Shown here one piece after another: positions 1-64,000 of a stretch of 64,000 nucleotides of DNA (the first letter of the stretch is position 1; every line of letters starts with the position of its first letter). The notes beneath the pieces are model-generated. The model did no database searches and was not told the DNA's origin. It was given only the letters and a program-made list of their open reading frames with translations. A program made the translations under genes and the position numbers. Source of the stretch: Paramacrobiotus metropolitanus (Eukaryota > Tardigrada > Eutardigrada > Parachela > Macrobiotidae); contig NW_026570246.1 of the NCBI RefSeq assembly GCF_019649055.1, positions 744,001 to 808,000 on the forward strand, given 5' to 3'.

Positions 1-560
1 CTCGCCACATAACCTAAAAAGCAATTTCGATCCATGTGTGGCCGTTATAGAGTATCAAAGTTTTTCTGCAAACCTTGTTACGTAATCAGTTATGAAACAC
101 ATAGTTTCTGTGCAAGAACAAGAAGATCGGTCGACCGACAAGAATTATTACCTCCAAAGCAAAAGTCACAAAAGTCGCAAAAACGAAAAAGCAAAAGTCT
201 TTTGAAGCAAACTGCGCCAAATTAACTAGTTGGAAGCAAAGCTTTAACGACAAAGTTTAAAGAATTACGCGAAACTGCACACGCGGTGACTGCAATACTT
301 TTGCTGCAGACTACGCTAACTACAGGCCACTTTTATGCTGCTTCTGATTGGCTGTAAGGCAATTTCAATGTTCAACCCCAGATCACGTTCAGCGCCGTTG
401 CGATCAAATTGATTTCGACAGCCAGTTTTAGTAACGGCGATTTTCGACTTTCTCGCAGTCTTACCACGGTGTTTCCAGACGATTTGTTATTTTGTTTTGA
501 TCCTCTACGATTTTTTTGGTTTTATGGCTGTCGACAGCCAAATTAGAACGTTAATGGTCA

Positions 561-1702
561 ATGCAAGCACTGGAAGTATTGCTATTTTGTGCGTTGAGCT
601 TGTCAGGCACGGCATGTTATGAAAGCAGGTGCAGCACTTAACCCAGTCTGCACTGATGTGAGGACCCACACCAATGTTGGAGAAGTCCTAAGGTAAGAGC
701 TAAGCGAACAGCCTTCCATACCAAGCATCATAAAATAAAATGTTTTGAATCATTGTGTATTTTTTATTTGCAGGTCCTTATGAAGCACTGCGTCGCTGGA
801 CGATTGTGCATGACGACATGCAGTAAAGCAACAGGTAATCGACGGGTAGAATAAAGCGCTATTTTGCCTAGAAGATCCCAAACGAGTTTTGATTTATGGA
901 AATAAGTAGTTTTTTTTGTAACCATAACTTTTGTTTTTTCTTGTGGACTGAAAACGTGAGTAAAAAATTAGGCAACGTAAGAAACCGATCAAGTTATATT
1001 TTTAATGCAGACGATTTTTCTTTAGGTTTTATTAATGTGCAACAATGACAGATTTAACGTACTAAAATTTTGTTTTGTTAATTCTTTTGTCGTCTGATTG
1101 CATGTCGACATGTAAGTGCTTTGACGATGAGTTATTGCGTAATTAGGGATGCGTTGATGATAAGTTTATTACGTTTTTGAAATTCGTTTTGCCACGTTTC
1201 GCAAGCATTTTTCTTATTTAATTTTTAAATGATATATTTAAAAAAATAAAAGATAGTAAATCAGCGTGGGGTTTCTGCACTGTACTGATCATTGAAGTTT
1301 TATTCGTAAAAACAATTTAAAATTTTTCTTGTCGAAGTGACGATTCTCAAATTTGTTTTGGCCAAATGATTTCGTAACAGAAACACTAATGCTTAATTTA
1401 AGATATTTTTCTTACTAACTGCATGTCAACATGCACAGCAATTTTGTGGGTGGTGTATCAAAAGTCTATGCATATGGTAGCGTTTTGTTGATAACGAATG
1501 GTCTTACGTGAATGAAGGAAAATAATGTGCGACGAAACATATCATATGTACGCAAATCAGCCGTGCTGATCTTTAATGTTTTACAGGGCAGATGAATTAT
1601 TGCTCTATGCAGCTCCATGGCCGGAACGCAAATTTAGCGGGAAATGCGTGGATGTCGACATCCATCATTGTACTTGTTATCCTGGTTTTAATTAGCTGTT
1701 GA
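561..1702 (+). pseudogene. Cys-rich secreted/GPI-anchored protein (Ly6-like), reading frame with two stops
   Basis: Three exons can be laid out: 561-692, 774-834 and 1587-1702, with good donors (GTAAGAGC, GTAATC) and acceptors (TTTGCAG, TTTTACAG) and matching phases. The ATG at 561 opens a hydrophobic signal-peptide-like start (MQALEVLLFCALSLSGTA) followed by Cys-Tyr. The downstream exons carry regularly spaced cysteines and end in a hydrophobic stretch (STSIIVLVILVLISC) directly before the stop, as in GPI-attachment signals. The layout (signal peptide, about ten Cys, GPI tail, roughly 100 residues) is that of small three-finger/Ly6-type surface proteins. In the same frame there is a TAA at 639-641 and a TGA at 654-656, so either the first exon is mis-modelled, or the gene is decayed. 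The family call is inference from layout only; the Cys spacing was not matched to a profile. Confidence 0.4.
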
Positions 1703-2002
1703 TGCATTTAGTAGCCGCTTTTGCTGTCCATGCTGGCATTTTGAAATTTTTAGCACTCTGTCAGTTCACCGTTTACGCTCCTGACGCATTATCCAGTTTG
1801 ATTTTTTGGTCTGATTATGTTGGTGTTTTCATGAGAAAGTATGTCTCGGATGTTGGTTTTTTTATGTAGTACCAGTTATGTGATATATGTCGAAATAAAT
1901 ACAAAATGATGTTCTATATCCATATCTAAATGTTTCATATTCGTAAGTATTATAAAACAAGGAGATCATCTGTAATATCTAAGTCTAATTCAAAAGTTAC
2001 CA
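1703..2002. other. Intergenic, AT-rich, no feature seen
   Basis: No open frame or repeat could be supported here. It separates the Cys-rich gene from the PPIP5K exon relic. Confidence 0.5.
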
Positions 2003-2278
2003 TTAAAGTATATGGTTTTTCTGACGAGGGTAAGCTTGGCTAAACTGCGGTGCCGACCGAAAGGCCGCTTGGTCGACCGGCTGATGCACTGATTGCGATG
2101 AATATGATACGTCGTAGATATTCGGGATCTTAGTTGTGACGAAACTGCTACCCGTCAATCGGAATTCTCCTCCCATGTCCACTTGGTGGCGATGCTGAAT
2201 TGCATCCCAATAATTTCTCATCACTGCATGTACGATGCAGCGTTCGAAATTAATTAATAATGCAATTGCAGCACCCAC
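2003..2278 (-). pseudogene. Decayed single-exon copy of the PPIP5K gene
   Basis: The - strand reads WDAIQHRHQ, then GEFRLTGSSFVTTKIPNIYD, which lines up with WDLIQRRWG and [19 protein letters not shown] of the intact PPIP5K exon at 13864-14132. The DNA also matches over about 200 bases on the same strand, with small deletions (for example the segment after the IYD codons is shortened, shifting the frame). Only this one exon's sequence is represented; the flanking PPIP5K exons and introns are not seen nearby. It is therefore a dispersed exon fragment and not a second gene. Origin (segmental copy or partial retrocopy) cannot be told from the window. Confidence 0.75.
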
Positions 2279-3027
2279 ATATGGAGACTTTTATGTTGTT
2301 ATGTGATATGTTATGTGCGAACAGTGTGATCAAAATGGTTCAAAAGTTTACATGTATGATGTCTATCTGTACATGTAACACCAGCAGGAAACGCCCTTTA
2401 ATATTGAAATGAACATGGCGGACCATCACAAGATTCAATACATACCGTGTTCACTTCGTTATCTGCTACTATCATTTTTGTTTGTGTCTTCTTTTACTTT
2501 TACGTTGTTTATCATATATGCATGTATGTTTAACATGCATATATGAGTTGTGGTGTGAAATCCCGCTCGCAAAATTAACAAGCATTTTTATTTTTTTTAT
2601 TGTTGTAATAATTTTTAATTTTAATCAAGTACTGCGATAGTGCGCTTGTGCGCTAGTAAATTAATATACTGTAAAGCTTTATGGCGGTGATGTGACTTCC
2701 ATTGGATTTTACTGTACTGTAATGGAGAGGCTATGGTTTCAAGGCTCGTTGCTCTAGTGCGCGGCCATTCATTAAACTGACTTCAGAGTTCAGGATAACG
2801 CAAGACCGTTGCAGCTTTACACTGGTTGCGCTAATTTTGATCGAATTTGATTTGTCAGCGGGGATGTGGACAAATTCTCCCTGTTACCTTAAATTTTAAA
2901 CTCAAAGTCTACGATGCTACAGACGGGAAGTTCTGAGGGTCCACTAAACCGGAAAGAGTAGATTTTTGAATCGATAGCGCCATAACGGCGACTGGCGAGG
3001 ATCCCCTTACGGCCTGCTGCCTGCAGA
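2279..3027. other. Intergenic, presumably upstream region of the coiled-coil gene
   Basis: AT-rich sequence with a short self-complementary stretch around 2515-2545 (ATGCATGTATG / CATGCATATATG). No coding potential was recognised. Confidence 0.4.
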
Positions 3028-6000
3028 ATGGAGAGCTTTCTGCAGTTTCTGTGGAATCAACGTTTTGCACCACTGGTACTCCTACATTGCTGGTTATTTC
3101 TGAAACTTTTATTGGCTCGCGACGTCTGTGGCCTGATCTTCCTGGTGGATCTGGCGTTTATTGCGGAGCTTCTAGAGCATGTTAACGGAAAGTGCGGAGT
3201 AATTTCTTTCTCGAATGGCAGCCAAAATTCTACGGCACTTGCACCTGAAGAACCAATCCTGGAGGTCCAAGAACTTCAGCACCAGCATTGCCTCGTACGT
3301 AAATGCATTATCAGGTTTCAGGTTTAGTTCGTGTCACACCGTTTGTGAAGCTTGCTGCGCTTTACCTCTTCAGGCTTATTTTGGTATTTTACATTTTTAC
3401 GCTGAATAATTTGTTGTTTTTACTTTTATCATAGTTGGACCAGGTTGGGTTCTAATATCTTATTAAGTCGCCATTATATTTTTTGACAGACTTTCGATAC
3501 CGTTGGCTGTCAGACGGATCAGGATGAAACGGATTCCAGAGAGCAACAAAGTCCCGTGTGCGAGAAACTGGTTCGTTAGATTCGTTGTATTGTTTAACAT
3601 ACTGTAAAATTGTAAATTCATCCATTGTGTGTGCCGGACCACTGACTGTCGTAAAATATGAAACCTTGATAACTGAATAAAATTACAAATCCATAAGAGA
3701 TAAATCTGATTGAAGCCGTTTATTCAGATAAGCACCGGAGCATTAGTTCCTCAAGCTCATTTTACGATAATAATTTGGTTTTTTTGAAATTTTTATCGTG
3801 ATTGCGTCCTTATCTTCCGATTCAATTTTTTTACTGTCAGACTTTCGACACCGTTGGCTGTCAGACGGAAAAGGATGAAGCCGATTCCCAAGAAGAACAG
3901 AGCCTCGTGACTCCTGTCTGCGACAAAGTGGTACGTTTGAATTCTGATTCGTCAAATTCGTTGTAATATTTAACAAACATACATTGTGTCACTTGTGTGT
4001 GCCGGTCGTAAAATGCGAAACCTTGACAGGGTAGTTGAATAAAATCTCAAATCCGTACGCAGTAAAAGTAATTTGATTAAAGCTGTTCATGGAGGCTTAG
4101 GGACAGTTAGGGTAGCATCGGAGCGAAGCAGTATTGTTTTGAATACTGCTACGTTTCGCACGTTCGTAAAATGATACCTCAAGGGAAGTAGCCACGATGT
4201 TATCGCGTTTGTAACGTTTATATTGAACGACTAGACATGCGTTATTATTGACTTGTTGGTGAAATGCGTTGTAAAAAATCTAGTTTGTGTTATTTTTAAG
4301 TGTTTTCTTTGTGATTACTGCAGCGATCTTTGCGACTTGGTAGTTGGTAGTGGTACTTTGTGAAAACTGTAAACCTCGAACCAAAACTCGGTAATTTTTT
4401 TGTACTTTTTCGCTGAACCAGTTTTAGTAATATAATACCGACAGAACTGAAAAATTCGAGCAGCTTTTCCGTTTCTCAGATAATTTGTTTCAACAAGAAA
4501 ATTTCACAATTCGGAATCATGAGCGAATGACGTCATTGCACTGCAGGTCGGTCAGGAGATGTCCACTCAAACGGACGAGCCATCGCTCGCTCTGGCCCAA
4601 ACGGATATGTCACTGGATATGAATTCTCCTCCCCGTCGTTTCGTTCGCCAGCTGATTAAACCTCCATCTCCGCGGGCAGAAGTCCAGACGCCGCATCATG
4701 ACTTCGAGGTGAATGAAGCGCTGTGCGAGGAACTGCAACAAGTGAATTTTCAGCTGGACATTTTGACCGCTGAAAAAGTCTTACGGGAGGCCAAAGTTCA
4801 GGAGCTGCTTACGGAGGCTAAGGATGTTTTGACTCTAGTGGAAGAGGCTGCGGCTCACAAAATTAAAGCGGAGTCCGAAAAGGCTGGCGCTCTGCAACGT
4901 CTGGAAGTGGCAGAAAAACGCCTTGTGGTAGGTTTTATGAAAAAAGGTTTTGAACGGCTTATTGGGTTTTAAATTCTCGGTAAATAATATGGTGTATTTG
5001 AATTTTTTATGGCTTTTCCTTGTGCATTTACCTAGTTGTCATACTGCAGAATGAACCTCTTGGTGTTAAAGCCACTGTTGATTAACAATGAGATCTTAGT
5101 TAAGAGTTGGTTTGAATATTAATGCGCGAATTATATGTACAAACGATGACCTTTTGTGCTTTGATTTGAACCTGAACATTGCTCTTATCTCACAGGAATT
5201 TGAAGGTGAAGTGAATGATGTCCGTCTGGTTGTGGACAGTCAGCGTAAAATCATCGAGGACCTTAAAGCACAGCTGGATGCTCAAGCCGAAGAAATGAAA
5301 CGGACAATGTCGATGGAAGACGACGACGATGATACCCCGCTACCCGAAAAGTACCGCACGTTACAGGAGAAATACGACAAAATTGAGGAAATGTTCGACC
5401 AGACCATTGTGGAAAATGAGCAGTTGGTAAAGGACAAGCAAGTACTGAGCTGCGAAAAAACCAGTTTGGAGTCGGAAGTGGAGAGTCTGAATGCCCAGAT
5501 TGCACTGCTACGAGATGAAGTAAAAGTTAGTCAGAATGCGGTTTCTGCTAAGGAGACGGAGATGGAGGAGCTAGTGATAGGATTGAATACGAGAATTAAG
5601 GAATTGCAAACTGGTCTGCACAATGAGTCGGTCAAATTCGATATGATGGATGCGAATTTGCTGTCGTTTACCAGTTCTCCGAAACGCTCACAACTACACA
5701 CTTCTGTGATCCGTACACAGAGCGGGACTGTGGATGGCCAGCACAGTGAATCGGTCCGAAGTGGTACAATGGATGGAAGTCTGATCTCGTTGGGAACATC
5801 ACCGAAACGGTCACAGATGCAGAATATGTTCCGCGCACAGCAAATAGTGGAAAGCCAGAAGTGCCGAATCTCCATGACCAGTTTCTCGTTGAAGAGTGAT
5901 GAAGGCAGTAACGTTTCGATGCCACTGGGGAATGACACGAGCGCATTGAATGCTAGTGTTGCCAGTATGCCCGGCAATCTGCTGGTCACGCCGACAACTG

Positions 6001-7167
6001 ACAACTTGAAGAAGCGCAAGGAGTGGTTTAACAGCGCGGAAAAAAGTGTTGTTTCAACTAAGCATGTGCGGTTTGAATCAGGTTTGTGGTTTTACTTTGT
6101 AACTTTTGTGATTTTGTCGGTGTCCCTATCTGATTTGCACATTCATATCTTGAAAAATACGCTGAACGTACTTCACTTGTAAGCTAACCAGAAAGTTTGA
6201 GCGGTTGTTTAGTTCGAGGTGTGATAAACGATACACACTGATAAACTGATTTTTTTATGCTTTCAGGAAGTGAAGTGGGAGGCTTGGTGTCGAACGTGAA
6301 ACCTGATTTTAGCCGCCCAGCATTGTCTGCCGTCAATGGAAAGCAGTTTGCGGTGTCCAAACCGTTAAAAAAGCGGCCTAGTATTCATTCCAATATCCCC
6401 GTTAGTGTACGTGCTGATATTTTGAGAAGTGTACACTGTACACCAGTATCTTTAGTGGTTTACGGATAATTTAGCAGTTGTGATTACTTATTAGAATAAA
6501 AATACATTTTATCAATGCGTTCAATGGTCTAATCACCCTTAATAAGTATCTGACATCGGATACAAACTAAGCACCAAAAACTTTCAATGGACATACATAA
6601 CTGCGACAGTCAAGTTTATTGTTATTGAGAACAATTATTACTGTATCGTTTTTCTGGTGTATTGTTGAAAACGTAATGTTAAGAATGAATTCAGTCACAA
6701 TCTCAAATTAGTTCATCACAGTATTTACCTTATTATATTTTGTTAACTTGCATTTTGCTATTTTAGCAAATGCTCCCACCCACTCGAATTCCTTCCTTTT
6801 CTCCTAAACCACCATTTATTCGGCCTGCCGGCAACTCGGAATTAAGTTTAACCATAAGGTGAAGTTGATCCAGCCTACTCCCGAAGCGCGTCAACAGCAG
6901 AAGGCAGGGTTGGCCCTTGTGGCACAGCATCTAGCGGAGCAGCAGATGAATCGTTCGCTGCGGACTAGTGCTAGTTTTATGACTTCACCGGCCCCCAATC
7001 CGCGCCGCCAGTACTACAGTGAACAGTACTCTTCAGCGTTGGCTTCCAAAATTTGCCTCATGATTCTCCAGTCTGTGGTTAGTTTTGCTTGTTTTAGAAT
7101 CTCTGAAGCTGGTTTTCTTTGTTTATATTGCGCAGTTTTTCGGAAGGTTTTTTTATTATGTGGATAG
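3028..7167 (+). CDS. Coiled-coil protein with repeated QT (LC8-type) motifs; unrecognised family
   Basis: Exons supported by splice sites and phase: an exon ending at 3294 (start uncertain, open from 3028), then 3490-3570, 3841-3930, 4547-4927, 5196-6081, 6267-6400, and a last coding block from about 6847 to 7167. Exons 3490-3570 and 3841-3930 are duplicates, both beginning TFDTVGCQT. The N-terminal third holds five QT motifs (GCQTD, GCQTE, STQTD, LAQTD, EVQTP), the shape of dynein light chain LC8 binding arrays. Residues encoded at 4700-5650 form long heptad coiled coils with an acidic break (MEDDDDDTP). The C-terminal part is Ser/Thr/basic with repeated SPKRSQ sites that resemble CDK targets. 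I do not recognise the family; a cytoskeletal or centrosomal scaffold is only inferred. The frame does not run cleanly across 6767-6860, and the 3' end after 7078 (a possible donor) is uncertain. Confidence 0.65.
3430..4130 (+). repeat. Tandem duplication of an exon plus its flanking introns
   Basis: Two units of about 350 bases follow each other. Each holds one small exon (3490-3570, 3841-3930) and then matching intron sequence: the TTCGTTGTA stretch, TGTGTGCCGG, CGTAAAAT, GAAACCTTGA, TGAATAAAAT and AAATCC occur in the same order in both. The two exons differ by a few substitutions and by three extra codons in the second. Confidence 0.85.
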
Positions 7168-7807
7168 ATGATGCTCTTGAAAGGTTGTGTAAGTATACGT
7201 GTTTTCTCTGGTTCGGATAGTAGTGTTGAGTTAACACACGTGATGAATGTTGTATGAGTGCATAAACAGGCATATTGAATGTTTAAAATTTGCTCAACTG
7301 TCCTGCGGTAGTTGTTTTTCGGCTTTCATTTAGAAACTGCACATTGAATCCGCGACAAGTTGTTTTCATAAAATGTTCTCGATAATTTTGTTTGTATCTG
7401 CTCATTCTGCTGTAAGTGTTAATTGAACGAAGTTGGTAACAACCGCCGTAACGGGCGTCTGTAAGCAGATTTTATCGGTGTGTAAGGGCAACTAACGATC
7501 GGACAACGGTCGCGGGATCAGACGCACACTACAGTACTTTACTTTTAATACTGTTTACATAAGCAGAGTGCTGCACTTACAACTCGTTACAAGTGCTGGA
7601 CCTTCTACAAGTTTAACTTTTATTTTTTAACGTAAAAACAAAATAACTCTAAAAGTTAAAACCTATACTTCGAAGTACCGATGTTTTTTCTGGTTTGATT
7701 TTCGGTTATTGTTATTTCGTGGTGATGTTATCTGGTGTTCGATCCTGAACTGTCAGAGTGCTAAATAATCCCCTTAACTTAAGCCCTATGATTCCAGTCG
7801 AGAAACC

Positions 7808-8176
7808 ATGTCGTTTCCATTTCACGCACTCACTCATCCATATCCCCCGCAGCCTTTGCTGTTTCCACCACAGCCCATGCGACATCCACTGCCGCCTGTA
7901 CCACCACATCTGCAGCCGCCACTGTATCATCATCAGGCTCCGACGGCGCCAATCCCCGCACCTCACCCACGGGGGCCCCGACCCCCCTTGCTTCCCTTCG
8001 ACCACCATCATCACATTCACATCCCCGTTTCGCCACAGCCATCTGGCGAGCTGTCCCCCTCGTCCCGGTCCCGTATTGTCGCCGTACCATCGTCCCGAAG
8101 CACGGTTGAGCTTCCACCAGATGTCGTCATCCGAATCGCTGCAGAGTTATCCTTCATGGGACAGTGCCTTGCCTGA
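7808..8176 (+). CDS. Upstream Pro/His-rich open frame overlapping the ZCCHC7-like start
   Basis: An ATG in good context (AAACCATGT) opens 122 codons rich in Pro and His (for example HPYPPQPLLFPPQPM), overlapping the first 56 nt of the zinc-knuckle protein frame by one-base shift. It could be an upstream ORF that dampens translation of the main frame, an alternative N-terminus joined by an unseen intron, or chance openness of a C-rich sequence. No homology is recognised. Confidence 0.25.
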   Translation: MSFPFHALTHPYPPQPLLFPPQPMRHPLPPVPPHLQPPLYHHQAPTAPIPAPHPRGPRPPLLPFDHHHHIHIPVSPQPSGELSPSSRSRIVAVPSSRSTVELPPDVVIRIAAELSFMGQCLA

Positions 8177-10473
8177 CGCACGGGGATCTGATATTTATCT
8201 GCGTGCCGTCCCTCCTCTGGAGCAACGGGAGCACTACCTCCGTCAGACTGTCCATCCTGCAGTCCATTCGCATTATGATATGTTACATGATGCTGGAAGA
8301 CGATTCGCTCGCACGGATGCGCAATTTAAACGAACAGCTGACTATGACGATGAAGATAATTCCCAGTACGGAACAAAACGCTTGCGTGTGGACTCCGCGC
8401 CCGAAGCAGCTAAAACACCGAGTTTTTTCCAAAAATTAATACACCCACAGGATCAAGCAACGAAAAAAATCCATCCTGCATCGAGGCTTCCGATGCCGTC
8501 GCGGCCAGCACAAATTGCGGTCGAATCGGTGAAAAACAGTTTGCTCAATGGCGATAGCGTGCATTTTGCGCGCGTATCGCATCCTGCGCAGCAGTCCACC
8601 GTCAGTATTCTATCCGAGAGCACCGACTCTCTGCCTGTATCCTCCCGCGTGATTCCCGCTGATGCGGATGCTTGGGATGATTCGGATGCGGAGATTGCGG
8701 CGGTGTTCGATCGGGATATGTCGACACGGAATCGTTCAGCGCACGAAAATGTTCGTAGACGTTACAGGTTACCGCGGCTGTCGAATGCGTTGGAGAAAGA
8801 TGTACTGAGTGGGATATTCTCTGATTGGGAACGCGAGGACGCTGGCGACAGAAACGGGTGGGATGGTGGTGAAAATAGTCATGACGCCCATACGAATTTC
8901 CTCCCACCAGGTATTTCGGATTTTTTTGTGCAATGAATCCAGAGCCTCGAGTTTACTGTAATTTGCCTTCTGTGAGTGATTTAAGCACAGTTTATTTACG
9001 CACTTATTGCGTTGGGGATTTTGTGTTATTCCGCGATGATATGATCTTTGATGCTGTCTAATAATTTTGTAAAGTGTAGACAGTTTCGGTTTTTTACTGC
9101 TTACTTTCACAGCTAGCTTTTTACTGTCATGATAACACTACTTTTTATAGTATGTAATCCATATTCGGTTGCTTACCAATTAATCAGTTAATATTCAGCT
9201 GGTTACCATTTACCAATACTCTGCATTTACCATGAAGTTCGTTGGAAGGTTGATTTGTGAAACATGTTGCTTTTCCTTGGCAGCTATTTCGTTTTTTATC
9301 TTAATAATTTTCTTGTAGGTGAACCAGGATTTCCTGTGGACATCGGCGTTGAACAACGTCTAAACCATTCTGCACGCATCCCACCGGCATCCGGTCCAAT
9401 GCAACCCGCAGTAAAGTCACGGATTGGACATTTATCATCCGATTTCTTATGTTTGGATGCAATCATGGCTGCTCTGCCAGGTAGGAAATCAGCTGCAACG
9501 AATAAAAAGTACCCGTGAAAATTGTCAACAATCTGCCAAATTACAGACGATATTGCTGTCTGGGGCATTAGTGGTTACGACAGAATGCGGGAAAATGGAG
9601 TTTATCTTCAAAGAAGAGATAAACGACAAGTATGTTTCCCTGATAAATTTCATGTTTCGGTATTTACTTCTTTTAAACCTTTCTTTGGTTAAAGTTTCGG
9701 TTTACCTATGCATTAGAGATCACAAATATGTTGCTGTTGTGGCGAAAGGACGCCGGTCCAGCACCACCGATGTCCGCAGATAATGTGCGGGATATGCCAC
9801 AGTTATGAACACTTGCAGAATGAATGCCCTTTCCACTGGAAGGCGTTGCGTCTGACATGCCGACGTTGCCAATCTGTTGGTCATTTAGACGCGGTCTGCA
9901 CTGAAACCTGGCGGCAGTACCATGCTACGGTAATAGTAGGCAGTGTACTGCAGTTTCCCATGTATAGGGTTCAATTTTTAGTGTTTTTTTAGATTACATC
10001 GGATAGCGGCTTGATTGTTTCACCGACGAGAAACAAACAGTTTTACTGCTGCAACTGCGCAGCTCCTGGACATTTATTCCACGTAAGCTTTACCATAGTT
10101 TTGCTCTATGACTTCGGATTGCCGTCAAAGTTATTTTTTATGGATGTATTTTGTTCCTTGTTGGTAAATTGTTTGTTTCCTTATTCACTTTTTTCTACAG
10201 GAGTGCCGTAATAAAAGGTATAACAAATACATCGTTTCCTCACCAAATTTGTTCGTGAAATGCTACGACACGGCTGCAAAACTGAGGGTATACCGCCAAC
10301 AACAGCAAGTGGAATCTCCATTGGTTAACTTCAGCAGGATGCTTTCTGGCACGATGAGCGAGGAGGATTGGGGATTGATGAGCGCTACGGATGATCCTTC
10401 AACGAGTTTCCGGAAACGCATTCATTCTGACAGTTCGCCGTCAGCTAGCCCGAAACGAAGAGGGCCACGTTGA
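8121..10473 (+). CDS. ZCCHC7: ZCCHC7/Air-like zinc-knuckle RNA-binding protein
   Basis: Six exons, 8121-8910, 9319-9480, 9547-9629, 9717-9929, 9993-10082 and 10201-10473, close in frame to 536 aa. The N-terminal half is low-complexity and charged. The C-terminal half has one irregular knuckle (CCCC followed by HHRC) and three canonical CX2CX4HX4C knuckles: CGICHSYEHLQNEC, CRRCQSVGHLDAVC and CCNCAAPGHLFHEC. Directly after the third comes TETWRQYH, the counterpart of the DIWRQYH signature of ZCCHC7. ZCCHC7 and yeast Air1/Air2 are the RNA-binding subunits of the TRAMP polyadenylation complex that hands nuclear RNAs to the exosome. The start at 8121 is chosen because it is the first ATG (MSSSES) of a continuous coding frame; the frame is open further upstream but its composition changes. 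A poly(A) signal AATAAA lies at 10722. Confidence 0.85.
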
Positions 10474-11620
10474 AGGAGAAGGGTGTAACACAAGTACCAA
10501 ACTGAAACTGGATTCCGGAACTCTGGATCTTCGATCTCTGATTGTTCTTTTGTACGCCTGGGTGCATTGAGTTCGGTCATTTTCGAAGTATTTCAAGCAG
10601 GTCCATGCAATTTTTCATGTCTCTTGCAGCGGCTGCGGAAATTATTTTGGCCTTTACTGGTTACGTGTAACTGTAGCCCTTTAAGAAAATGCAGTCCTTA
10701 ATGGAAAAAGAAGAGCTCGTTAATAAAAATGATATTTCGATGACTGATCAACATTACTGCTTTAGCCCAAGAATGACCGTTGTATTCTAGTCATTTCGTA
10801 GTAATTTTGTCTCACGGCAGAGTACACTTCGTGCACCTGTTGTAATCCAGGTGAATTTGCTGACGCATATCAGTACTTACTCCTACTGCGGTTAACGTTG
10901 GTCAAAACACCAGCCTTGTAATTGTATTTTAGATTCAGCAGAAATAAACCGACACAATTTAACGGATTCGTTATTATAGAACTGAATTAGATCTCAAGCA
11001 AAAAGCGATCTCAAGCATTTTCGAAATCATGATGCATAATTACTGCAACACCAAACAAAAATTGCAGAACAGTAAGTACTGTCTGTATATGTATGGTTTG
11101 TAATAATTATCTTTTAAATTTAATGTTTGGCGAAAGAAGTACAAGCGATAACAACAAGTTAGTGAGAGTCAAAACAAAAGGTATCGTAACAAACATGTTT
11201 TCCTAACTGGTACAATAATAATTTCCATAACAGGTATAACGATGCAATTGTAACTGTACTCTCTAACTAGTGTCCGCATACATGTTTTATGTATGTACAG
11301 AGGAAATAATAATAACTATAAAATAATTGTTTATATCTGTAGATACTGTAAGTCTCACATCCCGAAAATGCATTATCTGGTTTTAATCAACACACAGCAA
11401 ACTTCGAAGCGTCGAAGCCTTCTTATTCAGTTTCTCGCACATTTTCCTGTTTAACAGAGGTTCCAAAATGAACACAAAAAATAAAATAAAATAAAAAACG
11501 CACACAATAAATAAATAGTCATCTCAAAAGAGACTGAAAGGAAACGAACAAACACAACCTTAAATGGTGAAATCTCACTAACCAAATTATCACAAAATAA
11601 TAATCTGCAGCCATGCGGCA
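10474..11620. other. Convergent 3' regions of the ZCCHC7-like and PPIP5K genes
   Basis: AT-rich sequence with no open frame of note. It should hold the two 3' UTRs; an A-rich run (AAAATAAAATAAAATAAAA) lies near 11480. Confidence 0.5.
10722..10727 (+). terminator. Poly(A) signal AATAAA of the ZCCHC7-like gene
   Basis: AATAAA about 250 bases downstream of the stop codon at 10471-10473, on the same strand. Confidence 0.5.
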
Positions 11621-14600
11621 TCAAGGATTTGCACTAAAACTGAGTTTCCGCGGGGGCAGCGCCGTCTCTTCGTCGCAGCCGCCGCCCGGGCCCGCACCCA
11701 TCCCCTGATTCGCCTCCTTGATCGGCGACATTACCAGCGAATCAATCCGTGGACTAGACGAATTGAAACTCCTGTCGCCGGCATTATCCCCCGCTTTCAA
11801 ATGATCCGGATTACTCTCGCTGATGTTGTTGTGCTTCGTTGTCAGCACGTTGTCCGAATGCCCGATGGCCGTGGTGAAGAAGCCCACTGGTCCGTTCATG
11901 TACGGACTCGTCACGGCGCTGCTGGCCAGACTGTTCATCGCCGAAAACTGATTCTCCTGATTTAACACGTCGGCGTTGAAGGACTCCTGATGGGTCCAGA
12001 AACGATTATGGGAGGTGTCATCCTGTTCGTGGGATAAGGACGACAATAGCGGATGCTGATCAGGTGTATGAATTGGCGATGTCACTGCGGATGTCTGTTT
12101 GGAGGACGATTCCGTTACTGTTTGCAGGAACATGTCCAGTTCATGGAAATGCAAAGCGTTGTGCAGTGTTTCCAGTGAGTGCACGTTCGGCACATGCAAG
12201 CACTGATCGCCATCTAACATATCAAATGAAAAAACTAATAGTAATTTTGTTGCACTTTGCGTATATAAGTGGCGCATGTAAAGGTGCATGACGCGTTCGT
12301 TTTAAGAGAAGCAGCGTAGACAATTTTTACAACCTGTTGAAAATTAACTAAAAAAAGTGCAGTAAAATTAAAACCGAAAAGGTTTTCGAAAAGTTCATAT
12401 TTACCCTTTTTGTCTGTTTTATCATCCACTTTATCCAAGCTCGACGCGGAGCTGACACCTTTGATTACTGCCGTACTAAATACCCGATTCATAATTACAC
12501 CACTGTCGCTGATTTTGGTGAATGTCGACCGATCATAGCGAGTTTTGGGGAAATTTATGGTGGAATTCGAATCCAAGTTATCCAACCATCCTGCATTCCA
12601 AGCAGTTAAGTTTAGATATGTGTATCATTAACCACCGTGTTGCACAAGGAATCTTACCATCGGCCAAATGAGACATAGACGTCGCAAAGCTTGAATTGAT
12701 TTTCTTCGGTAAGGACGGTAGATCATTAGGTTCATTTTTCAAGGTAGTGGTGCTGGCTTTAGTAACCAAAAAGTCGATCGACTCATTCTAACAATACAAT
12801 AAATACTATAATGATAATTCCAATCTAAATTAATTTTCCATAACAAAAATGTGTCAAAGTGAAGGGTCTTCTTACCGATGCCGATTTGCTGACTTTACCG
12901 ACACTTCCGACGGTACGAAATCCCGGACCCTCCGTATCTTCCACATCCTCATTGCGCAGCATCATTCCCGGGCTGAAGTGGATTTCAATATGGAAGCGTT
13001 CTTCGGAACGCAGCTCCTTGTTAGGATCTTCGTACATCATAATGACAATCTGCGTGAGGAAATTGAACTCGGACACCGTCGAAATATATTTCATGGCGCG
13101 ACTCCACTGTTCGTCATTTCCCTGCAATCGTTTTCGGATTATCATATTAAACAGTCCTGTCGGCTGCGCTTAATCGTTTTCTTGTGTACCCCGATAAGCC
13201 CGCCAAACCGCAGCATATTCATCAACGAATGTATATGGCTTTCGCTGGTAAAATACAGTCGACTGCGGACCAACCGACCAGGTGAGGCAACATTCTGTGA
13301 AAACCTGCAGCAAAAACAATGCTTAAATTTTTTACAAGTAGTAAAAAACATTGCAAATATATTTCTAATTCTAGAACAACCAGTGCACAAATTGCATGAA
13401 CTAATAATGAATTCCATTTAGGTACTGCTCGTTCCATATTTTCGGTAGATAATAATGTATTAGTGAAACAAAAAGACAAATTGTTAAAGCATTCTAAAAT
13501 GTATAGTTACTTCGCAAAATCTTTTCGTCTACTTAATTTTGTTGGTGCTTTCTTAGCGAATAAGGGTGTAAAATGGAGGTAGACTATTAAAACTTTGTCA
13601 GTAAAACCACGGAAGACCGCCTAAAATCTTTATCATTTATCTTGGCCGAAACCTTTTCGACACCAACTACTCCTAATCGCAGCAGTTAGCTAACCTCGGA
13701 TGTAAGCGATTGATGTTCTCCGGGTCATCCTGGTAGTCAATGACACGCTGCAGATCGGCCCTGATCTTTTTCAGCAGCGGAGTCGCAACTCCCTACGGAC
13801 ATACGCAACTGTACGCTATTCATCCGTCACAGCCAGCTCGATCAGATAAGACAATATTCCAACCTGCGCAATCGCCAACTTTTCTTTGGCCGTGATCCCG
13901 TACTCTAGCGGCACAACGATGTTGGCTAAATTGCGACCCAGACTGAACAGCTGCTTGGCATTGGCCGACCGACTAATCCACTGATTGTGATGAATATCAA
14001 ATTTGATGCAGTCGTAGATATCCGGGATCTTGGTTATGTCGAAACTACCATCCTTCAACCGGAAGTCTTTCTCCAACTTTCCCCAACGACGCTGAATTAA
14101 ATCCCAACTCTCACCGCTGTACAGCGTGGGAACTACAACATGCACACATCATTATCCCTATCGATCGTCTGAATACATTCTTTTATTCCTTTACAAAATC
14201 CCCTCAACAATTTCAAGAAATAATTACCAAATCAAAGCATCCCCCAATACGGAAATGTAATTTGTCCAAAAGCAATATTCCTGTAGATTATTTTTACGCA
14301 CTTACGAATTCAAATAATCCAAAATCTACCTAGTCAAGGGATGTACATAACTAATCAACCATGTCAAGCAAAATTTGAAACGAGAAAAGGAAGGCATTGG
14401 TAGCCCGGTAGAATAATAATGAGACGTCAGTGAAAATACTGCATATAAATATGATCGAAATGAGAATTACTAATTCTACTGTACAGGATAAACTACATTT
14501 ATCAAAAGACCTACCGTCGCTATCCAAATTAGCGGCTTTTTCCCGAATGAACGCATTTAGTTCTTTGATGCTTTCATGCATCTGTTCGCAGGCTTTCACG

Positions 14601-17600
14601 GGATTCTTAATGACGTCCATGGACGCTTTAATCGCCAGAGAGTTCGTGGGATTTAAAATTTCACAGTCTTCATCCGTAAAATCACGATCCTGTTTCATAA
14701 TGGCTTTCAGCCGTTTTTTAACGCTATAACACATAAACCCCATTAAACAATCTGCAGATCGCTACAGCAAATGTGATCATCAGCACCAGTGCACAGACCT
14801 ATAAGCACAGCAATAAGCGGTATACGACCGGCCCAGCAGTGGAGTAAAATCTACCCTAAAGATCAAATTCAACCACCAAAATAAAAACCTGCATTTTCTT
14901 CATATGGAACACGTAGAACAAAAAAAACGTTTTCACACCCTAAGGAATAGTCTAATTGTGTTAGTAAAAACAGTGAGTTAAAACAAACAAGTTCTGCCAC
15001 CTCGCTGTGCACCATTTTTCCTTGAAACCCGCCACCGCCGCGCTCTGGCAACCGCAAGTCCATCACCAAACGCAAAAACAACAAGACAAGAAAAGGAGCA
15101 CACGCACACAGACACACAGCATGCGAATAACTTACGCGTTCTCATGCTCACGTGCATCCAAATCATTATCAAGTAGACCGTTTGTGTCAGCAGATTTCAC
15201 CATCTGCACCAAGATGGGTGTCAATTCGCCTTCCAGTGCCAAGAATCCCTAATCAACACCAGAACAACACAAAGAAATTCAGTCACAAGTCATGTTGAAC
15301 TAAATATCTGCTACCAATATCAAGCGTTACCTTGGCAAATGCCGCAGCTGTGGTTTGCACTCGTCCTTCGTCCGATGCATAAATTTTGAGATCATGACGA
15401 AATGTACTATGTAAACGGAGCAATCCATGACCTTTTTTTCGGGAAAATTCACCCGATCCAGGGTACATGCAACGAAACATCTGCCCCAGCTGCTCAGACT
15501 GGTATTTTCCGAGAGGAGTCAGTTCACCGCCCCACTTCATAATCAAAACTAGGCTTCCAGGAGGGATGCTGGTTTCGGGGTCGATTATCACAGGAGCTAA
15601 AGCACAAAATATCACGTTCAACTGTTCCCAATAATCGCTTATACGGTTTACATGTTTCTTTCAATACTAATTCATATTAATCAGCACAGCTGGTATCTAA
15701 GATGCAAGCAAAAATAGACACTACTTATAAAACTTATAGGAACTCGGAGCAACGGTTTTACGGAGCCACTAGGCAGAGTTTCCGAAGGCAGCATAAAACA
15801 ACTTGGATAAACAAATCGTTATGTACTCGTACCTTCAGATCGACAGGGCGAGTCGGTGCGGTCTATGAGCTGATACTTAATCTGTATTTTCCTGTTGATC
15901 CCACTGAAATGCCCATACATTTCCAGTACAGCCTTCAGCTGCTCCAATTTCAGCCGTTTATCCCTGACTTCAGGCTCATCAGCACGATTGGCCAACAGAT
16001 TCCTTACAATATCCAATATTTCCTGTAACTGATTGGGTTTCTTCAATTTAATTTCTCTCCCATCGGTCTCAAATTTTCCCCCAAACTTCTCGAATACTTC
16101 AAAGAATACCGGATGGCGGATTTCCATTTTCATCTTCTGCTTTGGAGTACGATCACCGTGCCGGATGACAGCGACTACACTGCGCAGCTCCATTTCTTTT
16201 CCGAAAGTCGTAGTGACAATGGGAGGGTCACCCAGCTGGTACGGCATCGCCCACTGGATGTGCAGCTGGGGCGCCAAACGCCGCAGAATATTGTTAGCCA
16301 CAATTTTCGCACAATCGTTGTAGTAGATCATAGAGTTCTTTACAAAGCTGAACCCGTTTACATCACAGACATATGAGCGACCACTGGCACGCAGGAGATC
16401 AAAACCGCAAACGGTTTGCTGTAAACCCAAAAAAAAGATATTTACAAAACCAAAAACAGGGTAAGTTGTGCGGACACAAAATTATAAATTCAGATCACAG
16501 GGCAAAAATTACTGTGCAAAACAACTGGCTATGGCACCGTAACTGCCCTAGTACGAATATCCTTGGATAAATGTTTTAATTAAGGGAAATTTTCTTGCAT
16601 AATTCGGAACTTAAAGATGCATCCCGCTAACTAGCCATTTTTTGCTTGCTATTAATAGACAACCGAGCTCTGGAAGTTGTCTGACAGACAGAACCATTCA
16701 TTTCCGGACTTCACCCGAACCCACCTTGAAGGCAATGCACACCCGTCTGGCAATTAATTTCTCAATGTTATTGAGTATAACGGGAAAACGAATTTCCTTT
16801 CCCTCTTTATCTCGCTCCACGACGCCATCCAGCGCCGGGGATTTGCGCGCCTCAGCGTGCGCGTATTCGGGACCAACAGTGTACACTTTGACGTCAGTGC
16901 CGTCGGTAGGCATGAATTCCTCGTAGATATAGGAACCGGTTTTCCGGACTTTACTCTCCGATGAATATACACTGCTACGGCTTCCAATCTACACAAAAAC
17001 AAAACAGTCCATCAATTCCGGCGATTGTAACCATTGCCAGGGCAATAAGTGTCGCTATTAACCGGATAGAATAGAGCAAAATTGAACACCTCATCTTTTT
17101 AACCAGCGACATTTCACAAACAGCCACGGCTAACAATGTAATCACATGTCAACAGTGGAACGATAAAAAGGCATTGCGAGGCAAAGGCCCTCTGCGTTTT
17201 GTCAGCAAGCAATACCGAGCATCAAAAGGCGACCCGGTCGGTACAAGTGTATTGGAAAGTGTTTGAAAATATCGAATAACGATTATTCGGCACTACTAAG
17301 CTTAATAAACAGACAACTGAAGTTCCCATCCACCAACAGAATCAAGCCATATTTGCAAGCCAGCAGCTACAATTAAACGTGGATGCAACTGGTTCACGAA
17401 AGTATGCACGCCACCTTGTGACTTTGTAGTTTGTATTTAACAGCCATGCCAAATAAAACACGACAGAAAAACATAAATTAACTTGCTCTTGAACCAACGC
17501 AAAAATCGCACAAAACTAATTTCTCAGAAACAGTTGAAAAGTAAGATTATTATCGTGAATGAACTGATAATCTAATACGAGATATTAATAATAACGCATA

Positions 17601-20600
17601 TAATATTATAGTGAGAGGTTTCGCTCGGATAAATGTGAAAGCAGTTCCGCTTCACATTCAGCCGTGACGAAGTATAACCAAGGTCGACAGGAAAATTGGA
17701 TGAGAGAAGTATTAAGTAAATCAACACAGACAGACACGAATAATAGTAACCGGAACCGTACCTTGCGAAAGAGTCTCTGGCTGCCACCACCCGCCGCCAT
17801 GGGATAGTAGATGTACACATTATGATCATCAGCACAAATGGGTTTCTCCACAAATGGCTTATTGAAGGTAACCCCATTAACCACCACGTAATCGTCGTAT
17901 TCCTCGATGTGCGCATCATCCGGATTTCCGCTTTCCCGATCCAACACAGCGTAGCGCGGCACATCAATGCCCTCCGACTTGAGCAACTCGTAGACTTTTC
18001 GCCTGTTTAAAGAAAGCTGACAAACCGCAAGAAATCGGTCTGCATTAAAAGGCGAACCTTTACACATCTACTTTAGGGACTAAAACAGATCCAACCATTA
18101 AAGGCATTTGCAAAACATCAGAACATCAGCATTCATTCTAACATACATTCAAATGATTTAATATAAATAAATGTAACTGTACCAACGCATTTATTAAAAG
18201 TAATATCGCAAAGCACACCCAGACTTGTACATACGAGATTGCTAATCCATCGACACTTATCTTAAGACACTTATTTTAAAACGTTAAAGTCAAATTAGCG
18301 AAACAAAAAGCGTAAATCTCAATACAGATGTAAGTCATGTTATTAATAGTTACGTCAACTAAATAAGGCACATTAATTAATTACAAATTGTACCTTTATC
18401 AGATTCGCACTCTGCTTACCTGTCTTTAATAACGTGCTGCATTTTAAGATCATTAACCACGAACGGTTTCCGCAAATCTGCGTAGCTGATGGCTTTGTCC
18501 AGTGGAAATCTTTCCGACTGGAAGCAAATGAGAGCATCCACGACCGGCCATTTTTCCACCGGATCATGCAAGATTTGCTGCTCATCAAACACCAGTGTCT
18601 TAATCTGGTCAAACTCCTGCGTTATGCGTCGTAGTATTTCTGTCATATACTTGGACTTGGCCTTTTTGGCCTACAAACATTTTGCATCAAACGCCATACC
18701 AATAAAATACAAGACATAAATTCGAAACAACCAACCATGGCACAAACGCCCAGTGTAACGTAGGGCTCATGGTCAGGTTGACCACCAGATGACGGCGAGG
18801 AAGCACTCTGTGGCTGCAAGGAAAAACGACGAAATGATGCTTTCGGCCGGAATGCCATGACAGGGATAATGTATAAACATATGAAGCTTCACATTTTCCC
18901 TTGTTTGATGTTTTCAACCAACCCGGCACGATCAGACTGCGACTACACATGACTGGATGATAACACGCGGTTACGCCGTACACAGGCGGCATTACGAGAA
19001 AAGATGCTATGTATGCGGTTTGCGATTTTTAGAAGTCCCGCCCAGTACAAGCGACAAGCTGGTGGAAGGACCTTTCTGTGCAAAACAACAAGTGTTTACG
19101 GCTCGGATCAGACTCGAACAGTTAGAACAGGTTAGGTATGAGTAGTTAATAATGCTAATTATAGACAGCAACCAGAGCGATTATTGCCGAAGGCACAAAT
19201 GCGTGATAACGCATCTCCAGAAATGCTTTGTTTTCTTTGGAGTTCTGCCCGTATGATCAAATAACCGCATTGTTAAAAACATTAAAATGGAAATCGAATG
19301 CACAATGGTATCTATCAATCACTCTCACAAATAACACCTTCATTCAGAAATCAATTTCGGCAATAATCTAAAAATTCAGAGCATCTTGTTCCATCTAGAG
19401 TACAGAGCGCCATCATATTCGATACCAATGAAGAGTATTCGATAGTATATATGTCAAATGTAAACTGGCGCTAAATTACTTCCTGTATAAGAAATTTGTG
19501 CACATTTTAATCAGACAAGGTAGAAGAACCATGTCTACGTAAACAGTTTCTCACAGAAAAGTTTCCACAAATTTTATTGGAACTTCTGCGACATTGTTTA
19601 ACGACAGTATTAAAAGGCAGATTCCATTCAAATCCACACCCGTATTAGCAAAACACTGCTTTTAAAAAAAATGTTTTGGTAGTGTAACCATCTACTGCAT
19701 ACATAATGCAAACGTTTTCTTGCTGTAAAACGTGTAGCGAAATGATGTACTTACTTACAGTAGCTTATTACACCCAGTTATTTATTGTATTATATAACGT
19801 ACGCTCGTATAACAACAACGGATAGTTTCAATACTGCAAACCAAGTACCAAACCAAGTTCAGTACAAGTTGGCGGGAATTAAAGGGATGCTAGTCACGTT
19901 TTTAATAATGAAACATTTTTCAATTATGCCGTATAAACAGAAGCAACCTTAAAAAATATTCGAAAGGTTCTATTTTAAATTCCACACACGTTAAAGATCT
20001 TGCTGCAGTTTCGTTAATTAATGGAAGAGTAACATTAGCCACGGCCCACAAACACAAGCTTTCGAAAAGAGCAGTCAATGCACTGCTACAAAGTACGTCA
20101 ACAAAAACATCAGACAGGAATCAAAATGCTTGGACTTCGCAGCCTCTTAGCTTACGAACTGCTGCAGGCAATCAAACACAGCGAAAAGATGAATCACCGA
20201 GTAATCACACCCAAGTTCATCAAAGCATCAGTACGATATTCACACAAACCACTACCGTCACCTCGTGTTACAAGATAGCCCTCTCAAGAATTAAACAACA
20301 CTATGTACCTTCGTTCCAAATGATATTATAAGAAATCAAGAGTTAATGCAATATTACTTATAGGAAAACTGATAGAAAAACCATCCAAAAACAGCGCATC
20401 GAAGAAATACTAGTCTCTCCACCACGGAAGGGTTCAGGAGGCCCTTACGAAAATTTCGAAAAAACGTGAACCCTCTCGCATGATCTTCCTGCCTTCGTGT
20501 CACAGAAAACTGCAGAAAATAGCGAATTCTCTAAAAACAGGAAAAACGACAGCAACTTACCAATTCTGCCTGATCTTTCGATGATCCGCGCGACAATCGC

Positions 20601-21406
20601 TCAGTCGCACCGGAGGCAAGAGACCCCGGACGGGCATTAGCAGGCATCGCCTGTGGTTTTAAGCTGATCAGTGATCCCTCCATGGACGACGGACTAACCA
20701 CCCGCTCCTCCCCCGCCACCCCAGCCACCAGGGGCGATCGGGCTCGTCCCACTTCCGGACTGCCCGCTAGACTCGAGCCCGCACTCGTACGATCCGGCAG
20801 AATCAGCCCGCCGCCGTCTTTTAACGACGCCTCGCTGATTTTAGAGACGATAAAGCGCTTGGGCTTCTTGGGTGCCTGCGCGACCACTGGCAGGGGGAAG
20901 GGGGGAATGTCCTTGTGGGAACTGCCCGGGGAGATGTCCTGACTGGCGGACAGGGAGTCGCCGCCTGAGGCTGTCAAGGGAAGGGCGGCGATGTTGATGG
21001 GCACGGTCATGGACCGGCGTCGATGGGGAGAAGGTAGGGGGGACGGACGGAGGGTGTGCTGGGGCGAGGGGAGGAGGGAAGAGCTGTTAACGGGGGATGT
21101 GCTGAGCGAGCCACTGTGACTGTGGTCTTCGACAGCTAAGTCCAAATGGATATGATCTACGGTTTGGAACGCTGTTATTTATTGGTATTAACATGAAAAA
21201 AAATGTTCATTTTTATGGTCTGGTTTGGTCTGAGTCTATCGTCATATACGACTGACCCGACCTTGTGTTAATCTGCTTTAATTTTATTATGCGTCTTCAC
21301 TCTTCACATTACGCAATGGCAAGACCATGCATGTATACTGCGGTTTAAAGTAAGTAAGTACAGTACCTTTAGCAATTACTGGAGTAGGTGAATTCGTTCT
21401 AGACAT
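11621..21406 (-). CDS. PPIP5K: Inositol hexakisphosphate / diphosphoinositol-pentakisphosphate kinase (PPIP5K, Vip1)
   Basis: Seventeen exons on the - strand: 21367-21406, 20561-21171, 18736-18813, 18420-18670, 17762-18002, 16725-16988, 15833-16418, 15331-15596, 15136-15248, 14515-14723, 13864-14132, 13695-13792, 13190-13304, 12876-13121, 12658-12787, 12405-12590 and 11621-12213. All phases agree and give 1431 aa. The enzyme phosphorylates InsP6 and 5-InsP7 at position 1 to make inositol pyrophosphates. Residues about 235-560 form the ATP-grasp kinase ([49 protein letters not shown]). The histidine-acid-phosphatase domain starts at RHGDRTPKQ (581-589) and runs through [28 protein letters not shown] and [10 protein letters not shown]. 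The first 217 residues are Ser/Pro-rich and longer than usual; the last ~200 are low-complexity apart from the conserved LETLHNAL. The intron 18814-20560 holds nothing recognisable. Confidence 0.95.
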
Positions 21407-22187
21407 TCGCGAAATCCAACTGCTCTAGCCCCAACTAGATCCCCAGTCCTCGCGAGTCACGAAAGAGGAAAACGAGGGAGATATCGCGGGAAACAAATGG
21501 AAAAATATTCAATAACGATAACAGGGCTCAAGTCTGATAGGAGCCCTGAAGGTTTATCCAAAGTACTGTAACTTCAAGTACTAGTTAACGTTAACTAGTA
21601 CTAGTTATAGTAGTAACTAGTTAGCGATAACACCACGATCATAAGGATGGGTTGACCAGGATCTGGAAGATTTCTTCGGCCTGAACTACTGCTACCGAGG
21701 ATTATAATTTTAATGAACGATGAAAAACGATGGAAACATCAGTGAGCTTTGACGCAATACGTAGCACAAAGCACAATAGTGATAAAACGATCTTAAAAGA
21801 ATCTATGGATAATAATCATAACATTATGAAATTATCAGTTTGAATTATGGACCGATTTGTTTTAATACGGACTGCAAGCATTACAGTCGGGGTTGGTTTA
21901 TCCGACGAGGTGGCGGCCACCTTTCCTGTTGCACTTACGTCTTTAGTAAGTAAACAAACAAAGTAACTTTTGAAATTCTGAAATCTGGAGTAACGTTTGT
22001 TTATGGAACTTTTCGCGTCCTTCGTCGGAATCTCACTTTTTGTTTTAGGTTTTAGGCAGACTTATATTTATCCGCGGATTTACGTAAATCAGTTACATAA
22101 GCGTTCCCGTTTAATATGTGTATTGTTGTTTCTCGTTGAGAATTATAAACGTAGCTACTATTTCATCTAATAAGATTCTAATTCAAC
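21407..22187. promoter_or_regulatory. Divergent promoter region between PPIP5K and the GKAP-Plus3 gene
   Basis: About 780 bases separate the two start codons, which face away from each other, so both promoters and 5' UTRs should lie here. It contains a 26-base perfect palindrome at 21577-21602. No TATA box could be assigned with confidence. Confidence 0.5.
21577..21602. repeat. 26-bp perfect palindrome
   Basis: The half-site AGTACTAGTTAAC is followed at once by its reverse complement GTTAACTAGTACT. Further TAGTA/ACTAGTTA copies trail to 21625. Confidence 0.8.
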
Positions 22188-23921
22188 ATGCCACAAGGCA
22201 GCGAAAATCTACGGATGGCTGGATTTAAGCCTGATGGAACAAAAGACGAGCAGATCAAGTATTTCCGAGATCTTGTGGCACAGGAGGTATCATTTGAAAA
22301 TAGCCTGGCAGAGCAGTGGCAGAAAAAGCTGAAGGAGTCCGGGCCTGGCAGTTCGTCCCCGACCATTACCGAGGATGGTAAGTTGGTCCGTGCGTTTGTG
22401 CGTTGTGCTGATTAGCATGTGTATGATGTGCACAAACACCGTGATGTCGTTCGCTCGCAGGGGCTGACCAGATCCACTTGGCAATCGGACAGTCTCGGCT
22501 CTTTCTTGACAAGAAAATGCAGCAGTTCGTCGGTCTGCTTGATGAGTGCGAGATGGGGAATACAACGACTACCCCGACGGATTTGGCTGGTTTCTGGGAA
22601 ATGCTCTATATGGAGTTAAAGAACATCCATGATCGCTTCGAACATTTGGACGTATTGGCTGTCAATGGCTGGATGACTCTTCCCACCAAAAAGACGGTTT
22701 TTGCTGCGGATACATCAAGTGGTAGTGAGACAGCGGACGGAGATCATGCCATATCTGACGAGGAAAGAAAGAACACTAGTTCATCCACTTCGGACAGTCT
22801 CTCGGATGGCTGTTGTGACTCGGTCGACAATCAGGATGTGGAGAGAAAACCAAATTATCAGGAAGTTGAAAAAATTCTTATCAAGCGAGATCGCTTGATT
22901 GGTTGGCAGTTTTTCCCATTTTTCGAAGATACGGTGAAGGGTTGTTTTGTAAGAGTCTACCATTCCGTCTTGCATAATGTGCCAACGCATTGTGACACTA
23001 TACCGGAGGAGAATCTGCTTACTGATGGATATTACAAGGTAATGTGAGGCTTATGAAAAGCATTGAAGTTATTTAGTTTAAATTTTTTATGGATTTATTG
23101 CTGTGTTGTTATGTTTGATTTATTGCTGTGAAATGAAAGCAGTCAATCAAGTTATCGGACTGCTTTAAACAATGAGAAAGCTGTATTGTGCTTTCAAATT
23201 TTTTATGTTTAGATTGGCAAGATCGTCGGCGTTGGAGAATCAAAAAAACCGTATTCCATCATACTGACTGATCCTCCTGTGCCGTTCTATACCCGAGTTA
23301 CCCTTAACGTGAAGTAAGCGTAAAAAATTTCTTGAATTTCTGTATAGTATTTGACATTTTTCATATTTAATACACCCATCAGTGCGAAATCAGATTCAGG
23401 AAATGCAGCGAAGTGTTCATCGTTTTAGTTTGGCTGTTTTTACTGTTTAAATGTTTCTGATAACTGAGCTGTGTGTCCGCACTTGCATTTTCGTTACTGA
23501 AGTAGCTTTTGCTAATTAAACATTTTGAATGTTCATTATTTTTGTGTTATTCAGGTTTGGTAATCATGAGGAAGAGGTTCTTTTGCGGAATGTTTCCAAC
23601 GGCATAACGAAAGAATGCGAATATACTGCTTTGTTCAACGAACTGGAGCGGTACAAAACGCCCTGGCCCACCAAAACGTTTTTGGAGAAAAAAGAGCAGG
23701 ATTTGCAGCGGGCTCTAACTGCGCTGCTGTACCCTACTTCTGCCCATGTGGCTTACTGTGCAGAACAATACAATAAGTTTCCGAGACGGCATGTTACGAT
23801 GAAAGATGCTGAAAGTGAATTGTCGAAGTTGAGAGATGCCGCTGCTTTGACTGGGGATCAGGAATCTGCTGCACGATTTCAGTCAGAATTGAGCGTGTTA
23901 ATTGAGCGAAAGATGATTTAG
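22188..23921 (+). CDS. GKAP (SAPAP/DLGAP) domain fused to an Rtf1-type Plus3 domain
   Basis: Four exons, 22188-22377, 22461-23038, 23213-23313 and 23555-23921, give 411 aa in frame. Residues about 26-134 match the C-terminal GKAP domain of DLGAP scaffolds and HURP: YFRDLVAQE, AIGQSRLFLDKKMQQF, PTDLAGFWEMLY, LDVLAVNGW. A Ser/acidic linker (136-190) follows. Residues about 203-330 match the Plus3 domain of Rtf1: RDRLIGWQFFPFFEDTVKGC, then GKIVGVGESKKPYSI and VLLRNVSN; a helical tail (KDAESELSKLRDAA, GDQESAARFQSEL) resembles the region after Plus3 in Rtf1. In Rtf1, Plus3 binds the phosphorylated Spt5 repeat and single-stranded DNA. Both domain ends lie in the single uninterrupted exon 22461-23038, so the fusion is not a splicing artefact. 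The N-terminal histone-modification domain of Rtf1 is absent. Function is unknown; a chromatin or spindle adaptor is inference. Confidence 0.85.
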
Positions 23922-24207
23922 GATTTGGCTGTGCACACCCCTGAAAACTTTGTGCAAGCAGCCGCGAAAACAGCAGAGAACAAAGGGGAACCCACAGCGG
24001 AAGACAAAAAGGGAACAACTGTCCTCACTCACTCACCGCTCTTAGTAATCCGCTAATCAAGCCTTATTGATTTTGTTTGTTTTCTGTGCGACTTTGTACA
24101 GTTGGTAATTTCTCCATCGAATTAACGACTTAATAGCCAGTGCCCCATCCCGCAAATCAAGGCCAGCCAGCAAACCACCCTCTCGCTGAAATCGAGCCGG
24201 CAGATAA
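23922..24207. other. 3' region of the GKAP-Plus3 gene
   Basis: Follows the stop codon; probably 3' UTR. No other feature seen. Confidence 0.4.
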
Positions 24208-24851
24208 TTTCACCAAGTCCGAGTATGTCTAACATCATTTGCCATTGGGCATTGGGCTGCGTATTTCGAGGATCAGTATATTTATGATCCGGAGAGTAAC
24301 CGCATATACCTGGTGGTGCGCGATGGGCAGATGGACAATGTGTCGGCCGCGCTCATAGCTTCTCCTTTATTACGGTGGGATATACCATAGTTATATAATA
24401 TGTATAGCATCGCAGACATAAATTAATTGTGGTACACATATGTATTATGCATTACACCCATGCTGGATAATATTAGTAACTGAAAGATACATTTTCATAT
24501 AAATGCACGCATTTCAACAACGCAATTGCAACTTGAGTACCCGTGCCCTAACCTTATATTTATATTCACGTAAATAAACGAACAGTTAAGCGCTCAAAAT
24601 TATTGCATACTTGCGTTCGATCACAGTAGTCAAATCAGTATATAAATAATGTAATAGAGATTAAGTGGAATGCATTATATCTGTCCGATATTTTCAGCCC
24701 GCAGCTGGAGGAACATGGCATCGGTTTGGTTTGGGAGTCAATTGGGACACGTAGTCGAAGTTCCTTTCCCGAAGATGGGTCGGCGCTTTGCCAGTCTAAA
24801 TTCACGGGCGTTATCCATAACCCGACTGAATCGGAAGGAGAAGGCATTTAA
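24208..24851 (+). CDS. Two orphan coding-like exons of unknown product
   Basis: An open stretch to 24374 (reading DQYIYDPESNRIYLVVRDG, then MDNVSAALIASPLL) ends at a possible donor (TACG|GTGGGA), and a block at 24698-24851 preceded by ATTTTCAG continues in the right phase (PQLEEHGIGLVWESIG) to a TAA. The composition looks coding and the phases fit, but there is no start codon in frame and no upstream exon was found. It may be the 3' end of a gene with distant exons, alternative last exons of the GKAP-Plus3 gene, or a relic. Confidence 0.3.
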
Positions 24852-26047
24852 ATTTAATTTGTCTCACCGTTTTCCCGTCCGGAAGCGTTATTCTCTGACC
24901 TGCCCTTATCTGTTTTGATGCCGACGTGTTGTCGTTAATGTAACCCGCTTTTGTTTTTTCTGGGATTTTTTCTCCACGTCTGACTTGGATTGATTTTTGG
25001 CGGTACGTTAGATTCATTAAATATGTGGGTGCGCTTTCTCTTTGTCCGCAATATTCCTGCCTAGCTAGTTAGTTCTTAATAATTCTTAATATGTCTAGCT
25101 AGTTAGTTTGCTGTATATCGACGATGGGTTATAGCTAGATTTCTTTTGTCATTTTGTTTTTAACATGATTCTATGCCTATTGGTCTGTACTCTGTAGTTT
25201 TCTGCGTAGACTGTTGATATTGAAATGTTCACTTCGCTTTTTAGTGAACTTGCACAATGTGCTTTTTTGCAGAAAGGCGGATAGTTTTTTAGTGTTTTCC
25301 TATTATCTTCCAGATTGTTTGACGCTCGATATATTTTTTGGCTTTCGCTGCTTTACACAGCAGTACGATTAATAAAGGTTGCCTTTATACCTGCAGCATA
25401 GTGTACGTTCGACACAAACTAATCGTAAGTTATATCTATATATGCTGGAATTCTGTTCCATACAGTATTAAATAACTGGCTTTTTCAAGTACAGTACTCG
25501 TACGGTACTTAAAAAAGCGTAATTGCGGAATTTTGAGTTTAGTTTAACCAATGTTAATTTGAACAACCTCGTACGGTACTTACTTAATTGTGAGTTGTGA
25601 GCAAGATTGTGATTGTTGCAGATCAAATTGTGTGATGCTGTCGCTGTTCGCTTGAAAACATTTCTGCGTTTTTGCGTATTTCAGATTCTTCAGTTTATTT
25701 TTCGAACCAAGTGCAGGTTATTTTTCAGGTGTGATTCGGCAACAGGAGCACCCGTTACAGAGCAGTACATTACCGTACAGTTTGCTGAATATAACACGGT
25801 CCACTGGGGGCTTTGTAAGATTTACAAAGCAAGTAAATCCCACAACCAAGCATCTTTGGGAAGGAAATAAGCATGAACATATGTAGATAACTGAACCCGT
25901 ATCAAATTAGCAGTCGTTGCACAATATTTTTATCTTTTTATTTATAGAAGGAAGTACTTATGTAATGGCACAATTAATTATAAGTAAGCCAAATGTAATT
26001 TTAAAAAATGTGAAACATATAATGTCTTTGAGATACCATGAACGCAT
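24852..26047. other. Intergenic, AT-rich
   Basis: Holds only short repeats of TAGCTAGTTAGT (about 25060-25110) and of GTACGGTACTTA (about 25500-25585). It is likely to contain the 3' UTR of the P450 gene at its right end. Confidence 0.4.
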
Positions 26048-28523
26048 TCAGCTTCTATGTCGAAACTTGATTTTCATTTCGTACGGTTTCGGCAGCATGA
26101 AAAAACCAATGGTATGGAAATCCAGCGAAGGGAGTTTTTCCGGTGTTGCTGGAAGCAGCGTTAGCTTCTGCATCACATTGGCAAAAATAACGAAAACTTG
26201 TTTTTTAGCAATTTGATCCCCCATGCACATTCGGCGACCTTTGGAGAAAGGTACAAACCAGTCAGGCACGTGCACTTTTCCATTGTTGATAAACCGTTCA
26301 GGGCGGAATTCATAGGGATCTTTCCATACTGTTTCGTCGTAATGCACCGCAAAGGAATGCAGATATACACGAGTACCTAAAGAATAAATAATACAAAAAA
26401 TGGCAAGCGACAGCGATGAAATATCCTGTGCCTTTACGATTTAAGCGAAGTCTTCCATGATAGATGTGTCATAATGGGTAAGCTGTAATTACACACTCCA
26501 TAGTATAGCTGTACCAGTCGTTCTACTTTTACATCGTGTTATAGTTATTTGTTCTACAGTACATGTACTTGCTCGCTGTAAACATTCTGCGTTTCTATTG
26601 TGGTCCAGCTGACATTTACTTTCCAATCTTATTAGTACTAATATTATAATTTTGTTTTAAACGTTATTATTTTGCCAACAATTTCTTACCCTTTGGAATC
26701 GTGTAACCGCCTACTGGCACATCTGCATCTGTGTAGTGCGGAAGGGCAAAGGGAGCCACTGGCCACATGCGCATTACTTCCAGCATCACGCTTTCCGTGT
26801 ACGGTAACAGTGCTTGATGTTCCAATGTTATGTCACCTGAAGCGATCGCCGAATCGATCTCGTCCTGGACTTTTTTCTGTACTTCTGGTTTATGCAGCAT
26901 TACGGCAAAAATCCTATAAAAATGCAAAACCACCAATATATACATGACCGTATGAAGCATAACGTTTCTTTGTTGGCGCAAAATGTTTTAACTATTTTCT
27001 TATTCCTCACACCGTACCACGAGAGTGTCATTGTACTCGTATCGTAGCTGGCGACAAACAGCGGTCCCAGGATCATCGGCAAGCGGTCAATATCGAAGGT
27101 CTCTTTCTTATCTCCCGAGACAGCGGCATTCTGATCCATCCAAACATCCATGATATTCGTCGGGAAGCCCTTATTCCACACTTCAACATTTTTGTAAACA
27201 ATGTCTCTCAAATATTCCGTACAGTAGCGAAATTTCGTGTAGCCCTCTTTGCGACACGTACGCGGAAACAGTTTCAGAATGGGAAACGCATCGTCCAGTG
27301 TCATTTGCATGAGTAAGCGCACACTCTCACTGAACATTTCAATCATTCTGTGGCTATGCGCGTCATCATAATCGAACCGCTTTCCCAACAGTGTGCCGAG
27401 GGTGATATTGGCAATGGTCTGGGCAATTATCTTCGTTGGATTGAAAGGTGTGCCCTCGGTGGCTTCGAGTTCTTTCATCATTTGATTGATTTCATCAATT
27501 ATCCGGTTCTGCATGATCTGCACTCCAAAACCTTTCAGTTTGTGCCGGACGAAATCGCGCACTTCGCATTCGACGGGATTGATGCCGGCGTGGACCATGT
27601 TGAGAAAGCCTTTGCCACTCGGATCCAAACCCGGCACTGGCAACTCGGGTGGTCGTCCGGCGCAGTCCCATCCGCTGGCCACAAAACCTTCGTGGCATGT
27701 TTTGTACGAGGACAGCCATATCACTGGGCTGCAACCAGGCAAAAAAACTTATAAGCTGGAAATAACTGCATATAAAAACATAATCTTTCTTTACTTAGCC
27801 TACCAGACTTTACTTGAAATCGTGCATATATACTTTAATCATCATGCCCGTTATTGCTATTATGACCGTATAATGCATGTATATATTCACGTATAAAGAT
27901 TTGCAGCCGCAATTAAACCGGTAGATAATATTTCAACAAAAGCAAATAATTAGCTTTGGCTGCGACTGTAGGTGTGTGATACCGAATCGCCGAAGAAAGC
28001 TTAAATTAAAATTTTCCTGATGTAAACATCTCAGTAATTTGCGGCATTTAATTCTTTGGAAGCTCCTTGCCTTGACTGCACAAATATTAGCTGGTTTAAC
28101 CTTTCATAATCAATGCATTCAATAATTTAATTCGATGGGATATGCAAACGCACTGGTTAAATAAGACGACGGTGGCACTGTTTTTACATGGGCGCGGCTG
28201 GGTATTCAGTTGAGTGTTAACAGTTAATACTGTAATATGGTTCACTAATTCACTTACTATCGTCCTATGTACATGGTGAAGATTCCATTGTATTTTTTTC
28301 CGATCCGCATCAAACGCGTCTGCACGCTCTCTTTACCGTTTCCGTTAAGAAGCCAGGCATTCCCAATTATGGGAATTGCCAGCGGACCAGGTGGTAAACC
28401 GGTGACCATTTGTCGTACAAAAATATACCACGCGCAGCCAATCAAAAGCAAGGCAATCCATACTGCATGAATGGGATACGCCGTCAGGACACTCCACGCT
28501 TTTCCCAACAGCGCTTCGATCAT
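26048..28523 (-). CDS. Microsomal cytochrome P450 (CYP2-clan-like)
   Basis: Four exons, 28258-28523, 27018-27728, 26690-26913 and 26048-26376, close to 509 aa, the normal length for a microsomal P450. An N-terminal membrane anchor (IHAVWIALLLIGCAWYIFV) is followed by the proline hinge LPPGP. The I-helix reads FVASYDTSTMTLSW, with S-Y in place of the usual A/G-G/E-x of AGxDTT but keeping D-T-S/T. The K-helix ExxR is in MLEVMRMWP (about residue 370), PERF is at 426-429, and the heme-binding loop is FSKGRRMCMG with the axial Cys at about 451. It would be an ER-bound monooxygenase taking electrons from P450 reductase; the substrate cannot be read from sequence. The donor at 27018 was chosen because it restores the conserved spacing between the I-helix Trp and HKPEV. 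Confidence 0.92.
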
Positions 28524-30308
28524 TGTGAAAATTTGAGTAAAAATATTCTATAAATTATTCATACATAATATTTGTATAGCTAGCGAAAAGGCTGTCGCGG
28601 TGTTCGACAGCTGATTAAGTACCTCTGGAATCTGTTGCTGATACAATTTTGCACGTAAATGGCTGCAGATTCAGAGGAAACTTAATGTGCTGCCTTACTC
28701 GCACCAAAATTTCGAGCAAAAAAGCAGCGCTAAAGCATTAGGTTGCTTTGTATGATTACAAGGCCAAGGAAAATGAGCCTTTATATAAACTTCAGCACTC
28801 TTGCCGGATGATCGGCAAAATATAGCCATTAGATGACTCAACCGCACTTTTACAGCTTGGAGGAATTGTTTTTTACATCTGTGCTTGCGACAATAGCAAG
28901 ATTTAATATACTCGATATGTCATGTTATTCTTTCAAAATAAGGAAAATGCATTAGTCACTGCCCACTGGGCAAATTATGCACCCAATTTTACCGCCGCTG
29001 CAAAAGCGAATGGAAACCTAAGACGTAAATTCGTGTACTTCGCTTTGATTACTAAAATCTAGAAGACCGCAAAATTCTTTTATGTAAAAGCCCTTAGGTG
29101 ACCTGCTTCGAAATTTCCAAGAGGCGAGATAACCAGCGAAACGGTAAAGACATAAAACTTGGTTTGATCTTCCTACATGGTCTGTACAGGGGGCAAAATT
29201 AAATAATTATTACGTGTAAGCGGTGTACCAGAAAAATTATTTTTATTAAATGCCTCTAGGATAAAACTGCAAAAGGTCTTCCCAGTTACAAAAGCTGGTA
29301 TATGTATATTAACCAATCCTAAATCAAGGAACGTCGTAAATGGAGGCCTTGCCTGCCAGATTGTGTTCTTAGGTACAAGGATAGTTTATAATTAATTTAT
29401 TTTTAATTGCATTTTTGCTACAGAAAGCAATAAAAAACAAGTATACTTAAGCTTTGCAACTCTCATCGATCAATCTGCAATTTACGGCACCTGTCAATTG
29501 TCATCATCAGGTTCAATATTTTATAATTGTTACTGCTAATGTCACTGGTTAACGTTTATCAGGTACAAATGCAGTCTGAATTACCTGTTACAATAATTAT
29601 TGTTAGAGTACCATGTATTGTAGCTGATTAATTTTCGGTGCCGTTGGTTTTCTAATGTAAAGCACATCGCAAACGCATTTTTAAAAGGTCACCTATTCAA
29701 CACTCTCTGACCATTCAAGTTCCCAACAGTACAGTAGTCTTTGCTGTTATCCATGTGTCACTGTATAATCACTTAGGTGTTCGAAGCATTCCTCCGCCGG
29801 CCATAAAGTTTGCAATTACATAGATAGTAACTGGAATTTTTGCTATTAACATCCAGATTTTTTTACAAAACAATGATGTCTTTACGCACATATATTCTAT
29901 CCCCGGTTCCTCTTCCAGAAATAATGCCTTTGCAATCAAAGGCATGAACTCTGATATAAAACGCTACAGTTGACGGAACAAACAGGAAATCCAAGAAGAT
30001 GCAGAAAGTGTTTATGATACAAACCGAATACTTATTACTACAGAATACTTATTACTCTGTATACGACAATTACAATATTTTTGTTTGCCACATTTTGGAA
30101 CGTACAAAAATTTCAATAAATTAAAAAGTTGTTTAGAAAAGCTGGTCGAGAAGTGACCTTGCTAGTCGATATAATTTTAATAACGGGTGATTCCAGTAAT
30201 TTAAGACAAATGCTGGCCACGGACGGAGCGGCATGCGTTGGCAATTAAGTGGATATTGTAGTACGAGAATATACATCCATGCCAATTATATGTGCAAAAA
30301 TTGTTGGT
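28524..30308. other. Intergenic between P450 promoter and GPCR 3' end
   Basis: About 1.8 kb, AT-rich, no open frames above background and no repeat recognised. The right end should carry the 3' UTR of the GPCR gene. Confidence 0.45.
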
Positions 30309-32354
30309 TCATATGAAGGAGGCACTTGTGCCGGTGCCAGACTCGGTGAACCCTTCCCGAATTCCCCTCCATCGGTTATACAAGTTCCGAGCGCCGTGCC
30401 GAAACCGCTTATCCGAACTGTAGATGAGAATGGCATTTGTTGCTGTACTACCGTGCGCTAATAGCAGACTTCCCAGATGAATCCATGCCGGGATAGGAAC
30501 CATGGGCAGCATTAGGAGTATCGCTAGCGGCAACCAGGATACCAAAAATAGCATGAAGCTGCGTAACAGCGTCTGTGCCAGGAGGATTTCATGCCAGAAT
30601 GCTTTACTACGCCGGTTGCAATGCTTCACCGGTAAGGTCAGGGCATCATTAACGGCCACCAGTGCTTTCACTGCTTTGTCGTCATCGGATTTCAGCGACA
30701 CGAGCGGAATGCGGATTGACGATTCCAGTGTGCTACCGCAACTAGCCGAACATGCTGCCGATGTGGTTGGAGGTTTTGGATTGCGCATTTTAATAATTAT
30801 GTTACGTGCGGATTTTGTGCGGCGTACCAGCAGGTAGATGTTAAAATAGGCGAAGAAGCTAATGGCGATGGGAAGGACAATGCCTACCACGGCGAAAAAA
30901 GTGGAATATGTCCACAGATTGGTTTCACGGGTGCATAGATAAAACTGTTCAACATAACTGTTTTCTCCCCATCCAAGATGATTGGGCATATGGATGAGAA
31001 AAGAAATCGCCCATATGGCCAGTATCCACAGCACAGTTTTGCGCGGCGAAAACAGCTGGTCGTAAATATCGTTCTTGCACATGAAGAAGTACCTATTCGT
31101 TGACGCATAGAACATAAAATTAAAACGCAATCTACCACTAGGACCGCAAATAAGAAACACTGTTTATCTAAATAACTACTAGAAAAGAAATGTCAACTTC
31201 CACTTGACGTACCGATTAAAAGCCGTTCCCGTGTTTGACCATATTGCTGTTAAGCAACCCGGTGCACATACGCTGGCAACAAAAATGCACAGCGGCATGC
31301 GATCGGCCCAAAACAGTTTCCCATGGACCACACCTGTGGAAATAAATAATCAGGAAGTAATTGCATTGAAAATACTTGCAGCGGGTCTTGTCGGCTCATT
31401 TTCTAACAAATTTTTGGCACTTCACTGTATGTGCCACAGTGCCAGTACACCAATTAAGAGTATATCTATATAGATATTTTGCTGAGGTATACGTAGTACG
31501 TACCACCACCATTTCACTTACTAATGATATTAAACGGAACGACTATCAATATCAGTGCAAGATCGGAAACTGCCAGGTTGACTAGGAACGCATTTTGAGT
31601 AGATCGCAGCTCCCGAACAAGCAATATCGTGATGATTATCTAGAAAAAGTATTGTTATCAGGTTGTTTTATTCAATCACATAGCCGTAATATGCACTACT
31701 CTAAAGTCTAAATCAATGTAATTGAGCGTGTTGTTTACTAGTTTCGATGTTCGGCTGCAAGGATTCATGGGAAGCGTTCTACATTAAAGCACCTCAATTT
31801 ATAATAAAAATACCACGTATTCGTACACTATAGACTCATATAGCATATAGATATATATATATATGTAGAATGTAGCCAAAGCGTTTATCCATATTATAGT
31901 GGCACTCGTGTTCAAGGTTTTCGTGGTGGGATTATCTGTACTATATTATTACAGTTGTATGATATTCGCTTAAAAACAAAGACATTTACACAGCTAGCGC
32001 ATATCAATTAATCTCGATCGTTTCGAGCCGCTTGCAGCTTTGACGGACAACGAATATTTACCGTGGTCATGTGAAACTCAGTAATTAACTGAATTTGTTA
32101 TCTGTGGAAAAATTCATTAAAGGCGGAAGAAACAGCATCGCTTTAATAGGTACCTACCTTAATTTGACTACCGCTACTTCCTAATTTGGCTCTAACCTTG
32201 TAATTTATTAGTGTAAACTTACCATTGCGTTGCCCACAAAACCAGCGATACTTAATACGATCATGACGATTATGAAAGCCACACGAATCCACAAAGTATC
32301 ATTATGAGATTCATACTGCCATAATGGCATAACTGCATCCGTTGCGTTATTCAT
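30309..32354 (-). CDS. Class A GPCR, melatonin-receptor-like
   Basis: Four exons, 32223-32354, 31522-31639, 31213-31333 and 30309-31092, give 384 aa. Seven hydrophobic segments are visible: TM1 with GFVGNAM, TM2 with NLAVSDLAL, TM3 ending in an NRY motif instead of DRY, TM4 (WILAIWAISFLIHMPNHL), TM5 with a central Pro, TM6 with SWLPLA (the CWxP region) and TM7 with NAILIY, a variant of NPxxY. Cys residues at the top of TM3 and in the second outer loop could pair. The stretch NRYFFMC followed by IYDQLFSPRKT resembles NRYCYIC and KYDxLYS of melatonin receptors; Tre1/moody-like receptors also have NRY-type motifs. N-linked sites (NNAT, HNDT) precede TM1. The ligand is unknown. The ATG at 32354 was chosen as the first in frame. 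Confidence 0.88.
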
Positions 32355-33868
32355 GTCTGCACACGCAGTCAAATGAATAAATCTTAATGAATACACTCAA
32401 ACGTCGCATACAATTAATTTTAGAAACGCAAGATATCACATGTAATTATATTAACAATGAGCCTCCAAACAAATGTTCCATCTCTGGTTGCTGTAACTAT
32501 ATGGAGGAATCAGGATTATCGAGTGCAAAAGCGGCTTCGGGTACAGATTTAATTCCTCCAGATAGAAGTATGGAATTTCACAACCGACGCTGCGGGTATG
32601 CTTGAAGGTTAATGAAACAGACAAGTTCGTGATACTTCCACCTTCCAGCATTGTGACTGTGAATTGCAGATGGGCGGATCTGCCTAATGAGATTATGACG
32701 TAGTGCTGTATGTATACTCGTAGTCCAGGAGTCCCGGACAAACATACTTGCATCAATATGTACCGTAGCACCGGTCTAAACGCCGCCGGAAGAGTTGTAT
32801 TTCGGATCGGAGGCGAATCACATAGACTGCACAGTGTACCTTAATGAGCACGATTAAGATTGGAAATGCGGCCATATGTCGGATAACGAGAATTTCACGA
32901 GAAATTTACATGTCGCACTGTCCCGAATTCGTCCTTGCAATACTGCATACCGTGATCTCTTAACCGCCGAAATTTTTGAGGGATGCATTAATAATTTTGT
33001 TAACTGAATAATGTCCACAATGACGTGAAACTGTAGCTGTCACAGGTAAAGCATACAGATACAATTCTAGCACACAATGGTGCGTGTAAGTATGGCTCGA
33101 GTATCACCTTTCACCAATTGCGTCTTCCACGACACATCCTCATTCCCTACATGCACACTATTTCCGGCGCCTCTCTTTTGTCATTCATCCATCCAGGGAA
33201 TCGATCTCCTGTGTCTGGCATGATGCGGTTACAAATGCATTGAACAATGAGAATCCCAAATAAACCCGTGGCCCGTCTTGCACTTTTCCGCACTAGAACC
33301 AAGTTGATGGTACAACTGGCTTGTTAAATGTTCCAATACAATCACGTAGCTAGATTTCTCCCGTCAAGTAATTTCCGTTGAAAAACAACGCTTTGATTAT
33401 CAAATCCAGTAGGCATTAATTAGCCAGTACTTCCACCCTCGGCATACCAATTACAAAAATTACTACTCGTGCATGATGCATTACGGCATATAAGTACTGC
33501 ATAGGGATAATTAGTGTCTCGCTAAAGCTGTTCGGCAAATCAAGACTCAAGAAATCTCCGAGAGAAATTCAAACATAAAATCCGATTTAATTCTTTCTTA
33601 TGGTTAGAACGTCAGTCACAACTCTGTGGCGAACTTGAATAAAAAATTAAAGTTCACTCAGTTGTCTTCCCGATTTGTCTTGTATAAGCAATGAAATCAA
33701 CAGCTGTCAGACCCTGCTAATTACAGCAATGCATTAAATTTTAGGATAGAGCAATCGCTACTGCATGTGTCCAGCAATACGACATAACAATGAGCAAACA
33801 TGAATAATTAAAGACGCCTAAGATAAGTCTCAGCACACAGAAAGTAAAAGCCATCAGTCCACACGAAA
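32355..33868. other. Intergenic between GPCR 5' end and MCMBP 3' end
   Basis: About 1.5 kb, no coding potential or repeat recognised. It should hold the GPCR promoter and the MCMBP 3' UTR. Confidence 0.45.
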
Positions 33869-36836
33869 TCATGGATTAATGGAGGGCTTCATACGATCAA
33901 TCCGTTCTTTCTCAAGCATCTGCACGTGATTCCAGTGCGCCGATGTCAAAGCCTTGTCTCCGTGCGATATACACACATAGCGCGCCAGCTCCAGTTGATT
34001 GTGAAGTAAAATGCCGGACATATTACGGTCGGTTTTCCGTTTTTCCACAAAGTCATCGACAATTTCCTGAAAAAATCAAAACTATTACAGTTCATGGCGC
34101 TCAACACCCAGTGAGAAAACCCGTTTCCTGCAGTAAAACTCGTGCAATGCCGCTATGCACCATTACAGAGCAAGATATTCGGTACAGGCAAAACTACTTC
34201 ACCTTTCGCATGTCCTCATCAATTTCGTAAGATGCAAATTTGGCGGCAGTTAAATATTTCCGTATAACTTTCACAGTATCGTCCGATAAGACTGTTTCGG
34301 TATAGGAATTATCGGGTTTCACCGGCACCACGTAACGACATTCAATAAGCGAACGGCCATGGCTAAGGACGAAAACAGGTGTATCCATCGCAAATTCAAC
34401 TTGTTGGGTGAAGTAATCAATGTCCATCTTTTGCTCTGTGGCTAATTTTTGCAAAGCCAGCAAATTTTTCACCCCTGTAATCAAACGTTAACTAAGCATT
34501 TATACTTAAATAAGTTGTACCATAGATGTAACGAATTCAGTTAAACCAAATACGCAACAAAGCAAGCCAAACAATAAATTACCAGATGCCCAAAATATCG
34601 ATCCACATACCAGCATCATTAAGGGTTCCCGCATCCATCGTTGTTTCATCTATAATCAAGTGAGTGTGGCCCGTCAATTGTAGAATGCCTGGGAGCAACT
34701 CCTGTTCTGTATCAGAAGATTCGACATCCAGCTTCGGGCACATACGGGCGTTGTTCAGCGTTGCAATGCCCAAAGAGAAAAATCTTGCCTATGTGAAATT
34801 ATCATCAGGTGGCACATCAATAAATGGAGAACGTGCTTTTCACTACCAGACATCTGATATTTTAGCCTGTACAATCCTTCTGTTTCATTCCGAAAAACAA
34901 AAGTACTGTTCTATAAAATAGATGAAAATATGTAACGTTAACTTTCTATTTTCATCAAAAACGCTCCCACTGCATATAATGCCGCATTACGTACTGCAAA
35001 TTATTTATCAACCAGCTGACCTTTGGTATGATTTCGCTGATGAACGCCTTAAATCTGGCAGCAAATTCTGGCCGATCCGCAAAATTAATCAGATTAAGAG
35101 AGCAGTTCCCTATCGGCAATCCGTCACGCGAACCGTATCTGCAAACCGAACGAAAATGTGGTGATGACGCAGTTACTGCCAGATCGCTGCCAAATTAATG
35201 CTCACGTTGATGATAGCAGATGAATTAACAGGTACTCCGCAGCCACAATGTCACCTTGGACGAAACTGCGTAGAAATTCCAGTAAAGTCGGTCGAAGATA
35301 GCGCAATTCATGCAAGATTCCATTAAGCTCTGAAAAATGCGACAATGCCATCTCACACTGCAGACCAACAGCACATTCAGAACAATGAATAAGAGATACA
35401 CCATAAATTAACGTAATGGCATCATTGTTACCGGCTGTATTGAACGAGAGTTCGGGATGGCTGTGTGCCCGTTTCCTCGCAAAGTACACGGCCATGTGTA
35501 ATGGTTCCACAGCTTCCGGTGCTTTATCGGGATTGCCTCCGTAGACAATTCCAAATATATCGTACATTTCGTTTATCCTGATACCGTCGGCAGCACTCCC
35601 AAAAAACTACAACGAAGAACAATACTAATTTTACTGTACATTAGACTGGCTTGAGCTCAACTCTGTGCGATATAATACAAAATACACTTATAGTTAATTT
35701 AAGTACAGTTGTATTTGCCTATATGGCCTTCTAGTTCGTGCTATTTCGTGAATTTCATAATAATTTATTTCGCCCTGCGGGAAAGTGCGCAGTCACATAC
35801 ATGTGCTATAATGGTGCAGTCGCTGGTGGAAACGCGAGCAGAGTCATGAAGCGTATTCAAATCTTGCACCCACTGCGTTTCCCCCGGAACAGGAACACAT
35901 TTGAATGACTGCACAAGGAACAAACTCCGCGGATCGCTGTTCGCTAGGCACATTTGGTTTTCCTAGTCAATAAAACGCCATTAATCTCCTATACGTGCTC
36001 CTGCATATAACGGTAAAAAAATTTCTATGGTTAACAAAACGGCTTTTGCAGTCACAAATCTCACTATTAGAAACACCACTAGAAAATTTAAAGAAACCGT
36101 CATTCGATAAAACAGTTAATTATGTAACGTTATGTAAATTATGTTAGAATCCACAAGGTCAGCATACTTGTTAAATAAAACTCTTTTTGCAAATAAGTAA
36201 GAACACAAACAAGCATTCTACACAGTGACAGATTTTTATGCCTCACCTCAAGAGCCACATGATGTTTAAATAGTCCACACACCGTGCGTACTTCTCCTGA
36301 TGTCGAATTACGGATCTGCACAAACGGTTGATGATAGGCGGACGACTGCTCGTTCTGGATCATGCAGCGGAAATGCACTAAAGTCCTGCGCGGAATATCT
36401 CGCGGGCATTTCCACGACTGCACAGACGGAATCTAGCAAACAACGAACATCTTCATAACAGCCAAAAAAGTGTCCTGCTTATCACAACATACGAAGTATC
36501 GGTAGTCGCTACGGTCGTCGAAAGTTTTAGCTTGAAAGGCTGCTGCAATATCGCGACACAGACGTTCGGGATCGCTGACGTAAAGCTCCGAATTGTTTTC
36601 TGCAAAAAAAGATTTACAACATCAAATGCGGGACAAAAACTGCACCGAGCCACTAGCAAATTAGGTTCTAGGATTAGGTAGGTCTAAATTCCGAAGAGTG
36701 GAAAACCAAAGCATGGTTGTATACTTGTATGTATACAATCTAAAATACAATCTCAGCCTTGGCACAACTCACCAAAAATCTGATCCACGGTACGATACGG
36801 ATTGGATACCCAATCTGGACGTGCGTGAGCAGGCAT
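33869..36836 (-). CDS. MCMBP: Mini-chromosome maintenance complex-binding protein (MCMBP)
   Basis: Nine exons, 36773-36836, 36493-36599, 36247-36432, 35801-35962, 35206-35606, 35021-35138, 34611-34788, 34203-34474 and 33869-34066, close in phase to 561 aa (human protein about 640). Family hallmarks in order: MPAHARPDWVSNPY at the start, LVHFRCMIQN, KCVPVPGETQWV, LLEFLRSFVQGDIVAAEYLL, LQLTGHTHLIIDET, and a C-terminal IVDDFVEKRK. MCMBP binds MCM3-7, unloads the helicase from chromatin in late S phase and protects newly made MCM subunits; it is nuclear. The Ser-rich insert found in vertebrates after the CVPVPGE segment is much shorter here, accounting for the smaller size. The gene is divergent from the EHD gene. 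Confidence 0.93.
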
Positions 36837-38604
36837 CTGCGATTAAGAAGGGGATGTCACCGATATGACAATAATGAGGGTAGCGCAAAAAAGTGGAATG
36901 CGGGCACAACACTTGAAATTTGTTATCCTGGCGAGTAAGTAAACTGCGGCAGCTAAGGTCTAATAAGGACTGTAAAGTGTAAGCACTGTAAGGGCCTTAC
37001 AGTTAGGCCCAAAGGTTCGTAATCGTCAGTTGTCAAATACTGCAGCACTTTTGCCAGGGTTACAGATCGTCCGCAAAACGAAGCACACAATGTATGATGA
37101 ATCGATGATACACTCCTGGAAATCTCGGCTGCTTTTATAAGTCTTACGTTGACCTCGAGATGACTGATCCGGGTAACACGAAATACAGGTATTCGTATTT
37201 TTTTTGAAAACTGAGAAAAATTAGAAAGCCAAGCGAAATGCGCGGGAATTGCCCCTGGATATTCGGAGACCCGACTTTAGCTAGTGCCCGATGGCGGTCG
37301 CCAACCGGAAACAAACGAAGCGGTCCTTATCATCTTATGCCTTCCTATATATTGACCACGAAATACGGGCGCGAAAGCGCTGTTGTTGCTCAGTTGGTGG
37401 TTTTATCAACTTGAAAAGATTTTTTTAAAAATCATAATTATTATAACACGTAGTAATCGGGATCCTAATTCGCTCAGCGGCGCAATGTAGGGGGTGTCAA
37501 CTGGCAATTTTTTGGAATTTGACTCCCCTTTCTTAAAACGTTTTGTACCCCCTGTCAGAATTGTTCGATTGGTATAAGTCATTCCGTAATCTTTGCACTT
37601 CATTTTAAGTTTGAGCCTTTAATTTTTATTGATACGTTATTTTTAAGCGAAAGATTAAAATCATTACTGCAAGACAAAATCGGTTGTCGTTTTGATTAAT
37701 GTGCTTACAGCTTACTGTCTACGTCTGTAGCCTATGCAAATCCATCCATTCATACAGTGATCCACCGGGCGACAATTTCAACTTTTTTTCTAATTTTGGA
37801 TTGCAGAGGTCAGCTGGTCTGGTCTCTTGACTTTCAAAACATATTGCACGCTTTAATTCTTCCTTGGAAACAGATGCCCTTTGTCTTTAGAGAATTTAAG
37901 GAATTTTTAAGCACTGTAAAGTGTAAACAGGACTTATTTATTACCATGTTTTGTGTGCGATAGTGGTGTTAGAAAATATTATGATAACGATATTTTCGTA
38001 GAAACGGAAGGACGTTCAGTTTACAATATGGACAAACTGATAAACCACAATCTTGGTCTAGATCTAGTTGAGCCACTTTCCAAGTTGATGTCAGTAATAA
38101 GTTGAAAATATAATAAATCTTTAATATTTCCGAGTGAGTTAAGCAAAGGAACCGCTTGTCCGCGCAGCCGCTTCCGCCTCATACGCGCCGACCAGATGAG
38201 TCATTTGATTGACATGAGCCATCGCATTCTTGCTTTCGCGTAGACGTGTGCGTCGACATTTTCCACCTGAGCATAACTTGCTTTTTTGACTTCCGACTTC
38301 TTAGGAGTGTGTATCATCTGCGGTAGATCTATTTGAGAATCCATTACCTTCGTGGAAAGCGAGAACAATCATACGATTTATTGCAGCACGCCTCTGTATC
38401 ACATGTGGTATCAGTTTTGCTGGTTTTGTAATTTTGTTCCAGATTTTTCATTTGGATGATCTGATCGAAGAAAATACTCTGCGGTCACATCAGCTGCACA
38501 TGTTTTACTGTGAATAAGGCGAATTCAATGCTTGCACCTTGTGTGGATCTTGAATTCTTGGCTGATTTTGATTTACGTTTAAAGTAAATTTTGTTGTTGA
38601 TAAA
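36837..38604. promoter_or_regulatory. Divergent region between MCMBP and EHD genes
   Basis: About 1.77 kb between two outward-facing start codons. It holds the two promoters and one coding-like stretch on the - strand (38139-38344, listed separately). No clear core promoter motif was recognised. Confidence 0.4.
38139..38344 (-). CDS. Coding-like small frames, product unknown
   Basis: On the - strand an ATG at 38344 opens a 47-codon frame (MDSQIDLPQMIHTPKKSEV...), while the next frame, open from 38300 to a stop at 38139, reads RRTRLRESKNAMAHVNQMTH and then an Ala/Glu-rich end. Each half looks coding and they overlap with a one-base shift. Either a short exon boundary is missed or it is a frameshifted relic. 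It is not recognised. Confidence 0.25.
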
Positions 38605-41282
38605 ATGTTACGTTGGATGCGAAACGATGGAGGGAAGGGTAAGGAACCCGAAGTGTTCTCGACGGTAGTGGACGGCCTGAAGAAACTGTACCGTCAGAAC
38701 ATCCTCCCCTTGGAAGAACATTATCGCTTCCATGACTTCCACAGTCCGCAGCTCGATGACCCGGACTTCGATGCCAAGCCCATGATTTTGTTGGTGGGAC
38801 AGTATTCAACCGGAAAAACAACTTTTATCCGTTATTTGATTGAACAAGATTTTCCGGGAATGCGTATTGGTCCCGAACCGACAACAGATGGATTTATTGC
38901 CATCATGAACGGCGATCAGGACGGAGTCATACCAGGCAATGCGCTGGTTGTCGATCCTAAACGACAGTTTAGAAAACTCAGTAAATTTGGCAACAACTTC
39001 CTCAATCGATTTCAGTGCTCTTTGGTGAATAGTCCAGTGCTGGAAAGTGTGACGTTCGTGGATACTCCTGGTACGTTGTGGTAGTCGCGTAAAATTCTGG
39101 AAAGGTGTACTCGTAATAAAGCAGGAAGAGTGCAAATTAGGGATCATCAGATGTTACGTTATCCCCATTCCCCAGAATATAGGTCGATGGCATAAAATTA
39201 GATCTTGTTTTATTTCTTGTTGTTTTGTCGTACTGCATATTTCGCTGGCTGCTGTATTACCTGGTAACAGTGATAAGTGATGGTGAATTTTGTTTTTACG
39301 TTTTGGTTGGCTTCTGTAAAGTGTAAACGTTTTAAAAATTACCAGAATTATTTATATTATGGTTTCTGCGAATTTATTTTGGTTAATTGTGGAATTTTTG
39401 GCTATGACAGTAGTGATGGGTTCCGTTCTATTGGTAATAAAATTGTAGACCGCACAGTACACGAGTTTTTCCTCTGCTACTGAGCTACTCTCTGAATTGC
39501 TCATGTGTGAACTGTGAAGTATCTGTTGTGAATAACATATTCGCCCGAGGCGCTATTGTGAGTTCATAAAAGAATCTTGGCGTTCTGTTTCCGTTCCAGG
39601 GACATAGTTTTAGTAACAGATTCGCAATCTGAGTATTACTGAGTAGACATCCACTATCCGCTGTGTTCCGAGTTGTACATGTCGCATATGTTGTCTAACT
39701 TTTTATGATCCCTCTTTATTTCCGCAGGTATTTTGAGTGGCGAGAAACAGCGCATTGATCGCGGCTATGAATTCACCGGTGTACTGGAGTGGTTTGCTGA
39801 GCGCGTGGACCGAATAATACTCTTATTTGATGCCCACAAACTGGATATCAGCGATGAATTCCGTCGCGCTATCGAAGCATTACGTGGCCATGATGATAAA
39901 ATACGGATTGTACTGAACAAAGCCGATATGGTTGATCATCAGCAGTTAATGCGAGTGTATGGAGCGCTGATGTGGTCATTGGGAAAAGTGCTTAACACAC
40001 CGGAAGTGGCGCGAGTGTACATTGGTTCGTTTTGGGATCATCCGCTACACAATGACTCTAATCGGCGCCTTTTTGAAGCGGAGGAGGTTGACTTGTTCCG
40101 AGATATTCAGAGTCTACCAAGAAATGCCGCTTTGAGAAAACTGAATGATTTGATAAAACGGGCACGCCTTGCAAAGGTTCGTAGATACCGTATGATTGGG
40201 GTTGTTCTGCTGATTGTAAGTAAGAAATAGTCTGTGTGGAATTTTATCTTACACAGTCTATTGTACTAAGCACATAATTCTACTGATTTCTACACAAGAG
40301 TTGTGCTTGCAATAAGGGTTAGAGTATTGTTGGTAACCTAGTGGACTTTGTACTTTACCTTAACGTAAGTAATTGTCAATTCAAAAAGTGCTTTATTCAA
40401 TTTTGTTCCAGTATTATTTTGTTGCTGTTTTTATGTTGTCGGCTTCACTTTGCTTAGCTGTGCGTTTGTACACGCAGTGGGTACCTTGGCGCTCAGTTTT
40501 CAAGAGTACACGATGTGGACAATACAGAAACGTAAAACTAACGCGAAGAAAATGTTTGCTTGCAGGTGCATGCCTACATCATCAGCGCGCTGCGCAAAGA
40601 AATGCCAGCGGTTTTCGGCAAAGACAGCAAAAAGAAAGAACTCATTGACAATTTGGCTCAAGTTTACACCCAAATTCACAAAGAGCACAACATTTCCCCG
40701 GGTGATTTCCCTAATCTGCAGAAAATGCAGGAAGCTCTTCGTGATCAGGACTTCACAAAGTTTCACCAGTTAAATCCCAAGCTAATTCGCAATGTTGACC
40801 GAATGCTGGCTGAGGAGATATCCGGTCTGATGAACATGATCAGTCTGGAAGAATCCCGTCAGCCGACAGAACCAGCCGTCAAGGGAGGTGCCTTTGATGG
40901 ACTGACGAAATCTCCATTCGGAGTGGGCTACGGTGAGGGAGCGAACGCCGGTCAGGATGCACCGGAATGGATTGTCAACAAAGACAAGTACAAATATGAC
41001 GAAGTGTTCTATATGCTCAATCCGGTTGATGGGAAAATTACGGGAGCTGCGGCCAAGGGTGAAATGATTAAGTCCAAGCTCCCTAACTCCGTATTAGGCA
41101 AGATATGGAAGTTGTCGGATGTGGATAAAGATGGAATGCTGGACATTGAAGAGTGGGCGCTGGCTAATCATTTAATCCGTATCAAACTGGAAGGAAATGA
41201 GCTTCCTGCAGAACTTCCGGCACATCTTATTCCACCGTCCAAGTCAGGAATCTATCCGCGTCTTGGGAATGGAGAAGCTTAA
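38605..41282 (+). CDS. EHD1: EH-domain-containing ATPase (EHD1/Past1-like)
   Basis: Three exons, 38605-39070, 39728-40176 and 40566-41282, give 543 aa (human EHD1 is 534). EHD proteins are dynamin-like ATPases that tubulate endosomal membranes and drive receptor recycling. Visible features: the N-terminal segment, the P-loop GQYSTGKT (65-72), PEPTTDGF, switch DTPG (153-156), NKAD (219-222), the helical membrane-binding region, and a C-terminal EH domain beginning near DAPEWIV with the EF-hand loop [13 protein letters not shown]. The EH domain binds NPF motifs. Both introns are phase 0/1 and in frame. The gene converges on EIF1AD 500 bases downstream. Confidence 0.95.
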
Positions 41283-41788
41283 CGTGTGGGGCTTACACGA
41301 GAATTTTTATATTTTTTTTCGGTTTTTCCTGTCACAGTAAACTATTGCTTGTTTTGATTTTCCTTTTAAACTACCATTTCTCCGCTTACAGATGTCTGTC
41401 TGTTGTTTAATACCTTGTTTGATTTATTTCGTACCAGTTCGCCAAAAATAATTTAATTATTTATGTTCACAAAATGCGGAAGAACCCACTTGTCAAAAAG
41501 TAAGAAAAACAACCTTGATATGGATGCACTATTGATTGCAGTATCTATAGTTGCATATCACAGCGGAAAACCAGAAGGGAAAATTCCTGCATTCCTTCCA
41601 TTGTGACATTTGTGAGTTAGTATTACGTGAGCCATTGAATGTCACAGCTGTTAAGTACTGCTGAAAAGGAATGCACATGCATCTAAGTATTCGGCTTACA
41701 GGTGTACTGCTGAGTCTGCTGGTATGGTTGACATCCCAGGAAGAAGTAGGAAACAATCCAATTTACATGCCCCGTACAAGTACAACCA
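41283..41788. other. Convergent 3' regions of EHD and EIF1AD
   Basis: About 500 bases, no open frame of note; it should hold both 3' UTRs. Confidence 0.5.
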
Positions 41789-42743
41789 TCAGTCGCTTTC
41801 TTCCGACGTATCCTCTTTGTCAGAATCGTAGGAATGCAGGGGTCTTCTATTCATATTAGGCGACAAATCCGACATGTCACTTCCATCATCATCCGGACTG
41901 TCTTCGGCAGCCGGGGAAGGATCAACGCGATCAGCTTCGGGACTGTTTTTCACGGGTTGCTCAAACGCGGACGGCCTAAAGCGTTTAACCACAGTTACCA
42001 TTTCACGATCAATTCCAACGGAGTCAAATAACAACAACAAATAACAATTTTCCTCGAACATGAGCTTTATCAAAAACGCTAGTGTCATATCCGATTAATC
42101 CATAATGAGAACGATTCTACTATCATGACCAGCGTTTATAATTTATATTAATCTCGTGAATGCCCAGGAACAGTATTGGGCATTTACCAGCATCCGTTCG
42201 CTTTAATATGACACAGCTGCTCCTTGGTCCGTAATATGTTTATAATTTCAGCTTTAACGCGATCGCCCTCTGCAATCGGTTCCACAAGTACAAAATCGCC
42301 TGTTTAAAAAACAACCAACTGTATGAGTTATCATTACGTGAACACCGCTCCATCAGAAATTTTCGCAACTTCGCTACCAAAAAATTTCACTGAAACGACT
42401 ATTAACATTTCACACAAACCTCGTTTAATCCATATGTTTTTCCGGAATTTCGTTGGCATGCTGGCTAAAAATCGTTCTCCAGCAGCATTCTGAATTTCGT
42501 GCAGATTGTTTCCGCGAGAACCTATCACCTGATGAAGAGAATCACCGATCACAAAAGCGCACAAAAATAAATAAAAATAACCCGACAACTCTCGTTTTGG
42601 TACAAAGATCCCACTGAATTAAAGCTGGGTAACACAACTTAATCAATCACCTGAACGATTTCCTGCTGCTTCGTTGCATCGGGTAGAACGAGTTCTCCCA
42701 AGAACTCCTGGGCTACCAATTTTCGTTTGGTTGAGGCCGACAT
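41789..42743 (-). CDS. EIF1AD: Eukaryotic translation initiation factor 1A domain protein (EIF1AD, haponin)
   Basis: Four exons, 42651-42743, 42420-42528, 42188-42299 and 41789-41975, give 166 aa, almost exactly the human length (165). The S1-like OB fold of eIF1A is seen as [49 protein letters not shown]. It begins MSASTKRK, as in the family, and ends in a Ser/Asp/Glu-rich tail with [10 protein letters not shown], the counterpart of NRRQYHES. Vertebrate EIF1AD is nuclear and has been linked to stress-induced cell death and late 40S maturation. The acidic tail and the basic start are typical. Confidence 0.94.
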
Positions 42744-43533
42744 TATCGGAGCGCTGACTGATCGCAGGATTAGTGCAGCCTCACAACAATAAAACAACAA
42801 GAAAAGTTCCCGATTGGAGTTGTTAAATCGTCCGTACTTGCGAAACACTTAACACGGACATCAAGGAGAGATCTGGGACTTTTACTTTTATTGCCAAAAT
42901 TTAAAGACCCATTGTTCTGGGCGAGCCTTTTTAGGGCCTAAGCTTGCACGACTCATCAGAAAATTCGGCCCGGATGAATTGAACAAAATGTAAATCGCTT
43001 GCATTTTCGTTAGCATTTTGCTCACTGTACGAGTGCACAATAATGATGCGAATGCGAAAACTCAGGGCGTGCTGCTGGCGATAAATGTTTTTGATGCTGT
43101 CGGCGAAAATTAAAAATTCATGACGTCACTGAACGATTGTGATTGGCTAGCCTTTTTCGTCCCGTTTGGAATCTTGCCGTGCTCGGCAGCATGGCTCTGG
43201 CAGGCAGCTTGTGATGTTGCCAAATCTTTAAATTTGGCAACATCGTTTTTAAAGTATGAGAGCTGGGGGTTGTTGCCGAATATGTCCGAAATTCAGATTA
43301 TGTTTGTGTCATTGCTCAGCTACCTTCGTCTTGCAGTTACGAATATCGCCGTTTGAATTTACAACTTTACCGTGCAGATTCCTTTTGCTGTTCTCGTACG
43401 CACATGTCTTTTTTTAAGTAGAATTTCCTGCTTTTACAAAATTGAAGCTGCTTTGGACAAGCTGGGCGGATACTGAATTAACGCTGCAACTTGAAACTTG
43501 CCGCAGACAGCAGCTTGTTTTCGCATTCCCGTC
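42744..43533. other. Upstream region of EIF1AD with one small hairpin
   Basis: Apart from the EIF1AD promoter this region holds a perfect inverted repeat, arms GATGTTGCCAAAT (43213-43225) and ATTTGGCAACATC (43232-43244) around six bases. The open frame at 43120-43356 (+) is hydrophobic but unrecognised and probably chance. Confidence 0.45.
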
Positions 43534-44095
43534 AATATTGTGCAGAAGTGAGAAGTGGCGTCTTACTTGATTTTATTCGTGATTTTACAGCCATTGCACC
43601 ATCTGTGGACCCTCCAGTTGTTAAGTGACAACGTAACAGGAGCACGCGTGCGGTGGCCCATGCCACTGGCTGCTTTAACGTAAATCTTTGAAAATTCATA
43701 ACTTTGTTCATTCCTGCTTTAAATTTTTATGTATAGTCTTGAAAAATGCAGAATAATACACAGTATTAGACAAAATAATTTTTTTTATGTTTTTCTTTCA
43801 GGGTTATGCACTGCTAGCCTGTACGGCTAGCATAGCCGCCTATGGAGGATTTGTCATAGGCGGCTATGTTAGCTTCCTGAGGGCTCCTAGTGCGTTACCT
43901 GAAGAAAACAGAGAAGCATTTATTTTGTCATAATGTCACATTTCACCATATAAAATTTAATGCGAGTGAACAAAGTTATAACTTCAGATGGTCCACTGTG
44001 GCATGAACTACGCATGTATCACTCTGAGATCTTCAGATGATCAATAATAAATAACAAATCAAATAAATAAACGCCACTTCTGCACAATATTATTG
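43534..44095. mobile_element. Foldback (MITE-like) element 1
   Basis: The ends TGTGCAGAAG...TGGCG (left) and CGCCACTTCTGCACA (right) are inverted copies, as are the internal segments at 43698-43735 and 43952-43981 (ATAACTTTGTTCA / TGAACAAAGTTAT). The centre is a strong hairpin: a 19-base arm at 43826-43844 and its complement at 43855-43873 with one mismatch. No coding capacity. Confidence 0.7.
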
Positions 44096-44121
44096 TGCAC
44101 TCACTGTACAAAGTACAAAAA

Positions 44122-44296
44122 CTTAGGCCTCGTCCCGAATTCGAAGCGAATCTTGTTGCGATACAGCAACTCCACCTCGCGAGGTGGCTTCGCGTACCGT
44201 ATCTGTAGGCGTGGCCACTGCATACAGCCACCTCGTGCGGTTGAGCAACGGTACCAAAGCTAGATTCGCTTCGAATTGGAGACGCACCCTTAGGCT
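44122..44296. mobile_element. Short terminal-inverted-repeat element 2
   Basis: GAATTCGAAGCGAATCT at 44137-44153 is mirrored by AGATTCGCTTCGAATT at 44262-44277, with outer CTTAGGC / GCCTAAG-like ends. A perfect 16-base palindrome (CCACCTCGCGAGGTGG) lies at 44172-44187. About 175 bases, non-coding. Confidence 0.65.
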
Positions 44297-44540
44297 TAGG
44301 CTGCTAAGCTAACAGCTGGAGCTGCTTGTCTGTTCTGCTTTTTCACAGAAACGTTTTGAGTTGACAGTTTGCTAATGGAAAAGTTCTAGTATATAAAACA
44401 TAAAAAACATACTTACAGTTTACAGTATACATTGCGTTTATTTTACATCTGCGATATTGTACACAGTACAACGAAATTTTGATTTCGACGTTGAAGTTTG
44501 CTTACCTGGAATGTTTTTGCTTTTCTTAGTTCAATATTTA

Positions 44541-45238
44541 TGGCGTACCAAACGACTCACACCCGTAGTACTTACAACGTAAAACTTAAACCGTAAAACT
44601 TAACTTAAAACGCAAAACTTAAAACCCAAAACCATAAAACTTGAAACGTGAAACTCAGAATTGTCACGTCTTCATAAAGTCATTTATTCACTCAGCTCTT
44701 CACAGTCATACTGGCAGCTTATTATGCTGCTTCTGTTCACATTAATATACGTGAAACTTGAAACGTAAACTTGAAACTCAAAACCGTAAACTTCAAAACT
44801 TAAAACGTAAAACTTAAATCTGTAAATTTTGAACTGTAAACCATGAAACGTACTTCGCCTTTTCACTTTTCGAAATTCATTTCCACAATACCAATTCCAT
44901 TTATTTTGTTGGAATCCTACGTAATTATTGGAATTCGGCCTTGATTTTGGAATTTTCGTTTTGCGTGCTGGAATTTTCATTAGATTTAATGGAAATTGCA
45001 CCTAACTGAAATTTAATACTGGAGCAAACTTCCAATAATTTCATGGATTCCATTGAATACAATCGAATCGGCATGCGGAAATGGAATTCTGAAAAGTGTC
45101 CACGAAAACCACGATTTCACATTTCATGGTTTACAGTTCAATGATTTAGATTTAAGTTTTACGGTTTTTAGTTTTGCCTTTTAAGTTTTACGTTTCGCGA
45201 CTTTTAAGTTCTACGGGTGTGAATCGCTTGGTACGCCA
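44541..45238. mobile_element. Foldback element 3 with (GTAAAACTTAAA)-rich arms
   Basis: The ends TGGCGTACCAAACGACTCAC (left) and GTGAATCGCTTGGTACGCCA (right) are inverted copies, flanked by TA on both sides as expected for a TA target duplication. Both arms continue into a degenerate array of ACGTAAAACTTAAA-like units, again in opposite orientation, and an inner pair (ACTGTAAACCATGAAA / TTTCATGGTTTACAGT). About 700 bases, no open frame. Confidence 0.8.
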
Positions 45239-46443
45239 TAAATGTTATGCTTTCGAAAGACGGCAGTGGAAAGGGTGTGGCATTAGTGGCGGCCGTTGCT
45301 GCGCATCTGCCATCCTGATTTCGGCCTGATTAGTGGCATTAAACTGTTAATTTTAATTTGATGATATATTCCCGTGTGCTGCAACTGGATGATTGATGGA
45401 TGGATGGGCTTTGTATCGCAGAAGGAGTTGTATATATTTTTCTTCTTCATTAATCCTGGTTCATCGCGGACCTGGGGAATGCCGTGGCGCCTTCATATAC
45501 AGAGCAGAAGCACTGTTGTAGCGGTTTTTGTTTATTCTTCACCGTGAATCTCGCCGATTAACCCACCCTGGAATCCTGGCGGTTTTTTCCTGCACACACA
45601 GTTTTGAATATTTTCACGTCGAAAGCGAGAAGAATGGAAAGCTTGCTCAAAGAGCCCCTTTACTGCCCTTTGGCGCAGTTGGATAATTTACTTAATATTG
45701 AATTGTTCAGCTTTGTACAGGACATGCATGGGTTCTGTGTATTGGTTGTGCACAGATTTTTTGTCTGATTTTGGTTTCACATTGCATGAAGCTTCGTTAG
45801 AAAATGCACGTTGGCGTGCATTTTGGCAGACCGGAGCGTTGCTAGGGCATCAGACTTTGCGGCAACTGAGTTTTATTTCGTTCCAGCATAATGCTTAAAA
45901 TCCCACTCAAAAAACTATAAAATGGAATGTGCTCAAATCAGGAGAAAAAGCAATACAGTACTACGAGCAATGCTCAATGCAGCAGCTGACATTCAAGCTG
46001 TAACTGTACTCTTCCACAACGAGATCGATCGCCTTGGAGAAAAACTCGCCGCGTCCAAAACAACAATTTTACAGATGTGCCGTATGTTCCACAATCATGA
46101 AGGGTTATCACTCAAAAACTGAGAACGTTACAGGCGATAAAATAAAAACCGATAAATTGGTTTACTGCTCCAGCATGCAAAAAACGTACATCAAAAACGA
46201 CGAAGCCGCACACCACTCACGAACCTTCCACCCTCATCCCATGAACATAATAACATAAATAAAGGCCGCAGAAAACATCCAGGAAATCCCAATCAATCCA
46301 GTGATACGCAGGTAATCAAGGTCAAACTAGAGAAGAAAAAACAGTCAAGGTAAGCAAAGTTGATAATCAAAATTACTGTCAAGGGAAATTAAAATAAATA
46401 CAATGTCTACTGAAAAATGCAAAAGTTTTTACTACAATTAATG
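45239..46443. other. Non-coding spacer between foldback elements
   Basis: About 1.2 kb with no recognised gene. The open frames at 45698-45898, 45922-46122 and 46034-46258 (+) are short and unrecognised. Confidence 0.4.
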
Positions 46444-47001
46444 TACTGTATCCGCTCGCACATCTTGAACCACAGAGTCCGTGTACGGGAAAAACACGCA
46501 TTCAATATACACACTCTAACCGGGCAAAATGCACGACTACGAAATATTCCTCATTTGGTTTCAAGATGAACAGTTCTTCTTGTGAATTTTTGTTTATTAA
46601 ATCAAGTCTTTTCATTTAAATGGCAATTCACTCTGGAAAAAAAAGGTTCTGTAGCTGAAAGCTCGCATTGTTCGGTGGTTCATCGCCATCAAGAATGTTG
46701 ACGCGGAACGTACCCCTCCCCCTCCAGGGGCACCCCAAAAACCACAACAAAATCCGTTTGTAACTCGTGCTTACGCCAAAGCTGTATGTTAATGGCTGCT
46801 TTCGAGCCTAAACATGATAAAAATTGTTAGAGCTCTAATTTTTTTCATTATTCAAGAAGTTCTCCAGTCCAGATGTTGTAAGACATCAGAAATTTATCAA
46901 ATCGCGAATCGCGCGTTTGGCCCGGTTAGAGTGTGTATATTGAATGCGCGTTTTTCCCGTACACACACTCTGTGGTCCAAGATGTGCGAGCGAATACAGT
47001 A
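46444..47001. mobile_element. Foldback element 4
   Basis: An arm of about 85 bases at 46444-46530 (TACTGTATCCGCTCGCAC ... ACACACTCTAACCGGGC) returns as a near-identical reverse complement at 46918-47001 (GCCCGGTTAGAGTGTGT ... GTGCGAGCGAATACAGTA), with about 385 bases between. The ends start and finish in TA. It lies just downstream of the stop codon of the tail-anchored gene. Confidence 0.8.
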
Positions 47002-47032
47002 AGCTTATCCGATCCGATGTATGTACTGTACT

Positions 47033-50000
47033 TTATTGGTTGCGCTTCCACAAGAAGAATCCAACCACAAATCCCACTACTCCGCCGATGAGCAACGCCA
47101 CCGGGGGACTGCTGGAGCTGTCCGCAAAGCAAGAACATAGTTATTGTAGTTCTACGTACCATGGCACATTGGGGAGACTCCAAATTCAAAACAAATTATC
47201 TTTTATAAAAAATTAAATGATTACACGATACAGCACTAACCAGCAAAGTCGAAATCAGCGCATATTCACCAAAATATGAGAGTTACATCATCTAGCAGAA
47301 TAAAACGTGCAGTATTTTAATAAATTTCTTATTATCCGAAAAGTATTACTATTTTTGTGTATTAACCATCTAAGAAGTATGGGAGAACGTTCAGTGACAT
47401 CTAAGCGCGCACATCAAAGATGCCGCCCACACGCACCTGACCATGAGATACCGGTCTCCACTCCGATCGAGAGCTCTGGCCTGCCTGTACGGCAGCTGCG
47501 TTAGCGATAAAAGGATAATTCTTATTAGCTTCAATTTCGTTTTACACAGGGCGCCGACACATTACGATTATTTTCATGATTTTTAAATCTAAAATTCTTT
47601 CAACAGTTTTTTTTTTGGCTCGTAGAACTATAAACAAAAATTACGCCGTTCAATGCTCGGAAGATACAGCTGACTTCACTTCAGCTCACACTGAATCCGT
47701 ATATAATCTGCCAACTGATAAGTCCATAACCATGAGATGCAGCATATCCGCGATCCAAATTAGAGGAGATCCGTATCGCAGGTGTGCACTGTGCGATGGG
47801 CGGCATCGTCAATGTGCGCGCGCAGACGTCACCGAACGTTCTCCCATACTTTAGACGATTATTAATTTACTTTAGACGATTTTTATTACACAAATACAGT
47901 GAAACTTACCGGAAAATAAAATATCTATTAAAATACTGCACATTTTTTTCTACTTACTGATGTAAATCTCATATCTTGGTACATGTGCGCTGATTTCGAC
48001 TTCAGTGGTAAGCATACTGTCTCAGTACACACTACACAGTATTTTTCCAACTGGCCTAACAATTTACAACATAAAATTTTAGAAAAGCTCGCCGAGTTTC
48101 GGTATCATTTTCAGGATTGCACTTCTTGATTCAACAATACTCGGTATCTACGGTTCAAAAATACGCGAAAACTTTCATAAAAATTAAACACTGTCCAATT
48201 ATGTTGTTTAATCGTAACTAGACATGATACTGTTATCGAGCTATTGAAATAAATGCACTGAACCATTAAAACACTGTCCACATTTATATATATATATTAT
48301 GTACATATACCACTCCCGATGAAGATACGTACTATTTACTTATCCCCAGTGCATAGTGCATACTATTTATGAAACAAAACACGAAATTTTGCGGAGGGGA
48401 AAGCGAGCACTGGTTATCAAGCCGTTTTTGGATTTTACTAATGAAGTAAAAAGCAAGTAAGGCGCCAGACGGAAACGTTAGCAGCAGCAGAAGGGCTGCC
48501 GCAGTCTGAAAGTAAAAAGTAGTTCAAAGGACGTACCGAAAGTAAGTTTCCCTGTTTTGTATCTCCCAGCATAATGTCTTAGCTTTTACTATCCATACAA
48601 ATATAAATGTCCTTCACTAAGGAACCAAAGTAAAATACTGTATACCTTAGTCTAAAAACTACCGCAGGGAGAAGAATGCCAAAAAAACCCATCAACCACT
48701 TTTCCACGGATTTTACCTTGAGAGTTTTTGTAATTTTTCTCAGACATGTTGTTACCGTTTTCTAACGTACAAAGCGTCTAACAGTTAAGCATTCTCTCTT
48801 CTAATCTCGATTAATAAACAACAGAAACTGTTCATAGTGTTTTCTGGGAAACAAAGCTATCGCTGGCTAGGTGCAAAAACCACAAAGCTGCCCTACTTTC
48901 ACACGGCAAAAATTCAAACTTTCATGAAAGAAGTTATTGTTCCCGGTGTAGCGTGAAGCCCGTTGGTATCTCAGATGCGCATAACTAGCCATAAAATGTT
49001 CTTTTCATTGATGCAAAGAATCGAGCAGGTTGATTAAGAAGGGAATTTTTTCCAAACACCTGAATTTCCAAGATGGTCTGCCACCACAGAAATATTAAGC
49101 ACACTATTTGCTATTAACCCTTAATTTATTGTCGCAAATTGGACTGCGGTGGAAGTGACACAAGAATGAATAAGGAAAAACCGAAGAAGTGATACAATCG
49201 ATTCTATTTGTCCTTTCTTTCTTTTTTCATCAAACTATTTGATTCTAATTTTCCTGGGTAGTTTACACAACTGCTTATGTAACAAAAATCTATTAGTTGC
49301 GTCTTACTTCAGATGGCACGAAGGCAAAACAGGGAATCTTACTTTTGGTACGTTCTTTGTAAAAAGAACTGTAGTTGAAATGCGAATAGTTTAATTAGTA
49401 ATTCCATCGTTCACTAAGACTAAGTATTTGTTCGCAACAGTTACATTTCCTTTCTTTGCTTACTTTCTGTCCCGCATGGCGGCGCGCAGTTCTGTCAGCT
49501 CTTCCTCCGTGGCCAATCGACGAGCGCGCTCTTCCGCCGCCAAACGTTCCGCATCCATCCGACCGCTACGCTCTTCCCCAGCCGAACGCTCCGCCTCCAC
49601 CCGACCTTCTTCTTCGAAGGAGGCGCGCTGCTCCGCATCGTAAACCCGGTCTTCTATTTGCTCCAGTTGTTTCCTCAGTTCCCCCCGACGAGTTTCGGAC
49701 GTCGCCAACGCCACATTCAGGGCGAAAAACGCCTGTTCCCCGTTGGCTAGGAGGTGCTGCAGGTGGGGGACATCGGCTTGCAGGTTAACCGGAGCGGGGG
49801 CCGCATTCCCCAAATCTGAAAAGTAGCATTGTTTTATTAGTAATAACAATCCATGTTAACTGACCATAGCCAGGTTGTACAGAGAACGCTCCAAAAGTAA
49901 ATTTTCCTACTTTGTGTCTCCCTGCTTGAACGCTTTTAGTGCTTATGAACTATATTTTTAGAAACGTCTTTCATTAACGTACAGGAGTAAAATATAACTT

Positions 50001-53000
50001 CTTTACCTAACCACAATCAAAGGGAGAAAAACTGCTGAGAAAGCCGTTCAAAGTTTGCGGCACTTCGCCACGGGTTTTACCTACCCTAACAGTTTTTGGT
50101 ATTTCTCTTGGTCTTCCTGCAGAGTTTTCGTAAAGCACAAAATATAATCAAATTTGGAATTCTTTTCTCTCCTAATTCCAAGTACGACACTACTTACACA
50201 AGTAACTTCTTCATGATGCTTTTCTAGAAAATTAACTCTCGATAACTAGGTGGAAAAACCACAAAGCTGCTCAAGGTGCCAGACGGTAAAAAATCGAAAA
50301 CTTCTTATAAAACTCTATTGTTGTTGGTACAACTTGAAGTTATGGCTATTCTGTTTAACGCTTTTCCCAGTTCTTCAATGAATTTTTTGCTTCTAATTTC
50401 TCTAAGTAGTTTATATAATTGCTTATACAACAAAAGATACATCACATATCTATTACTTCAAATGGCAGGGAGGCAAAATAGGGAAAATTACTTTCGGAGC
50501 GTCCTTTGTAGTCCGTTTGTTTTAAAACGATATCCCAGATTCAATATTAACTAAGAATTTCATAACAGCAAATTTCCATTCAGCTTAAGCCGAATAAAGG
50601 TTTGGCTATTGTATTTGAAAAATAGTAATACTGTTACATCGCACCGGTTGTACCATAGACGTATACAAAGGGCATTCCAAAGGTTTTTTCAGTATTTGCA
50701 TTTTCCGCTCCCAAACCTATTCAACCCTTTTCCCACATTATTTTACTATTCATAATGCCACTCGTTAACTATAATGACAAACTTAATCAACCACGAAATT
50801 AATTAAACTGAATTATATGAATGTACATTAGACAGTCACGGCGCGCATACGCCAATTCCCAAACGCCGTTGCGCAACCGTTAAATTGTCAAGGAAAATGG
50901 CCCGGTACATAGCGTCAGAAATGGTATACACACACTAGACCTTTCGTTTTCGCGCACTTCGAATCACGTTTTTGTAACACTTTATATCATTCTAAAGCTA
51001 AACGATTTGTATACATTGTTCTGAAAACCGTTGGCGCGCGCAACATCCGGGATATGGCGCACTAAAATGGGTGAAAAGTTAAATGCATTGTTGTGTACCA
51101 AAAGTCTGCTTATTACCCGATCTTCTTGAAACTTTGCTATAAAAGACACATGGCCATAAAGTTAAAAGTGAACCAGTTGGCGTCATTGTCAAATTATGAA
51201 ATTTACCGTATCGACATTTTTGGAACATCGATAATAATGTGTGATGCACGGAACCTTTGGCCAGATCAGGATGATTAATAGATCGATTAATTACGTTGCG
51301 GAATATAAATATATCAATAAGGCAGTCGAACCAATGAAACTGTAATGGGCGGAAATGCAAAGACAAAGTCGAGAATTTTGGAGAAATGCAGAGTTAACTG
51401 TCACATTCTGGATCCGCTGCTCTCGTGTAAAAGGAAACTCAGGCCGATGAAGGGAGATTTGACGACATCACTGTCCAGCAAAAACTGTGAAAACAGAATC
51501 GCGCCAACAGAAATCAAATTTCAGATGTATTTCCAGTAGATTTTTTAGTTTGACTGCTATATTTTTTAATTCAGGTTTCAGACACAGTTAAGACACACAG
51601 CAAAGCATAGCTGATTTATAATGTTGAAAACATGCAAGAAAAAAGATGAATTCTGGATGCACACTCAACGTTACTCTGTGCTCACAAGCAAAAGGAACCG
51701 GTTGTGTTTTGATTTCATGCGGCATGCCGTGTTTAGATTCTTTGGAATACTTCTATGCCTTATTTCATTCTGCTACTAGAAGCATACAGTTAGCATATAG
51801 TTTATTTTATTCTAATTTTTTTAAACCAACTGATATTCAAGGTTAGCCGTTACATCTGCAGAGCAGGTAAAGTTAGGTACAGTACTAACAGTAAACAGGC
51901 ACCATCCATGACATGTATAGAAGCTATTATTGTGAATGTACTGCTGGATGTGAATGTAAATTGACCCATGCGATCAAATGAAATTTTGGAAATTATCACG
52001 CCACACAGATGCGCACCAGACCTGGTCACCTAGGAAGCTATTTCCAACGATTTAGCGAAACACGTGCTATTTTCGTGTTACAGCGTAACGTTAAAGCGTA
52101 ACTTGAAAAGCGTAACGCTACTGAAGATACCTGTATTTTTCGTTAACAACTGTAACGTAGCGCGTAAAAAATGCGAAACTCACCCGGGAACATTTTCCCC
52201 CTCCAAATTCAAAAAATCGTCATGTTTTGTAAAATTGTGGTGTACTATTGTGGTATGCTTAAAAAAATATTTTTATCTGCCATCGTCAAGGGGGCGTGGT
52301 CAGACAACATTTAAAAGTTTGCATACAGTACTATCAAATACTGTGTAATGCAGTGCAGTATAAGTTATTCCAAGAACTTAATACAGGTAGTCTACCTGTA
52401 TTAGATATACTATACACTATAGTAAGTATATAGATATTAACACTGTAGTAAGTACTTGGTTATTCGTAATTATTACAGTATGTTGACTTTTTTTCCAGCA
52501 CCGTGGACTTTTGCAGCTGTCGAGTAATGATGTATAAGAAGCCAACGGGCGTCGGCTCGGGCCTGCCTTTGTGTACATTTTCGAAAATTTGTTATAAAGC
52601 ACGTATTGTTTATTAGTAGAAAAATGCTTTTTTGCACAACTTATTGTATACAACAAATTGATGTGTGTGCACACAGACAGCAACGGTGCGACACGACGCA
52701 CGTGGGCTTCTTTTACATCATTACTCGACAGCTCCAAAAGTCCACGGTGTGCAGTAAAAAAAAGTTAACATAATAATAATTACGAATAACACTTGCGCTG
52801 CATTGCATTACACAGTAGTATGTGATAGCATGCAAACTTTTAACTGTTGTCTGGCCACGCCCCTTTGACGATCGCAGATAAAAATATCTTTTTGAGCATA
52901 CTACAATAGTCAATAGACACTACCATTTTACAAAACATGAGAATTTTTTGAATTTGGAAGGGGAAAATGTTCCCTAGTCAGTTTACTTGCAGAAATGTTC

Positions 53001-53317
53001 CATGTAAAACGTAACGCTAACGGTACGTTAATTTTGCATAACTGTCCAGGTCTGCTACGCGCTAACTCACAACACATTCACATGCAACGCAACACATTCT
53101 CCAACAAAAGCAAAGCCCGGTTTTGGTAATGCATCTTTCACAAGCAAGTACTTTTGATAGACGTGCATGAACATCAATTTCGAAGAAAGCGGAAAAAACG
53201 TGACTGAAGTGAAGTACAAATGCCAATTAGCTTACCAAGATGTAAATCACCATGGTGCGCCTGTGCTTCCTCACCGTTGTGGTTACCCTGTTGATTATGT
53301 CCAGGATTCGGCTCCAT
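47033..53317 (-). CDS. Small tail-anchored coiled-coil protein, unrecognised
   Basis: Three coding exons, 53236-53317, 49464-49815 and 47033-47117, join in phase (1, then 2) to 172 aa. The ATG lies two bases inside an exon beginning after TTTCTTTGCAG. The N-terminus is Asn/Gln/His-rich (MEPNPGHNQQGNHNGEEAQA); residues about 45-140 form an Arg/Glu/Ala-rich coiled coil (RRGELRKQLEQIEDRVYDAE, EERARRLATEEELTEL); the C-terminus is a single hydrophobic Gly/Val-rich helix (VALLIGGVVGFVVGFFLW) followed by KRNQ, the layout of a tail-anchored membrane protein of ER or mitochondrial outer membrane. Without the last splice the middle exon would run to a nearby stop at 49460, giving a soluble form. The introns are 2.3 and 3.4 kb, far longer than elsewhere, and are filled with foldback elements. 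The family is unknown. Confidence 0.65.
47371..47853. mobile_element. Foldback element 5 (inside an intron)
   Basis: AAGTATGGGAGAACGTTCAG with about 100 following bases (47374-47475) is repeated in inverse orientation at 47763-47853 (CGAACGTTCTCCCATACTT), about 80% alike. It contains no open frame. It lies in the last intron of the tail-anchored gene. Confidence 0.7.
48525..49360. mobile_element. Foldback element 6, family copy A
   Basis: The left end CAAAGGACGTACCGAAAGTA and right end TACTTTTGGTACGTTCTTTG are inverted copies of about 45 bases, with TA-type flanks on the right. Internal sequence (for example AAAAACCACAAAGCTGC) is shared in order with copy B at 49880-50508. Confidence 0.8.
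49880..50508. mobile_element. Foldback element 7, family copy B
   Basis: Left end AGAGAACGCTCCAAAAGTAA and right end TTACTTTCGGAGCGTCCTTT are inverted copies. The terminal and internal sequences match copy A but it is about 200 bases shorter, so these are two diverged members of one non-autonomous family in the same gene. Confidence 0.8.
50509..52017. other. Intronic sequence without recognised features
   Basis: Part of the 3.4-kb intron of the tail-anchored gene. No repeats or open frames could be supported. Confidence 0.4.
52018..53053. mobile_element. Foldback element 8, about 1-kb imperfect palindrome
   Basis: The outer AGACCTGG (52018) and CCAGGTCT (53046-53053) are mirrored. The arms 52180-52370 and 52775-52985 are inverted copies (GGAACATTTTCCCC, AGGGGGCGTGGTCAGACAAC and their complements), and an inner pair sits at 52498-52560 and 52680-52750 (CACCGTGGACTTTTGCAGCT and complement). 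A 12-base-arm hairpin (TAATACAGGTAG) is at 52379-52403. No coding capacity. Confidence 0.8.
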
Positions 53318-53367
53318 CCCTGCAAAGAAAGGCATGCAAGCATATCCCTCGTAAACAAGAGTCGAAT

Positions 53368-53659
53368 ACGAGGAGGAGTAAAGCATCTTCGGTAGCGCGT
53401 TCGAATGTCAAGACTCTTTGAACACTGTGCGTTGAGTGTGCAATAGCATGATTCACTTAACAGCGAACTGCGGAAGGCTGGCAGTCCACATTTAACTTGG
53501 CCACTGTCAATCATAGCACTCATTCACGGGTGACGGTCACATTGCACTTAGATGGGCAACCTTCCACGGTTGGCTGTTAAGAGAATCATGCCGTCGCACA
53601 GTGTTCAAAGAGTCTTGACATTCGAACGCGCTACCGAAGATGCTTGACTCCTCCTCGTA
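53368..53659. mobile_element. Foldback element 9, near-perfect hairpin upstream of the tail-anchored gene
   Basis: An arm of about 70-95 bases (AAGCATCTTCGGTAGCGCGT, AAGACTCTTTGAACACTGTG) at 53368-53465 returns almost unchanged in reverse complement at 53571-53659. The loop is about 105 bases. It lies some 50 bases upstream of the exon holding the start codon. Confidence 0.85.
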
Positions 53660-56600
53660 CCCAAAGCGCAACAAATAGTCTGATCAGTTATCAAGGAAAT
53701 AGATCTATATTATGATCGGCCGCCCCGTGGAACTTGGCTTGAAAAAACCGCTAAGCAAATTAAAAAACCGATTTCACCATTAAACTCAGCATGTCCCAAA
53801 AGGGTCCCACATGCATTTTGTTTTCAAAAACATCTGCCCTAGACCACTCGGATGCCGGTACCGGTACAGGCATCAGTTCAAGGTGACCTTGAAAGACCTT
53901 TTACACAAAACACTGTTGCGTGGAGCAGCTAATACTCAAATGCAAGTATGTAGTGCAAAAAAAAACTGTAATAAAAAAAACTGTACTTCCAATTAAACTT
54001 CGAAAAATTTTCAACTTTGTCACGTTTCAACAAAATGCTCTAAAGCGAAGAAATTTTTTCCTGGTTTTCGGAACCGGAAAGCGCTTTTGCACTGGAACTT
54101 TTTAGCTTTTCCACGTACTCATACATTGTTCTCTGTGCATTACAAAACACTTAGATCTACAATAACCATAAAATTTACAATTAAATTAAGTACCAAAAAA
54201 GTGGTTTCGGTGTAAAACGATCTTATTACTCATACTGTACTCACGCGTCTTCATGCAAATTTGGGATATTTGAGATTATACATATTTACCTGCATAGTTC
54301 CTTTACATATTACGTAGAGGCGAAATCGCACTTCGTCCACTCGGTGGTAGTGAGAAAACAGGCAGTGTCTAACCATAGTTTGCAAGCGAAAGTTTACTGA
54401 CCGTTAGTTTTCCTATACAATGAAAAGCTCACGGACCAGACCGGCATATGAGAACGGAACCCAACGGAACCCTTGCCCAGTACCCACTGTTCGATGCTAA
54501 CAAAGTTCTTGAGCTGTCGAATGAACAGTACCGCACAAAGGTACTAGTAACACTATCCACTAACCAGACCTACTGAGTTACAGGAAACATACTGACCGTC
54601 GATCAGGCCTGTAGAGTGAATGGAAGCTGAAGTTTCAGGGAAGGGATATTATCTTAGCGTTACTGGCTTAGAGCAGATAAGAGCAGAACCGTTATCATTG
54701 TCCAGCAGAACGCTAATGCTCCAGCTGTCAAACGAACAGAATTGTGCAGAAGCTGGCATGTCTATCCGCCGACCAATCCTACTGAATAAAAGGAATGGTC
54801 GCCATGGTCCGAGATCCTCAATTACCACCGGCCTTACCACCCCCTACCACAAACAGTGTGACCGCGAGGGCTAGTTTTTGTTTTGTTGGTGGCCATTGCC
54901 AATAAACAAAAATTTTTGACTACCTAGTACCGGGTAGAACGGTTTGACTACCTAGTACCGGGTAGAACGACATCCCGTGAACTTAAATGCAAACGCCATT
55001 AGATGCTTAAAATCTCTGTCAAAAACGTTTTTGGAAACAGTTATCCGGAAACAATCGAAATTCAGAAAGAGCCAACCCACAGGTCATATCAGTGTTTAAG
55101 GACCATTAATCCGGGCTGCTGCGTAAACGGAAATTATGGACCCGCCGTTGCGGTTACTAATGTTCGGTGATTAGGACAACGTGATCTCTGTTGCTCGTTA
55201 TCACTACAAACTCCTTGCTGCCGACTGAATGAATGGAATTTTCCAAAAATTCACACTACTGTATTTACCGATCAAACCTACTGGTTACTGAACAAAGGAT
55301 ATTATTGTACTCGATCAAAAACGATCGATCAGTTATTAAGAAGTAGCGAAGCAGAATTATTAGAAACTTAGCACCGCTGACCGCTCTCCGATTATTAGTC
55401 GTGTTACTAACCATTTTGCTTCACATAAAATGAACCGATCAGCTATGTAATGATGTTTCCTGATTAGATTAAGCTAACTGAAGTAATGAACAGTCATACA
55501 ATCATACAGTCATACAATCATACAATGTAAAAACATACACTAAACCAGGCTTCAAAAATAAACGAATAAGAATTATTTTTCAAGGAAATGACTGTAGACC
55601 ACAAGAGCATCTGAGGCGAAGCCGAAGATGACTCTTGTAACTTATAACTAGCGAGAACTGGTTTACGCTGCTTACGTAATCACAAAAAACGTGCTGCAGT
55701 CACACACTCACAGTGTAGTGGCTTGCCACGTGTAAGCGATAACGCTAGCACTTGTGACTTGTCAAGCACATCTACAATCCTGGCACACGATTATGTACGT
55801 AACCAAATTACACACTGAATCTCAACAAACCACAAAAACTCAGCGATCACGAATCCCTTTAAAGGTGGAAAACTTCTGCACAATACACGGTCGAAAGGGA
55901 TATAAATATACCGAAATAACTCACAAATTCCCTGTTTTTTACTGTTATCGAACCAAACTTTCCAAATGCTGCGCTCGAAAAACCAAGCAAATGACAAATG
56001 TTTCATTACACTCTTCTATATGATTTACACAATCAGCTATGCATTCATAAATAAATTAGGATATTTTCCTATTCCATGGAAAACCAGCAAATTTCAGAAC
56101 CCGGACCCCGGACAACAGCACGAAAACCTACTAAAGCAGATAGCTTTCACACTCTCAGGTCGCAGACGCACTCTTACCGTTTTCTGCAAGTCAAGCCAAT
56201 ACGAAATGGGAAATCCCAAAACCACCTGCAAACCGATGCACCGAAGAAATTATTATCCTTTCCTGAATAACAAAAGGAAAGCAAATTTTCGAATCTTTGA
56301 GTTGAAAAGTCACAAAGCGCAAGGAGGAAAAATTAGATACGGTATTAGGGAAAAGCCACTTTTGGCAAGCTTGGTAATTCTGGGCGTATGTGTATGAGTT
56401 TTGTAGAGAAAAAAATCTAGAATTTTTCAGAATCTTCTAAATACAAGAAAACATAACGAATTTGATGCAAAAGTGATAAAACTACCAATACACGCTATAG
56501 CATAGGGTCTATGGGCAAGCACTAAATTTAGCCGTGCCAAACAGAAAAGTAACCGAATGCACACTGCCAGTAGCACCATTAGAACTCACTTCCGTTTGAG

Positions 56601-57102
56601 CTTATCCCGGTGTGCGGTAGCCCTAACGTCACTTATTAACTTTCAGACGATTTTAGGTCATCTTTGGCCACTTCCCAAAATTCAGAAGAAGCTTTATTTG
56701 CTAGACACCTGCAGTTTTATAAAAGTTTAAACCTAATTTTAACGTTTTAGCTCAGGCAGAGACAGTAAAAAGCAGTCTGCCAGTATGCCATGGTTCGAGA
56801 ACCTAACCGAGAAACACAACGTTCAAATGGTGGGTCACGATTTCGAAGATTCGGAAGAACTCGGGAATTTCTCTCCAAAAAGCTTGAAAAAAAATTGAAG
56901 AACTTAATATTAAAGATCATTTAAACTTGGTTTACTTCTACTTTAAGCCAGCGATTCGAAAGATAAATACAGAAGAACGCTGGATTTCGCAATGTGTAGC
57001 AGGGTCTACGACACTTTGCACGGTTCGGCTTAGCGGTATTTCGGGCTAACCATACACCATTAGAAAGAGCATTAAATTTGCTATCTTATTGGTGAGGTTT
57101 TA
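53660..57102. other. Gene-poor region with decayed repeats
   Basis: No gene recognised in 3.4 kb. It holds a 27-base tandem duplication at about 54916-54969 (GACTACCTAGTACCGGGTAG twice), a (CATACAAT)-like microsatellite at about 55492-55530, and three loosely similar stretches (around 54510, 54725 and 55215) sharing AGCTGTC-AA-GAACAG and CCTACTG segments, which may be an old tandem repeat. Confidence 0.4.
54916..54969. repeat. 27-bp direct tandem duplication
   Basis: TTTGACTACCTAGTACCGGG plus TAGAACG occurs twice head to tail without mismatch. Confidence 0.85.
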
Positions 57103-57220
57103 TTACGATCCAATCAGAAACCCGATGGGCAGGGCGATGGAAAGTACGAGCATGCAGTTTACGAGTACGAAGCACGGGCAATAGATCGGTTCCGGTTCAG
57201 AGTGGGTTAATATACACACA
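57103..57220 (-). CDS. Possible last exon encoding a hydrophobic C-terminus
   Basis: After an acceptor (GGTATTACAG) the - strand reads ILTHSEPEPIYCPCFVLVN and then a hydrophobic run (CMLVLSIALPIGFLIGS) ending in a stop, like a membrane-anchoring tail. The entry phase would be 2. No upstream exon was found, so the call is tentative. Confidence 0.25.
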
Positions 57221-58574
57221 CTGTAATACCGTATCTAGGAAAAATGGCTGTTTAAAAGTTTGCAAAGTCACAGACTGAACACTGCTTTGATTTTGCGATT
57301 TGGGAAGGCACGATTTTCACGCTATCGGCTGTAGTAAAGGGCGATCCATAAACTACGTACGCAGCGAACAAGAGAGTGAGGGGTCCAAAAAACGTGACAA
57401 GCTGTGACGCCTCGGCGAACCCAGGGGGGAGGGTTGGTCACCTGCATGTATTACGATTTAACGAACCAGGGGGGAGGGGTCAAGCAAACGTGACAGACCG
57501 CTACGAGGCGCGGGGGAAAGCTGATGGATAAGTTCGATGGAAAGCGGTCGACGGTTAAAACCGCAGCTTGTGGACCGCAGTCAAGTACAGTGCTACCGAA
57601 AAATGCCGTAGAAAACATTCGACTGACTTGTGAGCTCCCATAAAAGTACTGTACCTAATAAACTGACAACTGAAAGGAAAGCTGGACATCGAATCATCGA
57701 TTACCAAACAAAAAATTTATTGGTATTGTGTTAAATCGAAAAATCGAACACTGTGAGAAATGTACAGTGTAAAAATCTACTGTAACTGGGCGCTATAAAT
57801 ACTTACTCGACTACTCGTATAATTATTTATAGAAAGTGCTAATTTTACACCACCTCTGGTCACTTTGAAGTTTGATTTATGTAAGGAGATTCGTTATTAT
57901 TATATTTCGAAAATAAAACTCTCAGCTTAACATTTGCATCATTTTAAAAGTGTTTTTCTACGCGTAATGTTCTATAGCTGACACTGCCTGACAGTACATT
58001 TGAAATCAACAACTGTTTCCTTATTTTGTTTAGACTTGCGCGGTCTTATCTCACATATGAACACTGCAGAAACCGAAAGGAAAACAACCGTTCTTTTAAA
58101 ACAGTCTGGTTCTGTTTCTCTCCTTCTGCGCAGAATGTCAAAAAACAAAAAGTTGCCTGGAGGGAAAAACTTAACCGAAATCTGATATCAGCCCAATGTG
58201 AAAAACAGAAAATATAGAAATATCTATATTTGTAATCTTTTGCCGCTTTTGCTGTTGAGGGTTGCCTACCGTATCACGTATGCAATACTTTACTCGTACT
58301 GTACTGTACATGCTCGTATAAATATTGTAAAGCGAAAAAAGTTTTGTTTAGAGCGGTTCTATCACAACAACATTTGAAGGTGCATCCTAAAATAATAACT
58401 TTTAATTATTGCCTCCATGGTGTTTACGTGCGATGTGGATTTCGGTAATAAATGCTTTCGGAAATGGACATCGTACAGCGTGCGGTATGTGTACGCCACG
58501 GAGAATGCGGAACGTAGATACATACGTAGTTTATGATTAGAGATTTTGGTTTTCTTATTTGCCCGAACAATATC
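57221..58574. other. Intergenic, with a G-rich transposon-end-like stretch
   Basis: Between 57345 and 57520 the pattern CATAAACTACGTACGC, GGGGTCCAAAAAACGTGAC, CCAGGGGGGAGGG (twice) and GGGTCAAGCAAACGTGAC looks like the ends of DNA transposons and MITEs common in invertebrates. The rest should contain the promoter of the monooxygenase gene. Confidence 0.4.
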
Positions 58575-60104
58575 ATGACGTCGAGTATGGCTGTAATTGG
58601 AGCCGGTGCCAGTGGTCTCGCGTCGTTATGGGCTTTCGAGAAAGCACAGCGCGCCGGTGCAAAGAAACCGGAAATCGTTTGCTATGAAAAACAGAGCGAC
58701 TGTGGCGGCCTGTGGAATTACGTTTGGCGCACTGGACTGGATGAGTTCGGCGAGCCAGTCCATTCTGGCATGTACAGAGGTCTGTGGTCGCTGTCACCGA
58801 TAGAATGTCTGGAGTTACCTGTACCGGGTTATACTTTTCTCGACCATTTCGGCAAACCCATTCCGCCCTGTCCGCCCCGCGCCGTGTTACGGGATTACAT
58901 AACTAGTCGCGTGAAAAAGGGTGTTATGCAAAAGTAAATTCAGTTTAACAGCGTCGTCCGCTGGGTGGAATTTGATGACAAAAGCGACAAATTTACTGTA
59001 ACTGTCAAAGATTTACAAAGCGATATTGTGCACACCGAACAGTTTGACTGGGTGGTGGTAGCCACTGGGCATTTTTCGATTCCAAATTACCCGGAATTTC
59101 CAGGTACGACAGATTTTACCCATAGCCCATAGCAATCATATAATATAGTATAAGTACTAGATACTGATATACATACTGCATACATACGTGATACGAGAAT
59201 GTTCTAAGTTTTTTTTAAATTTTGTTGGAACAAAAATGACACTATTCATTGTATTATGCCATTCTTTTCAGGAATGGATAGCTTCCCAGGCCGAGTAGTG
59301 CATTCTCACGATTTCCGTAATGCAGCAGACTTTGCTGGGAAGCGTGTTCTGATTATTGGCCGAAGTTATTCTGCCGAAGACATCGCGATTCAGTGCTTCA
59401 AGTATAGCTGCCAGTCGGTCACTATCAGCTACCGAAGCAGGCCTTTCGGCTTCAAATGGCCGGATGGTATCACCGAGAAGCCTCTCCTCCGTGAACTTCG
59501 AGACGCAACTGCGTACTTTGTCGATGGATCCAGCGCAGATGTGGACGCGATTATCATGTGCACTGGCTACCAGCACCATTTCCCTTTCCTGTCGGATCAT
59601 CTTCGCTTGAAGACCGCCAATGTGTGGTATCCGTTGGGACTGTACAAAGGCATCTTCTGGCACCACAATACCAAATCAATCTATCTCGGTATGCAGAATC
59701 AGTGGTTCACCTTCCCCCTGTTTGACGCGCAAGCCTGGTATGCGCGTGATGTCATTCTGGGTAAAATAAAATTACCGAAGGTGGAGGAGAGGGAAAACGA
59801 TATGGCAAAGTGGAGTGGTAGGGAGCAGGCATGGACACAGGCCGAAAAAGATGCCGGTGTGTTTATGTTTTTTCAGGCTGATTATATGCGAGATTTGCTA
59901 GACGCCACCGATTACCCGCAGTTTGATATCGACGGAATGATTCGGATCTTTGAAGACTGGGAGCGTCACAAGCGGGAGAAGGAGGGTGTTTTGGAATATC
60001 GGGATCATACACATCGATCCGTTATGACCGACACTACTGCCCGGATTCACCATACGAAATGGCTGCACGAAATGGATGACACGTTGGAAAATTTTGTGCA
60101 TTAA
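58575..60104 (+). pseudogene. Bacterial-type flavin monooxygenase (trimethylamine monooxygenase-like) with one in-frame stop
   Basis: Two exons, 58575-59103 and 59272-60104, join in phase to about 453 codons, the length of bacterial trimethylamine monooxygenase (Tmm), which oxidises trimethylamine to its N-oxide using FAD and NADPH. Motifs: FAD site [34 protein letters not shown] motif FPGRVVHSHDF, NADPH site IIGRSYSAEDIA (the usual GxS region with Arg for Ala), MCTGYQHHFPF, MQNQWFTFPLFDAQAW and a C-terminal FRDH-like EYRDHTHRS. Resemblance from memory is clearly to the bacterial Tmm group and not to the vertebrate FMO1-5 type; there is no C-terminal membrane helix. A TAA at 58935-58937 interrupts exon 1 where the family has Trp or Tyr (RKWIRFN region), and the frame continues conserved behind it. 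So it is a recently inactivated gene, a sequence error, or a read-through case. Start: ATG at 58575 (an in-frame ATG also lies at 58533). Confidence 0.85.
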
Positions 60105-60477
60105 TTTTGAAAGTAAAGATTACCCTCGTGTACCGCCTGATATGCGTATTATTAGACTTGCTGACAAAGTCAAATTTCGCTTCGAATTTTTGTGGCCGTG
60201 CAGCTTTTTACAGTACTGCTTGACCTGTGTACATTAGACAATGCTTTCACTTTCATGGATTTTAATTGATTCGTTTTCTGGTACAAAGCGAATTACATCA
60301 CAACCGTATTCACATTAGGCTTCAGCTCTGTTTTAGAGATTTTTGCTCCATTGTAAGTCTAGATGTTGTATAATAATGATATGTCTACAGGGCGTATCCG
60401 TATACAGTATAATCTGTAACTGCAAAGCCTATGTTTTATCCAATAATCCACATCCAGAAATATGTCCAATCCCAACA
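60105..60477. other. Convergent 3' regions of the monooxygenase and otopetrin genes
   Basis: About 370 bases without an open frame of note. Confidence 0.5.
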
Positions 60478-63400
60478 TCACACCGACATCTGTCTGTGGA
60501 CGATCTGGTGGTGCGCATGACCACCATGCATATGGCCGTTCTGATGTTTGAATTTGTAAGCGGCTTTCCAAACTTCGGACAGGCATACACTGAAATTAAA
60601 ATCCATAATTTACATGGACCTTTTCAGTCCCTGTTAAATTATGTTGATCTTACCTCGAATGGAAACGGTAGAAGATGATCAACGGCATTGAGATATGCGT
60701 GATCAACGTCCACTGAAGCAAAGTGACCATTATTTTAAACTGGGCAATTATTTAATGCGTTAACTATACTGCACAAGCATACCGCAAAGGTTCCATAAAA
60801 TCGCAACTGCTGAGGATACATTTGTTGGCGCCATGCTTCCATTACATTGACTCCCCACATGGCGAAATTACACACCAGCAAAAAGGTCACCAGTTCACGA
60901 CCCGGTTTTTCTTGCACATGTTTATGCAGAAAAGGTCGCCGTCGTGTAGCATCCAGCATGAAGAGAGTCTGGAGCGTTGATTGTGTCATTTCTAGAAATG
61001 CTGCCAGTGCTGCGCAAAATTCTTCTCTTGTCGGGTTTTTAAACAAGGAATGCCGGCTGGATATGAGTACGAAGGCAGAGATAAAGTACACTCCCATTTG
61101 GCAGATCACGAGCAGGATATCATCCAACACAGACCCTTCTTCCAGATCAAATTTTAGCGGTCGTAATTGCACAAAAGCTACTATAGTAGCAGCAAGGGAA
61201 ACCGAATATAAAAATATCTCCACCAAATATGCTTGATAAACGGCAAGTCCATAAAACTCTGGCCTCCACACCCAAACAAAAAATAGCGCAATACTGAAAA
61301 AATGCATGGTATTACAGTACTTTAAAATCAAAACAACTGAATTCTGTTTTATTTTAAAGTGGGATACCTGCACCAAAGAAACCTACACAGCGGTTACGCA
61401 CCTTATGATAGTTATGATGACCACAAGTATACCGGCAAATAATCCTCTAGATGCGCCTCGGCAGTCCACAGTATACTGTTGCTTGGTTCTGCCCGTTATC
61501 GACAGAGGTGTGGATGTGGTACTTCCGTCCGGATTTGGGAGATTGGTATTGTTGTTCTTACGAAGTCCTAAGCCTTGCCACATAACAAACAACAAGGCCG
61601 CGCAAATCAGGCTGTTCTCCACTATGCAGGGAAACACGAAGGGAATTGCCTAATAACGTTATTAAAGATTAAAAACCTAGGAAAATGCTGTTTTGTAAGG
61701 GGGAAGTAAGAAAATGTGTGGGAAAATAAAGTAGTAAGACCGCGTAATATGGATACAAAAAGGTATTATATCAGTTGCACATATCTGTATTTGTACTGTC
61801 AACTGTACATAGCATTAATTGTCAGATACAAAACTATGCAAACTACGTGCAAATTTCCAAAGCATAGCAATTTCGAAGCAAGGCTACAAGGTCAAAAGTG
61901 CCTAAAGATTATAATAATTTTGATCTAGCTAATAACGACATATTTAAAGTGCATTCAATTAGTAGTTGTAAGCGAGATGAGTATGGTTTTTAATTTCTTT
62001 AGATACTTATTATCTGTTATCTAGCTGTGCATTAATTTATACACAATGCTGAACAAAACTTCGGGCAGGTTTTTCTTTTGTCTATTAAATATCATTAAAT
62101 TAAGCGTGGTTGCGACAGTCGTTTTAGAGAATTTTCAGCAACGTACACGTATTTATATACCTATATTTAAAGGTATTTAAAGGAAGGTGCTAAAATTGTA
62201 GCAAGATACACAAAAACATGCACTTGCGTTGAGCTTTTGGTCGATCCTGGCCTGACACCATGGCTATTTACCGTTGTTTAATTTATGTAAATGTGTTTCG
62301 AATGGTAATCAATGCTTCCCCGAAATTCCAAAGAGTTATTATTTATCGCCCTCCATTGAGTGTAATTTTCTTGCGAGCATTATTGAAGTTTATATGTGCA
62401 TAATGGGCATACAAAATCCCCGCTCATTATACTTTACAAAAAGACAGCTGCATTAACAATATGCAGTGTCACCTTAGCGTTTAATGCCAGCTGATCGAAT
62501 TAGGCAGCTGTGCACGTACACACGGTATAGAAGTACGCACAGAATGTTGTCCTGTGTGCGGAAATGAAAGTTGCTTTAAAATGAGTGAATGAATTGTTTC
62601 TTTACCTGCTGCAGAATAGCCCCCATACTGGTTCGAGCGCGACATGACGGAAGATGGCGGTCGGTAACTGTTTCATTGATAACTGTCTTAATGGCTTCGT
62701 TAGCAGTGGAAATAAATACTTCCAGTCGAGTTTGTGGTGCGTGACCATCGGCATGGGCCGGTGAATGGTGAGAACTATCGGCGTGGCCATGGCCAACACT
62801 ATGGCTCAGGTGTACTGCAAAACCGGTAGGCCGGTGGGTGTCGGGCTCGAAAATGCTGTGTTCCAGTTCGTGTTTGGTCTCTTCTATTAAGACGCTCAGC
62901 CAAATGCACATGTTCGTGGCAACCATCTAGGGATATTTCCGTACAGTGATGCAGAACTTTAATAGCTGTAATTTACTTACAATTCTAGGCGTGTCTGTTT
63001 AGCGATTTTATTATGAAGAATTACCGTACACTGTGCTGCACTGTGCACAGTGTTCATTCCAACTCCGTAGCAGGCAGAATTAAAATAAAATATTAAAGAT
63101 AGCGTTACCATTTTACAGTTGTTAGACAACACTGCACAATATTGTGCAAATCACGCATTATGCAGAGTTTTCGTTAACTTTTAAACGTTAACCTGCTCGC
63201 CAATATGGCAAATATATATGCGCACGGCCGCTGCTTATAGTCATTGGATGATTATCGAAATGGCCTTAAAGGTCACCGAAACTATTGTTGTTAATTACTC
63301 CTACGCAGTTTTTGTTGACAGAGGTTTTGAAAGTTTACATCTTACATGCATGAGGCCAAAACTGGCAACGTTCGTGTAGCGGTCCGTCCTTATCTAAAAT

Positions 63401-63988
63401 GCATGAATGCACAGCATTAACATTACTCTTTTGAATAAATTTCGGCGGTTCGTGTAGGTGTGGTCCGCCCAGTGGCGCACGTGTCACAGTTGCGCACTAA
63501 CCTTGGCATTGACAAAAATTAAGTACAACTGCACAAAGGAAAATATGAAACGGAAAGCCGGTGTAATGGCCGAGAATATATCGTCGCAGTCGGTTCCCAG
63601 GCCGCGCAGTTCAAAATACTGCCCAAATTCCAAACAGGAATAAAGCATGGTACCGATACCGAAAACCACCGCTCCCTAACAAAAACACAGACTGTGGACG
63701 AATTTGTGCAAAAAATATTCTTGCTGTAAACCTTAGCCTTACCACTCGCAGGTAAAAACTCCCAGTTTTTGTTAAGTTATTATGCGGTATAAATCTGGCC
63801 GGAGTATTGCGACCAGTAGACATTTTCCGCAGTCCCAATATTGGTGATACCAGTCTTCTCGTCGAACGCACTCTTATACGCCACCATGATATCACTCTGA
63901 GTTTTTGTCTTCGTCCGGTGTTAAATAAGAATCCGAAAGCAAACAACAGGAACAGCAAGGACACAACGTACAGGTATAGATAAAAGCT
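60478..63988 (-). CDS. OTOP: Otopetrin proton channel, 5' end outside the window
   Basis: Seven exons, 63743-63988, 63502-63675, 62606-62926, 61402-61649, 60783-61293, 60654-60712 and 60478-60589, join in phase to 556 aa. The first begins after an acceptor near the window edge, so at least the N-terminal exons are missing. Otopetrins are proton-selective channels of the plasma membrane with 12 helices, used in sour taste and ear-stone formation. Family signatures: GSFYLRVGAVVFGIGTMLYS, FGQYFEL, QLYLIFVNAK, MVATNMCIWL, ETKHELEHSI, IVENSLICAALLFVMW, LEMTQSTLQTLFML, EKPGRELVTFLLVCNFAMW, THISMPLIIFYRFHS, LSEVWKAAY. Two His-rich segments are notable: an inter-helix loop encoded at about 62740-62840 and the extreme C-terminus (HMHGGHAHHQIVH). 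Confidence 0.93.
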
Positions 63989-64000
63989 CTGTTAAAGCAA

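Follow-up and report, generated by a model that had tools for sequence, protein, structure and literature searches.

A probable young chimera of a HURP-like GKAP domain and an Rtf1 Plus3 domain, one of five Plus3 chimeras found in one genome

The gene at 22188-23921 of the window (the whole 64-kb stretch of DNA that was analysed, C26:744001-808000 in a genome of 169.8 Mb) encodes, in a single frame, a GKAP domain of the HURP type followed by the Plus3 domain of Rtf1. We call it HURP_P3; the label HURP/Mars is our own, the PDB match being DLGAP5. Both parents are found elsewhere in the same genome and introns were copied, and we interpret HURP_P3 as a chimeric gene formed by duplication at the DNA level. 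Our preferred reading, to which we give a probability of about 60%, is that of a protein-coding chimera in which an Rtf1 paralog without the histone-modification domain (HMD) later received a HURP-like front, and whose product is an elongation factor docked through Plus3, probably in the male germline.

Gene model, domains and parents of HURP_P3

Four exons of 190, 578, 101 and 367 bases, separated by introns that all have GT-AG borders, form a spliced coding sequence of 1236 bases including the stop, which is free of internal stop codons and specifies 411 aa. The features, in window positions, are the following.

22178-22677, + strand: duplicated segment of 500 bases, with 92.8% DNA identity to the HURP-like donor at C26:560 kb
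22188-22377, + strand: exon 1, with the start codon and the N-terminal portion of the HURP-like copy (frame, GT donor; 92% identity to C26:560 kb)
22311-22690, + strand: GKAP (GH1) domain, aa 42-140, split by intron 1 (PF03359, 45.3 bits)
22378-22460, + strand: intron 1, part of the copied segment (6 differences from the donor intron in 83 bases)
22461-23038, + strand: exon 2, 578 bases, with the GKAP end, the Rtf1-type linker and the Plus3 start (single open frame)
22677-22678, + strand: fusion junction between HURP-derived and Rtf1-derived parts (end of donor similarity)
22685-22864, + strand: acidic and serine-rich linker, with homology to the stretch that precedes Plus3 in the own Rtf1 of this genome (alignment, shuffles)
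22865-23642, + strand: Plus3 domain, aa 199-319, exons 2-4 (PF03126, 54.7 bits)
23039-23212, + strand: intron 2, phase 0 (position shared with Rtf1 and with all four other chimera models)
23213-23313, + strand: exon 3, Plus3 (gene model)
23314-23554, + strand: intron 3, phase 2 (position likewise shared with Rtf1 and the four other chimera models)
23555-23921, + strand: exon 4, with the Plus3 end, the following Rtf1-type region and the stop codon (gene model, RTF1 match)
24573-24578, + strand: possible polyadenylation signal (the only AATAAA/ATTAAA in 23922-24800)

Rechecking of exon sizes, GT-AG borders and frame bore out the coordinates and the in-phase closure at 411 aa given in a preliminary description, as well as its observation that a single 578-base exon, open throughout, carries the GKAP end and the Plus3 start in one frame. 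That description had also claimed an in-frame joining of a GKAP domain to an Rtf1 Plus3 domain and had named a sub-threshold profile score as evidence against it. Pfam gave 45.3 bits for GKAP (E 1.1e-11) and 54.7 bits for Plus-3 (E 1.7e-14), both above the curated cut-off, which is 27 bits for either family, so that no such score was found. Furthermore, the front matches human DLGAP5 (E 1.2e-13) and DLGAP1 (E 7.9e-9) among PDB sequences, and the back matches RTF1 (best E 7.1e-8); the joining, with a GKAP of the HURP type, is supported by the profiles and by these matches. Six further PDB sequence matches, to the nuclease EXOG (E 0.28-0.40), are at chance level. Scanning of the window with Rfam and for tRNAs returned no matches. 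Elsewhere in the window, neighbouring open frames resemble, by eye, a diphosphoinositol-pentakisphosphate kinase (14351-18067), a P450 (26048-27748), an EHD protein (38572-41282) and a flavin monooxygenase (58530-60104), and positions 50883-51161 have 75-78% DNA similarity, on both strands, to another locus that we examined (L006), probably as a dispersed repeat.

The donor of the front was found by a DNA search of the genome with 21900-24100, which returned two matches, the gene itself and C26:560278-560790 (92%). The BLASTN match over 22178-22677 spans exon 1, intron 1 (77 of 83 bases identical) and exon 2 up to 22677, and a looser BLASTN alignment that starts at 22166 has 472 of 513 bases identical and is gap-free. 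In bins of 15 bases, identity is 12-15 of 15 across 22178-22672, at most 8 upstream, and 9, 5, 8, 7, 4 and 2 downstream. Similarity begins about 10 bases upstream of the ATG of HURP_P3, which lies 206 kb from that of the donor (C26:560301). Beyond the match the donor sequence differs from HURP_P3, and HURP sequence outside the copied segment is absent from HURP_P3. Further downstream in the donor, an open frame with KIREAIEKARAAKAA is HURP-like by eye. A Pfam GKAP search of the genome, in which weak matches may be missed, identified three places, namely the donor, HURP_P3 and a locus on C24. Based on these alignments, we regard the GKAP front as a recent copy of the nearby HURP-like gene, and HURP_P3 as a young chimera. 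An origin as a retrocopy was rejected, given that intron 1 was copied and that two Rtf1 introns were kept.

Over 135 codons, the GKAP part and the donor differ by 18 synonymous and 9 non-synonymous changes (dS 0.248, dN 0.029), which gives a pairwise dN/dS of 0.116 (Z 2.96 for a test against 0.5, roughly the ratio expected from one free and one constrained copy). With all 9 non-synonymous changes placed on the chimera branch, the neutral expectation is about 40, or about 19 with this branch assigned a quarter of the total divergence (P 0.008), and neutral simulation of the coding sequence left it stop-free in 0.5% of runs when half of dS was applied and in 6% when a quarter was; these ratios and simulations compare two sequences, and their outcome depends on how the divergence is split between both branches. 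We consider that this pattern shows constraint on the copied GKAP part. Two of the replacements, R69H and Q115E, change residues common to the donor and human DLGAP5, and binding by the GKAP domain of HURP_P3 may thus have changed.

The separate, normal Rtf1 gene that the preliminary description proposed to look for is present in the same genome (C26:716 kb), at C26:714.9-718.0 kb and about 50 kb from HURP_P3. Its upstream exon and Plus3 region align with human RTF1 over chain positions 170-572 (E 3.4e-50), a span that we take to include the HMD. The view that HURP_P3 lacks the HMD and is not plain Rtf1 likewise holds: aa 42-140 are GKAP, matches to RTF1 and to the genome's own Rtf1 start only in the linker, and no RTF1 alignment to aa 1-150 was found, the RTF1 match beginning at aa 152 or later. 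Plain Rtf1 was therefore rejected, Rtf1 being a separate locus and HURP_P3 being devoid of the Rtf1 front. HURP_P3 aligns with the acidic linker of the own Rtf1 from residue 140, no more than about four residues past the junction. Linker and Plus3 start together have 38 of 97 residues identical, and for the linker by itself the alignment score is 75, compared with a mean of 41 for shuffled sequences, 0 of 500 of which score as high. Both Plus3 introns agree with those of Rtf1 in position and phase (0 and 2), and the two proteins have diverged to 36% identity over 210 aa. Based on the linker alignment and the shared intron positions and phases, the back half is Rtf1 minus its front, with the cut lying in the linker ahead of Plus3. 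Beyond the end of the alignment, 123 residues remain in the own Rtf1 and 6 in HURP_P3, so that the C-terminal Paf1C-interaction region, which an excerpt of PMC6405060 places near the C-terminus of Rtf1, is absent.

A family of five Plus3 chimeras

A Plus-3 family search of the genome gave seven matches at six loci, four above the cut-off as single exons. All of the non-Rtf1 Plus3 loci found (5/5, in a search that may miss matches) are chimeras, with four kinds of front: the HURP-type GKAP, a nearly whole UFC1 E2, half of an ABCF ATPase (two loci) and zinc fingers of the ZFAND5 type. Donors for all four were located elsewhere in the genome. With Rtf1 included, C26, a contig of 1.32 Mb, holds four of the six loci and C108 the other two, a clustering that could stem from local duplication bias rather than from selection for fusion. 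Protein searches of the genome with two Plus3 halves revealed no further gene, the matches on C74 and C95 having E values of 0.6-0.7, and a scan of viral contigs for relatives gave 29 pattern matches, of which 0 were confirmed. For the odorant-receptor family 7tm_6, which is regarded as insect-specific, the genome gave six matches, four of them above the cut-off, as would fit an insect.

UFC1_P3 (C108:138 kb; 425 aa, three exons) scores 277.3 bits for UFC1 and 45.9 bits for Plus-3 in Pfam, and its donor is the UFC1 gene at C108:170 kb. It keeps 166 of the 168 donor residues, the last two being lost, and 164 of the 166 aligned residues are identical despite a dS of 0.194 (ratio 0.027). Residue 116, the last of the GGKIC segment, is presumably the active-site cysteine. 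UFC1_P3 also carries upstream donor DNA, about 600 bases of it with 78% identity and a further 200 or so adjoining the ATG. Inside this copied upstream region, within the locus C108:136000-143000, about 1.5 kb is absent from the donor and is perhaps a later insertion.

ABCF2_P3a (C108:362 kb) has nine exons and encodes 594 aa without a stop (ABC 77.4 bits, Plus-3 54.6 bits); its PDB matches are ARB1 and ABCF1, the label ABCF2 being ours. ABCF2_P3b (C26:1047 kb) has the same layout and, without its first exon, scores 63.9 bits for ABC and 61.9 bits for Plus-3; that first exon contains two stops, indicating a damaged locus. The likely donor of both is at C157:116 kb, with ratios to it of 0.19 (a) and 0.16 (b), and, since the fusion point lies behind the same ABCF2 exon in both, the pair probably goes back to a single fusion that was then duplicated. 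Two more Plus3 back-half fragments adjoin ABCF2_P3b at about C26:1045454-1045645, with 67% and 51% identity to ABCF2_P3a, suggesting that partial copies were made there. Upstream of ABCF2_P3a (C108:356500-365500, locus bases 50-2230), long open frames resemble, by eye, a gene of the exportin type.

ZFAND_P3 (C26:177 kb), which we named after its PDB match, aligns over residues 2-214 with ZFAND5 (AN1-type zinc finger protein 5; E 1.3e-16). Its Plus-3 (31.2 bits) and A20 (23.8 bits) scores are over the cut-off and its AN1 score (16.9 bits) is below the cut-off of 27.9. The donor lies at C26:90 kb, with a ratio of 0.60 over the first exon of ZFAND_P3, and the splice at the junction is uncertain, the candidates being an intron of 68 bases whose donor site is weak and one of 35 bases. 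Given the stops in ABCF2_P3b and the relaxed front and uncertain splice of ZFAND_P3, the family is not clearly functional throughout.

Two trees of the Plus3 halves group HURP_P3 with UFC1_P3 (support 98/96 and 97.8/99) and ABCF2_P3a/b with ZFAND_P3 (100/99 and 100/100), ZFAND_P3 and human RTF1 being long branches and ABCF2_P3a/b not being resolved in the first tree. Rooting of the five chimeras against the own Rtf1 has a support of 31.5/46, so that the trees are compatible with one origin from Rtf1 as well as with two. In the first clade the join lies within an exon, and in the second Plus3 begins at a phase-0 splice acceptor, so that exon shuffling fits the latter. The Plus3 halves of HURP_P3 and UFC1_P3 have 79 of 195 residues in common and a dS of about 1.8, near saturation, whereas the fronts differ from their donors by dS of 0.25 (HURP_P3) and 0.19 (UFC1_P3). 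The Plus3 halves therefore look older than the present fronts, which were most simply added to Plus3 genes already in existence.

Proposed role and competing explanations

According to an excerpt of PMC12807453, the Plus3 domain of Rtf1 binds Spt5 and the HMD acts with E2 enzymes in H2B ubiquitylation. We infer that an Rtf1 paralog would first have lost its histone-modification front, keeping the linker, Plus3 and the adjoining region, and that it would later have gained, by DNA-level copying from the HURP-like gene, the segment of 500 bases that begins shortly upstream of the ATG and extends to the GKAP end. The resulting protein would dock on elongating RNA polymerase II via Plus3, would be unable, being HMD-less, to promote H2B ubiquitylation itself, and may bring the binding partner of its GKAP domain, a HURP partner, to the elongation complex. 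By analogy, HURP_P3 is most likely a specialised elongation factor, and one that most likely works in the male germline, as in Drosophila. There, Rtf1 has three testis-biased paralogs (excerpt of PMC12324932), and tPlus3a/b are enriched in spermatocytes, lack the HMD, pair with tBRD-1 and are required for full male fertility (excerpt of PMC6405060).

A bolder generalisation is that, in this lineage, HMD-less Rtf1 paralogs repeatedly gain fronts that stem from housekeeping genes and that are thereby brought to polymerase II during transcription, an effector swapping that we consider doubtful. If true, UFC1_P3 would be its clearest case, a UFM1 E2 replacing the E2-partnering domain of Rtf1 and leading to co-transcriptional UFMylation, and HURP_P3 would be the same design with a module from a spindle protein. 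UFMylation of histone H4 has been reported (excerpt of PMC6423285). A somewhat stronger competitor, still unlikely in our judgment, is that the fronts were kept for the start codon, and perhaps the regulation, that they provide, the GKAP, UFC1, ABC and zinc-finger parts being passengers. Four unrelated kinds of front without an obvious common function, the upstream donor DNA carried by UFC1_P3 and the zinc-finger front that looks relaxed (dN/dS 0.60, AN1 below its cut-off) would fit such a capture of promoters or start sites. However, the HURP copy begins about 10 bases before the ATG, implying that no promoter came along, and the GKAP and UFC1 fronts are constrained at the protein level (0.116 and 0.027).

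The same constraint makes it improbable that HURP_P3 is a decaying pseudogene of recent origin, as do its intact frame and splice sites and the gap-free alignment of 513 bases to the donor, even though the two stops in ABCF2_P3b indicate that decay occurs among the Plus3 chimeras and Drosophila chimeras are described as mostly short-lived in an excerpt of PMC3395120. A selfish factor, in which a Plus3 protein without the HMD would rival Rtf1 on Spt5 and act as a dominant negative or drive in the germline, would be consistent with the missing Rtf1 front, with a protein end about 117 residues short of the point that corresponds to the Rtf1 C-terminus, and with a multi-copy, diverged family that lies partly on the contig of Rtf1; yet a simple competitor would not need the conserved GKAP, UFC1 and ABCF fronts, and we regard it as very improbable. 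Scarcely credible is an artefact of assembly or annotation, with two separate genes or a misjoin taken for one gene: both domains lie within the one open 578-base exon, the window and the loci behind the gene models contain no N bases, and the identity of the copied part to the donor is 92-93% instead of 100%, a difference of about 7-8% rather than 0% that argues against a misjoin to the donor locus.

Relation to known systems

Like Rtf1 of the Paf1 complex, HURP_P3 has the linker, Plus3, both introns, unchanged in position and phase, and the region after Plus3; unlike Rtf1, it has GKAP in front, no HMD and no Rtf1 C-terminal end. With HURP/Mars/DLGAP5 it shares the GKAP domain, keeping only the segment up to its end. 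The Drosophila genes tPlus3a, tPlus3b and Rtf1t (CG12498) are likewise Plus3 paralogs of Rtf1 that are HMD-less, testis-enriched and fast evolving (excerpts of PMC6405060 and PMC12324932). No captured front is described in these excerpts, whereas here a GKAP, UFC1, ABC or zinc-finger front replaces the HMD side; moreover, testis expression is known for the Drosophila genes and would be predicted for HURP_P3 by analogy. In Drosophila, other Paf1C subunits too have testis paralogs, whereas a Paf1 search of the present genome gave four matches, all at one locus, and an expanded second Paf1 complex is thus unsupported.

The preliminary description had named no known protein that joins GKAP to Plus3, which fits our searches of the open-access literature on this pair and on Rtf1 paralogs and chimeras, where no such protein appeared in titles or the opening parts of abstracts; an excerpt of PMC13289920 gives Plus3 alone as the commonest detected layout of Rtf1 and mentions no fusion. 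Chimeric genes and Rtf1 paralogs are kinds already known. What is new is that each Rtf1 paralog detected in one genome (5/5) has a borrowed front, with the four donors still present. The five chimeras offer a natural experiment on whether fusions are kept for gained expression or for a gained domain, and, with the UFC1 front nearly unaltered at one extreme and the zinc-finger front apparently relaxed at the other, the question is directly testable.

Adh, as their names tell, was a parent of Adh-Finnegan and Adh-Twain. Together with jingwei, for which Adh is given as parent in an excerpt of PMC6881317, these Drosophila genes are likewise several chimeras from one parent, and they are also named in an excerpt of PMC3395120. 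The Adh fusions are retrogenes, whereas those described here are intron-bearing copies made at the DNA level, within one genome and with Plus3 as the fixed half. In plants, ZMP-like proteins (excerpt of PMC9699677) and TZP (excerpt of PMC12177312) likewise combine Plus3 with other domains, namely zinc finger, SWIB and GYF in the former and zinc fingers in the latter. As far as the PMC9699677 excerpt describes them, however, the ZMP-like proteins represent an old architecture with domain loss, whereas the five chimeras appear to be recent captures from living donor genes.
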